In this document: piece after piece, positions 1-64,000 of the stretch | Numbering within the stretch: position 1 is the first letter of the stretch | Layout: each line of letters opens with the position of its first letter | Assembly (NCBI RefSeq): GCF_900114645.1 | Contig: NZ_FOTR01000014.1 | Location: 1 to 64,000, forward strand | Length of the DNA stretch: 64,000 nt | Direction: 5' to 3' | Source of the DNA: Gracilibacillus orientalis | GTDB taxonomy: Bacteria; Bacillota; Bacilli; Bacillales; Amphibacillaceae | Translations under genes and position numbers: made by a program | The notes under the pieces: model-generated | Told to the model about the DNA's origin: nothing | The model's input: only the letters and a program-made list of their open reading frames with translations | Databases searched by the model: none

Positions 1-420
1 TCAACGTTTTTATTATTAATCGCTCAGATTGTTTTTATTGCTGTTCTGGGTTCAGAACTGACAGCAAGCTCAGAAATACCCTTACTGGAGGCAATGCTCT
101 CGGTTCATATTGCTATGATTTTTACCAATCTCGATATTATCGGTGTGTTTATCATATTTATCGGAGGATTCTATAAAACAGCTATACATTTTTTTGGTTT
201 TTCCTTAGTGTTTACTTGGTTACTAAATAAATCAAATCCTAAATGGATCATTATTATTTTTGGTATAGCACTTCCGTTTCTTTCGATACTGCGTTTTGAA
301 AATTTAGACGATCAGAGATGGAAAGGAATGGAAGGGGGGGTTTACAGTATCCTGTTGTATGCACTCCTCCCGTTGTTAATTCTGCTGATTATCAAAGTGA
401 AGAAGAAACATAATAAATAA
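1..420 (+). CDS. GerB-type spore germination permease, C-terminal part
   Basis: The frame is open from base 1 to a stop at 418-420, so the N-terminus lies outside the window; 139 residues are visible. They form about four hydrophobic segments ending in a Lys-rich tail. The stretch around NLDIIGVFIIFIGGF resembles the late helices of GerAB/YndE-family (APC superfamily) proteins. In this family the B subunit sits in the inner spore membrane with the A and C subunits and binds the germinant. Its A and C partners appear to be encoded convergently on the opposite strand next door, which is not the usual single A-B-C operon order. Confidence 0.85.
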   Translation, partial: STFLLLIAQIVFIAVLGSELTASSEIPLLEAMLSVHIAMIFTNLDIIGVFIIFIGGFYKTAIHFFGFSLVFTWLLNKSNPKWIIIIFGIALPFLSILRFENLDDQRWKGMEGGVYSILLYALLPLLILLIIKVKKKHNK

Positions 421-480
421 ACAGTAATTTCCATCAGTTGGTTTTTACCAAACCTGATGGAAATCAAAAGGAGGATTCTC

Positions 481-609
481 ATGCTCATAGAGATGGAAGT
501 ACTAAAAGCAGACCCTTTCTTAGGCTTCTTAATATTTGGCGGACTTGCCTATGCTGTGGTCTTAATTCTTGTGCTTATTTATTATATTTTCAAGGGTTTC
601 TTGCGCTAA
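481..609 (+). CDS. Small single-pass membrane protein in ger locus
   Basis: A 42-codon ORF starts at an ATG placed 5 nt after a near-perfect AAAGGAGG ribosome site (about 468-475). It ends at a TAA one base before the stop codon of the convergent gerC-like gene. The product has an acidic N-terminus (MLIEMEVLKADPF), one strongly hydrophobic helix at about residues 15-36, and a basic tail (FKGFLR). Small membrane D subunits are known for some ger operons (GerUD, GerKD), usually with two helices, so this could be a shortened analogue. That role is an inference from position. The longer overlapping frame from 438 lacks a good ribosome site and membrane-like composition and is probably spurious. 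Confidence 0.6.
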   Translation: MLIEMEVLKADPFLGFLIFGGLAYAVVLILVLIYYIFKGFLR

Positions 610-610
610 G

Positions 611-1777
611 TTATTCTTGAGGATGTAAAGATCCCTGTAATAACCCTGCATTTAAAATTTCAACCTCAACCTTTATTTCATAAGGAACATTGGCAAATTC
701 TTGTCCCCAATTATCTTTTACTTTTTTCCATACTTTGGGATACTTATTTCGTAACGACGATCCAAAACCGAAAATATCTGCTTGGAACTCTTCCTGTGCT
801 TTTTTGATGACTTCTGCTACCCTATTTTCTATTTCTTTTTCTGCTTGCTTCTCTAGTTCAGCAACTAATTTAGGAAGCTCTTTTCTTGTTTCTGTTTTCT
901 TTAATTCCTGCTGTTCCGTAATTTCCACTTGCTTTTTTATTTCAATAGTATAGGAGATATCTTTTTCATTCGTTACCTTTGGCTTAATACTTGAGTTAAT
1001 ATCAATTAATTTAAGTGTAGCGTATTTATCTTCTTTATAAGGAAAAGTTAGTCCCCCTTGCGCACTACTTCCGCCATGATTGGTAATCCAATTATACGCC
1101 ATCGTTTCTTTGTTATTCATAAACCCAATAAGTTTGTCTTTATTAAATGCTGCCCCGCCAGACAATTGTACATCAGCTTCTGTATTCTGATTACTTTGAT
1201 CAAAGCTTAAGACACCTAATACGGGACTCATTCCTTGCCGCAAGGCTTGCTTATAAAATTTCAATAAATTAAAAGCAACAGCTTCATACTCGGCATTGTC
1301 AAATAGGCTACTCAGAAAATTGGCGGAAACCTTTGAGATACTATTTTTTTGCTTTTCAAGGACAGAAGCAGCACTTGTATCTCTAGTCACTCCCAACCAG
1401 ACATAACTTCGCACTACCTGCTCTCGTTGGAACGTTTCGAAAATTGACAGCAAACCTTCTTTGGCTACTTCTTCGCTAACAATCACCACTTTGTTATGGG
1501 CATAAAAGCCTTTTCGATCTATTTTGTGATTTGTTTTCCTAAGCATTTCAGATATCGATCTTCCCGTTACTGTAATCATTAAAAAAGGATCGTCTTGCGA
1601 AGCAACAAATGTACTCTCAGCAGATGGTCTTAAATATTGTGCAGTCAATTGGTATTCTCCCGTTTCTTCATCCATATCAATGGCCATCGCAGCTACGATT
1701 CCAATCTCTGTCAATTCTTGCACATCCCAGCAACCTGTTAATAAAATTACCATCATGAAAGGTATTAATTTCTTCAT
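611..1777 (-). CDS. GerC-family spore germination lipoprotein
   Basis: The 388-residue protein starts with a lipoprotein signal (lipobox LLTGC, Cys16) followed by WDVQELTEIGIVAAMAID, the hallmark N-terminus of Ger(x)C proteins. The length is normal for the family. In GerA-type receptors the C subunit is a lipid-anchored protein on the outer face of the inner spore membrane and is needed for response to nutrients. A TAGGAGTG site precedes the ATG. It lies 23 bp downstream of the gerA-like gene on the same strand and converges on the gerB/small-ORF unit with one base between stops. Confidence 0.93.
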   Translation of the reverse strand: MKKLIPFMMVILLTGCWDVQELTEIGIVAAMAIDMDEETGEYQLTAQYLRPSAESTFVASQDDPFLMITVTGRSISEMLRKTNHKIDRKGFYAHNKVVIVSEEVAKEGLLSIFETFQREQVVRSYVWLGVTRDTSAASVLEKQKNSISKVSANFLSSLFDNAEYEAVAFNLLKFYKQALRQGMSPVLGVLSFDQSNQNTEADVQLSGGAAFNKDKLIGFMNNKETMAYNWITNHGGSSAQGGLTFPYKEDKYATLKLIDINSSIKPKVTNEKDISYTIEIKKQVEITEQQELKKTETRKELPKLVAELEKQAEKEIENRVAEVIKKAQEEFQADIFGFGSSLRNKYPKVWKKVKDNWGQEFANVPYEIKVEVEILNAGLLQGSLHPQE

Positions 1778-1800
1778 ATGTTTACACTCCTAGGATGTAT

Positions 1801-3348
1801 TTAAAATTTCTTTCGAACAATGGAACCTGGCTGTCCTTGTAAATCTTTCATTGGCGATCGAACAAATGTATCTCTCCATTCTTTCGCAACCACTGGCGCA
1901 AGTGGTGTTAGATAAGGAATGCTAAAGGATCTCAATGAACATACATGTCCAACTAAGAATAGCGTCCCCAATAATAAACCATAGAATCCAAAAGTTCCTG
2001 CTAAAAACAACAAAATAAATCGAATCAAAATGACGGTATTATTAACCGCTGTAACGACAAAGCCGCTGATAGCTGTCAATGCCACAACAATAACCATTGG
2101 TGCCCCTACCAGCCCGGCCTGCACTGCGGATTCTCCAATTACTAGTGCACCAACAATACTTACAGCTGAACCGATAGGTCGAGGCATTCGCACCCCAGCC
2201 TCACGAAGTAACTCAAAGATAACAATCATAATTAAGGCTTCTAACAATATCGGAAAAGGTACTCTTTCCTCAGCAGCTGCCATCGTTGTTAATAATAAGG
2301 CTGGTACCATTTCATGATGAAAAGTAGAAGCCGCCACAAAAACTGCTGGAGTAAAAACAGTTAGAAATAATGCAAGCAAACGAATCAAACGAACTATTGA
2401 AGATCGAAAAGTCCTTGAGTAATAGTCTTCCGGAACTTGCAGATTTTCAATAAATAAATAAGGAACTGTTAATACAAATGGCGTACCATCACACAATATA
2501 GCTACTCGGCCTTCCAATAATTTAGCAGCTACTTTGTCTGATTTTTCACTATTACCGATCGTCTGAAAGATTGACTTAGGATGATCTTCTATATATTGCT
2601 CTATATAACCTGTCTCCAGTACAACATCCGTCTCGATCGAGTTAAGACGCTTTCTTACTTCCTCTACTATCTCTTCTTTTGCAATACCATCGATGTAGCC
2701 AACCCGTACTTTCGTTTTGGTGTTTTCTCCGATGATGAATTCCTCAAAAACTAAATCAGGATTATTAATTTTACGGCGGAGCAAGGATGTATTTGTACGA
2801 ATGACTTCGTTAAAGCCTTCTCTTGATCCCCTAATCGTTGCCTCCGTTTCGGGCTCTTCTACCCCTCTTGAGTGATAATGTTCTGTATTAACCAGTAAGG
2901 CACTGTCAAACCCATCGATAAATATCGCTGTTTGTCCCCGAAGTATTTTTTCGATTGCTTCGTCTAAACTAGACGTCTTATTTACAGACGAAGCCTTGAT
3001 AATGTGGGAGTCCATATAGGAAATAAGTGAATTAGCGTTCACCTTTACCTTATTAAAATTAATTCCCAATAACGGGTCCATGACATTTTGGTGAATATAC
3101 TCTTCTCTAACTAGTCCTTCTGTATAACATATAAATCCACGAGTATTATTTTTATCTTGTAACTGCAGGTCTCTGAACTGGATATCAATACTGTTGTTAA
3201 AGTTTTGCTTTAATGTGGATCGATTATCTTTTAACTGTATGCTTACCCTTCTAGCCATTTGTTTAGATTGCTGAGATTGTTGGGATCCTTTATTTTCACT
3301 ACTTTTCCGAAGTCTCCTCATTTTTCTACTCTCATCCTTTATTGACAT
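1801..3348 (-). CDS. GerA-family spore germination protein
   Basis: The 515-residue protein is the A subunit of a nutrient germinant receptor. A basic, Gln/Ser-rich N-terminus precedes a soluble domain up to about residue 310 (contains RGQTAIFIDGFDSALL and the RVAILCDGTPFVLTVP element typical of the family). A multi-helix membrane domain follows, with PFPILLEALIMIVIFELLREAG and a tail ending at the KEWRDTFVRSP motif. The first ATG has no clear ribosome site; the internal ATG at 3321 (MRRLRKS) is an alternative. The gerC-like gene follows immediately, so the two are probably one forespore-expressed operon. Confidence 0.93.
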   Translation of the reverse strand: MSIKDESRKMRRLRKSSENKGSQQSQQSKQMARRVSIQLKDNRSTLKQNFNNSIDIQFRDLQLQDKNNTRGFICYTEGLVREEYIHQNVMDPLLGINFNKVKVNANSLISYMDSHIIKASSVNKTSSLDEAIEKILRGQTAIFIDGFDSALLVNTEHYHSRGVEEPETEATIRGSREGFNEVIRTNTSLLRRKINNPDLVFEEFIIGENTKTKVRVGYIDGIAKEEIVEEVRKRLNSIETDVVLETGYIEQYIEDHPKSIFQTIGNSEKSDKVAAKLLEGRVAILCDGTPFVLTVPYLFIENLQVPEDYYSRTFRSSIVRLIRLLALFLTVFTPAVFVAASTFHHEMVPALLLTTMAAAEERVPFPILLEALIMIVIFELLREAGVRMPRPIGSAVSIVGALVIGESAVQAGLVGAPMVIVVALTAISGFVVTAVNNTVILIRFILLFLAGTFGFYGLLLGTLFLVGHVCSLRSFSIPYLTPLAPVVAKEWRDTFVRSPMKDLQGQPGSIVRKKF

Positions 3349-3386
3349 TTTATAGTTCTATTATTTGTAAAAAGGTAGAATAGATA

Positions 3387-3416
3387 CAAAAAAACTGGAC
3401 AAAAATTTGCCCAGTT
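3387..3416 (-). terminator. Intrinsic terminator after the ATP-grasp gene
   Basis: On the minus strand an 11-bp stem (AACTGGGCAAA pairing with TTTGTCCAGTT, one G-T pair) is followed directly by a T run. It lies just past the stop of the ATP-grasp gene and before the gerA start, so it separates the two units. Confidence 0.8.
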
Positions 3417-3463
3417 AAAATAGGTTGCTTCTTATTTTATTCAGTGAGCGGAAATACCGCCAT

Positions 3464-4345
3464 TCATGAGATAGTTTCCTTAATATAAGACATCATATTC
3501 TGTGTAATATCAATACCTGTACAATCATAAATGTTTTTAAAATGAGCATTGGAATTAATTTCACATAAAATCGGTTCATCATTTTCTCCAAAAAGGAGGT
3601 CAACACCTGCAAAGTCTGCTCCAACTAATTGACTACAGCGAACCGCCATTGCCTGTTCTTCTTCTGTTGGCTGATAACGATACATTTTGCCGCCTGTTGT
3701 TACATTTGCGCGGAAGTCTTGATCTGATTTTCTTAACATCGCGGCCACTACACGATCTCCTATAACATTTAAGCGCACATCTCGGCCGTAGCTTGATGCA
3801 ATATACTCTTGAAAAAGGTGTGGTTTATGTTGTAATTCCTTTACTTTTTGCCGTAATTGCTGCTCATTATCAATCAAATATACTTGTTCACCAAAGGATC
3901 CGAATGTTTCCTTAATGACCATGGGAAAGCCAAGTATTTCGATTACTTGTGTAAGATGGCTGTCCTCTTCTAACGAAACAAAGACCTTTGGGGCAATTAT
4001 CGTCTTCGGCATGCGAATACCTTGATTCGCTAACTGCTGATAGGTTAATGCTTTATCATCACAAATCTCAATCGCTTTTGCTGGGTTAAATAAGCGCAAT
4101 CCCTGATCTTCCAGTTGCCTTGCCAAAAATAAATCCTTATCCCAAAAAAACACAAAGTCTGGCTCTTGTTTTTCAGTAAGTATTCGTGCCTGACCTTCTT
4201 CTATTGCAACAAGGAGTTGATTATTAGCGATCACATCTATGTCAAAATCAAACGTCCTCGCAGTGTTTTGTAGCCACTCGATTTGTTCAGAAAATTTCTT
4301 TGTATATAGATTACCATTAAAAATAATCCATCCTTTTTTTCTCAT
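3464..4345 (-). CDS. RimK-type ATP-grasp ligase
   Basis: The 293-residue protein has the three parts of an ATP-grasp fold: an N-terminal preATP-grasp region, a central region with PMVIKETFGSFGEQV (glycine-rich loop and nucleotide-binding Lys), and a C-terminal metal-site region with GADFAGVDLLF and CEINSNAHF (Glu/Asn ligands). RimK relatives join an amino acid to a protein or peptide carboxylate using ATP. The substrate here cannot be read from sequence. GGGGAGGG lies 7 nt before the ATG. It is followed by its own terminator and does not overlap its neighbours. Confidence 0.85.
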   Translation of the reverse strand: MRKKGWIIFNGNLYTKKFSEQIEWLQNTARTFDFDIDVIANNQLLVAIEEGQARILTEKQEPDFVFFWDKDLFLARQLEDQGLRLFNPAKAIEICDDKALTYQQLANQGIRMPKTIIAPKVFVSLEEDSHLTQVIEILGFPMVIKETFGSFGEQVYLIDNEQQLRQKVKELQHKPHLFQEYIASSYGRDVRLNVIGDRVVAAMLRKSDQDFRANVTTGGKMYRYQPTEEEQAMAVRCSQLVGADFAGVDLLFGENDEPILCEINSNAHFKNIYDCTGIDITQNMMSYIKETIS

Positions 4346-4359
4346 TACATGCCCTCCCC

Positions 4360-4392
4360 TAAAAGTTAACCCTCTAAAATAAATGGAGGGTT
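4360..4392 (-). terminator. Hairpin after yhgE-like gene
   Basis: A 7-bp stem (AACCCTC with GAGGGTT, 11-nt loop) lies directly after the stop of the YhgE/Pip gene on the minus strand. The T tail is short (AACTTTT), so termination may be partial and read into the ATP-grasp gene. Confidence 0.5.
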
Positions 4393-4398
4393 GCTTAA

Positions 4399-6669
4399 TT
4401 AATGGAACAAGCCAGTTTCTCTCGATTTTTTCATTAATTTATGTGTGTACTTGTTCAATCGCGCTTTGAATAGCGCTCCCACCAGTAAGGCTACAAGTCC
4501 AAACATCGAGAGCACAATGGCATCATGTTGTACTCTACTCCAAACAATTCCTCCTACAGCCTCTCGCATCAAACTAATCGCATAGGTGAAAGGAAGAAAA
4601 GGATTGATTGCTTGAAAAAACTCTGGCAACAAGTCGACTGGATAGGTACCTCCAGCACCAGCGATTTGTAATACTAGAAAAACAATCGCTAAAGCTTTTC
4701 CAATGTCACCAAACACCGACACTAAGGTGTATACAATCAAAATAAATACAACGCTTGATAACAAGCCGAATAATATAAACCAAATAGGCTCCTTAATTTC
4801 TACACCAAGAAGATACATATCACCTACTGTCACAATTAAGGTTTGAACAAATCCAATCGTGATAAAGGTAAATAATCTACCAAAATAAATCTGCCTTCCT
4901 GTATATGATTCTCCATGATGAGGATCTGTTGCTAATAAAGAAATTAACAGCAATCCACCAACCCATATCGCTAAAATCGTATAAAACGGCGTCATTCCCG
5001 TCCCATAATTTTCAATAGGGAATAACTTATTTTGATTTAACATGACTGGTTCTTCAAAAAAGTTTCGTTCCGCATCAGGATCATTTTGTAACAATTCAAT
5101 CATCTCTGATAAATCCGTTTTCCCTTCAACACTACGGATTTTATCAGCAAGTTCATTAATTTTTGTATTAATATATGGATATTCTGCTAAAACACTTTCC
5201 AGTAAGTCTTCTCCATCTGTTAAATTTGTTGCTGTTCTATTTAATATTTCTTGCGCTTCCGGTATGGTCTGTTGAATCTCCGTTAAAATGTTTTTTGCCG
5301 ATTCTAACGAACTTTTCGCATGCTGAATTTCTTCTTTGATTCGTGGTTCAATCGTTTCCTTATACTCTGTAATAAATGCATCAAGTCGCTCATTTGTAAA
5401 TTGAGCAGTTTCTTTTAAGTTAGCCATCGTTTCTTCTAATGCTTCATTATTTTCCGTGATCATCTCATCCGCTTGATTCAATTGTTCTTGTAAGTCTTGT
5501 AATGTTGCTTTCATTGATGTGAGTTGATTTAGTGCATTTTCAATCTGCTCTTGATTATTTGGCTGATCAGGATTTTGTTGATTCGGTTCTTCTCCTGTAT
5601 CTCCGTCAGGTTCTTGATTACCTTCTTCTGATGTATTCTCATCCGCGTTACCTTCTGTTTCTTCATCTTGATTAGATCCTTGTTCATCTTGAACTTGATG
5701 TAAAATTTCCTCGATTGTTTCAATAGAAGCAATACTACTATCTATTTGTTCATTCCAATTGTCCATTTGCTGATTTATATCTGGCAAGTCCTGAGTAGAG
5801 AGATCCATGGAATCTAAAAACTCATTGGTATCTTGTACTGCTTGCTGGATAGTATCTAAATCTTCGTTTACTCGTGGAGCTATTTCATCTAAGCGTCCTT
5901 CTGCTTCATGGATAAAATCTAAGGTCTCATTCACTGTTGAAAGTCCTTGATTGGTTGCCCCTTCTACTTTAGGAATAAGACTATTGGCATCACTTATCAT
6001 ACCTTCAGCATTTTCAGCATCTGCTAATGATTCATCTAATATATTTTTAATTTCTGGTAGCTTTTCTTCGATTGTGAAAATATAGTCTTCAAATTTTATA
6101 ATGTCAGGTTGTGAATTTTCTAATTCGATGCCGACCTGGTTAAACATGTCAAAGATGACACCATTGACCGTTGAAATAAAACTTGAACTTATTTCTTCTA
6201 CTATCACAGTAGCTCCTTTGTCCGTTATCTTCGGAGCAATTGCATTTATTTTTTCATTCACATAGTACTCTACTTCTGCTTTTTCTGGTTGCCCACTGAT
6301 AACCGTAGCAAGCTTCTCCGAAAAATCTTCTGGGACTTCTATTACAGCAAAGTAGTCTCCATATTCTAATTTATCCATTGCTTTTTTTTCGTCGACAAAT
6401 TGCCAGTCCATCGAGTTATTATCTTTCAGTGTTTCTACTAATTCATTACCTACGTGTATGTCCTCGTCACGCACAGAGGCACCTGTATCCTTGTTCACTA
6501 CTCCGACTTTTATTTGATCTGTCTGGCCATACGGATCCCAAGATGCTTCAATATTCATCCAGGCATATAATGAGGGCAGGATCATCAAGCCACCTATTAA
6601 AATCGCTGCAACCCAATTTGTCATAGTATTTTTCATGTCTGTTTTGTATAAATGTAAACTATTTTTCAT
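4399..6669 (-). CDS. YhgE/Pip-family membrane protein
   Basis: About 756 residues. One N-terminal helix (about 18-40, WVAAILIGGLMILPSLYAW) is followed by a large extracytoplasmic region with the Pip motif NIEASWDPYGQT and long coiled coils. An acidic Glu/Asp/Asn/Gln-rich linker occupies residues about 330-377, and roughly six helices form an ABC-2-permease-like C-terminal domain. YhgE/Pip proteins include the Lactococcus phage infection receptor and ESX/WXG-associated proteins; their cellular role is unsettled. The start at 6669 is chosen because GAAGG lies 8 nt upstream; the ATG at 6675 would be too close. Nothing phage-derived lies nearby. Confidence 0.88.
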   Translation of the reverse strand: MKNSLHLYKTDMKNTMTNWVAAILIGGLMILPSLYAWMNIEASWDPYGQTDQIKVGVVNKDTGASVRDEDIHVGNELVETLKDNNSMDWQFVDEKKAMDKLEYGDYFAVIEVPEDFSEKLATVISGQPEKAEVEYYVNEKINAIAPKITDKGATVIVEEISSSFISTVNGVIFDMFNQVGIELENSQPDIIKFEDYIFTIEEKLPEIKNILDESLADAENAEGMISDANSLIPKVEGATNQGLSTVNETLDFIHEAEGRLDEIAPRVNEDLDTIQQAVQDTNEFLDSMDLSTQDLPDINQQMDNWNEQIDSSIASIETIEEILHQVQDEQGSNQDEETEGNADENTSEEGNQEPDGDTGEEPNQQNPDQPNNQEQIENALNQLTSMKATLQDLQEQLNQADEMITENNEALEETMANLKETAQFTNERLDAFITEYKETIEPRIKEEIQHAKSSLESAKNILTEIQQTIPEAQEILNRTATNLTDGEDLLESVLAEYPYINTKINELADKIRSVEGKTDLSEMIELLQNDPDAERNFFEEPVMLNQNKLFPIENYGTGMTPFYTILAIWVGGLLLISLLATDPHHGESYTGRQIYFGRLFTFITIGFVQTLIVTVGDMYLLGVEIKEPIWFILFGLLSSVVFILIVYTLVSVFGDIGKALAIVFLVLQIAGAGGTYPVDLLPEFFQAINPFLPFTYAISLMREAVGGIVWSRVQHDAIVLSMFGLVALLVGALFKARLNKYTHKLMKKSRETGLFH

Positions 6670-6784
6670 ATTCATCGCCTTCTGCTTTTAAAATCAACAA
6701 ACCAATTATACGCAACTATCACTTGCGAAACAAATTTTAACCATTTTGTTTCGCTTAGAACCTTCCTTTCTGTTATCAGGGAGA

Positions 6785-7744
6785 CTAATACATTGATTCA
6801 AATGCTTTTTTATATAATGTCTCTGTTTCGATAAAGCGTTCAACTTCTGAGGATGTCCCCATTACAACAGAGATAAGTCTTACACCGTCCTTCTGAATTG
6901 TTCCGGTAAAACAATAGCCAGCAAGACTCGTGTATCCTGTTTTTAATCCATCTACCCCGTTGAAAGCTAAGTCACCTTCCAGCATCCAATTAGTGTTTTC
7001 ATGTTTTTGGCCATTTAATACATACGCAGGTTGATTACTAATCTCCAGTAACTCTGGGTATGTAGTGATCAAGTGCTCTGCAAGTTTCGCTAAATCCTGT
7101 GCTGACATCGTATTGGTATCATTTATACTACCAACAGAATAATAATCGCCCAGATCCAAATTGTCTAATCCAGTAGTGTTAACAAATTGAGTGTCTTTCA
7201 ACTGTAATTGTTGTGCTTGTTTATTCATTTGTTGTACAAATAATTCTTCACTGCCACTGACAGCTTCCGCTAATGCAATCGTTGCACCATTCGCGGAATG
7301 AATTGCCATCGCTTGGAACAATTCTTCTACCGTATAATGACGGTCCTTTGATAAATCGACGGAAGCATATCCGGGATGATGGGAGATGTCATACGCATAA
7401 TCACTTATAACTATTTCACTATCCCAATCCAATTCACCACTATTAATTTCCTTTAAAACGAGCAATTCAGTCATCATTTTTGACATGCTCGCTGTAGGTA
7501 ATGGTACATCACTATTTTTCTCATAAATAACATGTCCTGAATCGGCATTAATCAAAATAACAGAACTTGCATCTAAATCGATATCAGTAATATTCCAAAA
7601 CCTGTCTAATGGCCGATCAGGATATATTAATTCTTTTTTAATTTTATCTGTCTGTTGAACCTTCTTGCTTGGTAATGTTGCTTCATCACCTGTTTGATTA
7701 CATCCACTTACAACTAATAACATCACTAGTAATAATCTTTTCAT
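6785..7744 (-). CDS. D-alanyl-D-alanine carboxypeptidase lipoprotein
   Basis: The 319-residue protein carries all three motifs of the penicillin-binding serine peptidase fold: SMSK (Ser86, Lys89), SAN (150-152) and KTG (268-270). A lipoprotein signal ends at Cys15 (VVSGC), so it is probably tethered to the outer face of the membrane instead of using the C-terminal amphipathic anchor of classic DacA/DacF, which is absent. It should trim the terminal D-Ala from peptidoglycan stem peptides. Whether it acts in vegetative cells or in the spore cortex cannot be read from the sequence. Confidence 0.92.
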   Translation of the reverse strand: MKRLLLVMLLVVSGCNQTGDEATLPSKKVQQTDKIKKELIYPDRPLDRFWNITDIDLDASSVILINADSGHVIYEKNSDVPLPTASMSKMMTELLVLKEINSGELDWDSEIVISDYAYDISHHPGYASVDLSKDRHYTVEELFQAMAIHSANGATIALAEAVSGSEELFVQQMNKQAQQLQLKDTQFVNTTGLDNLDLGDYYSVGSINDTNTMSAQDLAKLAEHLITTYPELLEISNQPAYVLNGQKHENTNWMLEGDLAFNGVDGLKTGYTSLAGYCFTGTIQKDGVRLISVVMGTSSEVERFIETETLYKKAFESMY

Positions 7745-7820
7745 CCTTCATACCACCAAAACTTTTTTCTTTCAGTATAGCATATGTCAACTAAGTCTCT
7801 AGCCTTAGGAAAGTTACGCC

Positions 7821-7991
7821 TCAAGAACAATTTCTAATTGGATAATTAGCGATACAACAGGGACGTCGAGCAACTATCGAGCACCAATGGCAACGGTTAT
7901 CATATCAGGGTTACTTTTCGCTACGTTCATTACACTATTATTGATCCCTGCGCTCTATCGATTGTTCAGTTCAAACGACGGGAAGAGCTAA
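7821..7991 (+). pseudogene. Remnant of RND efflux permease C-terminus
   Basis: A plus-strand frame of 56 codons without a start ends at TAA 7989-7991. It contains APMATVIISGLLFATFITLL followed by LIPALYRLF. This matches the last transmembrane helix and tail of RND/AcrB-type permeases (SwrC/YerP family). The rest of the gene, normally about 1000 codons, is absent upstream, where the convergent carboxypeptidase gene begins at 7744. It is a deletion relic with no expected function. Confidence 0.7.
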
Positions 7992-8218
7992 AAAGCGCAA
8001 AGCGCCCGCTTAAAACAAGAGCGACTGGAGCGAAGCAACTGAGATAAAGGAATCACGGTGAGCATGTGAACCGATGTGACTTTCACCTATAGGCATAAGT
8101 GCAACTAAGCCTTTGGTTTCACCAATCGGTAAGTCTTCTTTAACGTAGGGTGATTCGTGAAGTCGCCTAGTTTTTGAAGCTTGGAGCTAGACATCTCCGT
8201 TTATACTTTCTTGCTTCA
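7992..8218. repeat. Structured intergenic repeat-like element
   Basis: No ORF. The block can fold as nested stems: GCGACT (8021-8026) with AGTCGC (8161-8166), GGAATCAC (8049-8056) with GTGATTC (8150-8156), ACCGAT (8070-8075) with ATCGGT (8125-8130), and an inner AGGCATA/TAAGCCT hairpin. It starts with AAAGCGCAAAGCGCCCGC directly after the RND relic stop and ends near GGAGCTAGACATCTCCG. The GC content and style resemble dispersed intergenic repeats of halotolerant Bacillaceae. That is from memory and there is only one copy in this window, so repeat status is unproven here. Confidence 0.55.
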
Positions 8219-8223
8219 TTAAA

Positions 8224-8262
8224 AAAAGACAAACAAACCTTCGATGGTCTGTTTGTCTTTAT
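8224..8262 (-). terminator. Terminator after fabI
   Basis: On the minus strand AAAGACAAACAGACC pairs with GGTTTGTTTGTCTTT (one G-T pair and an almost unbroken 15-bp stem) and is followed by a long T run. It starts three bases past the fabI stop. The A/T tails on both sides make it potentially bidirectional. Confidence 0.92.
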
Positions 8263-8264
8263 GA

Positions 8265-9044
8265 TTATCCTAAAATATTATAGCCAGAGTCGACATAAAC
8301 AATTTCGCCGGTAACACCTCTGGATAGGTTACTTATCATCGCTAATGACATATCGCCTACTTCTTCTTGTGTAACATTTCGTTTTAATGGTGATTCTGCT
8401 TCAATTTTTTGTAGGATTTCATTGAATGATGGAACCCCTTTTGCAGCTAAGGTTTTAATTGCACCAGCAGAAACAGCATTCACTCGAATATTATTTTCTC
8501 CTAAATCCATCGCTAAGTATTTTACAGTGGACTCTAATGCTGCTTTGGCAACTCCCATGACATTATAACCTGGCACTACTCGTTCTGCACCTAAGTAACT
8601 CATCGCCATAATAGATCCACCTTCTGTCATTAAAGCCCTTGCCTCACGAGCAACTGCTATTAATGAATAGGCACTAGTGTCTTGCGCAAATGCATAGCCA
8701 TCTCGAGATGTTTCAACAAAACGATTTTTCAGATCTTCCCCGTGTGCAAATGCGATCGAGTGCACGACGCCATGGATGGTACCAATCTCATCGGCAATTT
8801 TACTAAACGCTTCTTTAATACTACCATCATCGTTGACATCACATGGAACGACCAGCTTAGCATCTAAATCTGTTTTATCTAGCATTTTCGTTAATTTTGC
8901 TAAAGAACGCTCTTTGCGATACGTAAAAATAAGATTGGCCCCTGCCTGATGAAGTGATTTTGCTACTCCCCATGCAAGACTTCTATCATTTGCTACACCC
9001 ATCACTACAATATTTTTATCTTTAATTTTTAATAAATCTTCCAT
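8265..9044 (-). CDS. fabI: Enoyl-[acyl-carrier-protein] reductase (NADH) FabI
   Basis: This 259-residue SDR-fold enzyme catalyses the last reduction of each fatty-acid elongation cycle in the cytoplasm. Visible features are the N-terminal nucleotide-binding segment (VMGVANDRSLAWGVA), the FabI-specific catalytic pair Tyr160-x6-Lys167, an additional active-site Tyr150 (MSYLGAE), and the SAGAIKTLA substrate loop. AGGAGG lies 7 nt before the ATG. It is monocistronic, with a FapR-type operator upstream and a strong terminator downstream. This is the triclosan-sensitive class of reductase. No feature suggests loss of function. Confidence 0.97.
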   Translation of the reverse strand: MEDLLKIKDKNIVVMGVANDRSLAWGVAKSLHQAGANLIFTYRKERSLAKLTKMLDKTDLDAKLVVPCDVNDDGSIKEAFSKIADEIGTIHGVVHSIAFAHGEDLKNRFVETSRDGYAFAQDTSAYSLIAVAREARALMTEGGSIMAMSYLGAERVVPGYNVMGVAKAALESTVKYLAMDLGENNIRVNAVSAGAIKTLAAKGVPSFNEILQKIEAESPLKRNVTQEEVGDMSLAMISNLSRGVTGEIVYVDSGYNILG

Positions 9045-9076
9045 AACGTCCTCCTACTGATCCTTGATATATGGTG

Positions 9077-9093
9077 TTAGTACCTACTGCTAA
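9077..9093. promoter_or_regulatory. FapR operator upstream of fabI
   Basis: TTAGTACCTACTGCTAA matches the FapR box (consensus TTAGTACCTRNTACTAA) at 16 of 17 positions. It lies 33 bp upstream of the fabI start and just downstream of a TATAGT -10-like hexamer (9107-9102, minus strand). FapR represses fatty-acid genes and is released by malonyl-CoA. Confidence 0.85.
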
Positions 9094-9196
9094 TTATCTT
9101 TACTATAACATATTTCTATACAAATAAAAATATTTCCTCCGTGTATAATACTGCTACAAATAGATAAAGTTAAGAAAAAAGATAGGTGATGTTTAT

Positions 9197-9421
9197 ATGA
9201 TTGTAAGCTTAGCGATTATCAGCATTATCATTGCGCTTATTTCGTTTCTCTACACATGGAAGGTTGGTAAAATAGTCGACGAGCAAAATGGAGAGCATGA
9301 TACAGACACCAAAGCAACAGCGAAACACCCGATACTTTTCAACCCTATTTTTTTAACGTATATTTTTGGGTTCGGAGGGTTAATTCTCTTTATTTTTTAT
9401 CTCGGTTCAAAATATTATTAA
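9197..9421 (+). CDS. Small two-helix membrane protein, unknown function
   Basis: The 74-residue protein has an N-terminal helix (about 2-25), a polar loop rich in Lys/Asp/Thr, and a C-terminal helix (about 48-70). AGGTGATG lies 7 nt before the ATG and a strong terminator follows, so it is a complete single-gene unit. I do not recognise a family. It is divergent from fabI and shares the intergenic region with its FapR box, but no link is implied. Confidence 0.7.
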   Translation: MIVSLAIISIIIALISFLYTWKVGKIVDEQNGEHDTDTKATAKHPILFNPIFLTYIFGFGGLILFIFYLGSKYY

Positions 9422-9434
9422 AGCATTGATTTTC

Positions 9435-9484
9435 AAAAGTATACAAACGTATCTTAATCTAGAGACGTTTGTATACTTTTTTAA
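9435..9484 (+). terminator. Intrinsic terminator
   Basis: AAAAGTATACAAACGT (9435-9450) is perfectly complementary to ACGTTTGTATACTTTT (9465-9480), with the T run continuing. It ends the 74-residue gene and isolates the symporter gene downstream. Confidence 0.93.
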
Positions 9485-9598
9485 TTGCTTAAAATTTATT
9501 TGTTGATAGAAACTTTCCCTATTCTATTGACATTCTCTCGTGATTATTGGAATAATTCTACTAATAAGCTTTTCATAAAATATTGGGAGGGAAGTGCA

Positions 9599-10978
9599 AT
9601 GGACTTTTTGTTGGACTGGTTGATAAAAATTAATGAAGATGGCGCTGCAATACTTGGTAAAATTGGGGGTTGGGTGTGGGGGGCTCCTCTGCTAATTCTT
9701 TTAGTTGGAACAGGTTTATTTTTAACCTTCCGTTTGTTATTCCTGCAATTTAAGTTACTGCCTTATGCACTAAAGCTATCCTTTAGTAAAAATCATGATA
9801 AAACAGCAAAAGGGGATATAAGTCATTATGAAGCATTAACGACAGCGATGGCAGCAACAATTGGTACGGGGAATATCGCTGGTGTAGCAACAGCAGTTGT
9901 TGCAGGTGGCCCTGGTGCAGTATTTTGGATGTGGATTACCGCTCTAGTTGGGATGGCTACCAAATATGCAGAAGCATTGCTTGCCGTCAAATTTCGTATT
10001 CAAAATGAAAATGGTGAAATGTCCGGTGGGCCAATGTATTATTTAGAACGAGGACTTAAAAACAAACCAATAGGTAAATTTTTAGGTGTATTATTTGCGA
10101 TTTTCGCTTCGATTGCGGCATTTGGTATTGGAAACATGGTGCAATCGAATACGGCGGCTTCATCTTTAGAGGAATCATTCTCAATTGATCCATTTATAAC
10201 TGGGATTGTTTTTACCGTTTTATCTGCTTTAGTTATCATTGGTGGGATTAAAAGTATAGGGAAAGTTACTGCTTTCTTTGTTCCGGTGATGGGTGCATTT
10301 TATATCTTAGGTGGACTTATACTCATTGTATTAAATTTCGATTTAGTGCCTGGCGCGATCGCTTTTATTTTTGAAGATGCTTTTACCGGTAGTGCTGTTG
10401 GTGGTGGTTTACTAGGTACGGTAATCCGCTATGGTGTGGCTCGTGGTGTATTCTCTAACGAAGCTGGTTTAGGCTCTGCACCAATAGCCGCAGCTGCTGC
10501 CCGTACTGATTATCCAGCTAGACAAGCATTAGTGTCTATGACGCAAGTTTTCTTTGATACCATTATTGTTTGTTCGATTACAGGTATTACGATTGTCATG
10601 GCAGGTCAATGGGATGATGGATTGGATGGATCAGCATTAACAAGTGCTTCCTTTGCTCAATTCTTAGGGACAACTGGTTCTTATATTGTCACATTCGGTA
10701 TTTTGTTCTTTACCTTTTCGACGATTCTCGGTTGGTCTTATTACGGTGAAAAATCTATCCATTACCTGATGGGAGCAAAAGGTGTTAAGGTTTATCGCTA
10801 TATTTTTATCGCCTTTGTCTTTATCGGTGCAGTAGTGTCACTTGATGTAGTATTCAATTTCTCCGACGTTATGAACGGCTTAATGGCCTTTCCAAACTTA
10901 ATCGGACTACTGGCATTATCTGGCATCGTAGTCGCAGAAACCAACAAATTCCTGAAAGTAAAACGGGAAGAAAAATAA
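9599..10978 (+). CDS. AGCS-family sodium:alanine/glycine symporter
   Basis: The 459-residue integral membrane protein has the AlsT/DagA family signature segments: an N-terminal amphipathic stretch then WVWGAPLLILL, ALTTAMAATIGTGNIAGVA, GGPGAVFWMWITALVGMATKYAE, and GVARGVFSNEAGLGSAPIA. It imports alanine or glycine with Na+ (some members prefer glutamine). The ATG at 9599 is preferred over upstream in-frame codons because GGGAGGG lies 7 nt before it and the family N-terminus begins there. It is followed by a long hairpin terminator. Confidence 0.93.
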   Translation: MDFLLDWLIKINEDGAAILGKIGGWVWGAPLLILLVGTGLFLTFRLLFLQFKLLPYALKLSFSKNHDKTAKGDISHYEALTTAMAATIGTGNIAGVATAVVAGGPGAVFWMWITALVGMATKYAEALLAVKFRIQNENGEMSGGPMYYLERGLKNKPIGKFLGVLFAIFASIAAFGIGNMVQSNTAASSLEESFSIDPFITGIVFTVLSALVIIGGIKSIGKVTAFFVPVMGAFYILGGLILIVLNFDLVPGAIAFIFEDAFTGSAVGGGLLGTVIRYGVARGVFSNEAGLGSAPIAAAAARTDYPARQALVSMTQVFFDTIIVCSITGITIVMAGQWDDGLDGSALTSASFAQFLGTTGSYIVTFGILFFTFSTILGWSYYGEKSIHYLMGAKGVKVYRYIFIAFVFIGAVVSLDVVFNFSDVMNGLMAFPNLIGLLALSGIVVAETNKFLKVKREEK

Positions 10979-10979
10979 T

Positions 10980-11048
10980 GGGACATTCCCCCGTCCTCGG
11001 GACCTAATTTGAGCCAAAGGTCAGGGGAAATGTCCCTCTTTTTTTATT
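10980..11048 (+). terminator. Long hairpin terminator
   Basis: GGGACATTCCCC (10980-10991) pairs with GGGGAAATGTCCC near 11024-11036, with a secondary GTCCTCGGGAC hairpin in the loop, followed by T runs. It overlaps the stop region of the convergent prenyl synthase gene. The internal GTCC/GGAC block is the kind of sequence often dispersed in Bacillaceae terminators. Confidence 0.85.
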
Positions 11049-13365
11049 TTTCTCGTTGGACAATATAGTCCATGAGTTGTTTTAAAAATGAAATGTTGTG
11101 TGGGAAGTTCTCTAATGCTTCTATCGCATCACAATAATGCTTCCACATTTCTTTCTTAGCCTGTTCTTCACCTAAAACTGTTACAAAAGTAGAACTGTTA
11201 TTTTGTGAGTCAATACCTGCTTGTTTGCCTAATACAGTTGAATCTCCTTCTAAGTCTAACAGGTCGTCTTTAATTTGAAAGGCAATGCCGGCATGATAAG
11301 TAAATTGCTTGATCGCCTTCGTTACTCCTTCTCGCGCACCTGCGACAATGGCTGGCATCATTAGCGCTGCTTCAAAACCAATGCCTGTTTTGTAGAGACA
11401 TAATCTGTTTAGTTCCTCAACAGATAATTCTTTTCCTTTTGCTTCGAGATCCATAATCTGTCCCATACACATGTCTTGTGTCATCCGTGTTGAATAAGCT
11501 ATCAAGTCTAAAATCTTGTCTGCCTGATATTTTCGTAATTCCGTCTGTTCTTGTACCGCCTTTTGTGTCATCCATAGAGCAGTTAATTCTGCCACCGCAC
11601 TATTATATTCCTCATGCAATGTTGGTCTACCCCTACGGATTTGCGCGTTGTCTTGAGAAGGTAGATCATCAAAAATTAAAGAGGCAGTATGCATATATTC
11701 TATGGCTTTTAATAATGGAATGATATCCTTCCCCGACAATCCAAACCCTTCAGTCGCCATGACCCAAGTCATCATTGGTCTTAACCGTTTGGCATCTCCC
11801 TGTAAACTGTAGTTAGCTGCATCCATAATAGAATGGTTAACGATAGCCTTTTGATCTGTTTTTTTAATCATTAAGAGTTGGTTAATCGCATCCCGTGCAC
11901 CTTCTATTGTTTTTCGAAATCTTACTTTCTCTTTTTCTTGCTGTTGTAGTGTTTCAACCATTTTGTCACGAATTAGTTTATCAAAGAAAGCAACATTCTT
12001 AGTCCGTTCTACTACTTTTTGCAAAAACGAATCAAAAGAAGGGCTAACTGAAAATGTTTGCATTATTTCTTTGTATTGTTGCTTCCCTAGCCGTTTCCTT
12101 AATCGTTTCAAACCGTTAATAGCCCGATTTAAGATGATCTGACGAGTTTTCTCATCACCTTTATACACGTTATTAATTAAATAAGAAATAACCGACCAAT
12201 ACATAGCAAAAGGATTGATCAAATCAGGTCGCTGATCACGATATTTAAGAAAATAAGTATATGGCGTTACACTATTAGAAGCTAGGTCCTGCTCCATATC
12301 GGCCAGGTCATCTGCTAATTGATTATAAATCCCGTAATAAAACATATGCTCCTCAACCTGATCATTAGCAAAAAATGTTTGAAAGGAACGCACGATCATT
12401 CTTGATGAGGATGATTTCAAAATGATAGGGATATACACTTCTTCGTTCGTATAATCAGGGTTATCTAAACTCTTATTCCGGTCTATTTCCTGTGCATGAA
12501 AAAACAAATAGGCATTTTGATAAAAATTATCGAGATTTTCCGGTTCTTGATTTTCCTTTAGATAGATAAAGGCATCCGTTAATTCATGATAGATTGGTTC
12601 CACAATTTCCCGATTATCCCCATCCCATTCTGACAAAGGAGTAAGCACTCCAGTCCGTAATGTATGACGAATAAGAGACGCAAACTGATTTTTTTCTTGA
12701 TTGGATAATACTGAGGCATCCAATAAATCGTCAATAAAAGGATACGTAAGTCCATAACAATAGCCAATTCGAACCGCTTTGTCCAAACGTTTCGCCCTGA
12801 CATCCTGTGACGTCTCTTCCTGTAATTCTTCTATTTCATGCATTAATACTCCGGCAATTATTTTGATTAATTTTCGTTGTGCATGCACTTTGTTCAGCCC
12901 TTCAGGGATTAGCGAGGACACATGCTTTAATTTCTTCATTAACCAAAAATAAGTCGCTTCTAATGATTCCTTCTCCGCAATGCGATACAACTTCGCCAAA
13001 CTGAATAAATCTTGATTCGAGTGTTGATGTAAATAGGTTTTAACATCCTCGGCTACTGATTTGATTCTTTGCTGCATCGTTGTTGAAGTGATATCCCTAC
13101 CTAAATCACGCAAGTAAATATAAGAAATACTCCGGTGTAAATAATCGTCCAGCATCCCTTTTTGACCTAGTTTTTGCAGGAATTGTTGATCTTGCGTTAA
13201 TGCTATATGATCATAATTCAAAAAGGATGATTTTTTATGTCGTTGGTATGCTTGCATATCTTCTGTTAGTTTTGCAGTAAATTGCGGCTCATCTAGCTGT
13301 TTCACTAATGCCTGAAAATAAGCCTGTGCTTTCTTTTCGGCTGTTTGATATTGTTGATCTACCAT
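11044..13365 (-). CDS. Tandem-domain isoprenyl diphosphate synthase-like protein
   Basis: The protein has 773 residues, more than twice a normal trans-prenyltransferase. The C-terminal half (about 490-773) is a canonical polyprenyl synthetase: GDAKRLRPMM, first Asp-rich motif DDLPSQD (566-572), and second Asp-rich motif DDLLDLEGD (700-708). The all-helical N-terminal half also has two Asp-rich motifs, DDLLD (212-216) and DDLADMEQD (352-360), spaced as in a class I isoprenoid fold. It may therefore be a second synthase or a terpene cyclase. Likely activity is chain elongation of DMAPP/GPP/FPP with IPP, possibly followed by a second reaction. It stands alone with no other isoprenoid gene near. 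A GGGGAATGGG site precedes the ATG. Confidence 0.85.
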   Translation of the reverse strand: MVDQQYQTAEKKAQAYFQALVKQLDEPQFTAKLTEDMQAYQRHKKSSFLNYDHIALTQDQQFLQKLGQKGMLDDYLHRSISYIYLRDLGRDITSTTMQQRIKSVAEDVKTYLHQHSNQDLFSLAKLYRIAEKESLEATYFWLMKKLKHVSSLIPEGLNKVHAQRKLIKIIAGVLMHEIEELQEETSQDVRAKRLDKAVRIGYCYGLTYPFIDDLLDASVLSNQEKNQFASLIRHTLRTGVLTPLSEWDGDNREIVEPIYHELTDAFIYLKENQEPENLDNFYQNAYLFFHAQEIDRNKSLDNPDYTNEEVYIPIILKSSSSRMIVRSFQTFFANDQVEEHMFYYGIYNQLADDLADMEQDLASNSVTPYTYFLKYRDQRPDLINPFAMYWSVISYLINNVYKGDEKTRQIILNRAINGLKRLRKRLGKQQYKEIMQTFSVSPSFDSFLQKVVERTKNVAFFDKLIRDKMVETLQQQEKEKVRFRKTIEGARDAINQLLMIKKTDQKAIVNHSIMDAANYSLQGDAKRLRPMMTWVMATEGFGLSGKDIIPLLKAIEYMHTASLIFDDLPSQDNAQIRRGRPTLHEEYNSAVAELTALWMTQKAVQEQTELRKYQADKILDLIAYSTRMTQDMCMGQIMDLEAKGKELSVEELNRLCLYKTGIGFEAALMMPAIVAGAREGVTKAIKQFTYHAGIAFQIKDDLLDLEGDSTVLGKQAGIDSQNNSSTFVTVLGEEQAKKEMWKHYCDAIEALENFPHNISFLKQLMDYIVQREK

Positions 13366-13444
13366 ATTCGCCCATTCCCCAAAATATTAGTTTTATATAG
13401 TATACCATTTATGGAGGGAATGAACGAAACATGTCTTACATCTA

Positions 13445-14311
13445 TTATTTTCCATACCAGCTTGGGATTATCTTGGAAAAGTGATCATGATCTTCAAGAA
13501 CACGCAATGAATAATTATATAGCAAATTAGTTTGTACTGAGCTTATCCTTTTTCCCCATACCAGTGCGGAAACCACATGCATAGCACTATACAATGTGTA
13601 CAATTCCCAAAAAGCTTGAGTTGGCTTTTCCCTGCAATATCCGTCAATGACTCCATTGGTAAAAGGAATACTTACCTGCACAGAGAAAAACCCTAGCTTT
13701 TGCAAATCATGGACAGGGTCTCCCCAATCCATTCTTTGAAAGTCAATAATACCAGAAAATTTCTTTTGATTAATTAACAAATTAGAAGGATGAATGTCAT
13801 CATGCTGAAACTTATTTGGGCGATTTTTCATAATAGGTTCATTATCTTTAATGTAATGTTGTAATAATGAACATAAACTTTGATCCAGATCCAGCTTTTT
13901 TAATTCATATAAATAGTTATCACTTTTTTCTTTTTTTACTTTATACCACGACGGGTAGTCTTGAGGTGCATCTAATTGATGTAATTTTCTTAACTCTCGC
14001 CCAGCTGATAAACCAGCTATATATTGATCCTGTTCTGTTAGATTTTGTAGAGCATCTTCTCCATCTTCACCTGGAAGGTAGGTAAGTATCATATATCCCT
14101 TGCCGAATTCTATTGGTTCAGGTACAAAATCAGAAATTTCTGCTAGCTTTTTTAACGTTTGATATTCTACTTTTCTTTTATCTATCTCTTCAACAGGAAA
14201 TATTCGTAATAGATATTGATAGTCAAGTATATATTTTTGATCCCTGGAAAATCCCTTTTCAATTTTCTCCATGACTTTAGCTGAATTCACCATCGGAATG
14301 GACTCAATCAT
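13445..14311 (-). CDS. APH/choline-kinase-fold phosphotransferase
   Basis: The 288-residue protein has the aminoglycoside-phosphotransferase fold. Its catalytic HDDIHPSN loop (catalytic Asp172, Asn177) is followed by the metal-binding IIDFQRMDWGDP (Asp190). Family members phosphorylate small hydroxylated substrates such as aminoglycosides, macrolides, choline, homoserine or sugars. The substrate cannot be assigned, and the call does not imply antibiotic resistance. It starts 2 bp after the GH43 stop, so the two are probably cotranscribed and a sugar-related substrate is conceivable. Confidence 0.8.
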   Translation of the reverse strand: MIESIPMVNSAKVMEKIEKGFSRDQKYILDYQYLLRIFPVEEIDKRKVEYQTLKKLAEISDFVPEPIEFGKGYMILTYLPGEDGEDALQNLTEQDQYIAGLSAGRELRKLHQLDAPQDYPSWYKVKKEKSDNYLYELKKLDLDQSLCSLLQHYIKDNEPIMKNRPNKFQHDDIHPSNLLINQKKFSGIIDFQRMDWGDPVHDLQKLGFFSVQVSIPFTNGVIDGYCREKPTQAFWELYTLYSAMHVVSALVWGKRISSVQTNLLYNYSLRVLEDHDHFSKIIPSWYGK

Positions 14312-14313
14312 CT

Positions 14314-15828
14314 CTAATGGCTTCCTCTATCATATTTAAAATAATCCATATCAACATAACCACCAGTTTCCTTGATAGCATAATTAAATATACCAATTCG
14401 GTAGCCCATAAAATGATCTAATGTATATTTCATATGGAGCGTTTCACCAATTGGATGCCAGTGGTGTCCATCAGCAGAATAATGGAAGGTTGCTTCATCA
14501 ACACTATCTTCAAAATCAAAGACAATCTTCAAGTGAATCTGCTCATTGGAATAAGCTTTTTCCTCCACTACTTTTTCCTGACCGTTTCCATCATTGATTG
14601 TCATCGCAACAGCATATTCACTGTTTTCTTTTCGTTTAATGCCAACCGTACCGAAATTACTTTGAAGTGCAATTAGTCCTGCAAAATCTCCATCCTTCAT
14701 ATTAGAACCATCAAGTAGGATCGTGCCACTGCACGCTGGTCCTTCCGTTCGTTGTGTCAATGTATTCGGTGCTGTTAAAACACTCTTTGTAAGATGGCCA
14801 GTTGTTAGTCGTAAATATCCTGATCTTTCCGTGACCGACCATAAGGACTGATCCGGATTATGATTCCATTGCCAATTTAAAGCTAATTCATTTTTTTCGT
14901 AATCAAAATCATCACTGATTACTAATGGTTTCGCTTCATCATCGGGAAGATTAATTTCCAACTGTTTCGGTGCTTTTCCGTTAATACCTACCATTGGCCA
15001 ACCGTTTTCCCATTGTACTGGCAGTATATACGGAATTCTCCCGACAGCATCATGATCCTGAAACAGCATCGCATACCATTCATTATCTGTTGTATCAAAA
15101 ATCGCACCTTGGGCAATCCCTTTATTGTGGTAACCCATATCATCATCGAGAATAACCTTTCGCTCATACGCTCCCAATAATTTTGAGGAGCGATAGCAGA
15201 CCTGTCTTCTTCGTTGATTGCCATCAGTTGGCCATTCAATAAAAAGTAAATAATATTCCCCATTTATTTTGTAAGCATGGCACCCTTCACATCTTAGTCC
15301 AATATTCTCCTTTGGTGTTTCCAGTAATAATTGATCAACTCCACCTGGTTTTACCGCCGTTAAATCCGCTGTTAATTCTGTAATCCGAATATCACCGCAT
15401 CCATAAAGAACAAAAACCCTGTCATCATCAAATAGTAACGCTGGATCATGATAAATACCTTCAATCAATGAACGCGTCCATGGGCCATTTTCAATATCCT
15501 TTGTTTGATAAACATAGAATTGATTCATATCATTACTTGAAAAACAAAGGTAATATGTATGATTGTGGTAACGCAAACTTGTCGCCCATTGTCCTTGTCC
15601 ATAGATACCTTCCCCATCCAGTAATTGATGTGCCTGGTTGTTTTCTAACGTATCGTACACATAAGAGACAATCTCCCAATCTCTTAAGTTAAACGATTTC
15701 ATAATCGGACAGCCGGGCATCGAATGCATACTGGTACTTACCATATAATAAGCAGAGCCAACCCTGATCACATCAACATCAGGCACATCCGACCAAAAAA
15801 TAGGATTCTTCAACATTATACTACTCAT
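14314..15828 (-). CDS. GH43-family glycoside hydrolase (beta-xylosidase-like)
   Basis: The 504-residue protein begins with the five-bladed propeller domain of GH43: NPIFWSDVPDVDVIRVG (catalytic-base Asp), the YHDPALLFDDD blade (pKa-modulating Asp) and CEGCHAYKINGEYYL (acid Glu). From about residue 300 a concanavalin-like beta-sandwich follows, typical of two-domain xylosidases and arabinofuranosidases. There is no signal peptide, so it should act on imported oligosaccharides. The start at 15828 is chosen because GGGGAGG lies 7 nt upstream; the longer frame from 15849 would begin within that ribosome site. No sugar transporter is adjacent. Confidence 0.9.
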   Translation of the reverse strand: MSSIMLKNPIFWSDVPDVDVIRVGSAYYMVSTSMHSMPGCPIMKSFNLRDWEIVSYVYDTLENNQAHQLLDGEGIYGQGQWATSLRYHNHTYYLCFSSNDMNQFYVYQTKDIENGPWTRSLIEGIYHDPALLFDDDRVFVLYGCGDIRITELTADLTAVKPGGVDQLLLETPKENIGLRCEGCHAYKINGEYYLLFIEWPTDGNQRRRQVCYRSSKLLGAYERKVILDDDMGYHNKGIAQGAIFDTTDNEWYAMLFQDHDAVGRIPYILPVQWENGWPMVGINGKAPKQLEINLPDDEAKPLVISDDFDYEKNELALNWQWNHNPDQSLWSVTERSGYLRLTTGHLTKSVLTAPNTLTQRTEGPACSGTILLDGSNMKDGDFAGLIALQSNFGTVGIKRKENSEYAVAMTINDGNGQEKVVEEKAYSNEQIHLKIVFDFEDSVDEATFHYSADGHHWHPIGETLHMKYTLDHFMGYRIGIFNYAIKETGGYVDMDYFKYDRGSH

Positions 15829-15966
15829 CACTTTATCCTCCCCACACACTTAATAATTAAATTATCTTTATATCATAAACTATTATTCCAAAAACAGATC
15901 CATTAATCAAATAGGACGAAGGTATAATCAACAGAGGCTTTATGTACTCTATTCGACGGGAGGATG

Positions 15967-16005
15967 AAAAAGGCTGCTCCATAAGTCTTAGGGGCAGCCT
16001 TTTTT
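15967..16005 (-). terminator. Terminator after selO
   Basis: On the minus strand AAAAGGCTGCCCC pairs with GGAGCAGCCTTTTT around a 10-nt loop, with the T run at the 3' end. It is about 10 bp past the selO stop and insulates the GH43 gene. Confidence 0.9.
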
Positions 16006-16013
16006 GTTTCTTA

Positions 16014-17477
16014 TTAAGTTCCGCAGAATGTCTGGTATGGTTCGTCTGGCTTAGGTGGTAAAACGGCATATTCTTCCTGTTCTTCTGAGTAGGCGTAGGG
16101 ATTTGATAAAGCAGCTAATAATTTTTCCATCACGCTGTAATCATTCTCACTTACAGCTTTTTCTATGGCTTCTTCGACCAAGTAATTTCTCGGTATAATA
16201 GACGGATTATTAGCCATCATCAACTGCTGTGTCTGTTCAGTTGTTTCACTCTGTCTTGCTAATCGTGCTTGCCATTTCTCATACCATTGCTTAAACGCAT
16301 TAGCTTGGAAAAGTCTCATCTTTTTATCAAATTGATCAAGTGTTAAGGATCGAAAAGTATTGGTATAGTCTGCCTGATGCTGTTCCATCAAATCTAACAA
16401 CCGATGGATAAGCTCCCCGTCTGCCTCTTCCTCATCAAACAATCCCAATTTCTTTCTCATTCCTGTAAGCCAATATTGATCATACAAATGTAAGTATTCT
16501 TGAATGGCTTCCTTAGCTGCTTCCAGTGCTTTATCTTCATCATCATCAATTAATAATAAGATCGCTTCTGCAAAACGGGATAAGTCCCAACCGCCAATAT
16601 CAGGTTGGTTTCCGTAAGCATAACGTCCTCGAACATCAATCGAGCTAAATACCGTTCTTTTATCATACGTATCCATAAAAGCACATGGTCCATAATCAAT
16701 CGTTTCACCACTAATGGTCACATTATCTGTATTCATCACACCATGAATAAAACCGACTAATTGCCATTTTGCGATCAATCCAGCTTGCTTCCTGATCACT
16801 TCTTTTAGAAAAGATATATATTTATTGTCATCGTTTTTCAGTTCTGGGTAGTGGCGGTCTATTGCATAATCTGCTAACTTCTGGAGATCCTCTTTCTCTC
16901 CCCAATTTCTCGCATATTGAAATGTCCCGACGCGAAGATGACTGTTCGCTACTCTTGTTAAAATCGCACCAGGAAATGCAACTTCACGCTCGACAGACTC
17001 TCCCGTTGTTACAACCGCTAAACTTCTGTTTGTCGGGATCTTCAAGCCATACATTGCCTCGCTGATCAAATACTCACGCAACATTGGTCCTAAACTCGAT
17101 CGTCCGTCTCCTCCACGTGAATACGGAGTCCTTCCTGAACCTTTTAATTGGATATCAACTCTGCGGCCATCAGGGGTAATATGTTCCCCAAGTAAGACCG
17201 CCCGCCCATCACCAAGCATGGTAAAATGACCAAATTGATGGCCTGCATATGCTTGTGCAATGGGAAGTCCGCCTTCAGGGAGTCGATTCCCAGAAAAAAG
17301 ATCAGCACTTTTCTCTAAGTTCGAAGCATCCAAACCAAGCTCTGTTGCTAAAGCCTGATTAAACATCACGACTTCGGGATCCTCTACAGGTGTCGGCTGG
17401 ACACGAGAATAAAACAATCCAGGTAAACGTTGATAACTATTATCTAAATTCCAACCCTCATTTGTTGTTACAGTCAT
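16014..17477 (-). CDS. selO: Protein adenylyltransferase SelO (YdiU)
   Basis: The 487-residue pseudokinase transfers AMP from ATP to Ser/Thr/Tyr of proteins and is linked to redox homeostasis. It shows the family blocks [52 protein letters not shown] and [20 protein letters not shown] (metal-binding Asn/Asp). The C-terminus ends FCGT, placing Cys third from the end, where eukaryotic SelO has selenocysteine and E. coli SelO has a regulatory Cys. The ATG at 17477 is chosen because AAAGGAGAT lies 4-5 nt upstream and includes the earlier ATG frame. Confidence 0.95.
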
Positions 17478-17641
17478 ACTATCTCCTTTCATGAGACAAA
17501 AAAATCATCTCATTAAACACCGGTTATTTCCGGAAAATATTGCATCTAGCATAACATAAGTCGTTCTTGTATTAATATTAGTTGCATTCTCTCTTCTTAT
17601 GCATTGCTTTGGATTAATCATTAGCAGCATTGTGAGGATCA

Positions 17642-18304
17642 TTAAGACAACCCTTTAATTCCGTTTTTGATAAATTGAATGGTATATTCTATTTCTCTTT
17701 CATCATCCCAATCATAATCAGGTACAATGATGAAACGAGTTAATAAAAAGCCTAAAACCGTACTTATGGTTAAACGGAAGATCGTTTCCATTGGAATAGA
17801 TTCAAGTTGGTCCTTTGTTAAAAATTGCTCCATTAAATTTCGATACTTCGGTGCAATTTTTTCCATATATATTTCTTTAAAGGTATCTTGGATTTCGGAA
17901 TGATAAAACATTTCTTGAAGTAATATTTTCAGTAATGCCGTATTTTTTCGGACAAACTCATAGCGATTATAAATCACTTTACGAAGAAACTGGTCCATTT
18001 CTTCAAACTCTTCTCCTTCAAAAATTTCATTAAGGAATTGCTCCGCTAAAAATGGAACAGCAAATTTTGAAATAACAGGTAACACAATCGAAATCAGCAA
18101 ATCTTTTTTGGTTTTATAATGGCGAAAAATCGTCCCTTCCGCTACACCAGCTCGTTTAGCTATTTCGCTAGTGGAAGCAGCAGCGAACCCTTTTTCTGAA
18201 AAAATTTCGATAGCGGCTTGCACGATTTTGGTCTGTTTTGGTGTCAATTCTTTCTCTGATACATCTAATAATTCTTGTAGTAGTTCTTTATCAAGCTGTC
18301 CCAT
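17642..18304 (-). CDS. TetR-family transcriptional regulator
   Basis: The 220-residue protein has an N-terminal helix-turn-helix at about residues 25-65 (TSEIAKRAGVAEGTIFRHYKTKKDLL) and a variable helical ligand domain. The ATG at 18304 with GAGGTG upstream is preferred over an in-frame GTG at 18311-18313. It is the last gene of a minus-strand unit ATPase-permease-TetR, and a matching palindrome sits over the promoter of that unit. It most likely represses its own exporter operon until the exported compound binds. Confidence 0.9.
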   Translation of the reverse strand: MGQLDKELLQELLDVSEKELTPKQTKIVQAAIEIFSEKGFAAASTSEIAKRAGVAEGTIFRHYKTKKDLLISIVLPVISKFAVPFLAEQFLNEIFEGEEFEEMDQFLRKVIYNRYEFVRKNTALLKILLQEMFYHSEIQDTFKEIYMEKIAPKYRNLMEQFLTKDQLESIPMETIFRLTISTVLGFLLTRFIIVPDYDWDDEREIEYTIQFIKNGIKGLS

Positions 18305-18337
18305 TGTTCTCACCTCTACGTTTTTCTTCTAATACAG

Positions 18338-19363
18338 TTATAACCTACGATGCTTCTTTAATGCAAAGATATTAAGAATAACAAAAACCGTCGTAAAACC
18401 AATAATAATGCATACATCTTGCCATACATCCCAAATGTCCAGTCCTTTAAGCATAATCGCTTGCATTGCATTCGCTCCATAGGTTAATGGCATTAATTTA
18501 CTGAGAATCTGTAACCACTCCGCCAGTGACTCCACTGGAAATATCCCAGAAAAAAAGACTTGTGGAATGATAATTAAAGGAATAAACTGCATCATTTGAA
18601 ATTCATTATTGGCAAAGGCCGATAGTAATGTCGCCAGACTCAAAGCTGTAATGGCTAATAAGAAAGTGACAAGTAAAAGCTGCCAAAAGTCTCCTGCCAT
18701 CCAAATATCTAGTACAAACACAGAATAGCTCACAATGATGAGTGACTGGAGAATCGTAAAAATCCCAAACCCTATCAAATAACCAAAAACAATTTCCCAT
18801 CGCTTAATAGGCGTCGATAATAATTTTTCTAATGTTCCTTGTGTCCGCTCTCTTAAAAAAGAAATACCTCCGATAATAAAAACAAAAAAGAAGATAAAAA
18901 AACCAATTAGTACAGAACCAACCTGATCAAAAAGGTTAAGTTGATCAGACCCATAATAGTATGCAATGACAGGTTCTGCAGCTGAACCAGCATCCATTGA
19001 CTGTACCGCTTCCTGAATAGTCCGTAACGTAGCACTATTTGCGGTTGCATCACTTCCTTCTAACAGGATAAATACCTCATTTTCCTTGATAGTTAAAAAT
19101 GCATCAATATCACCTGCTTGCAACTCTTGCTTTGCTGCTTCTTCAGACATTTCCTTCGTATCATTGTCGAATTCTTCTTGTAATACCTCTTCCAAAGGTG
19201 GTGGGACGTCATCAATAGCGATCTCAGGCTCATATTCATTCCCATCCAGTACAAGCCAAATCAGGGTGATTACTAACACAGGCGCTATGACCAATAGGGC
19301 TAATGATCGTTTATCTCGCATAAATTGTTGTGTAATTCGTTTCACTACTGCCATTACATTCAT
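18338..19363 (-). CDS. ABC-2-type exporter permease
   Basis: The 341-residue permease has an N-terminal helix (about 20-40), a large extracytoplasmic domain (about 45-165), and five helices in the C-terminal half (ABC2_membrane_3 layout). The cytoplasmic coupling motif FLRERTQGTLEKLLSTPIKRWE is typical of drug/lipid exporters of this class. Its ATG overlaps the stop of the ATPase gene by 4 bases, implying translational coupling. The substrate is unknown. Confidence 0.9.
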   Translation of the reverse strand: MNVMAVVKRITQQFMRDKRSLALLVIAPVLVITLIWLVLDGNEYEPEIAIDDVPPPLEEVLQEEFDNDTKEMSEEAAKQELQAGDIDAFLTIKENEVFILLEGSDATANSATLRTIQEAVQSMDAGSAAEPVIAYYYGSDQLNLFDQVGSVLIGFFIFFFVFIIGGISFLRERTQGTLEKLLSTPIKRWEIVFGYLIGFGIFTILQSLIIVSYSVFVLDIWMAGDFWQLLLVTFLLAITALSLATLLSAFANNEFQMMQFIPLIIIPQVFFSGIFPVESLAEWLQILSKLMPLTYGANAMQAIMLKGLDIWDVWQDVCIIIGFTTVFVILNIFALKKHRRL

Positions 19364-20082
19364 TGAAAGCCACCCCCGTACGCTAGAAATGCTTCCTCAA
19401 TCGATTCAACATGCTGCTCTGCTTTTAAATTATCAGGCGTATCACAAGCAATCACCGAACCTTCACGTAACATGGCAAGTCGATCACATTTATCTGCTTC
19501 ATCCATTACATGTGTAGTAACAATAATGGTAACTCCATTTTCTTTTAACTTTCGAAATTCTTCCCAAATCGATTGTCGCAGGACTGGATCTATTCCTACT
19601 GTTGGTTCATCCAAAATCAACAACCTAGGGGTATGCATTAAGGAAGCGGCTAAAGACAACCTTCTTTTCATGCCACCAGAATAATGACGTACTTCCTTAT
19701 TTAACTCTTCAGAAAGGTTAACAATATCTGCTGCTTTGTTAATCACTTTCTCTCGCTTTTTCTTTTTCAAACCATATAAGGTAGCAAAAAAATCCAAATT
19801 CTCTTTTGCAGATAATTCTTGGTACAAAGCATCTGATTGCGACATATAACCAATCGACTTCATTAATGCGAGTGATGGCATCTTCTTCCCCTGCAACATG
19901 ACCAAGCCTTTATCAGCTTCAATTATTCCTACAATGATCTTCACTAAAGTCGTTTTCCCTGCGCCAGATGGACCTAATAAACCGAATATCTCTCCACTCT
20001 CTACAGATAAATTAATATTCTTTAACACTCTCTCTTTACCAAATGAAAGAGAGACCTTATTCATTTCAAGTATTTTAGACAT
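19360..20082 (-). CDS. ABC transporter ATP-binding protein
   Basis: The 240-residue nucleotide-binding domain has Walker A GPSGAGKTT, signature YSGGMKRRLSL, Walker B LLILDEPTVGID and switch His in TTHVMDEADKCD. It belongs to the CcmA/drug-exporter class and pairs with the permease encoded next. The start at 20082 (MSKILEMNK) has GGGAGG upstream; the longer frame from 20127 would run through the TetR operator and is rejected. It is the first gene of the TetR-controlled operon. Confidence 0.93.
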   Translation of the reverse strand: MSKILEMNKVSLSFGKERVLKNINLSVESGEIFGLLGPSGAGKTTLVKIIVGIIEADKGLVMLQGKKMPSLALMKSIGYMSQSDALYQELSAKENLDFFATLYGLKKKKREKVINKAADIVNLSEELNKEVRHYSGGMKRRLSLAASLMHTPRLLILDEPTVGIDPVLRQSIWEEFRKLKENGVTIIVTTHVMDEADKCDRLAMLREGSVIACDTPDNLKAEQHVESIEEAFLAYGGGFQ

Positions 20083-20113
20083 AGATAATTTCCTCCCATT
20101 CTTCATCAAAAAT

Positions 20114-20129
20114 GAGTGATTACTCACTC
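20114..20129. promoter_or_regulatory. TetR-type operator of the exporter operon
   Basis: A perfect palindrome GAGTGA-TTAC-TCACTC lies directly downstream of the predicted -10 of the exporter operon, where a bound repressor would block RNA polymerase. The architecture fits TetR operators, and the last gene of the operon encodes a TetR protein. Confidence 0.75.
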
Positions 20130-20131
20130 TT

Positions 20132-20160
20132 ATTAAAGCACAAAAAAAGGAAGCTGTAAA
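20132..20160 (-). promoter_or_regulatory. Sigma-A promoter of the exporter operon
   Basis: Reading the minus strand: TTTACA (20160-20155), a 17-nt spacer, TTTAAT (20137-20132); each hexamer matches consensus at 5 of 6 positions. The start of transcription would fall in the adjacent palindrome. Confidence 0.7.
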
Positions 20161-20192
20161 GTACTATTTCTAAGGAAAACAATTTTAAGATT

Positions 20193-20220
20193 GTTGGCGA
20201 GAAGGGACCATCTCGCCAAC
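20193..20220 (-). terminator. Hairpin after LysR gene
   Basis: GTTGGCGAGA and TCTCGCCAAC form a perfect 10-bp stem just past the LysR stop on the minus strand. The downstream stretch is only moderately T-rich, so it is a probable, not certain, terminator. Confidence 0.6.
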
Positions 20221-20229
20221 AGACTTACT

Positions 20230-21081
20230 TTATTTTCCGAAGCTATCTTCTCCTTGATTATTTAATACTTGAAGAAAAGCTTTCATGTTCTTTGATAACC
20301 ATTTATCTTTATGAACAGCTGTATAGATTCCTAACTGACTTATACTTTGCTTTATCTCCTCTAGTTTGCCCTTATTGAGTTCGTCTTTCACCACAAAATA
20401 AGGGAGCATCGACACACCCAGACCACACATCACCGACTTTTTAATGGCCTCCAAACTAGGTAATTCTATTCTGGACATACTCGTATCGGTCTTTTTTATA
20501 TAGTCTTCAATTATCGGACGCCAGCCGCAACGGTATTCCGTTACCAGCATCCGCTCTCGCTTATCACCACTTGTAATGAAACAAAGCCTCTCCTCCCTAA
20601 TTTGATCAATTTGCAACTCATTTACTTGCCAATGCGGCATCTCAACAAGCATCGCAATGTCGATGTCCCCGCTTTTTAATTGGGAGGTGAGATTTTCATA
20701 CTGAAGAGATTTTAAAGTTAATTCTACTTTAGGATATTTCTGCGCGAATTCCATGATCAATTCCGGAAGCCAATGAACCATTAAAGATTCACTAGCACCG
20801 ATTGTTAATGGACCTGATGGCTCTTCTCCTTCACTGACGACTGATTTCGATTTTGCATAGAGATCAATAATTTCTATTGCATATGGGTAAAAGTCCCGAC
20901 CTGCCTGCGTTAAGATCGTTTTTCTTCCCAGCCGATCAAAGAGGGGTTTTTCCAATTCTTCTTCTAATTCCTTTATGTGTGCCGTTACCGAAGACTGTGC
21001 ATAGCCTAATTTATCCGCTGCCTTTTTAAAACCATCAACATCCACAATGGTTTTAAAGGTAATGAGATGCCTAAGTTCCAC
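20230..21081 (-). CDS. LysR-family transcriptional regulator
   Basis: The 283-residue regulator has the N-terminal winged HTH (LRHLITFKTIVDVDGFKKAADKL and the recognition part YAQSSVTAHIKELE) and a periplasmic-binding-like effector domain from about residue 85. The GTG at 21081 is chosen because AGGGGTGG lies 6 nt upstream and family proteins start at this point (xELRHL). An ATG at 21102 lacks a ribosome site. It is divergent from the quinone-reductase-like gene, a classic LysR arrangement suggesting it controls that gene. Confidence 0.92.
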   Translation of the reverse strand: MELRHLITFKTIVDVDGFKKAADKLGYAQSSVTAHIKELEEELEKPLFDRLGRKTILTQAGRDFYPYAIEIIDLYAKSKSVVSEGEEPSGPLTIGASESLMVHWLPELIMEFAQKYPKVELTLKSLQYENLTSQLKSGDIDIAMLVEMPHWQVNELQIDQIREERLCFITSGDKRERMLVTEYRCGWRPIIEDYIKKTDTSMSRIELPSLEAIKKSVMCGLGVSMLPYFVVKDELNKGKLEEIKQSISQLGIYTAVHKDKWLSKNMKAFLQVLNNQGEDSFGK

Positions 21082-21134
21082 TCTATCCACCCCTCTTATC
21101 ATTTTCGCTGAACTAATATATCAAAAACATCAAT

Positions 21135-21163
21135 TTTACTGAACTATAAAATAACTATATAAT
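21135..21163 (+). promoter_or_regulatory. Promoter of the NAD(P)H oxidoreductase gene
   Basis: TTTACT (21135-21140), a 17-nt spacer and a perfect TATAAT (21158-21163) lie 38 bp before the start codon, in the LysR intergenic region. Two copies of CTGAACTA (about 21108 and 21138) flank the -35 and could be part of the LysR site. Confidence 0.7.
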
Positions 21164-21201
21164 GAAATTAACAAAAGAACAAGAGAAGAAGGAGAGATGA
21201 T

Positions 21202-21780
21202 ATGAAGATTTTATCAATTGTTACACACCCCCGCCAAGATTCGTTAACTTTTACAATCGCTAATCGCATGATAGAAGGACTGCAGGATGCTGGACACGAA
21301 GTAGATGTTCTGGATCTTTATCGCAGTGATTTTGATCCTGTTTTAAAAGAAGCGGATGAGCCCGACTGGGGAGCTGATCAACAGCAATTTTCTGCTAGAG
21401 TACATCAGGAAATGGAAAGAATGAAGCAATATGATGGTTTAGCATTTGTTTTCCCTCTCTGGTGGTGGAGCATGCCTGCATTGTTAAAAGGCTATATTGA
21501 CAGAGTCTGGAATTACAGCTTTGCCTATGGTCCAGGAAAATTACCGCATCAACATGTCTTATGGTTAAGTCTAGCAGGAGCCCCGATAGAAAGGTTTACA
21601 AAGAGGAAATATGATCAAATGATGACACACTATTTCAATGTCGGGTTAGCGGATTACTGTGGGATAGGCTCTTCTAAATTCGAATTATTGTATGAAACGA
21701 TTAAAGAAGAGCCTGGATATATGGAACAGTGGTTGGAAAAAGCTTATGAATTGGGTCTTAATTATGGAGAATCATCATAG
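21202..21780 (+). CDS. Flavodoxin-fold NAD(P)H oxidoreductase (quinone reductase type)
   Basis: The 192-residue protein has the NQO1/KefF/MdaB fold: an FMN-phosphate loop near the N-terminus (SIVTHPRQDSLTFTIA) and the diagnostic FVFPLWWWSMPALLKGYIDRVW segment. It should carry out two-electron reduction of quinones or related electrophiles with NAD(P)H, limiting redox cycling. AAGGAGAG lies 7 nt before the ATG. Regulation by the divergent LysR protein is likely. Confidence 0.92.
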   Translation: MKILSIVTHPRQDSLTFTIANRMIEGLQDAGHEVDVLDLYRSDFDPVLKEADEPDWGADQQQFSARVHQEMERMKQYDGLAFVFPLWWWSMPALLKGYIDRVWNYSFAYGPGKLPHQHVLWLSLAGAPIERFTKRKYDQMMTHYFNVGLADYCGIGSSKFELLYETIKEEPGYMEQWLEKAYELGLNYGESS

Positions 21781-21848
21781 CCTTACAGGTTTTTGTAGAA
21801 TAATAAGGAACGTCTTATTCATATGTAGAGGTGGATAAGGCGGTTTGC

Positions 21849-22508
21849 CTATTGTTTCTTATTAGAAAACGTAATATCCGTTGCAACTAAACTAATCATC
21901 AGCACCAACTCCAGTGCATTTGTAAAAGCTGTACTGTCAACCTTGATTGGTAGAGCACTACCTATTCCCATTATGATAGTACCCACAAGCATCCATTTCC
22001 AGCTCGTAAAGATATAAAGAAGAAAACCTGTAACAAGAAGAATTAAACTAACCATGATAATCATTAATATAGATCCAACATGTTCTTTTACAGGAACATA
22101 ATGGAGTATACCATATTCCATAACTGGCTTTAGCTCTATTACCGCTACTACAGTAATAATTTCGATAAGTATTAATACACATGTACACATCAAAGTAATC
22201 CAAACTGCCCTAGCTGTGCTAAAATATTTTTTACCAGACTTTTGCAATAGACCTAAACAGAACAGAAGAAGTGTTGGTGTTATCAAAGCATGTATCCAAT
22301 AACGGAACAGATGGAGACTTTCCAAAAGAGAGCCGGTTCCAATCCATTTTCCAAAAGCGATAATAGCATTGTCAACAGTTAAACCAACTATGACTAAGTA
22401 TAAAAAGACAGTAAAGCTCATGATATTCTTCTCTCTTCTTTTAACAAAGCCCACTATTAATAAAATAAGATAGGATAGTGTAAAAACGAGATAGAAATAA
22501 AAATCCAT
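21849..22508 (-). CDS. Integral membrane protein, unknown function
   Basis: The 219-residue protein has about six or seven predicted helices and short loops, with a Lys/Arg-rich first cytoplasmic loop (KRREK). GAGGAGAG precedes the ATG by 6 nt, so it is a real gene. I do not recognise a catalytic or transport motif. It is monocistronic, convergent with the quinone-reductase-like gene. Confidence 0.75.
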   Translation of the reverse strand: MDFYFYLVFTLSYLILLIVGFVKRREKNIMSFTVFLYLVIVGLTVDNAIIAFGKWIGTGSLLESLHLFRYWIHALITPTLLLFCLGLLQKSGKKYFSTARAVWITLMCTCVLILIEIITVVAVIELKPVMEYGILHYVPVKEHVGSILMIIMVSLILLVTGFLLYIFTSWKWMLVGTIIMGIGSALPIKVDSTAFTNALELVLMISLVATDITFSNKKQ

Positions 22509-22635
22509 TACATTCTCTCCTCAACAATTTCTTTCCATCCTTCATATATTGTCCGTTTCTTTTTATTTAATCATAATTTATCTGCTACAAATTCACAGTA
22601 GAGACACTAACCATCTATATAAAAAAATAGATAGA

Positions 22636-22662
22636 AAAAGACTCCAATAATTTGAAGTCTTT
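22636..22662 (-). terminator. Terminator after ASCH gene
   Basis: AAAGACTTCAA pairs with TTGGAGTCTTT on the minus strand, followed by TTCTATC. It sits about 35 bp beyond the ASCH gene stop. Confidence 0.65.
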
Positions 22663-22698
22663 AAAATAAAACGTAGTCTGAACCATTTAGGAAATCCC

Positions 22699-23043
22699 TT
22701 ATTCTAAAGCACTGAATTCATGTACCCATACTTCCATTTCAGGAAGCCATGGCATCCCAGGATGGATCGATAAGATTGATTCTTTATATGCCTCTAAACT
22801 TTCATATCCTTCTCGCTTGCCGTCTTCATCCGTTAATTCGCCAAGTTTTTGCTTATACACATTATCAATTCGAAATTTTTTATCTTTTAGTTCCATGATT
22901 TCACCGATATCTGCATAACGGCCATTACGTCTTGTTGCGGTTTTAATACCTTCTAATACTTTATCCACATCATCTGGAAGTGTAACCAGCCGGTCAACGC
23001 TGCAAGTTTTCGGTGGTAATGGCATACTGTTTTCATTTGTCAT
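22699..23043 (-). CDS. ASCH-domain protein
   Basis: The 114-residue protein matches the ASCH (PUA-like) fold: a short N-terminus, then a KTATRRNGRYADIGEIMEL stretch typical of the domain and a C-terminal WVHEF strand. ASCH proteins are proposed RNA-binding regulators, and some hydrolyse N4-acetylcytidine; which applies here is not visible. AAGGTGTAGG lies before the ATG. It stands alone with its own terminator. Confidence 0.75.
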   Translation of the reverse strand: MTNENSMPLPPKTCSVDRLVTLPDDVDKVLEGIKTATRRNGRYADIGEIMELKDKKFRIDNVYKQKLGELTDEDGKREGYESLEAYKESILSIHPGMPWLPEMEVWVHEFSALE

Positions 23044-23185
23044 ATATCCTACACCTTACCTTTCCTGTCTATTGTATCTTTTACTATCTCTTTCTACAAT
23101 AATCAGAACCTTTTTTATGACTCCATATAAGAAAGTATTACAAAATGTTGAACATACGTGAAAACAAATGCTCCACCAAGCAAAG

Positions 23186-23929
23186 CTAGCTTCTGGATTG
23201 CCGTAAAAAACGAGGATAGGCTAAGAAAGCAAGTAAACCTCCAGCAAGACCAAACGATATCAAGACCAATATTGGTAACCAAATATCAATGATTTGACCG
23301 TTTTCCACTAAAATGAGTTTATATCCTTCCAATCCCCAAAATTGTGGAAAGAACTTAGCTATCGTTTGCATATAGTCCGGCATAATTTCTAGTGGCATCC
23401 ATAAACCACCAAGCATTGCACCACCTAAAGCAATCACTTGTGTCAAAGCTATTCCCATGTTTTCTGTGTTCACTAATAACGACATCGCTAATCCCCAGCT
23501 GGTAGATATAAAGGCCAGTGTTAGCGATAAAACGCTCAAAGCAAGTGGATCACCCAAAGGCAAGTCATACACTACCACACCAAATGTTAATAGTACGATA
23601 ATCTGAATAATAACCACGATCATAAATGGTAACCATTTACCGATAAGAAACTGCTTTAATGGTAAAGGTGTACTAGCGACTCGAGCAACCATTCCACTAT
23701 CACGGTCTTTAATAAATGTAATGACCATCGAAATCATGATGAAGAATGAAAACATAACAGTATAACCCGGTACAATTTGGGTAACCAATTGTTCTGGCTC
23801 CATATTGTTCACACCAGAAAATATCGTTATAAAACCGATGATAAAAATAATTGGCAATATAAAAGTCCAAAACCAAAGACCTTTATCCTGCAGCTTCTTT
23901 TTTAATTCAACCGTAGTAATCGCCCACAT
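23186..23929 (-). CDS. ABC-2-type transporter permease
   Basis: The 247-residue, six-helix permease has an N-terminal cytoplasmic segment (TTVELKKKLQDKGLW) and the mid-protein coupling loop KDRDSGMVARVASTPLPLKQFL. The ATG at 23929 is chosen because AGGAG lies 9 nt upstream; a TTG at 23938 abuts the ribosome site. It follows the ATPase gene with a 12-bp gap and is the last gene of a LytTR-DUF3021-ATPase-permease operon. It probably exports an unknown peptide or lipid. Confidence 0.9.
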   Translation of the reverse strand: MWAITTVELKKKLQDKGLWFWTFILPIIFIIGFITIFSGVNNMEPEQLVTQIVPGYTVMFSFFIMISMVITFIKDRDSGMVARVASTPLPLKQFLIGKWLPFMIVVIIQIIVLLTFGVVVYDLPLGDPLALSVLSLTLAFISTSWGLAMSLLVNTENMGIALTQVIALGGAMLGGLWMPLEIMPDYMQTIAKFFPQFWGLEGYKLILVENGQIIDIWLPILVLISFGLAGGLLAFLAYPRFLRQSRS

Positions 23930-23941
23930 TAAAATCAACTC

Positions 23942-24859
23942 CTATCCATTATCCCTTAATTGTGTTCCTGTTAAATTAAAGAAAATATCTTCCAGTCTTG
24001 ATTGACTTAATTCCAACCGTTCTGGATGAATCCCTTTGTTACGAAATTGCTCAATCATATTCTCCATTGTCAGAAGGGGATCATCACAATTCACAGTGAA
24101 TCCAGTTTTCTTCTTGATTGTCACCCCATGTGATGACAGCTCTTCTTCGCTGATTCCCTCCGCCGAAACGAATATAGACGCACTACGGTGTTTATTCAAT
24201 ACTTGCTTCATGGTTCCGTGCTCTACCAATTTTCCTTTATCGATAAGGCCTACGCTATCGCATAATTCCTCTACTTCTTCCATATAGTGACTAGAATATA
24301 CAACCGTACTTCCTGCCTCTTTTAGTTCCTGAATAAGCGAAAAAATCGAGTGCCTTGATTGTGGATCAATTCCCACAGTCGGTTCATCTAACACGATCAA
24401 AGAAGGCTCATGAAGTATGGCACAGCCAATATTCAAACGACGTTTCATTCCACCTGAGAACTCGGTTAATTTTTGATTCGCCTTCTCACTTAATCCAATT
24501 TGTTCTAGGACTGTTTTTATTCGTTTACGCAAATGTTCACCTGATAAGCCATACAGCTTTCCAAAATAAATTAAATTATCCTTAGCCGTTAATAGTTCCT
24601 CCAGACATATATCTTGCGGAACGTAGCCAATATAACTCTTTACTCCCAATCTATTTTCTTTAACCGAATGATTAAAAACTTGAATATCCCCATCAAAACG
24701 CTGCAATACACCAACTAATATTTTCATGAAAGTAGATTTTCCCGCACCATTTGGACCCACTAACCCATAACAATTGCCTTCATTAATTTGAAATTGCAAA
24801 TTATCCAATGCTTGATTTGAACCATATGTTTTACTAACACCTTGCACATCAATCATCAT
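23942..24859 (-). CDS. ABC transporter ATP-binding protein
   Basis: The 305-residue protein has Walker A GPNGAGKST, signature FSGGMKRRLNI, Walker B LIVLDEPTVGID and a switch His (SSHYMEEVEEL). The C-terminal extension of about 80 residues is typical of DrrA/CcmA-type exporters. GGAGGG precedes two adjacent ATGs, either of which may start. It is third in the LytTR operon, with the cognate permease downstream. Confidence 0.92.
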   Translation of the reverse strand: MMIDVQGVSKTYGSNQALDNLQFQINEGNCYGLVGPNGAGKSTFMKILVGVLQRFDGDIQVFNHSVKENRLGVKSYIGYVPQDICLEELLTAKDNLIYFGKLYGLSGEHLRKRIKTVLEQIGLSEKANQKLTEFSGGMKRRLNIGCAILHEPSLIVLDEPTVGIDPQSRHSIFSLIQELKEAGSTVVYSSHYMEEVEELCDSVGLIDKGKLVEHGTMKQVLNKHRSASIFVSAEGISEEELSSHGVTIKKKTGFTVNCDDPLLTMENMIEQFRNKGIHPERLELSQSRLEDIFFNLTGTQLRDNG

Positions 24860-24888
24860 AAAATCCCTCCTCTATGAAAAAACGTTTT

Positions 24889-25302
24889 TTATTTGTTATC
24901 ACTGTCTATACATTTATTCATGGACTTTTCTACATTTTTATAGTAGAAATACATACTAACCCACATGATTGAATAGGTAGTTAAAAATATACCTAAACCT
25001 ATGATCAACGACACTGGATTAAACGGAAGCCAGCCTGCTAGAATGATAATAGGAAAAAGAACTAGGAATGTTAAAGTCGAATGCATGACGGTCTGTTTCA
25101 AAATGCTCCATTCTTCCCGTTCGAATATAGCAGATGCGAAACTGAATAAAATACCAATCAGCATGCTTGCCAACCAATGCTTCCATATTTCCTGCATCGA
25201 GGAATCGATGGATTGAATAATCATGAAAGATATTACTGCGAAGGTTATAAGACTTCCGACCGCAACACCTATCATAATTCGTTTCAGGCCCTCAACGATC
25301 AT
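24889..25302 (-). CDS. DUF3021 membrane protein
   Basis: The 137-residue protein has four predicted helices in two hairpins, the layout of DUF3021 proteins that are encoded next to LytTR regulators. In LytTR regulatory systems such membrane partners restrain the DNA-binding protein. The start at 25302 is chosen because AAGGAGG lies 8 nt upstream; the ATG at 25323 is upstream of that site. The first 11 bases overlap the end of the LytTR gene, pointing to translational coupling. Confidence 0.85.
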   Translation of the reverse strand: MIVEGLKRIMIGVAVGSLITFAVISFMIIQSIDSSMQEIWKHWLASMLIGILFSFASAIFEREEWSILKQTVMHSTLTFLVLFPIIILAGWLPFNPVSLIIGLGIFLTTYSIMWVSMYFYYKNVEKSMNKCIDSDNK

Positions 25303-25753
25303 TGTATTCGCCTCCTTCGACAATCTGAGATTTTAAATCATGCACATATTTTCTGCTCACATATTCCTTACTTCCAGACTTAAAATAGACACACAAATTA
25401 CCATTAAAGGATAATTCGAACCGATCGATTTGATTTATATTGCCAACAACGGATTTAGAAAACCGAATAAATCCAGATTGCTGAAGCATTTCCTCTACCT
25501 CATATAATTTCATTTTCAACTCCATACACTTCCCATGAATCGCCGCGAATACTTTCCGTTCTCTGGCAAATACGAAATCAATTTCTTCAGGATTTAATAA
25601 AATAGATCGATCTTCCTGAACAGATACTATTCTTTTCGGTTGTTTCCTTTGAAGCAATTGAACCAGTTCTTCAATGTCTTTTGTCTATTCCTTCGCGTGA
25701 ATCGTCACATTACACTCTTCATATTTCGGGTCAATATCAATTTGTATCTTCAT
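25292..25753 (-). pseudogene. LytTR-domain regulator with in-frame amber codon
   Basis: From ATG 25753 (after a G-rich ribosome site) the frame reads MKIQIDIDPKYEECNVTIHA-KE, then TAG at 25687-25685, then continues without another stop to 25292. Total length is 153 codons, normal for the short LytTR/DUF3021-type regulators. The C-terminal LytTR DNA-binding domain (RVSVQ..., FIRFSKSVVGNINQI, SRKYV) is intact and lies entirely after the amber codon. It may be a pseudogene, may be re-initiated at an internal TTG (25657), may be suppressed, or may be a sequencing error. It heads the ABC exporter operon. Confidence 0.82.
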
Positions 25754-25872
25754 TGTTCCCCCCCTTTTTGTATTATGTTATAAATCATGCATCATTTGGT
25801 AAAATTCCACATTAGTTGTTCAAAAAAATGAATAACAGGTAAATTTACACGTATAAGATGCTCTTCATTATA

Positions 25873-25912
25873 TAAAAAGCGACTGATAAATATACTCATC
25901 AGTCGCCCTTTT
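25873..25912 (-). terminator. Terminator after SRPBCC gene
   Basis: GCGACTGAT and ATCAGTCGC form a perfect 9-bp stem on the minus strand, followed by TTTTTATAT. It lies about 50 bp past the SRPBCC stop and just upstream of the LytTR operon. Confidence 0.88.
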
Positions 25913-25960
25913 CTTGATAAATCTAAGGTAACTCCAAAGGATTTCCCTAAATTTATTCCA

Positions 25961-26467
25961 TTAATTGTTGTCTGTAGGGTAATCAATTTTACCCGTTTCC
26001 ACTAGCTGTTTCAGCCCTTCAAACATCATTTCCCAACCAGCTTTAGAACCATCATGATATTCTTTACATGCCTTATCAATATCTTCCTGCGTCCATCCTT
26101 CTTCATGTGGCACAACAATTTTTTGTACAAAAGTCATATTGCACCCTGAATCAGTCGGCTCAAAGGAAATAGTTAATACATCTTCCGTGTCACTAAATTG
26201 TGGCATTTTAAAAGTTTTCACCAATTTATTAGGTGCATTTATTACTCGATACTCCCCAATTGCACGGTAATCCTTGCCTTCACGGTGATCGACAATTTCC
26301 CAGCTACCACCTTCTTCAGCATCACTTTTCGTCTCTTTGTTGGTCATTTCCATAGTGAAAAGCCATTTTTTCATTAATTCAGGTTGAATCCACGCTGAGA
26401 ACACTTTGTCTGCTTCTACCTCAAAAGACTTAGACATTGTTAACGTTACATTTGATTGATTTGACAT
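25961..26467 (-). CDS. SRPBCC/AHSA1-family protein
   Basis: The 168-residue protein has the START-like helix-grip fold of activator-of-Hsp90-homologue-1 proteins: N-terminal KSFEVEADKVFSAWIQPELMKKWLF, a central beta-sheet region ending with LTISFEPTDSGCNMTFVQ, and a C-terminal long helix ending GWEMMFEGLKQLVE. The fold binds hydrophobic ligands. Bacterial members of this group have no settled role. AAGGTGAGGATAGG precedes the ATG. It is monocistronic with its own terminator. Confidence 0.88.
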   Translation of the reverse strand: MSNQSNVTLTMSKSFEVEADKVFSAWIQPELMKKWLFTMEMTNKETKSDAEEGGSWEIVDHREGKDYRAIGEYRVINAPNKLVKTFKMPQFSDTEDVLTISFEPTDSGCNMTFVQKIVVPHEEGWTQEDIDKACKEYHDGSKAGWEMMFEGLKQLVETGKIDYPTDNN

Positions 26468-26623
26468 CCTATCCTCACCTTTTTCACAAGATTATTTATG
26501 TATTTTATCTATAAAGTTGTCATTTTCATGATTTTATGAATGCACTTACATAATATCATATTTCCATAACTGGAAGATATAATTCTAGTCATTTTTGTTA
26601 TCAATCTATTTATCATGCCCCTA

Positions 26624-26673
26624 GGAAAGCGAAACGGTCAGCCGCAGCTGTCGGCTTGCACAAGCTATCTTTC
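26624..26673. repeat. GC-rich hairpin element in intergenic region
   Basis: The 336-bp gap between the SRPBCC and symporter genes has no ORF. It holds this 50-bp imperfect palindrome (GGAAAG...CTTTC enclosing AGCCG...CGGCT), much richer in GC than its surroundings, and the symporter terminator. It may be a relic of a dispersed repeat; only one copy is seen here. Confidence 0.35.
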
Positions 26674-26727
26674 AAAATAACAAACAGGCGAAGTACACAT
26701 CTTTTACTATATACTTTCTTATCTTAT

Positions 26728-26796
26728 AAAAAAAGCTGTCCCTAAGATCATTAAACAACTAGAGTTTCAGTTGCTGTCATTATCCTCAGGACAACC
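26728..26796 (-). terminator. Terminator of the acetoacetate/symporter operon
   Basis: On the minus strand GGTTGTCCTGAG pairs imperfectly with CTTAGGGACAGC, enclosing a small CAACT/AGTTG hairpin, and is followed by TTTTTTTATAAG. It ends the six-gene unit that starts near 33.5 kb. Confidence 0.75.
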
Positions 26797-26803
26797 TCTT
26801 TGT

Positions 26804-28300
26804 TTATCCGCTCTTCTTCAACACTAATTCCTCATGTTTTTCAGTAGCTGTCAACCATCCAATGATGGCCATTGCAATAAATGATGCGAAAGAAGCAAAG
26901 AACATCGCAAGATATATATTTTCTATTATATTAAATTGAGTAAAGACAACATACAAACCTGCACCCGTGATTACTGCTGCAATTGCACCATAGTTTGTTG
27001 CCTTCTTCCAAAAGTATCCTAATGTTATCGGTGCTAAAATACCAGAAATAATTGCAGAAAAGCTAAATTGAATTAATATTGACAATGAATCCGGCCGATC
27101 TAAGGAAATATATAAAGACAAGAGACCAACTACAATAAGCGATCCCTTCGCCACCTTAACCGATTGAGATTCTAATCTCGCCTGACTGATATTCTTCTTA
27201 AATACCGGTGCCAGTACCCGGTAAAAGTCATTCCCGATACTAGTTGTCACTCCCAAGTACAAGCTGTCTGTACTGGAAAGAATAGCAGAAATAATACCGA
27301 CAATCATAATCGCAGCAATAATACTAGGGAACGATTCGATCACATACATTGGAATCGCTGAATCCGGACTATTTAATGTTGGGAAGATTACACGTGCCGC
27401 TAATCCACCAAGTACCATCAATGTTGAAATCACAAACAAAACAATCCCTGATGATAAGGTGAATGGAGCAAGTTCTTCCTCTGTTTCGATCGATAAAATC
27501 TTATTTAACAGGTGTGGCATTAAAACAAAGCTGAATAGTAAAAACTGAACAGCCATAATGGCTAACACACTATTATATGGACCATCTACACCAACAAAAG
27601 TTGTTAAATTAGAATCTACAGCATTAAGTTGATTGGTTAATTCACCAAATACATTGAATCCGCCACCGATTGTCCAAAAGAATGAAATAAAAATAAGGAT
27701 TGATGCTACAGCCATAAACAGTCCTTGAATACCGTCCGTAATCATTTGTGCAAAGGCACCACCAAGTCCGATATATAAAATCGTAATGGCTACCCCGATG
27801 ATAATCCCCCAGAAATATGGAATCCCGATTACCGTTTCAAAGATAGTGGCAAGACCGACATTTTGCCCGACTATATAATAGACATTGAACAAAATAAGCA
27901 GTGATACAATAACCTGTAACGTTTTAGAATTATATCGTCGACCTAACCATTCTGGTACCGTGGAAACTCGACCGAATTTTTTCCCATAACGCCAAAATGT
28001 TTTCGCAAAAATTAATAGACCTACCCATGAAACTCCAAAACATCCTAATGTATACCATAAAACCGATGTGCCATACTCATAAGCTAAGCCTGGAACACCA
28101 ATAAATAGATTCGCACTAGAGTAAGAGGCGGCGAAACTAGCACCTACCAGCCATGGGCTGACCTTCCCTCTCGCGGTAGCAAATCCATTCATCGATTTGC
28201 TATGAGCACGTCCTTTTTTTCCGATCCATGTTACAACGCCGAAATAAGCAATTAATAATATAATAACAGTCCAAAGAAGTAAACTAGATTCCGCTAACAT
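26804..28300 (-). CDS. Sodium:solute symporter (SSS family)
   Basis: The 498-residue membrane protein has about 13 helices. Its first segment LLLWTVIILLIAYFGVVTWIG, the WLVGASFAASYSSANLFIGVPG Na+-site region and the SSTDSLYLGVTTSIGNDFYR block place it in the SSS/PanF-like family. Substrates of the family are organic acids, amino acids and vitamins. As the distal gene of an operon for acetoacetyl-CoA metabolism it may import acetoacetate or another short acid; that is inference. AAAGGTGG overlaps the stop of the 27-codon ORF upstream, so translation may be coupled. Confidence 0.9.
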   Translation of the reverse strand: MLAESSLLLWTVIILLIAYFGVVTWIGKKGRAHSKSMNGFATARGKVSPWLVGASFAASYSSANLFIGVPGLAYEYGTSVLWYTLGCFGVSWVGLLIFAKTFWRYGKKFGRVSTVPEWLGRRYNSKTLQVIVSLLILFNVYYIVGQNVGLATIFETVIGIPYFWGIIIGVAITILYIGLGGAFAQMITDGIQGLFMAVASILIFISFFWTIGGGFNVFGELTNQLNAVDSNLTTFVGVDGPYNSVLAIMAVQFLLFSFVLMPHLLNKILSIETEEELAPFTLSSGIVLFVISTLMVLGGLAARVIFPTLNSPDSAIPMYVIESFPSIIAAIMIVGIISAILSSTDSLYLGVTTSIGNDFYRVLAPVFKKNISQARLESQSVKVAKGSLIVVGLLSLYISLDRPDSLSILIQFSFSAIISGILAPITLGYFWKKATNYGAIAAVITGAGLYVVFTQFNIIENIYLAMFFASFASFIAMAIIGWLTATEKHEELVLKKSG

Positions 28301-28315
28301 GCAAAAAAACCACCT

Positions 28316-28399
28316 TTAATTATTTTTATAATACTTGCTCCATATAATAAGTCCGATAATCCAAAAAACTGCAACTAAAATGAGATACATATAGATCAT
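28316..28399 (-). CDS. 27-residue membrane protein next to symporter
   Basis: ATG 28399 has AAAGGGGATT 5 nt upstream and overlaps nothing else. The product (MIYMYLILVAVFWIIGL then IIWSKYYKNN) is one hydrophobic helix with a basic tail. Its stop codon lies at the symporter ribosome site, and it sits between the DUF35 gene and the symporter with only 3 bp before it. Very small proteins encoded directly before SSS transporters are known as symporter small accessory proteins. Assignment to that group is by size, topology and position only. Confidence 0.7.
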   Translation of the reverse strand: MIYMYLILVAVFWIIGLIIWSKYYKNN

Positions 28400-28402
28400 G
28401 AT

Positions 28403-28810
28403 TTAATCCCCTTTCTTTTGGAAAAATGGTAATAGTCTTTCATTTAGTGACTGAAAGGATATTTCTACTGGTAACTGATAGTGCAATTCCTGTTCGTTAA
28501 TTAGCAAATGAGTGAGTAAGGACGGTCCTTCGGCTAATTCAACAATTCCTACTGCGTATGGCGTACGTTCCTGCCAGGCAGGATGTCCTGTTCGATGAAC
28601 CATACTCCATGATTTTAACTTTCCTTGCCCTGAAGCTTCCTTCCATGTCAGATGAGATCCAAAGCAGTGGGGACAATGAGCTCGCGGATAGAAAACCCAC
28701 TGAGCACAATCATCACATTGCTGTAGATAGAATTGTTTCTCGGCAACTTTATCCCAAAAAGGTTTACTTACTGCTGTAATCGTCGGTTCCGGAAATGATA
28801 TATTCGTCAT
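28403..28810 (-). CDS. DUF35 Zn-ribbon/OB-fold acyl-CoA-associated protein
   Basis: The 135-residue protein has a four-Cys zinc ribbon (CDDCAQWVFYPRAHCPHC, about residues 32-49) followed by an OB fold with the LKSWSMVHR and PYAVGIVELAEG strands. DUF35 proteins partner with thiolase-like proteins and channel or present acyl-CoA intermediates (as in mevalonate-pathway and steroid side-chain complexes). Its ATG overlaps the stop of the SCP-x-like thiolase by 4 bases, so the pair almost certainly forms a complex. Confidence 0.9.
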   Translation of the reverse strand: MTNISFPEPTITAVSKPFWDKVAEKQFYLQQCDDCAQWVFYPRAHCPHCFGSHLTWKEASGQGKLKSWSMVHRTGHPAWQERTPYAVGIVELAEGPSLLTHLLINEQELHYQLPVEISFQSLNERLLPFFQKKGD

Positions 28811-29967
28811 TGTTCTCCTCCTAATACTAAAGCAGTTGTTTCACTTAAAGTCGCTCCATTTCCAGTAACGAGAGCGTGTCTAGCACCGGGAATTTGTCGC
28901 CTTTTTCCTTCACCGCGTAATTGCACGACTGCTTCGATTACGTGCGACATCCCTCCCGCTAAATCTGCTTGTCCAAATCCTAATTGACCGCCATGTGTAT
29001 TGAGTGGATAATCCCCATCAGGTCCAAAAGTATGGCTTCTGACAAAATCACCAAATTTTCCTGGCTTACATATCCCCATACTCTCAAGCTGTACCGCTAC
29101 AACATTTGTATAACAATCATACAAGGACAGTAAATCTAAATCCTTCCCATCTATTTCCGCCTGTTGTAAGGCTTGTGGAATCGAATATGCAAAAGGTAAC
29201 TGATCAGTAGCCGGGGCTTGGCTGACCGCTCGATGTGTTATTTTTTCCCCTGCTCCTTTAAGATAGACCGGTTTATGTTTAGCTTGCTTCGCTTTTTCTT
29301 CTGAAGTCACGATCACCGCTGCACCACCTGCACACGGCATGACAATTTCTAAAAGTCGCAGTGGATCAGAGATCATTGGTGACTGCAAAATATCTTCCAA
29401 CTCAACTGGTTTATCATAAAAGATGGCTTTCGGGTTTTTTAGGGCATTTTTCCTTGCCCAATAGGCAATGCTGGCAAAGTCCTCTTGTTTGGAACCATAC
29501 ACTTCCATGTGTTCTCTTTTTAACAATGCATAGGAGGTATTTGCACCTGAAGCACCAAATGGAACATCGAATTCACGAATTGGGTTACGATTTGGTGAAC
29601 GTGGTGCCTGTCCTTTTTCATTTTTATTTGCTAATACACAGACAACCGTTTCACACATTCCTGCTTCAATCGCGGCTGCTGCACGCCATACCATTCCTGC
29701 ACCAGTTGCACCACCAAGATCAACGGTATTTGACATGATCGGTGAGAGCCCTAAATATTCTGACACTGTTGCAGGCACATGTTGTGGTGTTTCACCGACT
29801 TGTGGTCCAACTAGCAATCCATCTATTTCATCCTTAGTTATCCCGGCATCTGTTAATGCCAGTTGTACGGATTCTGCTATCAATCCTAAAGTCGTTTTCC
29901 CCTCTGAGTAACGGACTGGCTTTAGTTCACCGATACCAATAATGGCTCCTTTCGGTCGTTTCGCCAT
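28807..29967 (-). CDS. SCP-x-like thiolase-fold protein
   Basis: The 386-residue protein is a thiolase superfamily member of the lipid-transfer/SCP-x type: RPKGAIIGIGELKPVRYS N-terminus, DLGGATGAGMVWRAAAAIE in place of the canonical nucleophile-Cys motif (no Cys there), DCYTNVVAVQLE, and NTHGGQLGFGQADLAGG. Lacking the nucleophile loop, it probably does not run a normal Claisen thiolysis alone and works with the DUF35 partner. Start at ATG 29967, where TAATG overlaps the ligase stop and AAAGGAG lies 8 nt before; the frame from 29976 is less likely. Confidence 0.88.
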   Translation of the reverse strand: MAKRPKGAIIGIGELKPVRYSEGKTTLGLIAESVQLALTDAGITKDEIDGLLVGPQVGETPQHVPATVSEYLGLSPIMSNTVDLGGATGAGMVWRAAAAIEAGMCETVVCVLANKNEKGQAPRSPNRNPIREFDVPFGASGANTSYALLKREHMEVYGSKQEDFASIAYWARKNALKNPKAIFYDKPVELEDILQSPMISDPLRLLEIVMPCAGGAAVIVTSEEKAKQAKHKPVYLKGAGEKITHRAVSQAPATDQLPFAYSIPQALQQAEIDGKDLDLLSLYDCYTNVVAVQLESMGICKPGKFGDFVRSHTFGPDGDYPLNTHGGQLGFGQADLAGGMSHVIEAVVQLRGEGKRRQIPGARHALVTGNGATLSETTALVLGGEQ

Positions 29968-31898
29968 TAGTAGCACTCCTTTTCTTTAATATCTGTCAAT
30001 TCTTTCAGGCATTCAGGGTTACTAATAGAAGCTTTGTTTTTGACTTCTTTTCCAGCAGCTTCTGTTTTAGCTGCACCTTCTACTTTCTTACCATTGATTG
30101 TATATGGAATATCATTAACTTGATAAATACGTCTTGGTACATGTCTTGGTGATGCCTTTCCACGTATTTGCTGGCGAATATATTTAGCCAGGTCTTTCGT
30201 TAAATAATCTGTTACTACACATAAAACAATTTCTTCATCATTATCACAAGGTAAGCCAAATACAATCGAATCCTTAACTTCTTCAATCTGCTCTACGACA
30301 CTATAAATTTCTGCTGTACCGATTCTCACACCGCCCGGATTAAGCACAGTATCTGCACGACCATAGATAATAAAAGACTGATCAATCGTTTGTTCCGCAA
30401 AATCACCATGTGTCCATATGCCAGGTCGTTGGGCAAAGTAATTGTTACGATAACGTTCGTCCCCATTCGCTCCATAGAATGTTAGCGGCATGCTTGGAAA
30501 GGGTTGCGTACATACAAGATCTCCTTTTTGACCATAGACAGGTGCATTACGTTCGTCGAAAACTTCCATAGCCATTCCTAATGCTTTACAACTGATCTCA
30601 CCACGAATAACAGGATGAACTGGTGAACCCATCACAAAACATCCGATAATCTCGGTACCACCTGAAATAGAAGCTAAATAAAGATCTTCTTTAATGGTTT
30701 CATATACCCAGTCATATTGCTCCGCCACAAGCGGTGCACCACAGGAAAGAATACTTTTCAAGGAAGCTAATACATAGTGATCTTTCAATACAACATCTGC
30801 TTTCATTAACGAATCTAAGTATTTTGGACTCGTGCCAAAATGTGTAAGATCGATTTCTTCTGCAATGTCCCACAAATGTGTCGGCTTATCAGGTAACACC
30901 GGAGAACCGTCATATAATAAAATTGAAGCATTACTAGCCAAACCAGTAACTATCCATGGATACATCATCCATGCCGTATTGGTATACCAAAACAACACAT
31001 CTTCTTCATGGACATCACAGTGCAATTGATGCTCTTTAACATGTTGTAAAAGCGTTCCTCCGACAGAATGAACAATTGCTTTTGGTAATCCTGTTGTACC
31101 TGATGTATATAAAATATATAAGGGATCATGAAAATCGATTCGTTCAAATGCAGGTGTCTCCGCATCATTTTCAAGTAAAGATTGCCATGTGATCGCCTCT
31201 GGCAATTCTCCCGCAATGGTTATAACTTGATTAATACTATCAATCTGCCCAACTGTTTCTTGTACTTTTTCCGAAATATCAAAAGGCTTCTGTTTATAGT
31301 AATATTTGAGATTCGCAATCAGTATTTTCGGCTGCACTTGACCAATCCGGTCAATGATTCCTTTAGCACCAAAGTCTGGTGAACAAGAAGTCCACACCGC
31401 ACCAAGTGATGTTGCAGCAAGTAAAGCGACTAAGCCTTCCATATTATTAGTAGTAATACCTGCTACACGATCCCCTTTTTGCACTCCAAGTTGCTTTAAA
31501 CCGTGTTGTGCTTTTGCTACTTGTTTGCGCAATTCTTGAAAGGTAATCTGCCCTGTTACACCTGCTTCATCCGCTTGATGGGCAGCAACTTGCTCCTTAT
31601 TACCTTTTAATAGATTTTCAGCAAAATTTAATCGAGCATCAGGGAAAAAGACCGCATCTGCCATCGAATCTGCGGGAACATAGATTGTTTCTCCTTTATC
31701 CCCGATAATACCGGCATAGTCCCATACGCCGGACCAAAAGTCCCCAATATTAGTGATCGACCAACGATGTAATCTTTCATAGGGAAAGAGTGGTTGATTG
31801 ACAGACTTTGCAAAAGCTTTAAGATGTGATTGCTCGATATCTTTATCCCCAGGTTGCCATAATATATGATTCTCTTTCTCTATTGTTTGAGTATTCAT
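29967..31898 (-). CDS. Acetoacetate-CoA ligase
   Basis: The 643-residue ANL-superfamily enzyme activates acetoacetate to acetoacetyl-CoA with ATP and CoA. It has the AMP-binding P-loop (YILYTSGTTGLPKAIVHS), the TWTHGDFA-like A8 region (IWTHGDFAEQT), the hinge GRADTVLNPGGVRIGTAEIY and the C-terminal catalytic Lys in NDIPYTINGKKVE. The N-terminus (ILWQPGDKDIEQSHLKAF) and the SIGAVWTSCSPDFG-like block are specific to acetoacetyl-CoA synthetases as opposed to acetyl-CoA synthetases. The ATG overlaps the thiolase stop by 4 bases. Confidence 0.92.
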   Translation of the reverse strand: MNTQTIEKENHILWQPGDKDIEQSHLKAFAKSVNQPLFPYERLHRWSITNIGDFWSGVWDYAGIIGDKGETIYVPADSMADAVFFPDARLNFAENLLKGNKEQVAAHQADEAGVTGQITFQELRKQVAKAQHGLKQLGVQKGDRVAGITTNNMEGLVALLAATSLGAVWTSCSPDFGAKGIIDRIGQVQPKILIANLKYYYKQKPFDISEKVQETVGQIDSINQVITIAGELPEAITWQSLLENDAETPAFERIDFHDPLYILYTSGTTGLPKAIVHSVGGTLLQHVKEHQLHCDVHEEDVLFWYTNTAWMMYPWIVTGLASNASILLYDGSPVLPDKPTHLWDIAEEIDLTHFGTSPKYLDSLMKADVVLKDHYVLASLKSILSCGAPLVAEQYDWVYETIKEDLYLASISGGTEIIGCFVMGSPVHPVIRGEISCKALGMAMEVFDERNAPVYGQKGDLVCTQPFPSMPLTFYGANGDERYRNNYFAQRPGIWTHGDFAEQTIDQSFIIYGRADTVLNPGGVRIGTAEIYSVVEQIEEVKDSIVFGLPCDNDEEIVLCVVTDYLTKDLAKYIRQQIRGKASPRHVPRRIYQVNDIPYTINGKKVEGAAKTEAAGKEVKNKASISNPECLKELTDIKEKECY

Positions 31899-33061
31899 CC
31901 TTTTCCTCCTTCCTCTGGTACCTCAATCAAAATGGCAATCCCTTGACCTCCACCACCACATAGGGAAGCAATGCCTTTACCACCACCACGTCGCTTCAAC
32001 GCATGTGCCAATGTTAATACTAGACGGAAACCAGTACCTCCGAGTGGATGACCTATTGCAATAGCTCCTCCATTAACGTTTACTTTGCCATAATCAATAT
32101 TCAGTGCCTGACAGCTTGAGATAACGACACTCGCAAATGCTTCATTTATTTCAAATAAATCAATATCATCTACTGTTAGTTGCTGTTTATCTAATATTTT
32201 TTGCATTGCATCTGCTGGTTTTGTTTGCAAACTAGCATCCGGTCCCGCAGTTTCTGCCCAGTCAATCACATGAGCAAGTGGTTCTGTTTCTAGTTGTTGT
32301 GCTTGCTCTAATGTTGTAACCACACCAATACTTGCCCCATCTGTCATTTGTGAAGCATTTCCAGGTGTAATGGTTCCATCTTTCGTAAATGCTGGCCTAA
32401 GTTTCGCTAACTTTTCAACCGTTGTCTGAGGTCGTACCCCTTCATCCTCTGCTAGCACTCCATCGATCGGAAGGATTTCCTCTTGCAACAAGCCTTGTTC
32501 AGAAGCTACGGCAGCTCTTTGCTGAGAGAGAGCTGCAAATTGATCCTGTTCCTCGCGACCAATGTTGTATGCACGATTGTATTGTTCTGTTAGGGCACCC
32601 ATGGACTGATCACTTAAGGAACACCATAATCCATCGTGAAGTAACGTATCGATTATCGTTTGGTGTCCAATACTTTTGATCGATCGAGTCGGAATCACAT
32701 GAGGTGCATTAGACATCGAATCAAAACCGCCTACAACATAAAAAGACCCTTCTTCTAATTTAATTCTGCGTACGGCATCAATGACCGAGGCAACTCCCCC
32801 GAGACATACGTTATTCAGTGTGATTGCTGGCGTCCTGGTATCCAACCCCGCCTTGTATGCAACTTGCCTAGCAGGGTTTTGTCCTTGACCAGCCTGAATA
32901 ACTTGCGCTAATAATACTCCATCTATAATAGGTAACGTTGCATATTTTTCGACTAAATGTTTCAGTGGCTTGCTCGCTAAAGATACAGCATCAAATTTCG
33001 AAAGCCCACCATTCCATTTCCCAAAAGGTGTCCGGATCCCGTCTAAAATGACAATCGACAT
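31895..33061 (-). CDS. Acetyl-CoA acetyltransferase (thiolase)
   Basis: The 388-residue type II thiolase interconverts two acetyl-CoA and acetoacetyl-CoA. The nucleophile Cys86 lies in LNNVCLGGV. EINEAFASVV, the catalytic His motif NGGAIAIGHPLGGTG and the C-terminal proton-relay Cys (SLCGGGGQG) are all present. It is the first gene of the operon. AAAGGAG precedes the ATG, and two SAM-I riboswitches occupy the leader. With the ligase it would convert acetoacetate to acetyl-CoA. Confidence 0.95.
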   Translation of the reverse strand: MSIVILDGIRTPFGKWNGGLSKFDAVSLASKPLKHLVEKYATLPIIDGVLLAQVIQAGQGQNPARQVAYKAGLDTRTPAITLNNVCLGGVASVIDAVRRIKLEEGSFYVVGGFDSMSNAPHVIPTRSIKSIGHQTIIDTLLHDGLWCSLSDQSMGALTEQYNRAYNIGREEQDQFAALSQQRAAVASEQGLLQEEILPIDGVLAEDEGVRPQTTVEKLAKLRPAFTKDGTITPGNASQMTDGASIGVVTTLEQAQQLETEPLAHVIDWAETAGPDASLQTKPADAMQKILDKQQLTVDDIDLFEINEAFASVVISSCQALNIDYGKVNVNGGAIAIGHPLGGTGFRLVLTLAHALKRRGGGKGIASLCGGGGQGIAILIEVPEEGGKG

Positions 33062-33151
33062 AAGTTATAACTCCTTTTTTTCTTATACTTCACACGTAAA
33101 GATTTTCACCACGTTTCCATGCAAACATTTTATATTTTCCTAACATGTAAA

Positions 33152-33298
33152 TAAAAAAGCCCTCTTCGATAAAAAGAGGACTCTTTCACTCTTCTTATCT
33201 TTCAGGATTACTCCTGTTGGAATTAGCACCTTTTAAGCCATTGCTTAATGGTTGCCGGGTTTCATTGGGCCGGTCCCTCCACCTCTCTTGATAAGTTC
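33152..33298 (-). promoter_or_regulatory. SAM-I (S-box) riboswitch, gene-proximal copy with terminator
   Basis: On the minus strand all conserved S-box blocks appear in order: CUUAUC (33295-33290), AGAGAGGUGGAGGGA, the GGCCC...GAAACCCGGCAACC junction, GGUGCUAAUUCC, GGAGUAAUCCUGAAAGAUAAG, with P1 closing at 33199-33194. It is followed by a terminator GUCCUCUU/AAGAGGGC with six U (33181-33152). High SAM should favour the terminator. The thiolase start codon lies 91 bp beyond it. Confidence 0.96.
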
Positions 33299-33336
33299 GA
33301 TATATTATATTAAATATTCTGAATATTTTTCGTAAA

Positions 33337-33500
33337 TAAAAAATCCCTCTACATAGAGATAGAGAGATACATTAGAAAGCTATGAATCTCTTATCTCTTC
33401 TAAGTGAGACCACTTAGATGGAATTGGCACCTATATTAAGTAAAACTTAATGGTTGCCGAGGTTTCTACGGGCCATTCCCTCAACCTCTCTTGATAAGAC
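33337..33500 (-). promoter_or_regulatory. SAM-I (S-box) riboswitch, promoter-proximal copy with terminator
   Basis: This is a second complete aptamer in the same transcript: P1 UCUUAUC (33499-33493) with GAUAAGA (33395-33389), AGAGAGGUUGAGGGA, GGCCCGUAGAAACCUCGGCAACC-like junction, GGUGCCAAUUCC, and a P4 hairpin CUAAGUG/CACUUAG. Its terminator is AUCUCUCUA/UAGAGGGAU followed by six U (33368-33337). Its sequence differs enough from the gene-proximal copy that it is not a very recent duplicate. Confidence 0.95.
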
Positions 33501-33544
33501 AAGAATAATATGGTCCATTTTTTCAAATCCAAGTAATACACTAC

Positions 33545-33574
33545 ACTTTAGCATGCTTTCGTTGAAATTGTCAA
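33545..33574 (-). promoter_or_regulatory. Promoter of the riboswitch-controlled operon
   Basis: Perfect -35 TTGACA (33574-33569), an 18-nt spacer and TAAAGT (33550-33545) on the minus strand. Transcription would start about 40 bp before the first aptamer. Confidence 0.6.
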
Positions 33575-33599
33575 TATATTTCGACAATTATCATGTATG

Positions 33600-34142
33600 T
33601 TATTTCACCCATTCATCAACTAAAATTCCATAAATAACATGGTCAACATAACGAACATATATCCATTCACCGCTTCTAATATGACCTTCCTCCACGAATC
33701 CTAATCTTTCAGGTATACTTCTGCTTTTTTGATTGTCGACCGCAGCTCTAATTTCCACTTTATTTAACTGTAATTCTGTAAAAGCATAGTCAGTTAATGC
33801 TTTAGCTACTCTTGTCATTATTCCTTTTCCTTGGTAATCAGCTCCAAGCCAATAACCAATATATGCGATCTTATTGGACCAGTCAATGCTGTTATAACCA
33901 GCAACTCCAACTGTTTCATCTTTATATAAAATAACTGCATTTAGACTGTTATTGTCAGCAAAACCTTTTAAACATGATTGAATAAATGCTTTAGTATCTT
34001 CTACTTTAACGGTATTATCCACCCAAGGAAGCCATTCCTTTAAGTAGTCTCTTGAATTTTCGGTTAATTCAAACACTCTTTCTGCATCTCTTAAGTCAAT
34101 CAGTTTCAAAGACAAATGCTCATCAATTTTATGTACAAACAT
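33600..34142 (-). CDS. GNAT acetyltransferase, RimJ/RimL type
   Basis: The 180-residue protein has the GNAT fold: an N-terminal LSLKLIDLRDAERVFELTEN, acetyl-CoA pyrophosphate loop YQGKGIMTRVAKAL, and the LNKVEIRAAVDNQKSRSIPERLGF block typical of RimJ/RimL ribosomal-protein N-acetyltransferases and relatives. The usual NxxS in the last block reads NQKSRS, a normal variant. The start at 34142 has GGGAGA upstream; an ATG at 34190 would add 16 atypical residues. Substrate unknown. Confidence 0.9.
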   Translation of the reverse strand: MFVHKIDEHLSLKLIDLRDAERVFELTENSRDYLKEWLPWVDNTVKVEDTKAFIQSCLKGFADNNSLNAVILYKDETVGVAGYNSIDWSNKIAYIGYWLGADYQGKGIMTRVAKALTDYAFTELQLNKVEIRAAVDNQKSRSIPERLGFVEEGHIRSGEWIYVRYVDHVIYGILVDEWVK

Positions 34143-34231
34143 CTCAGTCTCCCGTCCTCTCCCATCAGTAAATTGAAGATATTTTACCAAAAAGCGGAAC
34201 TAAATTCTAATACTCTTTATAAAAAATTAAT

Positions 34232-34463
34232 TAATTACTCTTTCTCATTTGAACAGACCCTTGCTCTACTTCCTGTGCTTGTTGTTGCCTCTTCCTTGGA
34301 ATTCTCGTTCTCTTCCTTGGAAAAGTACACCCCTTCCTTGGAATTCTCTTTCCCTTCCTTGGAAATATTCATTTTTCCAAGGAAGAGCAGCACTTTTCCA
34401 AGGAACAAAAAAACACGAACATTAAATTCGTGTTTTTTCATCATTCGAGTCCTTCTGTCCTAG
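34232..34463 (-). repeat. Dispersed 21-nt-array element, copy 1
   Basis: Read on the minus strand, the element begins 7 bases past the pentapeptide-gene stop with CTAGGACAGAAG-ACTCGAATGA. A terminator-like hairpin follows (ACACGAA...TTCGTGT plus T run), then two TTCCTTGGAA units and four TTCCAAGGAA units at about 21-nt spacing, ending with a conserved tail (GAAGAGGC...CACAGGAAGTAGAGC...TCTGTTCAAATGAGAAAGAGTA). The two unit types are reverse complements, so the array can fold on itself. Two homologous copies lie at 41245-41485 and 44084-44275. Confidence 0.9.
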
Positions 34464-34470
34464 CCTCTCA

Positions 34471-35196
34471 TTATATGACCGTAACATTCGTCAAATCTGC
34501 TTTCGTTCTGTTCAATGTGGCTAAGGTTACTTTGTCCATCGTTGCCCCATCGAAATTTGCTTTATGACAATAATAAGCATATTTAAAAGATACATTTCTA
34601 AATATAGCATTTTTAAAGTTTACACCTTTTAATCCGCTTTGGTAAAAACTTGTACCATTGAATGTATGGTTCTCAAAATCAATGCCAGATAAATTAGAAT
34701 AGCTTAAATCAGTGTCATCTAAAGTAGTCTTTTTAAAGCTTGTTTTTGATAAATCTGCCTTCGATAAAGTAGCGCTTGTAAGATTTGCATCGTCAAACAT
34801 AACATTTCTTAGATCACAAGTATCAAAATTAGTATTTGATAAGTCTGTTCCAGTAAAATCTGAACCCCTTATATCACTGCTCCTAAACTCGGTTCCCTGT
34901 AAATTCACTTCTTTAAAATCAGAATCCTTAAGATCCATTTTCGTAAAATCCATTTTTTTCTGTCCTATCTGATTCTCATCCGTTCCTTTTGAAAATTCTT
35001 CCACCATTTCACTTACATCACCTATCGAGTTAACAGTCATTTTAAAAGCGGTATCTTCGTCATAACCCTGTTCTATGAAGGCATTTAATTTGTCCTGTAA
35101 ATTGTTGTTTAACTCTTCCTTCAACTCCCCAACAGAATGAGTATTTTCATAAGGTAACAATATACCGTCAACATATCTTATTATTTTGTTCGTCAT
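34471..35196 (-). CDS. Pentapeptide-repeat protein with regulatory-type N-terminus
   Basis: The 241-residue protein has an N-terminal helical part of about 80 residues (VGELKEELNNNLQDKLNAFIEQGYDEDTAFKM, like the prefix domain found on PadR-linked membrane proteins). About 30 pentapeptide repeats of the A(D/N)LXX type follow, forming a right-handed quadrilateral beta-helix. The gene overlaps padR by 4 bases (ATGA). Some pentapeptide proteins mimic DNA and protect gyrase from quinolones; that is not implied here. Function is unknown but it is probably regulated by its PadR partner. Confidence 0.88.
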   Translation of the reverse strand: MTNKIIRYVDGILLPYENTHSVGELKEELNNNLQDKLNAFIEQGYDEDTAFKMTVNSIGDVSEMVEEFSKGTDENQIGQKKMDFTKMDLKDSDFKEVNLQGTEFRSSDIRGSDFTGTDLSNTNFDTCDLRNVMFDDANLTSATLSKADLSKTSFKKTTLDDTDLSYSNLSGIDFENHTFNGTSFYQSGLKGVNFKNAIFRNVSFKYAYYCHKANFDGATMDKVTLATLNRTKADLTNVTVI

Positions 35197-35540
35197 TTTT
35201 CATTTCCACCTTTCTCTAATAATTGATCTAAAATACGTTTGGATGCTTCCCAATTTCTTTTATTGTCGTAATAGTTATCTTTTCCTTTTTCCGTTATCTT
35301 GTAATATTTACGTCTGCCACCTTGGGTCTCATCTCCCCAATAGGATATGATACCGCCACCCTTCTCAAGGCGCTTCAGACTTGAATACATTGTCGCCTCT
35401 TTCAGCTCATATTCTCCATCTGAATATTTCGCTATTAATTTCGTTATTTCATATCCATATTTATCTCCACTCATTAATAAGTTCAAAATAATTGTATCTG
35501 TATGTCCTCTAAGCAAATCAGAGGAAGCTTTAATGTTCAT
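35193..35540 (-). CDS. PadR-family transcriptional regulator
   Basis: The 115-residue protein is a PadR winged helix: LLRGHTDTIILNLLMSGDKYGYEITKLI, ATMYSSLKRLEKGGGIISYWG (recognition helix and wing) and GRRKYYKITEKGKDNY. The start at 35540 has GGAGG 10 nt upstream. It is cotranscribed and translationally coupled with the pentapeptide-repeat gene. PadR proteins usually repress their own unit and respond to small molecules. Confidence 0.93.
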   Translation of the reverse strand: MNIKASSDLLRGHTDTIILNLLMSGDKYGYEITKLIAKYSDGEYELKEATMYSSLKRLEKGGGIISYWGDETQGGRRKYYKITEKGKDNYYDNKRNWEASKRILDQLLEKGGNEK

Positions 35541-35565
35541 TAACTCTGCACCTCCTATATACAAT

Positions 35566-35593
35566 AATACATTACTTTTAGCTTCATTGTATT
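35566..35593. promoter_or_regulatory. Possible PadR operator
   Basis: AATACA (35566-35571) and TGTATT (35588-35593) form an inverted repeat 26 bp upstream of the padR start, within the presumed promoter. PadR sites are often ATAC/GTAT-type repeats, but arms this short can occur by chance in AT-rich DNA. Confidence 0.3.
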
Positions 35594-35639
35594 GTTAAAG
35601 CTGTTATAGATTTCCCAAAGGAGGTATTAAATAACGTGA

Positions 35640-36404
35640 TCAAGATGTTTTTCTTTTAAACACCTGAACAGAAGCTATATAAGTGACAAACAATAACCCC
35701 AATAACCATAGAACAGACACCCAAATATGATTGCCAACCGGTTCACTCATCAAGAGGTTTCGTACGGCTTCTAAGACCGATGTCATTGGTTGATTGTCTG
35801 CAAATACGCGAATCCAATTCGGCATTGAATCGGTTGGAACAAAAGCTGAGCTGATAAAAATCAGAAGTAGTACCAGATAACCATAAGACGCTGCCCCTTC
35901 TACCGTCTTTGCCAATAAAGCTGACAGTACAGATATCCAGGAAATTACCAAGATAAACAAAATGAGCATGCCAATTACTAATAACCATTCACCAATATTT
36001 GCCCCCGGACGAAATCCCATAAAAAATGCGCATCCAATAACCAAAAAAGTAGAAAGAGAATTAAATACGACTGATGTCCATACATAACCAGATAATAAAG
36101 ATGATTTAGCGATGGGCATGGAACGAAACCTGTCAATAATTCCTTTATTAATATCATCACTTAATCGTACAGAAGTATAAGTACCTCCTGTAGCAATTGT
36201 CATTAAAATGATAGCCGGAACTAAATAATTTACATAATTCTCATAACCCGTTTCGATAGCTCCCCCAAATATATAGACAAAGACAAACATAATCATGATC
36301 GGCATGGCTATAGTAGTAATCATCGTATCAAGACTTCTAAATGAAAGTCGCATACTTCGTCCGATCATCACTTTTGTATCACTGAACTTATTCGTTATTT
36401 CCAT
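35640..36404 (-). CDS. DrrB-like ABC-2 exporter permease
   Basis: The 254-residue, six-helix permease has the daunorubicin-type block DINKGIIDRFRSMPIAKSSLL (coupling helix) and the C-terminal TDSMPNWIRVFADNQPMTSVLEAVR typical of DrrB. It starts at the last base of the ATPase stop codon. Together they should export a hydrophobic compound, perhaps a drug or signalling lipid. Confidence 0.93.
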   Translation of the reverse strand: MEITNKFSDTKVMIGRSMRLSFRSLDTMITTIAMPIMIMFVFVYIFGGAIETGYENYVNYLVPAIILMTIATGGTYTSVRLSDDINKGIIDRFRSMPIAKSSLLSGYVWTSVVFNSLSTFLVIGCAFFMGFRPGANIGEWLLVIGMLILFILVISWISVLSALLAKTVEGAASYGYLVLLLIFISSAFVPTDSMPNWIRVFADNQPMTSVLEAVRNLLMSEPVGNHIWVSVLWLLGLLFVTYIASVQVFKRKTS

Positions 36405-37345
36405 TAGGCACCCTCCTTTTCACCAATTATTGTAAGGAATACATCCTCTAGTGTCGGTTGCTTTTGCGTTAATTGTGTAACCGAAATTTCTGCTTGGTCT
36501 AAGCGATTTAACATATCTGTCATTTGCTTAATGCTTCCATCAGTAGAGAGGATAATTTTTTGACCTTCTGGATGAATAGTTGGATGAAATTCATCTAGTA
36601 ACTTAAATGCTGCTCTAACTTCCCCTACTTGATGGAACCCTAATTCAATATGACCATGTGGCAGTAGTTTTTTCAAATCTCGTGAAGTACCTTCAGCAAC
36701 TATTTCTCCCTTATTTAGAATAGCAATGTGATCAGCAAGATGATCTGCCTCTTCTAAATACTGTGTTGTTAAAAATACTGTTGTTCCGGCAGCAGATAAT
36801 TCCTTAATCATTTGCCATAGAGATAACCTACTTTGTGGATCTAATCCTGTAGTTGGTTCATCTAGAAAGATAACTGGTGGGTTTCCTAACAAACTCATCG
36901 CAAGGTCAAGTCGACGTCGCATACCTCCTGAATATGTGGCAACTCGTTTATCAGCAGCATCCAGTAAATCAACTCTTTCAAGTAACTCATCTGCCTTTTT
37001 ATTTGCTTCTGGTAAATGACGAAGTTTTCCAATCATGCGTAAGTTTTCTCTACCTGATAATCCTTCATCCACCGCAGCATATTGACCTGTCAAACTAATA
37101 ACTCCGCGTACTTCTTCCGGCTCCTTGGAAACATTAAATCCATTGATAAAGGCAGAGCCTTTATCCGCTTTAAGAAGTGTCGAGAGGATTCTAATTGTTG
37201 TTGTTTTTCCCGCTCCATTGGAACCTAACAAAGCAAAAATACTACCCTTTTTTACGGAAAGATTGATATTTTTTAATACTTCTTGGCCTTTATAGGACTT
37301 CTGAAGATCTCGAACAGCAACGACAGTTTCCTTCGAATCAACCAT
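36404..37345 (-). CDS. DrrA-like ABC exporter ATPase
   Basis: The 313-residue protein has Walker A GSNGAGKTT, signature YSGGMRRRLDL, Walker B VIFLDEPTTGLD, the DrrA-type TTQYLEEADHLAD switch region, and a C-terminal domain ending in LTQKQPTLEDVFLTI. AAGGAGA precedes the ATG. It is divergent from the MhqR-like gene with 208 bp between the starts. Confidence 0.95.
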   Translation of the reverse strand: MVDSKETVVAVRDLQKSYKGQEVLKNINLSVKKGSIFALLGSNGAGKTTTIRILSTLLKADKGSAFINGFNVSKEPEEVRGVISLTGQYAAVDEGLSGRENLRMIGKLRHLPEANKKADELLERVDLLDAADKRVATYSGGMRRRLDLAMSLLGNPPVIFLDEPTTGLDPQSRLSLWQMIKELSAAGTTVFLTTQYLEEADHLADHIAILNKGEIVAEGTSRDLKKLLPHGHIELGFHQVGEVRAAFKLLDEFHPTIHPEGQKIILSTDGSIKQMTDMLNRLDQAEISVTQLTQKQPTLEDVFLTIIGEKEGA

Positions 37346-37401
37346 AATGGCATTCTCCTTATCTATTGTTTTGGGATGATGTCTCTGTCACCCGCAAATA
37401 C

Positions 37402-37430
37402 AATATATATCATATTACTGTTAATGTAAA
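37402..37430 (-). promoter_or_regulatory. Promoter of the DrrAB-like operon
   Basis: TTTACA (37430-37425), a 17-nt spacer and TATATT (37407-37402) on the minus strand, 57 bp before the ATPase start. The adjacent AGTAATATTA/TAATATTA-like repeats (about 37410-37460) might bind a regulator. Confidence 0.6.
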
Positions 37431-37491
37431 GGTAATATTAAAGTAATAGTAATGTTATCATAAATATTGATTGTTTTTTAAAATCCATGTA

Positions 37492-37520
37492 TTGACATAG
37501 CTCGTTTATTTTTATATAAT
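37492..37520 (+). promoter_or_regulatory. Consensus sigma-A promoter of mhqR
   Basis: TTGACA (37492-37497), 17 nt, TATAAT (37515-37520): a perfect consensus promoter that directly abuts the MhqR-type palindrome. Confidence 0.85.
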
Positions 37521-37538
37521 TATCTCGAATTCGAGATA
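37521..37538. promoter_or_regulatory. MhqR operator, perfect palindrome
   Basis: TATCTCGAATTCGAGATA is a perfect 18-bp palindrome starting at the base after the -10. It is the known MhqR box type (TATCTCGAAnTCGAGATA) of Bacillus subtilis. Repressor here would block initiation and autoregulate mhqR. Confidence 0.92.
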
Positions 37539-37553
37539 AAAAGGAATGATTCT

Positions 37554-38000
37554 ATGAATAACCCCACAAACAGTGATGATCTATCACTAAAACTTTTTGT
37601 CGTTCTAACTCGAGCATTAGCTTCGATCAGAAAACGTGTGGAAGAAGATATCAAATGCCTTGGATTGAACCCAACTGAATTTGCCGTACTCGAATTTATT
37701 TACAGTAAAGGCGAGCAACCCATTCAGAAGATCGGCCAAAAAGTATTAATAGCAAGCAGCAGCATTACTTATGTTGTTGATAAACTGGAACAGAAACAAT
37801 TTATTCGAAGAAAACCTTGCCCCAGCGACCGGCGTATCACACACGCAACACTTACTGACAATGGATTGAAATTGATGGACGAGATATTCCCTAAGCATAA
37901 AGATGCCATGAATACTATTTTCGACGGATTGGATAACAAGGAAAAAGAAGTAATGATAGAACAATTAAAGAAATTAGGCTATCATGCAGAAAAAATTTAA
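37554..38000 (+). CDS. mhqR: MarR-family regulator, MhqR type
   Basis: The 148-residue MarR protein has winged-helix segments IQKIGQKVLIASSSITYVVDKLEQKQFIRRKP and CPSDRRITHATLTDNG. In B. subtilis, MhqR represses genes for hydroquinone/catechol detoxification. Here it lies directly upstream of the same kinds of genes and has a perfect MhqR box at its promoter. The AAGGAATGATTCT ribosome site is close to the operator end. The N-terminal region lacks an obvious redox-sensing pair, though a Cys near residue 33 and one near 82 are present. Confidence 0.92.
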   Translation: MNNPTNSDDLSLKLFVVLTRALASIRKRVEEDIKCLGLNPTEFAVLEFIYSKGEQPIQKIGQKVLIASSSITYVVDKLEQKQFIRRKPCPSDRRITHATLTDNGLKLMDEIFPKHKDAMNTIFDGLDNKEKEVMIEQLKKLGYHAEKI

Positions 38001-38014
38001 TTTTTTTAATTAGA

Positions 38015-38032
38015 TATCTCGAATTCATACTA
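38015..38032. promoter_or_regulatory. Second, degenerate MhqR operator
   Basis: TATCTCGAATTCATACTA keeps the left 12 bases of the palindrome and loses most of the right arm. It lies 77 bp upstream of the dioxygenase operon, so it probably gives the structural genes their own, weaker MhqR control. Confidence 0.65.
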
Positions 38033-38108
38033 TCCTATAAAGTTTGAAAAGCTGTAAATAGGTAATAACATGGAAAAAGGACTTATACTTCATTAGGAGT
38101 GAATAATA

Positions 38109-39059
38109 ATGAAAAAGCAAACAGCGGGTATTCATCACATCACAGCAATTGTAGGGCATCCACAGGAAAATGTTGATTTTTACGCAGGTGTATTAGGGTT
38201 ACGTCTGGTTAAAAAAACTGTTAACTTTGATGATCCGGGAACCTATCACCTTTATTTTGGAGATGATGGCGGAAAACCTGGAACGATTATCACATTCTTC
38301 CCTTGGGCCAACGCTCAACAAGGAGCAATTGGTGACGGTCAAGTTGGCGTAACATCCTATGTTATACCTGAAGGAACAATGGACTTTTGGGAAAAACGAT
38401 TAGCTAGATACCATATCCAATACACAAAATCTGAACGTTTTAATGAAGTATACCTTACATTCGACGATCCACATGGCCTTCACATCGAAATGGTAGAACG
38501 TGGGGAAGGTGAAAAGAATAATTGGACTTCGGGAGACATCACATCTGATGTGGAAATTAAAGGATTTGGTGGAGCAACATTATTCTCAGCTCAACCAGAA
38601 GCAACTGCCGAACTTTTAGAAAATGTATTAGGTCTAGAGCCTGTTGGGAAAGAGGGAGATTTCCAACGCTTCCGTGCACCGGCAGAGATCGGTAATATTA
38701 TTGACTTAAAAGTGGAAGCAACTGACCGAGGAAGTATGGGAGTTGGAACGGTTCACCATATCGCATGGCGAGCAAAGGATGACCATGAGCAACTAGAATG
38801 GCAGCAATTAGTTACAGATAATGGTTATCGTGTCACTCCGGTACAGGACAGAAATTATTTCAATTCGATTTACTTTAGAGAGCACGGAAAAATTTTATTT
38901 GAGATTGCGACAGACCTACCAGGCTTTGCTCACGATGAATCCTATGAAATGATGGGTGAAAAACTGATGTTACCGGCACAATACGAATCGCTACGTGACA
39001 AATTAGAACAACACTTAATACCACTAACCATAAAAAGCCTTGATGGAAAGGATGAATAA
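38109..39059 (+). CDS. Ring-cleaving dioxygenase, MhqO/MhqA family (first paralogue)
   Basis: The 316-residue VOC-superfamily protein has two tandem VOC modules. Metal-ligand positions are visible as His in GIHHITAI, His in VGTVHHIAWRA and Glu in ILFEIATD. In B. subtilis such proteins (MhqA, MhqE, MhqO) are linked to thiol-dependent handling of quinones and hydroquinones. It is the first gene of the operon, with TTAGGAGTG before the ATG. A second paralogue follows one gene later. Confidence 0.93.
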   Translation: MKKQTAGIHHITAIVGHPQENVDFYAGVLGLRLVKKTVNFDDPGTYHLYFGDDGGKPGTIITFFPWANAQQGAIGDGQVGVTSYVIPEGTMDFWEKRLARYHIQYTKSERFNEVYLTFDDPHGLHIEMVERGEGEKNNWTSGDITSDVEIKGFGGATLFSAQPEATAELLENVLGLEPVGKEGDFQRFRAPAEIGNIIDLKVEATDRGSMGVGTVHHIAWRAKDDHEQLEWQQLVTDNGYRVTPVQDRNYFNSIYFREHGKILFEIATDLPGFAHDESYEMMGEKLMLPAQYESLRDKLEQHLIPLTIKSLDGKDE

Positions 39060-39669
39060 TTTGCTAACCATCGATCCTTCACACAACACAGAAAGAGAAA
39101 ATTACAAATTATTAATCGGCAGTATCATTCCCCGCCCCATTGCGTTTGTTACATCACAATCGGCAGCGGGTGTGGTAAATGGTGCTCCATTCAGTTACTT
39201 TAATATCGTATCATCAAAGCCACCAATGATATCGATAGCGATTCAACGTTCAAATAATAAACTAAAGGATACATCCCATAATATTCTTCACTCAAAGGAA
39301 TTTGTCGTTCATATTGTTGATGAGGAAAATGTAACAAAAATTAATCAAACAGCTGCAAGTCTCCCACCTGACGAGAGTGAAATAGAATTGGCGAATCTAC
39401 ACTTAGTGGACAGCAGTAATATCAACGTACCCGGTATTAAAGAGTCCAAGATTAGGATGGAATGCATGTTAGAACATCACTTAGAATTAGGTGATAACGA
39501 CACTCCTAGTACAGACCTAATCATAGCAAAAATCATAGCCTTTCATGTTGCTCCGGAAATTTATCATGACGGGAAAATTGATCCAATAAAATTAGCCGCC
39601 GTCAGCCGTCTAGCCGGACAAGATTACGCGAAGGTTGGCGATATATTCACGATAGAAAGACCAAAATAA
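39043..39669 (+). CDS. Flavin reductase-family FMN-binding protein
   Basis: About 208 residues of the flavin-reductase-like fold: GSIIPRPIAFVTSQS, NGAPFSYFNIVSSKPPMISIAI and HVVDEENVTKINQTA, the FMN-binding core. Such proteins supply reduced FMN or act as FMN-dependent reductases for aromatic compounds. The start is uncertain: TTG 39040, ATG 39043 and ATG 39052 all overlap the preceding stop and none has a good site, so translation is probably coupled. It sits between the two dioxygenase paralogues, a combination not found in the B. subtilis mhqNOP/mhqED units. Confidence 0.88.
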   Translation: MERMNNLLTIDPSHNTERENYKLLIGSIIPRPIAFVTSQSAAGVVNGAPFSYFNIVSSKPPMISIAIQRSNNKLKDTSHNILHSKEFVVHIVDEENVTKINQTAASLPPDESEIELANLHLVDSSNINVPGIKESKIRMECMLEHHLELGDNDTPSTDLIIAKIIAFHVAPEIYHDGKIDPIKLAAVSRLAGQDYAKVGDIFTIERPK

Positions 39670-39689
39670 TACAGAATGGAGGAGGTAAC

Positions 39690-40634
39690 ATGCTAAAAAC
39701 ATCTGGTATCCACCATATAACAGCCATGGTAAACGATGCCCAAAGAACCATCGATTTTTATACAGGTATCCTGGGAATGCGATTAGTGAAAAAAACGATT
39801 AATTTTGATCGTCCCGAAGTATACCATCTCTATTTTGGTAATAAGACTGGCGATCCTGGTACAGTGATAACCTTTTTTCCATGGTCAAAGCAATTGAAGG
39901 GTCGCATTGGTACAGGACAAGTCGGTGTCACAAGCTATGCAATTCCAAAGGGTGCGATATCTTTTTGGCAAGAGCGTCTAGCAAAATTTAATTTCGATTA
40001 TCAAACCTCCATTCGCTTTCAGGAACAATATATACAGTTGGAAGATCCTGATGGACTTATCATAGAACTAGTGGAACGTGAAACTGGCGCTCTTAGCGAT
40101 TCAAAAATCAGCGGTATCAGTTCAGATGTTGCTATAAAAGGATTTGCTGGTGCCATTTTAAACTCTGTGCAACCTAATGAAACAGCGGATACCTTAGAAA
40201 ATATATTAGGTCTCGAATCTGTTGGACAAGATGAAGAGTATCTACGTTTTCTAGCATCAGGGAACGTAAAACAAACGATTGATATTAAACTAACAGCGTC
40301 TGTCAGAGGATTAATGGGTGCAGGAACGGTTCATCATATTGCATGGCGAGCAAAGGATGACCAAGAACATCAAGCATGGAGTGATTTATTGACCCAAAAA
40401 AGATTTCACCCTACCGAAATAAAAGATCGGAATTATTTTCATTCAATCTACTTTCATGAAAAAGGTGGCATTCTTTTTGAAATTGCTACAGACCAGCCTG
40501 GCTTTACAGTAGATGAAGAATTAGAACACCTTGGTGAGCAATTGAAGTTACCATCCTGGTTGGAAGAAAAACGAACAGAATTAGAAGAGCAACTACCCGA
40601 TGTTGAGGTACGCATTTTAGAGGAGGATAAATAA
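39690..40634 (+). CDS. Ring-cleaving dioxygenase, MhqO/MhqE family (second paralogue)
   Basis: The 314-residue protein is a close relative of the one encoded at 38109 (same GIHHITA start, TVHHIAWRAKDD and GGILFEIATDQPGF blocks), indicating an in-operon duplication. The same VOC metal ligands are kept. GGAGGAGGT precedes the ATG. It overlaps mhqD by one base (TAATG), like the mhqE-mhqD pair of B. subtilis. Confidence 0.93.
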   Translation: MLKTSGIHHITAMVNDAQRTIDFYTGILGMRLVKKTINFDRPEVYHLYFGNKTGDPGTVITFFPWSKQLKGRIGTGQVGVTSYAIPKGAISFWQERLAKFNFDYQTSIRFQEQYIQLEDPDGLIIELVERETGALSDSKISGISSDVAIKGFAGAILNSVQPNETADTLENILGLESVGQDEEYLRFLASGNVKQTIDIKLTASVRGLMGAGTVHHIAWRAKDDQEHQAWSDLLTQKRFHPTEIKDRNYFHSIYFHEKGGILFEIATDQPGFTVDEELEHLGEQLKLPSWLEEKRTELEEQLPDVEVRILEEDK

Positions 40635-41236
40635 TGAAACATATTTTTAACAAAGGAAAAGATGCCAGCAAACCTACATTTTTATTACTACATGGTACTG
40701 GCGGAACAGAACTAGACTTATTGCCTGTCGCCGGGCAAATCGATGATGAAGCGAATGTCTTAAGCGTAAAAGGTAACGTCTCAGAAAACGGCATGCCCCG
40801 CTTCTTTAAAAGACTTGCAGAAGGTGTATTTGATGAAGAAGATCTGATTGAACGCACCAAAGAATTACATGAATTTTTGGATGAAGCGGCAGAAAAATAT
40901 GAGTTCGATCGCCATAACATGATTGCGATTGGTTATTCTAACGGAGCAAATATCGCAGCAAGCTTGTTATTCCATTATCAGGATTCATTAAAAGATGCGA
41001 TCCTTCATCATCCAATGGTTCCGAGAAGAGGCATCGAATTACCCAACTTATCTAGCAAAGACATTTTTATCACTGCTGGTACAAATGATCCTATCTGTGC
41101 CCCATCTGAAACAGAAGAATTACAATCCTTATTTGAATCAGCCAATGCTGATGTGACGGTTCATTGGGAAAACAGTGGACATCAGTTAACATACAGTGAA
41201 GTTGACGCAGCAAAGAAATGGTTAGCTAGTAAATAA
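40634..41236 (+). CDS. mhqD: Alpha/beta hydrolase, MhqD-type carboxylesterase
   Basis: The 200-residue serine hydrolase has an oxyanion loop LLLHGTGGTE, nucleophile Ser in GYSNGANIA, catalytic Asp in TAGTNDPIC and His in SGHQLT. MhqD is the esterase partner of MhqE in hydroquinone detoxification, likely removing ester or thioester products. It is the last gene of the operon. A dispersed array element that begins with a terminator-like hairpin follows 8 bp past the stop. Confidence 0.9.
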   Translation: MKHIFNKGKDASKPTFLLLHGTGGTELDLLPVAGQIDDEANVLSVKGNVSENGMPRFFKRLAEGVFDEEDLIERTKELHEFLDEAAEKYEFDRHNMIAIGYSNGANIAASLLFHYQDSLKDAILHHPMVPRRGIELPNLSSKDIFITAGTNDPICAPSETEELQSLFESANADVTVHWENSGHQLTYSEVDAAKKWLASK

Positions 41237-41244
41237 GCTGAGGA

Positions 41245-41485
41245 GCTAGGACAGAAGTACTCGAATGAGGCCAAAACACGAACATCTAGTTGGATGTTCG
41301 TGTTTGTTGTTCTGTTCCTTGGAAAAGTATCATTCTTCCTTGGAAAAATGAGTATTTCCAAGGAACAGAACTATAATTCCAAGGAAGCGGTGCACTTTTC
41401 CAAGGAAGGGAAAGAGAATTCCAAGGAAGAGGCTACAAGCACAGGAAGTAGAGCATTGATCTGTTCAAATGAGAAAGAGTATTTA
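41245..41485 (+). repeat. Dispersed 21-nt-array element, copy 2
   Basis: On the plus strand: GCTAGGACAGAAG-ACTCGAATGAGG, hairpin AACACGAACATC...GGATGTTCGTGTT, two TTCCTTGGAA and four TTCCAAGGAA units (41336-41426, about 21-nt period), then the shared tail ending TCTGTTCAAATGAGAAAGAGTA. It is almost base-for-base the reverse complement of the copy at 34232-34463. It lies directly after mhqD in the same orientation. Confidence 0.9.
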
Positions 41486-41519
41486 ATTTATTTTGTGTCC
41501 CACCATCTTTTATATTAAT

Positions 41520-41960
41520 TTAGATAAATCCATACACATCAAAAGGCTTGTCATCCTTATAATTCTTAATCGCTCTACTGACATATGGAATCATATTATC
41601 TGGCAGCTTATTGAGTGGATACCAAGCTAATTCGTCACATTTGTCAGGCTCCTTATTGACAACATCTCCTCCCCATTTATCAGCTATCAGGAAGAAATCA
41701 ACCCTTTCCTCTTTTGTTGCCTTTCGATGCATAACACCGACGATGCTTAAATCTTGATAAGAAATAGTAATACCTGCCTCTTCTAATACTTCTCTTTGAG
41801 CAGCAACAATCACATCTTCATCACCTTCTAAATGACCAGCAGGAACACTGTAGTTACCATCTTGATAACCTGTATTATATCGTCTAAGTAACAGAATCTG
41901 ATCATCTTTTAATAGAAAAATATGTACTGCGGGAATTACTTTGAACCTATCTTTTGCCAC
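41520..41960 (-). CDS. Nudix hydrolase
   Basis: The 146-residue protein has a complete Nudix box (GHLEGDEDVIVAAQREVLEEAGI, matching GX5EX7REUXEEXGU) in an ADP-ribose/8-oxo-dGTP-pyrophosphatase-like fold. The fold hydrolyses nucleoside diphosphates linked to another moiety; the substrate is open. The start is GTG 41960, with GAGGTGAT 5 nt before. It is monocistronic on the minus strand. Confidence 0.92.
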   Translation of the reverse strand: MAKDRFKVIPAVHIFLLKDDQILLLRRYNTGYQDGNYSVPAGHLEGDEDVIVAAQREVLEEAGITISYQDLSIVGVMHRKATKEERVDFFLIADKWGGDVVNKEPDKCDELAWYPLNKLPDNMIPYVSRAIKNYKDDKPFDVYGFI

Positions 41961-42048
41961 TATTGATCACCTCTGTTATAGAATATCATGAATCATTTGC
42001 AAAAATGCGACCTAAACACGGCATGAATATATTTCCATATCCTGTTTA

Positions 42049-42612
42049 TCATTCTAAAGCTATGTATGTCGTACAATTCCAATGTTTACTATTTGTTTTT
42101 CTTTTACCTTTCCATCCCATATTTAATAGTTCTTTTGCTATTAACATATTGAAGAAACCATGGCCAACTAAGCCAACAGAATCATATGTTTCAGCATATT
42201 CTATTAATAATTGTGCAGCTGTTCGGGCTCTCTTTTTTGCATGAGTTATCGACTCACAACCTTTTGAATATCCGAACAACCACAAACACCTTAGTAGAAA
42301 TGCCCATATACTTGGGGACAACTTTATTCCTTTTAGGGAGGATCTAGGCAATTCTGTTTCATGAAAAATTCGATTGTATATAAAATCAAAATTGGCATGC
42401 AATAACTTTGCAGACTGAATCGACCTTTTTAAATCACTTGTCACCATCAAATTGGCAGTCTGCACTTTCTTTAGTGTCTCTGAAGGATAAAGATCCGCTC
42501 TCAAGACTCCGCTATTATCATACCTTTTCATCCAATCATTAAATTCTGCAGCTGTTAACTGACGATTAGTTATGAATTCCGATTTGCCATGTCTAATGAA
42601 TGAAATTTCCAA
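42049..42612 (-). CDS. Histidine phosphatase-superfamily protein
   Basis: The 187-residue protein has the phosphohistidine motif RHG (7-9), MVTSDLKRSIQSAKLL, Glu in the FHETELPRSS segment and the second catalytic His in GLVGHGFFN. All core residues of a phosphoglycerate-mutase-like phosphatase are present. The start is TTG 42612 with AAAGGAG 8 nt upstream. It lies 23 bp after fabH on the same strand and is probably cotranscribed with it. Substrate unknown. Confidence 0.88.
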   Translation of the reverse strand: MEISFIRHGKSEFITNRQLTAAEFNDWMKRYDNSGVLRADLYPSETLKKVQTANLMVTSDLKRSIQSAKLLHANFDFIYNRIFHETELPRSSLKGIKLSPSIWAFLLRCLWLFGYSKGCESITHAKKRARTAAQLLIEYAETYDSVGLVGHGFFNMLIAKELLNMGWKGKRKTNSKHWNCTTYIALE

Positions 42613-42634
42613 AACACATGCTCCTTTTCACTGG

Positions 42635-43618
42635 CTACAGTGTCCACTCTATCAGCAATCCTGCGTATGTTAAGCCACCGCCAAAACCATATAATAAGAC
42701 TTTATCGCCATTATTTAATTTTCCACTTTGTACTCCAATATCTAATGATAACGGTATAGTAGCGGAAGATGTATTCCCATAATCAACTAAACTGTATAAT
42801 GTCCGTTCAATCGGAAACTGACTTTTTTCACAAATAGCCTCAATCATTCTTAAATTTGCACTGTGAGGAACAAACCAGTCTACTTCAGCCAATTGCATCG
42901 ATGCCTTTTCTGTTACAGCTTGCATACCTTTTGGTACTGTTTTAACTGCCCACTTATAAACCTCTCTACCATTTTGTACGATCAATCCGTTATCGTTTAA
43001 ATGTTGATTATGCATTTTGTGTGATAGGTTTGTGCTATATAAGTGTTGACCACTTTCTCCTTCAGAACCCATATGTGCTGAAATAAAACTTGGATGTTCT
43101 TCATCGTATTCTACGAGCATGGCACCTCCACCATCACCAAAAAGAACACAAGTCGTTCTATCTGTATAATCCGTTATCTTTGATAAAGTTTCTGCACCAA
43201 CGACAAGAATTTTTTTATTCAAACCTGATGTTATCAATCCATTTGCTAGATGTAGTCCATATGTGAAACTTGCACAGGCTGCGTTTAAATCAATGGCTCC
43301 AGTATTGTTTATCCCTAGTTTTGCCTGAAGATAGGAAGCAACACTAGGCGTTTTGAAGTCAGGGGTAAAGGTGCAAACTATGATTAAATCAACGTCACCC
43401 ACAGATTTATTGTATCTTTCCATTAAGTTTAGTACAGCATTATAGCTGATATCACTCGTGAATTCTTCTTCATGGGCAATTCTTCGTTCTTTCATGCCTG
43501 TACGCTTCATAATCCACTCATCACTTGTATCCACTATCTTCTCTAAATCATGATTGGTCAATCTTCGTTCAGGTACATATGAACCTATTGCCGTAATTCG
43601 AGCTTTGGAATTTGTCAT
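42635..43618 (-). CDS. fabH: Beta-ketoacyl-ACP synthase III
   Basis: The 327-residue condensing enzyme starts fatty-acid synthesis from acyl-CoA and malonyl-ACP. The catalytic triad is visible: Cys115 (NAACASF), His in VPHSANLRM, Asn in YGNTSSA. The ATG at 43618 is used because GAGGTGAAG is spaced correctly; an in-frame GTG lies at 43621. A FapR-type box lies upstream. It is not next to fabF, so it may be a second FabH paralogue (B. subtilis has FabHA and FabHB). Confidence 0.95.
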   Translation of the reverse strand: MTNSKARITAIGSYVPERRLTNHDLEKIVDTSDEWIMKRTGMKERRIAHEEEFTSDISYNAVLNLMERYNKSVGDVDLIIVCTFTPDFKTPSVASYLQAKLGINNTGAIDLNAACASFTYGLHLANGLITSGLNKKILVVGAETLSKITDYTDRTTCVLFGDGGGAMLVEYDEEHPSFISAHMGSEGESGQHLYSTNLSHKMHNQHLNDNGLIVQNGREVYKWAVKTVPKGMQAVTEKASMQLAEVDWFVPHSANLRMIEAICEKSQFPIERTLYSLVDYGNTSSATIPLSLDIGVQSGKLNNGDKVLLYGFGGGLTYAGLLIEWTL

Positions 43619-43665
43619 CACTCTTCACCTCATTTTTATGTTTGTTTTTATTCTAACACTTAATC

Positions 43666-43682
43666 TTAGGATCTGGTACTAA
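43666..43682. promoter_or_regulatory. FapR-like operator upstream of fabH
   Basis: On the minus strand TTAGTACCAGATCCTAA matches the FapR consensus TTAGTACCTRNTACTAA at 15 of 17 positions, 48 bp before the fabH start. It is the second such site in this window, and both precede fatty-acid synthesis genes. Confidence 0.75.
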
Positions 43683-43690
43683 TTCTGTGC

Positions 43691-43719
43691 AAAAAAATAC
43701 CATTTGGTTTTCAAATGGT
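43691..43719 (-). terminator. Terminator upstream of fabH
   Basis: ACCATTTG and CAAATGGT form a perfect 8-bp stem followed on the minus strand by ATTTTTTT. It would end a minus-strand gene lying beyond 43720, where only a remnant is now present. Confidence 0.75.
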
Positions 43720-43767
43720 TAAGAGAGGAAATGATTCAACTTTTAATGCCACATTCGTAAGATAATC

Positions 43768-43875
43768 TTAATCATTCTGGCCAGATAGTTGAGAACTTTT
43801 CTTATACAAGACAAAAGCTGTCCCCTCCGGATTTGAATCGTCAACTGGTGATCCTGCTGGCACTTGACGTTTCAT
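43768..43875 (-). pseudogene. Small gene remnant or hypothetical ORF
   Basis: In the 658-bp gap between fabH and the nucleotidyltransferase gene, the minus strand has a 35-codon ORF (MKRQVPAGSPVDDSNPEGTA..., ending SGQND) with no proper ribosome site but followed by a good terminator. Upstream in frame there is a stop at codon -9. It reads like the C-terminal end of a lost protein; the family is not recognised. The remainder of the gap holds the FapR box and repeat copy 3. Confidence 0.35.
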
Positions 43876-44083
43876 TGCCCTGATAATATCTTTCTAAGAA
43901 TACGATATCATTACTATTTAGTCATATTTAGGAATCCCAACTACTAGAGAATAATATTAGGGTTGCCACATACTGGCTAGATATGTTTTTACTTCCTATA
44001 AAAAATGAGGCGGGAAAATAATATACTGATAACCAAACCTTCAAAAAATCAAAATCCAATACCGTCCTTTCTCGAATGTGGGA

Positions 44084-44275
44084 GTCTTTCTCATCTAAAT
44101 ACTTCCTGAGCTTGTTACCTCTTACTTGGAATTCCAGTTCGCTTCCTTGGAAAAGTATTTCTGTTCCTTGGATATGCATTTTTCTAAGGAAGAATGATAC
44201 TTTTCCAAGGAACAATAAACACGAACATCAAACTTGATGCCCGTGCAAATCGAATACTTCTGCCCCAACCTCATT
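44084..44275 (-). repeat. Dispersed 21-nt-array element, copy 3 (degenerate)
   Basis: On the minus strand it begins at the stop of the nucleotidyltransferase gene with GGGGCAGAAGTATTCG. Then come a degraded hairpin GGCATCAAGTTTGATGTTCGTGTT, TTCCTTGGAA, TTCTTAGAA-type variants and TTCCAAGGAA units (about five in all), and part of the tail (AAGCTCAGGAAGTA...ATGAGAAAGA). One unit is missing and several are mutated, so this is an older copy. Confidence 0.85.
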
Positions 44276-44276
44276 C

Positions 44277-45113
44277 CTATAATACCAATGCAATTACTCT
44301 CTTACACCAATCTTCCCTTTCATCTAAACCAGTCTTTTTACAAAGCTGCTTGTTTAATCGAAAAAATTCAGGTATTATATTGGACATTGTTTTCATAATT
44401 TCATTAGAATTTCGACTACAATCCCAACTTTCTAACAATGATAATTGCCACTCTTTCAAATGGCTTCTTTTTCCTTCTAATTTTGTCCAGATGCCGTATG
44501 GCCCATCAATTCGTTGCCCCATTTCCATATACCATCCAGAAACGATAAGCCAACGAACCTTATCTAAATTTGCTAAAGCATAATAATTTTCACGTCGCAT
44601 TACAGCACGATAAGTTTCATGATAAAAAGCAAATACTTTACCTCGCCATATTTCAACCTCATCCATAGTAGGTCTATATTCGATTGCAGCAGATTGTTCC
44701 AACACTTTTGTAACCATACCTTGAGGATCGTAAAGTGCCTTAAGTCCGTGTAACCAAACAGAAGGTTGCAACTCACTCGGTTCTTTATAGAATGTATCTA
44801 CTTTCACAAAACATTCAAAGTGTGTCACTACTATAGGACTGTTTTTAACACCTTCAAAAAATAAAACATTCCCCCATTTTGTAGGGCGTTCAAATTTTCT
44901 ACGAATAAATTCAGCCTTAGTCTCTGAAGTTACAATAATATGCAAATCAATATCAGAATAATTATCCCGATTTCCTTTTGCTAATGAACCACCTTGATAT
45001 ACGGCTAAAACATTAGAATCATTTGTTAAATCCTCCATTGTATTTTCAAGTAACTTGTCACGATGCTTCGGCAAATGTGAATCTCTTTCTTGAAATTTAC
45101 TTACAAATCCCAC
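44277..45113 (-). CDS. Nucleotidyltransferase-fold protein
   Basis: The 278-residue protein has the minimal pol-beta motif GGSLAKGNRDNYSDIDLHI (Gly-Ser at 42-43, metal ligands Asp54 and Asp56) and a C-terminal helical domain, a layout shared with aminoglycoside 6-adenylyltransferase relatives. Substrate and any resistance role are unknown. The likely start is GTG 45113; AAAGGAG lies 13 nt upstream, a wide spacing. Repeat copy 3 begins directly after the stop. Confidence 0.85.
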   Translation of the reverse strand: MGFVSKFQERDSHLPKHRDKLLENTMEDLTNDSNVLAVYQGGSLAKGNRDNYSDIDLHIIVTSETKAEFIRRKFERPTKWGNVLFFEGVKNSPIVVTHFECFVKVDTFYKEPSELQPSVWLHGLKALYDPQGMVTKVLEQSAAIEYRPTMDEVEIWRGKVFAFYHETYRAVMRRENYYALANLDKVRWLIVSGWYMEMGQRIDGPYGIWTKLEGKRSHLKEWQLSLLESWDCSRNSNEIMKTMSNIIPEFFRLNKQLCKKTGLDEREDWCKRVIALVL

Positions 45114-45201
45114 ACATTCAAAAGCACTCCTTTCACTTCACTTTTATAAAAAATAGGTTTTTTGTCAATCTAGATTTGATCACCATAACTAAATGCTAAC
45201 A

Positions 45202-45442
45202 TTAATATATTTTTGGTATCAGTTGAGCATTACAAACTTTCTCGTAAAATTCTATTGATCCTGCTTGATCTATTATCGCATACTCATATTATATGGACTA
45301 TCTATTTCATCACCATTTATAAATGTCCACCTATTGGAACCACAAGCCCAGGAAGAAATGTACTGTTTTATTTCTTTTGAAGAAATAAAATCTGATTACT
45401 ATCATTACAAAGAAAAACAACCGCCATTTGTCGAAGTTTCAT
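45202..45442 (-). pseudogene. Decayed Nudix hydrolase gene
   Basis: Minus-strand translation from ATG 45442 gives MKLRQMAVVFLCNDSNQ then ILFLQKK, a stop, then NSTFLPGLVVPIGGHL and another stop. After a frameshift it continues NGDEIDSPYNMSMR, the start of a Nudix box. Further downstream IEFYEKVCNAQLIPKIY ends at TAA 45204-45202. At least two stops and one or two frameshifts break the gene, and the REUXEE core is lost. A plus-strand ORF over the same bases is antisense noise. The rest of the 45114-45499 gap holds nothing recognisable. Confidence 0.8.
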
Positions 45443-45499
45443 AAAAACCCCCATACCTTAAATACCTTAAAGTTTGATAGCCTATTAACTTAAGATTAT

Positions 45500-46072
45500 T
45501 TAACTCCATAATCTTTCAACTTCTACCAAACTATTTTTATTATCAAAAGTTAATTTATAAATGTCAGGTTTGGATGTACTTTTCCAGAAATCATACCCAT
45601 AACGCTCATCAAAATAGTTCATGATAATCGTCATAATGTTTCCATGTGTTCCTATCACTATTTTCTTTCCATTGTATACACTTAACAATTGTATAATAGT
45701 CGGAATCACACGTTTCTGAGCCTGTATGGTAGATTCTCCACCTTCTAAGCAATATTCTTTATTTTCAAAAGAATGTTCTATTGCTTTTAATAGTTCTTGT
45801 TCAGGAAGTTTGTATTCTAGCCCCTTAATCGGTCTTTCTTTTAGTTCTTCATATTCTTTAATGGTTAAACCTTTATGAAGCGCAAGTCCCTGAACAGTAT
45901 GAACGGCCCTTTTATAAGAACTTGAAACAATTACAGCAATATCTTTTTCCATTAGCAATTCAGTTACTCTATTGGCAGCTATTACCCCTTCTTCAGATAA
46001 CCCCCGAACTCTCTCTTCTCCTAGCTTAAAAGGTGATTCTGCATGCCGTACCATATATATCATTGTTGCCAA
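45500..46072 (-). CDS. Histidine phosphatase-family protein (phosphoglycerate-mutase-like)
   Basis: About 190 residues with MVRHAES (catalytic RHA), SSSYKRAVHTVQGLA, Glu in ERPIKGLEYKLPE, GGESTIQAQKRV and the second His in IGTHGNIM. It is a complete phosphatase core. Start choice: a GGGAGGG site points to TTG 46072; ATG 46063 is 16 nt from it, and the TTG at 46090 precedes it. It differs clearly from the phosphatase at 42049, so it is not a local duplicate. Substrate unknown. Confidence 0.88.
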   Translation of the reverse strand: MATMIYMVRHAESPFKLGEERVRGLSEEGVIAANRVTELLMEKDIAVIVSSSYKRAVHTVQGLALHKGLTIKEYEELKERPIKGLEYKLPEQELLKAIEHSFENKEYCLEGGESTIQAQKRVIPTIIQLLSVYNGKKIVIGTHGNIMTIIMNYFDERYGYDFWKSTSKPDIYKLTFDNKNSLVEVERLWS

Positions 46073-46264
46073 CAAGTATCCCTCCCTCAACTCCTGTGTC
46101 TCCGATAGGCAAAAATAAGTGTTTTACTAAGTCGCGTTATTTTGCTATTGTGTCCATTTCATATTACGAGTAAAATCTTTTTCTAAATAATACCACATTA
46201 TTACAGTTCAGTTCATATTTGGTGAGTTTATTTTTTTCTATCGGTATTATTTTTAAACTATATT

Positions 46265-46293
46265 TTGGCAATATGACAATAAGATGATAATAT
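46265..46293 (+). promoter_or_regulatory. Probable promoter of AI-2E-family gene
   Basis: TTGGCA (46265-46270), a 17-nt spacer and TAATAT (46288-46293). The 307-bp gap 46073-46379 is otherwise extremely AT-rich with no ORF, so chance matches are possible. Confidence 0.45.
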
Positions 46294-46379
46294 TTGGTAT
46301 ATAATTATTATTATAACTACTTGTTTAATACTATTATACAAAAAATGTAAAATAGATAATGAAAAGGAGATGCGGAATA

Positions 46380-47531
46380 ATGGAATCATCCAACCGATTC
46401 TTTCAGTTTATTGGCGGTAAAAATATATTTTATATATTAGCTTTCTTCATTTTAACCGGGATTACCATATTCATTTATACGAAGATTTCATTTATCTTTT
46501 ATCCATTGAAGGTTATTTTTTCTACATTAGCTCCACCTGTGATTTTAGCTTTCATTGTTTACTATTTATTGAATCCGGTCGTAGATATTTTGGAACGACT
46601 ACATATTAAGAGAATATGGGGCATTATCTTACTTATTCTTGGTATTAGTGGGGCATTAACAGGAATTATTCTGTTAACCGCACCAGCTATTGAAGCACAG
46701 GTAAAAGAATTAGTAGCGAACTTTCCAAACTATTTAGGTCAGCTCGGAAATGAAATGACGACATGGATTCAAAATTCCTTCTTAGGACCCTATTATGATG
46801 AAGGCTATAATTGGTTAATGGAAAGATTGGGAGAGTTTCCGGAAATAATTGGTAATTATATCTCTAGTGGCTTTCAGGGGATACAAAATATTGCGAGTAC
46901 GATTACGAATACAGTCGTATCTATCATTACCTTTCCATTCATTTTATTTTTCCTATTAAAGGATGGAAAAAAGTTCAAACAATTTACCATAAAAGTATTT
47001 CCGCCACGTTTTCGTGATGATATCAGGCAAATCCTGTCTAACATGGATACCCAAGTAGGTTCCTATATCCAAGGTCAAATCATTGTGGCAACTGTTATTG
47101 GTATCTTGTTATTTATTGGTTACCTGATTATTGGTCTCGATTATGCATTTACATTAGCAATTGTTGCAGCAATTACGAGTGTTGTCCCTTATTTAGGTCC
47201 AACCATCGCCATTATTCCAGCCATTATCATTGCTATTGTCAGTTCACCATTTATGTTATTAAAGCTGGTTATTGTATGGATTGCTGTACAATTTTTAGAA
47301 GGTAATTTCGTATCACCTAACGTTATGGGAAGAACCATGAAAGTTCATCCATTAACGATTATTCTTGTTTTGCTCACTGCGGGAAATCTATTCGGTATAC
47401 TCGGGGTGATTCTTGGTATTCCAGGCTATGCCATTGTAAAGGTAATTGGAGGATATTTGTACTATAAATTCAAGAAGCGATATAACAAGTATTTTGGAGA
47501 AGATCGTGGAAACTATGAAATGGAAGAATAA
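46380..47531 (+). CDS. AI-2E/PerM-family membrane protein
   Basis: The 383-residue protein has about eight helices with the family layout: two N-terminal pairs, a long soluble segment (about 100-160), and the block GSYIQGQIIVATVIGILLFIGY, VPYLGPTIAIIPAIIIAI, VQFLEGNFVSPNVMGRTMKVHPLTII. Members include the proposed AI-2 exporter TqsA and Na+/H+ antiporter-like proteins, so substrate is open. The start at 46380 is chosen because AAGGAGATG lies about 10 nt upstream; an ATG at 46359 overlaps that site. A strong terminator follows. Confidence 0.9.
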   Translation: MESSNRFFQFIGGKNIFYILAFFILTGITIFIYTKISFIFYPLKVIFSTLAPPVILAFIVYYLLNPVVDILERLHIKRIWGIILLILGISGALTGIILLTAPAIEAQVKELVANFPNYLGQLGNEMTTWIQNSFLGPYYDEGYNWLMERLGEFPEIIGNYISSGFQGIQNIASTITNTVVSIITFPFILFFLLKDGKKFKQFTIKVFPPRFRDDIRQILSNMDTQVGSYIQGQIIVATVIGILLFIGYLIIGLDYAFTLAIVAAITSVVPYLGPTIAIIPAIIIAIVSSPFMLLKLVIVWIAVQFLEGNFVSPNVMGRTMKVHPLTIILVLLTAGNLFGILGVILGIPGYAIVKVIGGYLYYKFKKRYNKYFGEDRGNYEMEE

Positions 47532-47532
47532 T

Positions 47533-47574
47533 AAAAAGCATCTGTTTTCTTCGGATAGAAAACAGATGCTTTTT
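47533..47574 (+). terminator. Bidirectional terminator
   Basis: AAAAAGCATCTGTTTTC pairs with GAAAACAGATGCTTTTT around a 7-nt loop, with A and T runs on either side. It serves the plus-strand AI-2E gene and the convergent isochorismatase-like gene. Confidence 0.94.
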
Positions 47575-47579
47575 AACTG

Positions 47580-48137
47580 TTAACGGTAGCTATTATGGCT
47601 TGGTTTAAACAAATCTTCATTACTATTCCTAACGATCGAAAAATTGTCTACATTATAATGACCGTGAAGGGTTTCATTGTGATGAAGAATGATTTGTTGT
47701 GCAGTTAAATGTTTAGATTCAGATGTAGAATGACCATCTCCTACCAGTGTTACATCAAAATGGTTTATTGTTGCCGTCCTAACAGCTGTATCAATACAAT
47801 GCTCCGTCTTACATCCCATTATTACAAGATGTTCTACGTTGGCATTATTTAAGTTTTCTTTTAAAGGTGTGCCGTAAAATGAATTGGTTGCTGCTTTATC
47901 AAATATGAGAGCAGTGGATGGCACTCTTATATCCTTTTGTATCTGAAATCCTGGTCCTTCCCCACTTGCAACATCTAAATCTCTTATAAAAATAATTGGG
48001 ATATTCTCAGCTAACGCTTTTTGAATTACTGTGTTAATGTTATTGATGATTTTTTCTTTATCAAAAATCCCCTGTTCTTCAGTACTGCCTTCCATTAAGT
48101 CTTGTTGAGCATCAATTATCAGTAGAGTTTGTTTCAA
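47580..48137 (-). CDS. Cysteine hydrolase, isochorismatase-like
   Basis: The 185-residue protein has the catalytic triad Asp9 (LLIIDAQQD), Lys81 (FDKAATNSF) and Cys114 (GCKTEHCIDT) of the isochorismatase/nicotinamidase fold. Substrates of the family include nicotinamide, N-carbamoyl amides and isochorismate; none is indicated here. TTG start at 48137 with AAGGAGG 7 nt upstream. Confidence 0.9.
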   Translation of the reverse strand: MKQTLLIIDAQQDLMEGSTEEQGIFDKEKIINNINTVIQKALAENIPIIFIRDLDVASGEGPGFQIQKDIRVPSTALIFDKAATNSFYGTPLKENLNNANVEHLVIMGCKTEHCIDTAVRTATINHFDVTLVGDGHSTSESKHLTAQQIILHHNETLHGHYNVDNFSIVRNSNEDLFKPSHNSYR

Positions 48138-48236
48138 TATTTCTCCTCCTTTATTTATATCTATTGCAACAATTTATTATACAATTAAGAAGAAAGTGGC
48201 TACTACAAGGAAAATAGGTGTTAACACACTCTTCAT

Positions 48237-49808
48237 CTAATCTTCTAAATTGACCAGTTGGTTTGTTATCCGCTCTTGTTCTTTTTCTGCCACTTCACTT
48301 GAAATAATTTCTTCTTTAAGCAAATTATCGATGGCTTCGTACTCTATATATAAGGAATGTTTTTGAAGAACGGATTGCTGCTTTTCTTTAAGACCAGGAT
48401 ACTTATCAAAAAGTATTGTTATTTCACTTTGTAAATCTGCAAGCTTTTGTTCATATTGACTTACGATTTCCTTCGATACTGGATCAGTTATAAGTAAATT
48501 CTTTTTCACTTTATTTATTTCCATAATAGCCATCTCGAATCGATATCTTTGTGCTATTAGTTCTTCATATTCCTTATTTCCTTCTTCTATTTTATTAACG
48601 CCTAAAAAAGTTAATAACGGTTTAATGGAAAGTCCTTGGACGACCAATGAGAACAAGACAACACTAAAAGCTAAAATCAAAATATCCTCGCGCCCCGGAA
48701 AATCTCTTGGTAGACTCAAAACTAGAGCAATGGATAAGGAACCTTTTAAACCACCCCAATTGATGGTATGCTTCCATGGAGTTGGAAAATTTTTAATGAA
48801 TAATAAGCTTGTATATACCGCTACACTTCTCGCAATCAATACTAGGATAATAGCGATAATAATCAATCCCCATTTATCAAGAAAGTGGATTCTTGTAATT
48901 TCTAATCCTACCATTAAAAACACGAGAGAATTGGCTAATAATGCCGCTACATCCCAAAAGTTATTAATATTTAACTTTGTCGTTGGACTCATGCCTATTT
49001 TTGCTCCATAGTTTCCAAAAATAAGTGCTGCAACAACAACAGCGATGACACCAGAAGCATGGACACTTTCAGCAAGTAAGAAGGAACCGTAAAAAAGGAT
49101 AATACTAAAAATTATTTCTAAAGGATAATCATCAAAGTATTTCGTTAATAGTGAAAATCCATAACCAAGTGCTCCCCCTATGATTAGACCGAGTGATACG
49201 ACCGTGATGAATTCCCATATCCCATAGCCTACACCTGCAATCCCCTGTTCGATATAGGATAGTAAATAAAAAGCTGATATATTAAATAGAACAACTGCCA
49301 ATCCATCATTAAATAAACTTTCCCCTTCAATAACAGTAGCAAGCCTTTTCTTAACGCCGACACTTTTAAAGATTGATAAAACACTTACCGGATCGGTTGC
49401 ACTCATAAGCGCAGCAAAAACGAAAGCAGTGGGCAGTGAGAAATCAAAAAGCCACATGGCGGAAAAACCGATGATAATAGATGACAAAAAAGTTCCACCA
49501 AATGCGAGGGCTAAAATAGGCTCTTTATTTTCCTTCAAATGTGAGAACGGAAGCTTTAATGCAGCTTCTCCTAGTAATGCTGGCAAGAAAAGCGTAATAA
49601 TGACAAAATTAAAAATTTCCCCTTCTGTTATGAATTCCTTTAGAGGTTCTATAACAGGAATTTTTGCAAGACCAATGATAGCTCCGACAATAACTAGTGC
49701 AATTGGGTAAGGTTTATTAAATTTTTTAGCTATAGCCGTAATTCCAGCAGCGATCATAACTAAAATAAGACCAAGCTCAAATATATGATGTAAATCTAAA
49801 TCATTCAA
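48237..49808 (-). CDS. CPA1-family Na+(K+)/H+ antiporter
   Basis: The 523-residue protein has about 12 helices over residues 1-400 with the antiporter motifs SATDPVSVLSIFKSVG (ion-binding Asp) and GESLFNDGLAVVLF (ND pair), then a cytoplasmic helical tail of about 120 residues typical of NhaP/NhaG. It exchanges monovalent cations for protons, supporting pH and salt tolerance. TTG start at 49808 with GGGGTGGG upstream. Confidence 0.93.
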   Translation of the reverse strand: MNDLDLHHIFELGLILVMIAAGITAIAKKFNKPYPIALVIVGAIIGLAKIPVIEPLKEFITEGEIFNFVIITLFLPALLGEAALKLPFSHLKENKEPILALAFGGTFLSSIIIGFSAMWLFDFSLPTAFVFAALMSATDPVSVLSIFKSVGVKKRLATVIEGESLFNDGLAVVLFNISAFYLLSYIEQGIAGVGYGIWEFITVVSLGLIIGGALGYGFSLLTKYFDDYPLEIIFSIILFYGSFLLAESVHASGVIAVVVAALIFGNYGAKIGMSPTTKLNINNFWDVAALLANSLVFLMVGLEITRIHFLDKWGLIIIAIILVLIARSVAVYTSLLFIKNFPTPWKHTINWGGLKGSLSIALVLSLPRDFPGREDILILAFSVVLFSLVVQGLSIKPLLTFLGVNKIEEGNKEYEELIAQRYRFEMAIMEINKVKKNLLITDPVSKEIVSQYEQKLADLQSEITILFDKYPGLKEKQQSVLQKHSLYIEYEAIDNLLKEEIISSEVAEKEQERITNQLVNLED

Positions 49809-49894
49809 AACTTCCCACCCCTTTGAGTAAATAAATGCACTTCATATGTTCTCCAACTTTCTAACTGTTAAACCTGCACTACTAGGTTTTAATA

Positions 49895-50839
49895 TTAACT
49901 AACTCTTGTTTTTCCATACGCTTGAAACAAAGCATGATACTCATCCATCGTTATTGGCAATACACCACCATGCTTAGAGTTTACAGGAATATCCATATCC
50001 TGCTCACTTTTGGTAAAGTGTGCAGTTCTTAAATCCGATGTATAGTAAGGAATATATTTCTTTTCGACCGCATAATGATCCAATAATAAGCACCACCCTG
50101 CTTCACTCTTTAATTTAAAACAGGCTGGTCCTTCAACACCAATAATCTCACTTAAATTAGTCTCTATTGGTGTGAACTCTCCCAATAAAGAATCTGAAGC
50201 TTCTACGGTAATGCTTTTAACTGTCTCATCCTTTGAAAATCTGTAATATAAGCCATCTTCTTCAATAATAGTCGTGTCAATAATATGATTTTCTCTTTCG
50301 ATATATAGCTTAGGCTCAGTAAACGTTTTAAAATCCTTGGTTTTTGAGTAATAAATTTTCTGTTTCTCAGCACCAAAGTTCTCTCTAGAGGCCCAGAATA
50401 CCAGGAAATCATCCGCTTCTTTATCATAAATGGATTCAGGAGCCCACACACAGCCAGCCGTTTCTGGACCAACCTTCACTAACCGCTGTTCTGACCAATT
50501 AACCAAATCATCAGACTCCCAAACGCTAATATGCTGGCTTCCAGATCTTTGTACTTCCTCCCAATCCTTGCGATAATGAATTGATAAATCAGTTCCTATT
50601 ATATAAAATTTATTTTCTTTTGGAGAGCGAATCAGAAATGGATCTCTTACCCCAAATTCACCTAGCTTCGATTTTAATATCGGCTGCTTTTCATTTAACG
50701 TTTCCCACTTTAAGCCATCCTTGCTTACTGAAAAGTAAACCTGCTCTAAATCCTCACTACTCACATCTTCATGAATAAAATGGACAAATAAGTATGCTTC
50801 GTATTCTATTTGATTTCCGCTTGGGTTAGTCATAGACAT
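49895..50839 (-). CDS. GH43-like glycoside hydrolase
   Basis: The 314-residue protein is a single five-bladed propeller. GVRDPFLIRSPKENKFYIIGTDLS carries an Asp in the RDP motif, WAPESIYD carries the APE glutamate-containing motif, and the late blade reads VEGPACFKLK. This is the pattern of short GH43 arabinanase/xylosidase-type enzymes. No signal peptide, so intracellular. AAAGGAGAT lies before the ATG. It is isolated from transporters and from the other GH43 gene. Confidence 0.85.
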   Translation of the reverse strand: MSMTNPSGNQIEYEAYLFVHFIHEDVSSEDLEQVYFSVSKDGLKWETLNEKQPILKSKLGEFGVRDPFLIRSPKENKFYIIGTDLSIHYRKDWEEVQRSGSQHISVWESDDLVNWSEQRLVKVGPETAGCVWAPESIYDKEADDFLVFWASRENFGAEKQKIYYSKTKDFKTFTEPKLYIERENHIIDTTIIEEDGLYYRFSKDETVKSITVEASDSLLGEFTPIETNLSEIIGVEGPACFKLKSEAGWCLLLDHYAVEKKYIPYYTSDLRTAHFTKSEQDMDIPVNSKHGGVLPITMDEYHALFQAYGKTRVS

Positions 50840-50909
50840 TTTTATCTCCTTTCTTTTACTAAATAGAAAAAAGTAATAGACTTAACTTGTTCAAGAAGGT
50901 TAAACTTTC

Positions 50910-51023
50910 TTAGATGTAATTTTCAATAATTTCATCGAACCAACTATCGCTAGTATAAACATACTCAACCAAAACAGGCATCTCCGCTATGTTATAGGAA
51001 TAGAAAAACAGTAGGATGCTATT
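50910..51023 (-). pseudogene. Possible gene remnant
   Basis: An open minus-strand frame without start reads SILLFFYSYNIAEMPVLVEY..., ending FDEIIENYI at TAA 50912-50910. It has coding-like composition but no recognised family, and the plus strand is also open here. It may be the end of a deleted gene. Confidence 0.25.
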
Positions 51024-51062
51024 TTAATGAAATACTTTCTTCGTTAATGCAGAATTACTATA

Positions 51063-51233
51063 TTAATCAAAAATTATTTCCCTTTTAAAGAAACATAATG
51101 TTCCATTGACCCCAGCCAATTCCCATCCATCTCTACCTATAGAGTTTAACTTATCGGTTATGATTGTATTGAAATCGTTATTGACCGTCAATCTAATCTG
51201 CATATCTTCAACTTTGTATTCGAATTGTTTCAC
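51063..51233 (-). CDS. DUF4177-like small protein
   Basis: The 56-residue protein starts at GTG 51233 with AGGAGG 7 nt upstream, so it was easy to overlook. The sequence MKQFEYKVEDMQIRL..., LNSIGRDGWELAGVNG, LCFFKRE fits the DUF4177 pattern (a YKV strand, an LNxxGxxGWELxxV motif and an FKR strand). The fold is small and alpha/beta; function unknown. It precedes the remnant at 50910 on the same strand. Confidence 0.8.
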   Translation of the reverse strand: MKQFEYKVEDMQIRLTVNNDFNTIITDKLNSIGRDGWELAGVNGTLCFFKREIIFD

Positions 51234-51282
51234 CTAAAGTCCTCCTATTTAATTGAAGTTCACACTGTATATAGCATTGGCT

Positions 51283-51756
51283 TTAACGCTTCTGTAAAAG
51301 CTCATTTAAAATCTGAATCTTGCTTTGATCTTTATTATTATTTTTAGTTCTTCGGTATCCATCCAGTACAGATCTTCTATACACTTTCAGATACTCTGAA
51401 ATCGTGAGTGTATAATAAGTTGCTCCATTGTATTCGTTCTTTCTTAAATCATTGTAATCTATATCTGCAAAGCTTTTTAAATCCTCGTAATAAGAAATTC
51501 CGATTTTTATATTACCTCTTTTAAACTCATGTTCATGTAAATCTATTAATTCGTATCCTAAACCTTCAAGTGTTTTTTTCAATAGATTCCATTTCTCATT
51601 CAAAAAGACTAAAGGAACTAGGATATCAATGTCTTGAGGATCAAATCCCACTCCCGTCGCTTTTTCAAGTCCTAATGAACCATAGCAAACCGGAACAATA
51701 TCTAATTCATCATTCATCGTTTTAGCAATTTCAATAAATTCATCAAATAAAGCCAT
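51283..51756 (-). CDS. Small nucleotidyltransferase-fold protein
   Basis: The 157-residue protein has CYGSLGLEKATGVGFDPQDIDILVP, a pol-beta-type GS...DxD motif, with the third acid perhaps in FADIDYND. The fold and size resemble substrate-binding nucleotidyltransferase-like proteins of uncertain activity. AAAGGTG lies 7 nt before the ATG. It follows the DUF2332 gene by 60 bp on the same strand. Confidence 0.75.
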   Translation of the reverse strand: MALFDEFIEIAKTMNDELDIVPVCYGSLGLEKATGVGFDPQDIDILVPLVFLNEKWNLLKKTLEGLGYELIDLHEHEFKRGNIKIGISYYEDLKSFADIDYNDLRKNEYNGATYYTLTISEYLKVYRRSVLDGYRRTKNNNKDQSKIQILNELLQKR

Positions 51757-51815
51757 TAGTGTTCACCTTTTCCTTCAAATATATAATGTGCTTGAAGTGT
51801 ATAAAATAGACAACA

Positions 51816-52838
51816 TTATAACTCCCATGAAAACCATCGTCCATGACCTTCAGTCTTAGCAATTTTTTTAGTACACTCTTTTCCGTTTATATAATAATCA
51901 AGGTGGAGATCTTTATCTTGCATGTTATTATAAATGTGAAATATTTCTCTGTCTGTTCCAATTGATTTTACTTGTTCAAGCAATCTTTTTTTAACTTCTG
52001 AAGGCATTTGGTTAGCAACATGCGTATGAAATACACAAATAGAATGATCTTTTGGAATTTGTTTAGACAGTTCTGAAAGTAATGCAACTCCATCTCCTTT
52101 AATTAAAGTCAATTGATTTTTTCTAACATAATCCACTGCCTTATTAAATAATTCCCTTCGTTTATGATGATTAGGCCAAATAAGTGCTTGCAGCCAAAGA
52201 TTATCTTCATCATCCGTTACATCCATTATATTAAGATCTACTCCAACCCTTGATGCAATAGATGGATTTTTTTCTTGTAGAAACGGAGAATTTTCTCCTT
52301 TTATCTCTGCAGTTATATGAACACCTGAGTTTTTATCTCCATAAATTTCATTGGTTCCATAGGAATAACTATACTTATCCCAAAAAAGCTGTAAACCTGC
52401 GCTTGTTCCTATTTCTATCAAAGCTAAAGGCTTCTGTACGATATTAGAAATATAACAAAAAGTCGGGTACAGATATGAGCAACGCCCAACTTCATTGGTC
52501 TGTACTATTTTATTTTTTAATATTGGAATAATTTCATCCTTGAACTGATAACAAAAATCCTTAAAATAATCGAATGACTCTTCTATATTTCTTGGATTTT
52601 CAACTAAACTTGGATAGAATTTTTTAAGTTTATGATCCTTACCGTTTAACAACAAGTAATGAACAGCACCAAGAAGTAAATTGGGGATAGGCTGGCTTTC
52701 CCTTGTCTGCATTGTTAATTCTATTAGATTCTTATCTTTAGAAATCTCAATAGATAAATGTTCATACAATTGACTAGAACCTTTGCATTCTTTAATTGCG
52801 AAACTTTTAAATCTTTCAGACAAATGGTTAATATTCAT
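51816..52838 (-). CDS. DUF2332-family protein
   Basis: The 340-residue protein matches the DUF2332 pattern: LSERFKSFAIKECKGSSQLYEHLS at the start, NEVGRCSYLYPTFCYI, LALIEIGTSAGLQLFWDKYSYSYG (a methyltransferase-like motif I), ALIWPNHHKRRELFNKA, FHTHVANQMP and the final GHGRWFSWEL. It looks like a class I methyltransferase-type fold; activity is not established. The start at 52838 has GGGGG upstream; an ATG at 52850 overlaps that run. Confidence 0.9.
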   Translation of the reverse strand: MNINHLSERFKSFAIKECKGSSQLYEHLSIEISKDKNLIELTMQTRESQPIPNLLLGAVHYLLLNGKDHKLKKFYPSLVENPRNIEESFDYFKDFCYQFKDEIIPILKNKIVQTNEVGRCSYLYPTFCYISNIVQKPLALIEIGTSAGLQLFWDKYSYSYGTNEIYGDKNSGVHITAEIKGENSPFLQEKNPSIASRVGVDLNIMDVTDDEDNLWLQALIWPNHHKRRELFNKAVDYVRKNQLTLIKGDGVALLSELSKQIPKDHSICVFHTHVANQMPSEVKKRLLEQVKSIGTDREIFHIYNNMQDKDLHLDYYINGKECTKKIAKTEGHGRWFSWEL

Positions 52839-52972
52839 AGTTTCCCCCATAATTTTTATGGTTTTATTGTTTCACAGTCGCTAGTATCTAATATGATCTT
52901 ATTAACATTTTAACATATAATTCCATTATTGTTTTCAATATAATAAGAGGATCACCGATATTGTAACGGTAA

Positions 52973-53140
52973 TTGCTTTATGGAAGTCTAATCATAAGTT
53001 TTATTCCTCGAATGTATTGGGTTAAGTGGTTTGGTAGCGATATCCCATTTTTTATAGAAATGTTTCTATTAGCAGAAATTCAAATTCTTCTTACCGCCTT
53101 TTCTGGTATTCTGTTAGCTCGGTCTTTTAACGGAAAATAA
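52973..53140 (+). pseudogene. Membrane-protein gene remnant
   Basis: In the 422-bp gap between DUF2332 and the secreted protein gene, a plus-strand frame encodes YGSLIISFIPRMYWVKWFG..., LLTAFSGILLARSFNGK, two hydrophobic segments, ending at TAA 53138-53140. It has no ribosome site. An overlapping frame just upstream (IVTVIALWKSNHKFYSSN) also looks coding, suggesting a frameshifted relic of a membrane protein. Family not recognised. Confidence 0.35.
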
Positions 53141-53195
53141 AATTAAAGTTATTGAACGGGTGGCTTTAGTTGAGCAACAATATAAATGAAACAAA

Positions 53196-53233
53196 GAAAA
53201 ATGCTTGGATATATAACTCATCCAAGCGTTTTT
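53196..53233. terminator. Bidirectional terminator
   Basis: GCTTGGAT (53203-53210) and ATCCAAGC (53220-53227) with A-rich left and T-rich right flanks. It ends the minus-strand secreted-protein gene and would also end the plus-strand remnant. Confidence 0.88.
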
Positions 53234-53260
53234 GTGTCTAATCAAGCAAGGCTGTTTACT

Positions 53261-53695
53261 TTAATGATACCTAAACCAAACAAACCACTCATTATCTTTA
53301 CTTTTAGCTAAAAAGATTTGGCCTTCTAAAGCACTAGCACTTATTCCTTCCCATTTAGGAAAGTACAATCTCACTAACCATGATTTATCCGCAATTTCTT
53401 CCCCGCAAAAATTCTTAGCCATTTCATAATAAGCTTCATCTTTTTCTTTGCCAACTGTTTTTGGAAAAGGAAGAGCAGTTATTACCTCCCATTCAGAGTA
53501 TAATTCTCCGTACTCACCTTCTGCATAGATATCAGGAACAATCACCTTTAGTGCTTTTAGTAGTTCATCCTTATCTTCCATAGTTGTGTTTTCAAATGTT
53601 TTCAACTTCGGACATTCAACATCCGGTTGTGCATAAATTTGACTAGGCACCAAGATGAATATAAGTAGAGATATCAGTACCCCAGTTTTTTTCAT
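53261..53695 (-). CDS. Secreted protein, unknown function
   Basis: The 144-residue protein begins with a signal peptide (MKKTGVLISLLIFILVPSQIYA, cleavage likely after AQ or YA). The mature part has two Cys (PDVECPK and NFCGEE) that may form a disulfide, and ends NEWFVWFRYH. The start at 53695 is chosen because of this signal sequence and GAGGTGAAGG upstream; the longer frame to 53791 would put the signal inside. I do not recognise the family. Confidence 0.75.
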   Translation of the reverse strand: MKKTGVLISLLIFILVPSQIYAQPDVECPKLKTFENTTMEDKDELLKALKVIVPDIYAEGEYGELYSEWEVITALPFPKTVGKEKDEAYYEMAKNFCGEEIADKSWLVRLYFPKWEGISASALEGQIFLAKSKDNEWFVWFRYH

Positions 53696-53768
53696 AACCT
53701 TCACCTCTGTACTAGTTTCCCGATATTCTCTTTCGATATTCAATTCATCTGGTTTATTAATATTGATA

Positions 53769-55649
53769 TTACTCTTCCTCCAACTGATCACACAGCTCTT
53801 CCCATTTGTGCTCCAAGTCCTCTTTTTCTTGATATAACTGTTGTAATAACGCCAAATCTTTCATATTCAGCATTTTTTGATCCAACTCTATAATGTGTTC
53901 CTCTAATAAAGCTAATTCTTTCTCCAAGTTTTTATTTCCCACACGTTTGCTAATGAATGATGGTTCCTTTTGTACCGGAGTTTTTTTCTTTTTCTCAACA
54001 CGTTCCGGAACTGCCTTATCCCTTAATTCAGCCATTTTATCTTTAGCCCAATTATAGTTTCCCTCAAAGCAATAGAGCTTCTTTGCTTCGATCCAATAAA
54101 TCTTGCTAAATAGCTTGTTAAGGAAATACCGGTCATGGGATACAGCTAATATGGTACCTTGGAAATCGTCAAGAGCTTCTTCCAACACTTCTCTTGATTC
54201 AATATCTAAATGGTTCGTAGGTTCATCCAAGATAAGCAAATTAAAGTCCTGGTACATCATTTGCGCTAGCCTTAAACGCATCCTTTCTCCGCCGCTGAGC
54301 TGTGTAATCTTTTTAAAAACAGCATATCCGTAAAACATAAACCTTGCTAAAATATGCCTCGCTTCTCCTTCTGATACTTTCACCGCATCTCTGAATGTCT
54401 CGATAACCGTTTCATCTTTCATATTAAAGAAAATATGCTGAGATAAATATCCAACTTTGACATTACTGCCTAGTCTCACCTCTCCTTTATCTGGGTCCAG
54501 TTGTTGAAGGATTAATTTGATTAATGTTGTTTTACCTGTTCCGTTTTCTCCAATAACTGCAACGCGTTCCTGATATGTTACATACATATTTATATCTTTA
54601 AATAACAGGTGTTCCTGGAAGCTCTTCGAAACCTCTTTAAGCATAATGACATCATTTCCGCTTCGATCCGATCCGTCCATTTGAAGGTTCATTGTTTTTC
54701 GATTTAATGTCGGTAGTTGTAACTTTTCCATCCTTTTTAATGCTCTTTCCATGTTTTTAGCACGCCTATGAAGACCTGCATTCGGTGGATTGGCTCTATT
54801 TGCCCAATCTTTTAATCGCTTAATCGCTTCTTTCATCTTTTTTATTTTCTTTTGCTGTTCTTCATAGGCTTGAAATTCTCTTAAAAGTCTTGCTTCTTTT
54901 TCTTTAAAAAATCCTGAGAAATTTGTATGATAAGAAGTTATTTCTCCATCTTCCAGATCCATTACCTTATTCACAACCTCATCAAGGAAGTAACGGTCGT
55001 GTGAAATAATCAGGACTGTTCCACTATACTCTTGCAGAAAACTTCCAAGCCATTCGACTGCCATTAAATCCAAATGGTTAGTCGGTTCATCTAGCAACAA
55101 CAAGTCGGGTCGTTGCAGTAACATTAAGCCTAAACCTACCTTTGTTTTTTCACCTCCACTTAATTGGGAGAATGGCTGTTCAAGTAACAATGGAATATTT
55201 AAACCGTGTACGATTCCCTCTATTTGTGATTCTATTTCATATCCACCTTTGATTGTGAATTGGTCTTGTAAATTGCCATAATCAACGATTAGTTTTTCCA
55301 ACTTATCAGCGTTCGTCTCCATACTCATTTCGTTCTCTAATCTTTTCATTTTTTCTTCAATTTGTAGTAATGGGGAAAAGGCTGATTTTAGTACATTCCT
55401 CACCGTTGTCTGATCATGATAATTCGGAATTTGTTCAAGATAACCTATCTTAGCTCCTTTTTTCCAATGGATTTGTCCTGAATCAGGTGTTTCCACACCA
55501 GCGAGTAAACGAATTAAAGTCGATTTACCACTACCGTTCGGACCGACTAAACCAACACGGTCTTTTTCCTTTATTTCAAAAGATATATCTTCAAAAATTA
55601 AATTTCCTCCGTACATTTTCGCTATTTTGTTTGTGCTGCATACGATCAT
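53769..55649 (-). CDS. ABC-F ATPase, probably ribosome-protection type
   Basis: The 626-residue protein has two ATPase domains without membrane segments: Walker A GPNGSGKST and GENGTGKTT, signatures LSGGEKTKVGLG and LSGGERMRLRLA, Walker B LLLLDEPTNHLD and LLILDEPTNHLD. Between them is a long charged interdomain linker (ANRANPPNAGLHRRAKNMER region), and the C-terminus is a coiled coil. ABC-F proteins act on translating ribosomes; some expel antibiotics. The leader peptide and terminator upstream are the arrangement seen with inducible resistance ABC-Fs such as vmlR and vga-type genes. Spectrum unknown. AGGAGG precedes the ATG. Confidence 0.92.
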   Translation of the reverse strand: MIVCSTNKIAKMYGGNLIFEDISFEIKEKDRVGLVGPNGSGKSTLIRLLAGVETPDSGQIHWKKGAKIGYLEQIPNYHDQTTVRNVLKSAFSPLLQIEEKMKRLENEMSMETNADKLEKLIVDYGNLQDQFTIKGGYEIESQIEGIVHGLNIPLLLEQPFSQLSGGEKTKVGLGLMLLQRPDLLLLDEPTNHLDLMAVEWLGSFLQEYSGTVLIISHDRYFLDEVVNKVMDLEDGEITSYHTNFSGFFKEKEARLLREFQAYEEQQKKIKKMKEAIKRLKDWANRANPPNAGLHRRAKNMERALKRMEKLQLPTLNRKTMNLQMDGSDRSGNDVIMLKEVSKSFQEHLLFKDINMYVTYQERVAVIGENGTGKTTLIKLILQQLDPDKGEVRLGSNVKVGYLSQHIFFNMKDETVIETFRDAVKVSEGEARHILARFMFYGYAVFKKITQLSGGERMRLRLAQMMYQDFNLLILDEPTNHLDIESREVLEEALDDFQGTILAVSHDRYFLNKLFSKIYWIEAKKLYCFEGNYNWAKDKMAELRDKAVPERVEKKKKTPVQKEPSFISKRVGNKNLEKELALLEEHIIELDQKMLNMKDLALLQQLYQEKEDLEHKWEELCDQLEEE

Positions 55650-55675
55650 TATTCATTCCTCCTAAAAAATAAGTA

Positions 55676-55713
55676 CAAAAAAAGCTATAAGAAGACACAT
55701 CTTCCCATAGCTT
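55676..55713 (-). terminator. Attenuator terminator in the ABC-F leader
   Basis: On the minus strand AGCTATGGGAAGA pairs with TCTTCTTATAGCT (13 bp, one G-T, one bulged mismatch) followed by seven T, 27 bp before the ABC-F start. A terminator between the promoter and its own gene is the mark of attenuation. ATAGAACT and AGTTCTAT upstream can pair as part of an alternative structure. Confidence 0.88.
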
Positions 55714-55843
55714 CCAATTGGACTAGTAATAGAACTTCATCTGAAAAATCCAGTTCTATATGCACTAAAAAAGAAGAGCACGAAAAATGCTCCCCTTACA
55801 AACCGTCCTTCTATATTGTGGGGTAAGAGATGTTTTCACTGTT

Positions 55844-55972
55844 TTAGCTTGCTATTGAATTGTTAAAAAAGGGCATACGTATCCCGTTAACAATTTCAAT
55901 CGCAAATTTCGCACGGTTAAAATAAAGAAATTCAGTCCAATAACCGTACACTAAAACAGATTGATTCAACAT
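55844..55972 (-). CDS. Leader peptide of the ABC-F gene
   Basis: A 42-codon ORF with GGAGGTGG 5 nt before its ATG encodes MLNQSVLVYGYWTEFLYFNR..., ending FFNNSIAS. It lies between the promoter at 56007 and the attenuator terminator at 55676. A ribosome stalled here by an antibiotic would change the downstream fold and let transcription continue. This role is inferred from layout. A longer frame to 56035 lacks a ribosome site. Confidence 0.75.
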   Translation of the reverse strand: MLNQSVLVYGYWTEFLYFNRAKFAIEIVNGIRMPFFNNSIAS

Positions 55973-56006
55973 CTTACCACCACCTCCGTTCCTTAAAGTT
56001 ACATAT

Positions 56007-56035
56007 ATTTTATTACTCACAGGGATTTTTTTCAA
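56007..56035 (-). promoter_or_regulatory. Promoter of the leader peptide/ABC-F unit
   Basis: TTGAAA (56035-56030), a 17-nt spacer and TAAAAT (56012-56007) on the minus strand, each 5 of 6 matches, with transcription starting about 25 bp before the leader ATG. Confidence 0.75.
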
Positions 56036-56186
56036 GTATAATTTTTAAAGTTCAATTAAATTTCAAAATCCACTCTTGAGATAATGATACATGCATCGAT
56101 AAACACATACTTTTACTAACACAGGCATTAATTATAAAGTATAATTAATTGTAAAATCTCTATTTTGACCATAGGAGGAATGTAAA

Positions 56187-57086
56187 GTGAAATCGATAAA
56201 GGTTCATCATTACGATGCGTTTAGTAAGAAACCCGATAAAGGAAATCCGGCTGGAGTAGTATTAAACGGTGACGAATTGACAGATGCAGAAATGCAAGAA
56301 ATTGCATTCAAATTAGGGTTTAATGAGACTTCCTTTCCAGTTAAATCGGAAGTAGCCGACTTAAAAATTCGTTTTTTTACTCCTGGTCACGAAATGAATC
56401 TTTGTGGTCATGCCACAATGGCAACTGTTTATGCTTTAAAATCTACTGGCTTAATAAGAAATAAAACAAGCCTTACCATTGAAACAAAGGTTGGGATTTT
56501 ACCTGTTACTATTAAATCAACCCCTGAAGGCGAAGTACATATTACAATGAAACAGGCTCCACCAAAGTTTAAAGAATTCAAAGGTTCAAAACAAGATTTA
56601 GCGAACTCAATAGGATTAAAAGAATCTGATCTTCATGATGATTTACCCATTTTATATGGAAGTACAGGTGCTTGGACACTACTAGTACCAATAAAAAAGT
56701 TAAACACTTTTAAGAAAATGAAACCTATTAATAAAGAGTTCCCATCCATATTAAAAGAAATGCCAGAAGCATCTGTTCATCCATTTTGTATGGAAACTTA
56801 TGATATTCATGCTGATATGCATGCTCGGCACTTCTCTTCACCCTATTCAGGTACTGTCGAAGATGCAGTAACAGGAACTGCTTCTGGGGTAATGGGGGCT
56901 TTTTATGCAAAATACATAGATAGCAATTTTCAAGAACCTCTTAACCTACTCATTGAACAAGGTCAAGAAATTGATAAAGATGGTCAGGTTTTAGTTCAGG
57001 TTTCAAAGATTAATAACTCATTTGATGTTGAAATTACAGGAAACGCGGTTTATGTTAAAGATATTCACATTTTGTTAGGAAATTAA
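56187..57086 (+). CDS. PhzF-family isomerase/epimerase-like protein
   Basis: The 299-residue protein has the two-lobed diaminopimelate-epimerase-type fold of PhzF: N-terminal [20 protein letters not shown], Glu47 in GFNETSF (the PhzF catalytic Glu), [19 protein letters not shown] and [16 protein letters not shown]. Only phenazine-cluster members have a known reaction; no phenazine genes are near. GTG start at 56187 with TAGGAGGAATG upstream. It is divergent from the ABC-F leader. Confidence 0.93.
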
Positions 57087-57102
57087 TAATTTGTGCCAAG
57101 AA

Positions 57103-57136
57103 AAAAGTAGAAAGAAAATTATTTCTTTCTACTTTA
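57103..57136. terminator. Bidirectional terminator
   Basis: AAAGTAGAAAGAAA and TTTCTTTCTACTTT form a perfect stem between the convergent PhzF and metallo-hydrolase genes. Confidence 0.92.
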
Positions 57137-57140
57137 ACCT

Positions 57141-57902
57141 TTAAAATAAATATGATTCTCCGTCCTCTGGTACCAGTACATTTGAAGAGATTCCTTTTTC
57201 ATCTATAAAGTGTTTTAATTCTTTTCTGGATAGTGTCCAATGATTGACTGCTTCCATGTGACTAGCAATAATTTTAGCATTTGGAGCAGTTTGATACACT
57301 TGATAAACATCTTCTTTCCCCATTACTAGCGAACCACCTTCAAGGAATTGATTATCTCCAGCATTTACGACAATGATTTCTGGTTCATGTGTTTCGATTT
57401 CTTGCTGAACTTCCTCATACCAGACTGTATCACCAGCTATATATAATGTTTTCTCATTTGAATGATTAAAAACAACACCACATACCAGTCCAGTAGCTTT
57501 TAATATTTCTCCTCTACCATGTTCGCCTTTTGTTTTAATTAATTGAATATCTTCAAAGATAGTGTCTTCTTGTAAGACTTCCACGTTGGTAAAACCAGCA
57601 TTGTTTATTTCTGTAGCATCTTTTTCATTTTGTGCAAACAATTTTATACCTTTTGGAAGTACCTCTTTGGCAATATCATCCCAGTGATCTAAATGAAGAT
57701 GAGTAACAATGACTGCATCAACATCATCTATGATATTATCAATTGATGTTGGTAAGCTAACTAATGGATTCTTTTGATCTTGTCTTGCTGAATTCGGAAA
57801 AGGCGGATATGTTCCCTTGTCAGCTAAAAAAGGATCTATTAAAAATTTCTTTCCTGCATAATTCACTACTAGTGTTGCATTTCGAATTTGTTGTATATTC
57901 AT
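57141..57902 (-). CDS. MBL-fold metal-dependent hydrolase
   Basis: The 253-residue protein has the metallo-beta-lactamase motif HLHLDHWD (68-75), GEHGRGE, the Asp ligand in IAGDTVWYE and the final His in IASHMEAVNHW. It resembles the UlaG/YtkL-like group of intracellular hydrolases, not antibiotic beta-lactamases. AAAGGAG precedes the ATG. It is divergent from the Lrp-type gene, which may regulate it. Confidence 0.9.
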   Translation of the reverse strand: MNIQQIRNATLVVNYAGKKFLIDPFLADKGTYPPFPNSARQDQKNPLVSLPTSIDNIIDDVDAVIVTHLHLDHWDDIAKEVLPKGIKLFAQNEKDATEINNAGFTNVEVLQEDTIFEDIQLIKTKGEHGRGEILKATGLVCGVVFNHSNEKTLYIAGDTVWYEEVQQEIETHEPEIIVVNAGDNQFLEGGSLVMGKEDVYQVYQTAPNAKIIASHMEAVNHWTLSRKELKHFIDEKGISSNVLVPEDGESYLF

Positions 57903-58018
57903 GATTAAAACTCCTTTACTTTTATTTACATCTATTTTATATTATGATCGGTACATAAATACATGGATATAATCAAGTCTTGTTGCTATTTAACTTGATA
58001 AATGAAAGGATTTGAAAA

Positions 58019-58444
58019 ATGTTAGATAGTACAGATATGCGTATCTTAGAAGAACTGTCCAATAACAGTCGTATAACCATGAAGGAATTGGGTGAGAAAG
58101 TTCATTTGACTGGACAAGCTGCTGCAGATAGAGTTGCTAAATTAGAAGATTATGGTGTGATTGAGGGCTACACGATAAAAATTAATCAAAATAAATTAGG
58201 ATATTTCATACATGCTTTTATCACTGTCTTCACAGAAAGTATTAGTCATCAGCCTTACCTCACGTTTATAAACACACAAGAACAATACATTATAAATAAC
58301 TATAAAATTAGTGGGGATGGCTGTTATCTTCTTGAATGTAAATTTCCATCTCATGAAACATTGAATAAATTTCTAGAAGATTTTAATAAGCATGCGAACT
58401 ATAAGTTATCTATTGTTATTAAAAACGGTTCAACTACTTTTTGA
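58019..58444 (+). CDS. Lrp/AsnC-family transcriptional regulator
   Basis: The 141-residue protein has the AsnC winged helix (MRILEELSNNSRITMKELGEKVHLTGQAAADRVAKLEDYGVI) and the C-terminal RAM domain with the CYLLECKF strand. Lrp-type regulators respond to amino acids. The ATG has AAAGGATTTG upstream. The divergent layout with the MBL-fold gene suggests a local target. Confidence 0.93.
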   Translation: MLDSTDMRILEELSNNSRITMKELGEKVHLTGQAAADRVAKLEDYGVIEGYTIKINQNKLGYFIHAFITVFTESISHQPYLTFINTQEQYIINNYKISGDGCYLLECKFPSHETLNKFLEDFNKHANYKLSIVIKNGSTTF

Positions 58445-58459
58445 GCTGAACCGTTTTTT
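58421..58459 (+). terminator. Terminator overlapping the lrp-like gene end
   Basis: AAAAACGGTTCA and TGAACCGTTTTTT form a stem that begins inside the last codons of the regulator gene. T and A runs on both sides make it usable also by mtlD on the opposite strand. Confidence 0.9.
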
Positions 58460-58472
58460 ACGAACTTATCTT

Positions 58473-59612
58473 TTATTTTAACAAATCATATTGTTTGATT
58501 ACTTCTTCTGTAATTTCGTTATCTTCAGGAAGATTACTCACTTCCTGCAATACTTTCGCAATTCCTTTATCATCGATCATCGCTTGAAGTTTTACTGCTT
58601 CTTCATCCTCTTGGTGATCAAATAATAATGCAGCAGCAATAGCCTTTGCTAAGTTAGTAAAAGCTAATCCTGCTTTGTGCGCTTCTGTTGCAGGGCGAAT
58701 TAGTCGATCTTCCGGTCCTAATTTTCGTATCGGTGCACGTCCTACTCTTGTTACACCATCATTCAAATATGGATTTTTGAATCTTTCTATAATCTTTTGA
58801 ATGTATTTCATGTGTTCCTCTTTATCTAAACCATACTGCTTAACTAAGTAATCTCCGGTCTCTTTTAGTGTTTCCTGAACTTGTTCCGCTATTTTTTCAT
58901 CCGCTAATGTTTTATCAATAGTTGACTTTCCATTCAAGTAACCAAAGTATGCAATGACAGCATGTCCTGTATTAACCGTAAATAACTTTCTCTCGATAAA
59001 AGGAGCAAGCTCAGCAACAATAGTCATCCCTTCAACTGCTGGAATGTTTTCTTCTGTCTCGACAACCCATTCGTAATATGGCTCCACTAATACATCAAGT
59101 GATTCATTATCTTCTTGAATTGGCACGATACGGTCAACCGCAGAATTAAAGAACTGCACTCGTCCTGCTAACCTTTCTTTCGTATCCTCATCAAGATTGT
59201 CTAAAATGTGTTGCTTCAAAATGTCTGTTGCGCCGATCTGGTTCTCACAAGCAATGACATACAACTTCTCATCAGTTTGGTACACTCGTTCAGATAAACC
59301 GTGTGCTATAAGTGGTGCTATTCTTGGTAAAATGTTTGGACCAATAGCAGTAGTCACATACGTTGCATTTGAAATTGCTTCGACAACCTCTTTTTCCTGC
59401 GTCATATTGTTTAGTCCTGCCACATTATGAATCGTGGTTGTTTCCAGTTTATCTGTTGCTAGTTTTACTTGGTAACTCTTTTGCTCATTTAATTGATTGA
59501 TGATTTGATCGGCAATATCAACGAATGTGACATGAAATCCTGACTCGGAAAATAATGATCCGATAAATCCTCTACCAATGTTTCCTGCTCCAAAATGAAC
59601 TGTTTGTTTCAT
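58473..59612 (-). CDS. mtlD: Mannitol-1-phosphate 5-dehydrogenase
   Basis: The 379-residue enzyme oxidises mannitol 1-phosphate to fructose 6-phosphate with NAD+. It shows the N-terminal nucleotide fold HFGAGNIGRGFIGSLF, VTTAIGPNILPRIAPL, ACENQIGATD and the catalytic region around NTGHAVIAYFGYL with Lys in the long-chain polyol dehydrogenase fold. The start at 59612 is chosen by family N-terminus and GGAATGATAG. It follows mtlR with 5 bp between them, closing the mannitol operon. Confidence 0.95.
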   Translation of the reverse strand: MKQTVHFGAGNIGRGFIGSLFSESGFHVTFVDIADQIINQLNEQKSYQVKLATDKLETTTIHNVAGLNNMTQEKEVVEAISNATYVTTAIGPNILPRIAPLIAHGLSERVYQTDEKLYVIACENQIGATDILKQHILDNLDEDTKERLAGRVQFFNSAVDRIVPIQEDNESLDVLVEPYYEWVVETEENIPAVEGMTIVAELAPFIERKLFTVNTGHAVIAYFGYLNGKSTIDKTLADEKIAEQVQETLKETGDYLVKQYGLDKEEHMKYIQKIIERFKNPYLNDGVTRVGRAPIRKLGPEDRLIRPATEAHKAGLAFTNLAKAIAAALLFDHQEDEEAVKLQAMIDDKGIAKVLQEVSNLPEDNEITEEVIKQYDLLK

Positions 59613-59617
59613 TTCTA

Positions 59618-61696
59618 TCATTCCTTTATCCATTTATTTTGAAGATAGTCTGAAAATAAACCCTCTAACTTGCCTCTGATCATCGCTTCACTTGAAGATG
59701 AAAAAATCATCATTGCCGCGTCATTCTCAATCAGACTAGTACTTATTAGACTTAAAATTTCTTGTTCTTTTAAACTTAACTTTTCGGGAGATAACATTAA
59801 TAGCAGATTTTTCAAATGTACTTCCTTACCATCCATTCCCTGAATGACACAAGGCTGTTCTAAATGACATATTTGAAAAATAAGCTCATGAATACTACTG
59901 TCCCGACAGTGATACAGCCCCATATTTGTATCCGGTATTCCCAATCCACCTATTTTTTCTCTATACTCTAACTTCTGCAAAACTGTTGTAGTATCTGTAA
60001 TTAACTCTTTTTGCTCTAGTTCGTCTACCATCTCTTTCAATACTTGCTTATAATCTGCATTAGACTTTCGGTATACACGTAAATTATGCAGAATTGCTTC
60101 GATACTAGTTTGGACTTCTTTCATTTCCTGCAACATGTCTTGCAAGGTTGATTGCTCGCGCCTAACCTCTTTGTCACTGTCTTTCACATACTCATTCTTA
60201 CTAGTTAATTGTTGAATATTACTCTGCAGGAAGCTTCGAATCATTTGAATGTCTTCATCATTTAATAAAGGGGACACTAAAATATAGTGAACATCATCGA
60301 ACGGAAGCCTGACAGTGGAAATAACAACATCAAACTCATCTAAATTCGACTTTTCTATTTCTTTCATTGATTTAATTTCCACAGAATTAATCTCGGTAAA
60401 TTCTTTCTGGATACGACTTGCCAGCATCTTGGAAGTCCCTATGCCTGTTGGACAAACGATGACAGCATGTATCGTTGCCCTCTCCTCATTCATTAATAAG
60501 GCAGAACCAAAATGAAGAACAATAAAGGCTATTTCATCGTCCGGGAAGGAGATGTCAGGAAATTCTTTTTCCAAACTATTCCGAACAGCCATAAATAATA
60601 CAGGATATTTCTTTTTAATTTGCCCTGTTAATGGATTAAACAATCCCATTTGATGCTTTAACCGGAAGATAGAAGGCTCCATGTGGGCAAGTAGTCCTTG
60701 AAATAACGAAAAATCCCTAGATAAATCAACATGTAATTGATTGGAAACACTTTGGATAATATTCTTAATAATCTGTCCAAGCATGATACTGTCATAGTCT
60801 ACCGTTTCAGAATCTTGTAATTTGGATCCTTTTAAAATAACTGCTAAATAATGAATATCTCTTTTAGTTAGTAGGATAGATAATTCAGATTTTAATTCTT
60901 CACCTAACTGGCTAATCAATTGAAACTCTCTTGCTGATTCATCATTCACCAATTCAACCTCTTCTTCCAATAGTAGTTGATTCTCTACCCGTTGAATGGT
61001 AATAGCAATATGAATGATAAGACCTAAGTAATCATTATCCGCTAACCGTGTTTGCCCTCGATCAAACAAATGATGAACCATATCATCAATTATCAAAAGG
61101 TAATCCGGTGAAAAATAGCTGAGTACTGGACCTTCTAATTTATTATTCTTCTGTAATATATACAAATTCTCTAACAGTTCCTCGTGAAAATGAAACAAAA
61201 AATAAGTAGCTAATGCTTTACGCATATTTGCTTCTCCACCAGCTATACTTACACCGACACCTCTTTTTCGTGTCAATTCTACTGTGAATTTCGCTAACCA
61301 ATCTGTTAGATCATCCAGATAGGATGCAAGCGTTGTAACACTTACTCCTAGTTCTTTTGCCAACACTTGCTTCTTAAAAAATGAACCTTCATGTAGTAAT
61401 TTAATGAGTAACTGCAGTTTTTTCTCTTCTGGTGTTTCATCAGTAGGGTGTTCATGGGATAACTGCTGCATCAGTTTAAAGATATGTTCATTTTTTCCAT
61501 CAATTATTAAACCATCATTAGTTGTGCGATTCAGTTGTAAGACAAACGGCTTTAATATGTTTTCAACAGCCTTTAAATCACGCTGGATTGTCCTCACACT
61601 TACATTTAAATAACTGGCAAGTGAATGAGGCGTGTGCTTACCAGAGGTCTTCATAACTAAATCAATGATTAATTTTTCCCTTGACGTAATAAACAT
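59618..61696 (-). CDS. mtlR: PRD-type transcriptional activator of mannitol genes
   Basis: The 692-residue regulator is arranged as HTH (LASYLNVSVRTIQRDLKAVENIL), a second HTH (AKELGVSVTTLASYLDDLTDWL), two PRD domains carrying regulatory His, an EIIB-Gat-like domain (IVCPTGIGTSKMLASRI, phospho-Cys) and a C-terminal EIIA-like domain (GLYHCRDSSIHELIF). By PTS phosphorylation of these domains MtlR senses mannitol uptake and glucose availability. The ATG has a weak GTGGGT site. It is encoded between mtlA and mtlD, so it is induced with them. Confidence 0.93.
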   Translation of the reverse strand: MFITSREKLIIDLVMKTSGKHTPHSLASYLNVSVRTIQRDLKAVENILKPFVLQLNRTTNDGLIIDGKNEHIFKLMQQLSHEHPTDETPEEKKLQLLIKLLHEGSFFKKQVLAKELGVSVTTLASYLDDLTDWLAKFTVELTRKRGVGVSIAGGEANMRKALATYFLFHFHEELLENLYILQKNNKLEGPVLSYFSPDYLLIIDDMVHHLFDRGQTRLADNDYLGLIIHIAITIQRVENQLLLEEEVELVNDESAREFQLISQLGEELKSELSILLTKRDIHYLAVILKGSKLQDSETVDYDSIMLGQIIKNIIQSVSNQLHVDLSRDFSLFQGLLAHMEPSIFRLKHQMGLFNPLTGQIKKKYPVLFMAVRNSLEKEFPDISFPDDEIAFIVLHFGSALLMNEERATIHAVIVCPTGIGTSKMLASRIQKEFTEINSVEIKSMKEIEKSNLDEFDVVISTVRLPFDDVHYILVSPLLNDEDIQMIRSFLQSNIQQLTSKNEYVKDSDKEVRREQSTLQDMLQEMKEVQTSIEAILHNLRVYRKSNADYKQVLKEMVDELEQKELITDTTTVLQKLEYREKIGGLGIPDTNMGLYHCRDSSIHELIFQICHLEQPCVIQGMDGKEVHLKNLLLMLSPEKLSLKEQEILSLISTSLIENDAAMMIFSSSSEAMIRGKLEGLFSDYLQNKWIKE

Positions 61697-61788
61697 TTTT
61701 ACCCACTCGTTTCCTTATTAAAATCATCACAGCAAGAATATAACAGAATAGAAAGACAGTACACACCATCTTTCTACTCTTTTTTAGA

Positions 61789-63702
61789 TTATTTACTATT
61801 TATGATATCCAGCAATTCTTTTGCGGTTTTTGCTTGTACCATCTGTTCAATATTTTCTTCTTCTGCACAAATAACCGCAATACTAGAAAGAATTTCAAGA
61901 TGTGTGCCATCTTTTCCTGCAATACCAAAGATCAATTTTGCTTCTTGACCATCAAAATCAACACCATTTGGAACTTGCAGAACGGTAAATCCTGAGCGTA
62001 ACACAGCTTTCTTAGCTTGTTCTGTACCATGTGGAATAGCAACGTTATTTCCCATGTATGTTGACGTCATATTATCACGTTCAATCATCGCATCGATATA
62101 ACTTCCTTCCGCATAACCAGCTTTGACTAACACTTCACCGGCAAAACGAATCGCTTCTTCCTTAGAAGAAAATTCTTGGTTTAGGAAAATATTTTCTTCT
62201 CGTAACAAGTCATCATCATCTTGTTCATGATCTGCCCCAGTTACATCTGCTTCTGTTTCTTCCACTACCTCAGACAATTCTTCTGAGATGCCATTTTGCA
62301 GACTGTCAATTAACTTATCATATTCCGGACTTGATAAGAAGTTATCTACTGAAATGTGATAAGTATTAGGTAATTTATCTTTCGCACGCGGTGTTAATTC
62401 TTCTTGTGTAATAACAACCTGTGCATCATTCGGTAAGTTATTAATCGCTGTGTTGGTAACAGAAACGTCTAGATCTGCTTCTTTCACTTTTTTGCGTAGT
62501 AGTGACGCTCCCATCGCACTTGATCCCATTCCGGCATCACAAGCAAAGACAATTTTGTTCACGTCTTCTGGCAACGTTCCGGGATTAGATTGAAGTGTTC
62601 CAGCAACAGAACTTTCCTTACCTTTCATTTCTTGCATTTTTTGTGTTGCCTCTTCAATATCCTCATCTTCTTGTTTACTTGATTTTAACACAAATCCAGA
62701 AACAAAGAATGAAACAATGGTAGCTACGATAACTGCGGCAAAGTTAGCAATATAAACACTCGCATCTCCAGTAGGTGTAAGAGCAGTAATTGCGATGATA
62801 CTACCTGGTGATGCAGGAGCTGTTAATCCTCCACCTAATAGCACTAAGGTTAAGACTCCACTCATACCACCCAAAATAACAGCAATTAACAGCATTGGAC
62901 GCATTAATACGTATGGGAAGTAAATTTCATGAATACCACCAAAGAAGTGAATGATTCCAGCACCAGGAGCTGATTGCTTTGCTGAACCTTTTCCAAACAA
63001 CATAAATGCTAATAATACACCAAGACCTGGTCCTGGATTGGCTTCTAATAAGAGAAGAACAGAATGTCCTACGTTATTTGCTTGTTCTATACCAATCGGA
63101 GATAAAATCCCATGATTAATAGCGTTATTTAGGAATAAAATTTTCGCAGGTTCAATCAAAATACTTGTTAATGGTAATAATCCTTTATCAACTAACCAAT
63201 CAACACCGACAACAAGTACCTGTGTAAATCCATCCACTGCTGGGCCTACTCCTAAAAATGATATAATTGCAAGGAAACCACCGAGAATACCAGCAGAAAA
63301 GTTGTTCACGAGCATTTCAAAACCGGATCTAATTTTACCCTCTATTAATTGATCAAACTTTTTAATTACGTAACCACCAAGTGGCCCCATAATCATGGCA
63401 CCTAAGAACATTGGTGTGTCTGGTGCACCGATAATAACCCCCATTGTAGCGATCGCACCTACGACCCCACCACGCTGGTCATTTATCAATTTACCACCTG
63501 TGTAACCGATTAATAATGGTAGTAAATAAGTCACCATTGGATCTACTAATTTTGCAAGGTTTTCATTTGGAATAAAACCATCTGCAATAAATAAAGCAGT
63601 AATAAGTCCCCATGCAATAAATGCACCTATATTTGGCAGCACCATAGAACTAAGGAAATTACCAAACTGCTGGACTTTTACCTTTATATTTGACTGAGCC
63701 AT
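61789..63702 (-). CDS. mtlA: PTS mannitol transporter, fused EIICBA
   Basis: The 637-residue protein joins the EIIC membrane domain (about 1-345; [10 protein letters not shown] motif at 256-265), EIIB (about 380-475; phospho-Cys388 in [10 protein letters not shown]) and EIIA (about 500-637; phospho-His558 in AIPHGTE). Acidic Glu/Asp-rich linkers separate the domains. It imports mannitol and releases mannitol 1-phosphate for MtlD. Many Bacillus species encode EIIA separately as MtlF; here the E. coli-like full fusion is used. The start at 63702 has AAAGGGTG 6 nt upstream. Confidence 0.95.
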
Positions 63703-63792
63703 TTTTATCACCCTTTCGATATCATTTTTATATCCCTCAATTATTAATCATATGCCACAGTTATCCTACCTTCAAGATACTTGAAAGCTATC

Positions 63793-63815
63793 TTTGTCGC
63801 AGGCTTTATGACAAA
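63793..63815. promoter_or_regulatory. Possible regulator site upstream of mtlA
   Basis: TTTGTC (63793-63798) and GACAAA (63810-63815) form a perfect inverted repeat with an 11-nt spacer, about 90 bp upstream of mtlA. TTGTC/GACAA half-sites are compatible with MtlR operators, but this was not aligned to known ones. Confidence 0.35.
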
Positions 63816-63973
63816 CCTATTTTTTCTCCGGGATATAAGATTTTATGCTTCTTAGTTTTAGTTTCACAAGACACTACACCTAAGTAGGTATAAAAGTATA
63901 AGTGTGTATATTAGGGGATGCCGTGCTTTCTTTTGTAAATAATAAGTTTGTTATACATTAAAGGAGGACTTGT

Positions 63974-64000
63974 ATGCAACAAGATAATAAGGCTAAAATG
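63974..64000 (+). CDS. Start of an unidentified gene (truncated by window edge)
   Basis: ATG 63974 has a strong AAAGGAGG site 6 nt upstream, and the frame is open to the window end (MQQDNKAKM). Nothing can be said about the product. It is divergent from mtlA. Confidence 0.55.

What the first reader, a model, noticed from the sequence alone, without database searches (positions are those of the whole stretch)
33152..33574. Two complete SAM-I riboswitches in series control an acetoacetyl-CoA operon
Seen: two full S-box aptamers, each with its own intrinsic terminator, in one leader between a TTGACA promoter and a thiolase gene. Known: S-boxes usually control methionine, cysteine and SAM synthesis or transport and act as OFF switches. 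Tandem copies of the same aptamer are uncommon and can sharpen the response. Inference: the downstream genes (thiolase, acetoacetate-CoA ligase, SCP-x-like thiolase, DUF35, tiny membrane protein, symporter) are not standard S-box targets. Either acetoacetate/short-acid metabolism is tied to methionine status here, or the symporter carries a methionine-related compound.
Basis: partly seen in the sequence, partly recalled or inferred. Interest (0 to 1): 0.82.

Follow-up and report, generated by a model that had tools for sequence, protein, structure and literature searches.

The report
Twin SAM switches on sulfur-scavenging operon
In salt-loving Bacillus relatives, two RNA sensors in a row that respond to the methionine product SAM control a conserved set of genes for taking up and breaking down an unidentified acid, probably a source of sulfur or methionine.

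Summary
Two full SAM-I (S-box, RF00162) aptamers, 86.6 and 87.7 bits, each followed by an intrinsic terminator, lie between a TTGACA promoter and a thiolase gene in a Gracilibacillus genome. Tandem SAM-I is a known arrangement; the target operon is what is unusual. The link is strongly conserved: 50 of 52 symporter loci from 14 genera carry S-boxes at this operon, 24 of them in tandem. None of 20 ordinary acetoacetate-CoA ligase loci does. The constant partner of the S-box is not the acetoacetyl-CoA chemistry but the sodium-solute symporter plus a membrane peptide of about 30 residues. The enzymes are swapped between lineages: thiolase + AACS-like ligase with or without an SCPx/DUF35 pair, thiolase + another ligase + a flavin enzyme, or only a DmoA/LadA-like monooxygenase. 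In one genome the symporter sits inside an S-box sulfhydrylase/sulfonate-transport cluster. The AACS-like ligase is a separate group with an altered acyl pocket. Best reading: SAM represses a transporter and enzyme set that scavenges an organosulfur or methionine-precursor acid, and two OFF switches in series tighten repression. The substrate is unknown. I found no report of this operon in the papers I could search.

The parts
33545..33574 (-). promoter-like site TTGACA-18-TGCTAAAGT
   Evidence: -35 and -10 hexamers conserved in 5 Gracilibacillus leaders
33388..33500 (-). SAM-I (S-box) aptamer, copy 1 (upstream)
   Evidence: RF00162 86.6 bits
33336..33368 (-). intrinsic terminator 1 with U run
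   Evidence: (stem 33368-33343), folds; leader alignment
33192..33297 (-). SAM-I (S-box) aptamer, copy 2 (downstream)
   Evidence: RF00162 87.7 bits
33152..33185 (-). intrinsic terminator 2 with U run
   Evidence: folds; leader alignment; not listed by the consensus scan
31895..33061 (-). thiolase; Cys/His/Cys motifs intact (NNVC, GHP, CGGGG)
   Evidence: PF00108/PF02803; motifs in 38 of 38 aligned sequences, window included
29967..31898 (-). AACS-like acyl-CoA ligase of a distinct group
   Evidence: TIGR01217 698 bits, cut-off 520.9; differences from ordinary AACS
28807..29976 (-). SCPx-like thiolase-fold protein without the nucleophilic Cys (aldolase-like)
   Evidence: PF22691; no Cys at that site in 31 of 31 aligned; nearest solved chains 9myr, 4u4e, 6ok1
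28403..28810 (-). DUF35 / ChsH2-type zinc ribbon-OB partner protein
   Evidence: PF12172 and PF01796
28316..28399 (-). 27-aa single-pass membrane micropeptide
   Evidence: sequence; similar peptide upstream of the symporter in 51 of 52 loci; no NCBIfam match
26804..28300 (-). SSF sodium:solute symporter
   Evidence: PF00474 183 bits; panF model 173.6 bits, below its 328 cut-off
26725..26800 (-). possible operon-end hairpin and U run, seen by eye, not scored
   Evidence: sequence

Best explanation
The leader holds two complete SAM-I OFF riboswitches in series on one transcript. When SAM is plentiful each aptamer lets its terminator form, so transcription stops at either of two sites; when SAM, and so methionine, is scarce both are read through. 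What is switched on is an uptake-and-breakdown unit: a sodium-coupled SSF symporter with a one-helix accessory peptide imports a small carboxylic acid, an AACS-like ligase makes its CoA ester, and a thiolase and/or the SCPx-DUF35 pair splits it. The acid is most likely an organosulfur compound or methionine precursor (sulfonate, sulfinate, methylthio or sulfonio acid), so the unit belongs to the sulfur/methionine scavenging regulon rather than to ketone-body metabolism. Shown: aptamers, terminators, gene content, conservation, enzyme swapping. Inferred from family knowledge: OFF logic and two-step attenuation on one transcript. Inferred from context only: sulfur content of the substrate and order of the enzyme steps.
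For: Aptamers and terminators. Conservation: S-box at this operon in 22 of 23 loci from the family and in 50 of 52 loci of 14 genera (overlapping species, so not independent; Rfam confirms 6 of 6 distant loci tried). Control: 0 of 20 ordinary AACS loci. The window's two copies match the same-position copies of close species (0.86-0.95) far better than each other (0.63). Symporter and micropeptide are constant while the enzymes change. Swapped-in enzymes are of types met in organosulfur metabolism: NtaA/DmoA FMN monooxygenase, an ACAD-fold enzyme whose C-terminal motif reads GLHNPPMD, without the usual Glu (the Glu position is recalled), a sulfite-oxidase-fold protein. In Ammoniphilus the symporter lies between an S-box OAH sulfhydrylase and an Ssu-like ABC transporter. 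The ligase differs from ordinary AACS at G309A, W313Y, N314P, S388A, D416E, V417I, C418I, T419G and A420C.
Against: No substrate, binding or expression datum exists. The ligase passes the curated acetoacetate-CoA ligase cut-off, the thiolase has normal motifs, and neither enzyme type is specific to sulfur compounds. None of the window operon's own proteins is a known desulfurising enzyme. The monooxygenase variants occur with the more divergent symporters (54-70% identity), which may carry other substrates; LadA (alkane monooxygenase) is a better match to that enzyme than DMS monooxygenase. The best solved match of the ACAD-fold enzyme (5gj7/5z8t, 373 bits) has no function that I know of, and its desulfinase and SfnB model scores are far below cut-off. 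5 of 11 Gracilibacillus leaders keep only one aptamer, so the tandem is dispensable. Copy-to-copy orthology fails in part: G. halotolerans copy 1 is nearest to its own copy 2, and the Lentibacillus copies match no other genus well.
Confidence: 0.6

Rival explanations
1. Acetyl-CoA supply: the operon imports acetoacetate or a similar short acid and turns it into acetyl-CoA, which methionine synthesis needs to make O-acetylhomoserine. The S-box AcsA gene beside OAH sulfhydrylase would by the same logic recycle the acetate that this enzyme releases.
For: The ligase passes the AACS cut-off and the thiolase motifs are intact. The other tandem S-box operon of the genus has, in the window's genome, an acetate-CoA ligase (784.7 bits, cut-off 729) in line with OAH sulfhydrylase.
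Against: Methionine synthesis is a small sink of acetyl-CoA (general knowledge). The symporter stays under S-box control without ligase or thiolase, none of 20 ordinary AACS loci has an S-box, and the ligase is altered around the expected acyl pocket.
Confidence: 0.17
2. The symporter with its micropeptide is simply a methionine or methionine-analogue importer, and the CoA enzymes are passengers that use the imported compound's carbon skeleton or another acid.
For: Symporter and micropeptide are the constant part; S-box and symporter occur with none of the shared enzymes in L091 and L092. S-boxes classically control Met importers; two such genes (MetN-like and an NlpA-type lipoprotein) follow S-boxes in this genome, named by eye.
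Against: Importers of the MetNQ type are already present; the symporter and thiolase occur together in four bacterial families, which suggests one pathway.
Confidence: 0.15
3. The S-boxes are remnants or read-through-prone and regulate little in practice; conservation reflects shared ancestry of one mobile operon.
For: One locus (O. rekensis, L046/L074) has no S-box. Some leaders have lost one copy. In two of 13 tandem relatives the U tract of one or both hairpins is interrupted.
Against: Full-length aptamers are kept down to about 60% protein identity and through gene-order changes, and a strong hairpin follows both copies in 13 of 13 tandem relatives folded.
Confidence: 0.05

Closest known systems
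Tandem SAM-I/SAM-I riboswitches (PMC9481103: 164 double, one triple; passages read)
   Same: two complete aptamers, each with its own intrinsic terminator; expected steeper OFF response
   Different: the passage read gives no target genes for them; here the target is a symporter/CoA-ligase/thiolase operon
Tandem SAM targets listed for Bacillota in PMC12452182 (abstract, outline and passages read): metQNI, ssuABC, hom1, amhX
   Same: same phylum and arrangement; the OAH sulfhydrylase-SsuABC-AcsA operon of this genus would fit the ssuABC entries
   Different: the words thiolase, acetyl-CoA and symporter and the five COG numbers I searched do not occur in the main text; supplements not seen
Acetoacetate-CoA ligase (TIGR01217; 4wd1)
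   Same: over the curated cut-off; 440 bits to 4wd1
   Different: separate group by identity (58-90% within it, about 41% to 20 ordinary AACS of related genera; no tree made), 75 fixed differences; S-box controlled
Ltp2-ChsH2 / SCPx-DUF35 aldolase and thiolase pairs
   Same: Cys-less thiolase fold with adjacent DUF35 protein
   Different: the second catalytic Tyr recalled for Ltp2 is not kept in the alignment; substrate unknown
Organosulfur scavenging sets (SsuD, SfnG, DmoA type)
   Same: sister S-box operons pair the same symporter family with an NtaA/DmoA-family monooxygenase
   Different: the window operon has no such enzyme

Membership tests
SAM-I riboswitch (RF00162) | full-length covariance match over the gathering score | tested here: met
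   87.7 and 86.6 bits against 44.4, both 1-108
SAM-I riboswitch (RF00162) | expression platform: terminator competing with an antiterminator that uses the 3' strand of P1 | tested here: met
   terminator folds for both; antiterminator in the minimum-energy fold of leader 1, by complementarity only for leader 2
SAM-I riboswitch (RF00162) | binds SAM and lowers expression | not testable with these tools
   needs in-line probing or a reporter
Tandem (pseudo-cooperative) riboswitch | two aptamers, each with its own platform, on one transcript | tested here: inconclusive
   two aptamers with own terminators and no conserved promoter between them; that one transcript carries both is not shown
Tandem (pseudo-cooperative) riboswitch | conserved as a pair | tested here: met
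   tandem in 24 of 52 loci; with the window, in 25 of the 28 type-A loci whose leader is held; 6 of 11 in Gracilibacillus
Acetoacetate-CoA ligase | curated equivalog cut-off | tested here: met
   698.2 bits, cut-off 520.9
Acetoacetate-CoA ligase | acyl pocket as in ordinary AACS | tested here: not met
   differences at 309, 313, 314, 388 and 416-420, each fixed at 90% or more in both groups; that these line the pocket is by analogy to Acs, recalled
SCP2/SCPx thiolase | nucleophilic cysteine | tested here: not met
   none in 31 of 31 aligned
Biosynthetic/degradative thiolase | Cys, His (GHP) and Cys (CGGGG) motifs | tested here: met
   38 of 38 aligned
S-box sulfur-scavenging operon | substrate or product contains sulfur | not testable with these tools
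   context only

The most novel reading that the evidence does not exclude
An undescribed SAM-repressed transport system, an SSF symporter paired with a one-helix micropeptide, feeds interchangeable enzyme sets (ligase-thiolase-aldolase, ligase-thiolase-flavoenzyme, or flavin monooxygenase) that free sulfur or a methylthio group from an organosulfur acid in halophilic Bacilli. The window's version would be an oxygen-independent, CoA-dependent route not yet known.
Probability: 0.4. Interest if true: 0.75.

Novelty: new variant of a known kind. Interest (0 to 1): 0.55.

Why it matters
SAM-I riboswitches are among the best known, and their targets are thought to be a short list. A target conserved in 14 genera that does not appear in the survey passages I could read gives a handle on an unassigned transporter family and micropeptide, and predicts a sulfur or methionine source for halophiles that can be tested by growth. 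The swapping of enzymes behind one transporter under one RNA switch is a natural experiment for finding the substrate. The long-kept tandem gives diverged aptamer pairs for measuring what the second switch adds.

Tried and rejected
Artefact or chance: rejected (E-values around 1e-19, conservation). Degenerate second copy: rejected. Internal promoter between the aptamers: a TATAAT-like string exists in the window but the scan did not report it and it is not conserved. S-box linked to AACS in general: rejected on a sample (0 of 20, out of the 61 matches of about 40% identity listed). Thiolase as the constant partner: rejected (absent in L053, L054 and L069, and in the symporter-monooxygenase loci). 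Naming the substrate: failed. Sulfoacetate, 3-sulfopropionate, 3-sulfinopropionate, methylthiopropionate, DMSP and gonyol-like acids were considered from memory; none is singled out. One clean ancestral duplication of the aptamer: supported within Gracilibacillus and within Halobacillus, not shown for G. halotolerans or Lentibacillus. Papers: the searches found no report of this operon; a survey of methionine regulation in Gram-positives that I recalled is not held and supplements could not be read. In one search, 54 loci were returned; L101 and L102 (28% and 22% identity, other phyla) were dropped, leaving 52. Model R1 was built from 26 sequences that include operon aptamers, so its hits there are partly circular; Rfam's own model was the independent check. 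Many of the 52 loci come from the same species as the 23 family loci. In a sample of 398 class genomes the symporter profile hit 5 at E <= 1e-120, three of them Gracilibacillus, so the family seems rare elsewhere. The hairpin search missed both terminators of L100 and gave a poor second one for L059 because it asked for four U in a row; on a second fold strong hairpins are there with interrupted U tracts.

Full report
Observation. The window's minus strand carries two full SAM-I aptamers, 33500-33388 (86.6 bits) and 33297-33192 (87.7 bits; gathering score 44.4), the only gathering-level Rfam matches in 64 kb. Ahead lies TTGACA-18-TGCTAAAGT at 33574-33545. Each aptamer is followed by a hairpin with a U run (33368-33343 and about 33185-33152). 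In the unliganded fold of leader 1 the 3' strand of P1 pairs with the terminator's 5' strand; for leader 2 that alternative is visible as complementarity only. In five Gracilibacillus leaders aligned, the promoter hexamers, both aptamers and the hairpin regions are conserved, while a TATAAT-like string between the aptamers is not.

The operon. Downstream on the same strand come a thiolase with intact motifs, an acyl-CoA ligase over the acetoacetate-CoA ligase cut-off, an SCPx-like protein, a DUF35 protein, a 27-aa membrane peptide and an SSF symporter. The SCPx-like protein has no cysteine at the thiolase nucleophile site in 31 of 31 aligned sequences, as in Ltp2 (6ok1) in the alignment, so an aldolase-type reaction is more likely than thiolysis (inference). 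It keeps one of the two tyrosines recalled as catalytic in Ltp2, not the other.

The genome. It has 13 SAM-I aptamers. Named by eye from translations (four of these proteins later scanned), the other targets look like methionine, cysteine and sulfate genes, plus a short-chain dehydrogenase and an FMN hydroxy-acid oxidase-like gene. Related records name the genus Gracilibacillus.

Conservation. Of 17 Gracilibacillus genomes, 11 have the ligase orthologue, and all 11 have an S-box ahead of the thiolase, 6 of them two and 5 one. Of 12 further loci in other genera of the family, 11 have one or more, 5 of them two; Oceanobacillus rekensis has none. A scan of a collection of 84,980 species with a symporter alignment gave 52 usable loci in 14 genera, including Halobacillus, Lentibacillus, Aquibacillus, Oceanobacillus, Salimicrobium, Salinicoccus, Fictibacillus and Ammoniphilus. 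A covariance model finds S-boxes in 50 of 52; Rfam's own model confirms 6 of the 6 distant loci tried. The misses are O. rekensis and a contig that begins inside the operon, whose leader, held on another contig of that genome, is tandem (L035). Tandem pairs directly ahead of the operon occur in 24 of 52. These sets share species and are not independent. As a control, 20 loci of ordinary AACS (about 41% identical; 20 of the 61 such matches listed) gave no S-box.

Terminators in relatives. In 13 tandem relatives folded, a strong hairpin follows both aptamers; in 11 both are followed directly by a U run, while the second of L059 and both of L100 have interrupted U tracts.

Age of the tandem. In the window the two copies are 63% identical, but copy 1 is 86-90% identical to copy 1 and copy 2 94-95% identical to copy 2 of the three closest species; copies also pair by position within Halobacillus. 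Single-copy leaders keep a copy-1 type (G002, G011, G. dipsosauri) or a copy-2 type (G. timonensis, YIM 98692). Exceptions: in G. halotolerans copy 1 is nearest to its own copy 2 (0.78), and the Lentibacillus copies (own partners 0.54-0.56) match other genera poorly and, if anything, crosswise. So within Gracilibacillus and within Halobacillus the pair is old and mostly kept; a single origin for all genera is not shown.

What the S-box follows. In the 52 loci the symporter is constant by construction, but so are the S-box and, unexpectedly, a one-helix peptide of about 30 residues (26-44 as read, the longer ones from earlier start codons) roughly 100 nt upstream of the symporter: 49 found automatically, two more on a second look, 51 of 52. 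The enzymes vary: (A) thiolase-ligase-SCPx-DUF35-symporter; (B) thiolase-symporter-ligase with or without SCPx-DUF35; (C) thiolase-another ligase-symporter-ACAD-fold enzyme, some with a sulfite-oxidase-fold protein, one without the ligase; (D) sulfite-oxidase-fold protein and symporter; (E) symporter with an NtaA/DmoA-family FMN monooxygenase next to it or divergent; (F) the symporter with none of these. Halobacillus sp. A1, H. campisalis and H. massiliensis (type A by symporter) lack the thiolase. On the symporter tree A (100/99) and B (99/96) are each one side of a branch, the other types lie outside, and Salinicoccus, of another family, lies within B, which suggests transfer (several long branches, so deep order is unsure).

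Link to sulfur. In Ammoniphilus the symporter and its S-box lie between an S-box O-acetylhomoserine sulfhydrylase and an Ssu-like ABC transporter plus ligase. The window's genome has a like sulfhydrylase-SsuA-permease-ATPase-AcsA operon elsewhere under one S-box, and in nine other Gracilibacillus genomes the sulfhydrylase gene (90-95% identical) has a tandem S-box ahead of it (ten close pairs examined, the tenth with a sub-threshold copy and no such gene in the piece read). The C-terminal motif of the ACAD-fold enzyme reads GLHNPPMD in all six members where dehydrogenases have a catalytic Glu (recalled); its NCBIfam matches include 3-sulfinopropanoyl-CoA desulfinase and SfnB, far below their cut-offs.

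The ligase. Against 20 ordinary AACS, 35 sequences of this group show 75 differences fixed at 90% or more in both, among them G309A, W313Y, N314P, S388A, D416E, V417I, C418I, T419G and A420C in stretches that line the acyl pocket in the related acetyl-CoA synthetases (the pocket assignment is recalled, and no ligase tree was built). The annotation 'acetoacetate' is thus doubtful, although the curated model accepts it.

Mechanism. Best-supported: two OFF switches in series attenuate one transcript; with independent termination the escape fraction at high SAM is the product of two, giving tighter and steeper repression, the expectation stated in PMC9481103 for repeated riboswitches of one ligand (passages). 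On methionine or SAM shortage the cell makes an importer and the enzymes to open its substrate. That the substrate carries sulfur or a methylthio group is an inference from co-regulation and from the enzymes swapped in elsewhere. Against it: no operon protein in the window is itself a sulfur enzyme, and the monooxygenase variants use more divergent symporters.

Literature. PMC9481103 (passages) reports 164 double SAM-I cases. PMC12452182 (abstract, outline and passages) lists metQNI, ssuABC, hom1 and amhX under tandem SAM in Bacillota; the terms I searched for these genes do not occur in its main text. PMC3766115 (passages) notes unassigned genes under SAM riboswitches in Bacillales. No paper on this operon was found in the searches.

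Noticed in passing
window 34292-34405, 41315-41428, 44143-44212: Dispersed repeat of the palindromic 10-mer TTCCAAGGAA, mostly spaced 21 nt: 14 exact copies in three clusters where 0.34 are expected by chance. They lie in short ORFs reading like FLGKVSFFLGKM. The exact 21-nt-spaced pair was found in 2 of 136 fetched loci, both overlapping the window.
   Followed up: partly
window 37554-41236: MarR regulator followed by two similar glyoxalase-fold genes, a flavin reductase-like gene between them and a hydrolase, resembling a quinone-stress (mhq-type) cluster (the mhq name is recalled).
   Followed up: partly
G000:C16, L104 6956-14234: Another S-box operon: OAH sulfhydrylase fused to a CoA-binding domain (domain seen in its Ammoniphilus homologue), SsuA-type binding protein, permease, ATPase, acetate-CoA ligase. 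The ligase may recycle acetate released by the sulfhydrylase. In nine other Gracilibacillus genomes the leader has two S-boxes.
   Followed up: partly
G000:C6, L103 5488-7620: S-box ahead of a short-chain dehydrogenase and a large membrane transporter-like ORF; 3-hydroxybutyrate dehydrogenase is only one of many similar models.
   Followed up: no
L106 963-7938: S-box, DmoA-like monooxygenase and symporter, followed 675 bp later on the same strand by a betaine/choline-type ABC transporter; such carriers can also take sulfonio compounds (recalled).
   Followed up: partly
L094 7344-7428: A c-di-GMP-II riboswitch about 860 nt upstream of the S-box of the Alteribacter monooxygenase-symporter operon.
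   Followed up: no
L086 6018-6400: A second, divergent tandem S-box ahead of an NlpA-type lipoprotein gene in Fictibacillus nanhaiensis, back to back with the symporter operon.
   Followed up: no
L035, L036, L084: In Gracilibacillus boraciitolerans the operon is broken across contigs, with frame breaks in the ligase, SCPx-like and symporter genes.
   Followed up: no
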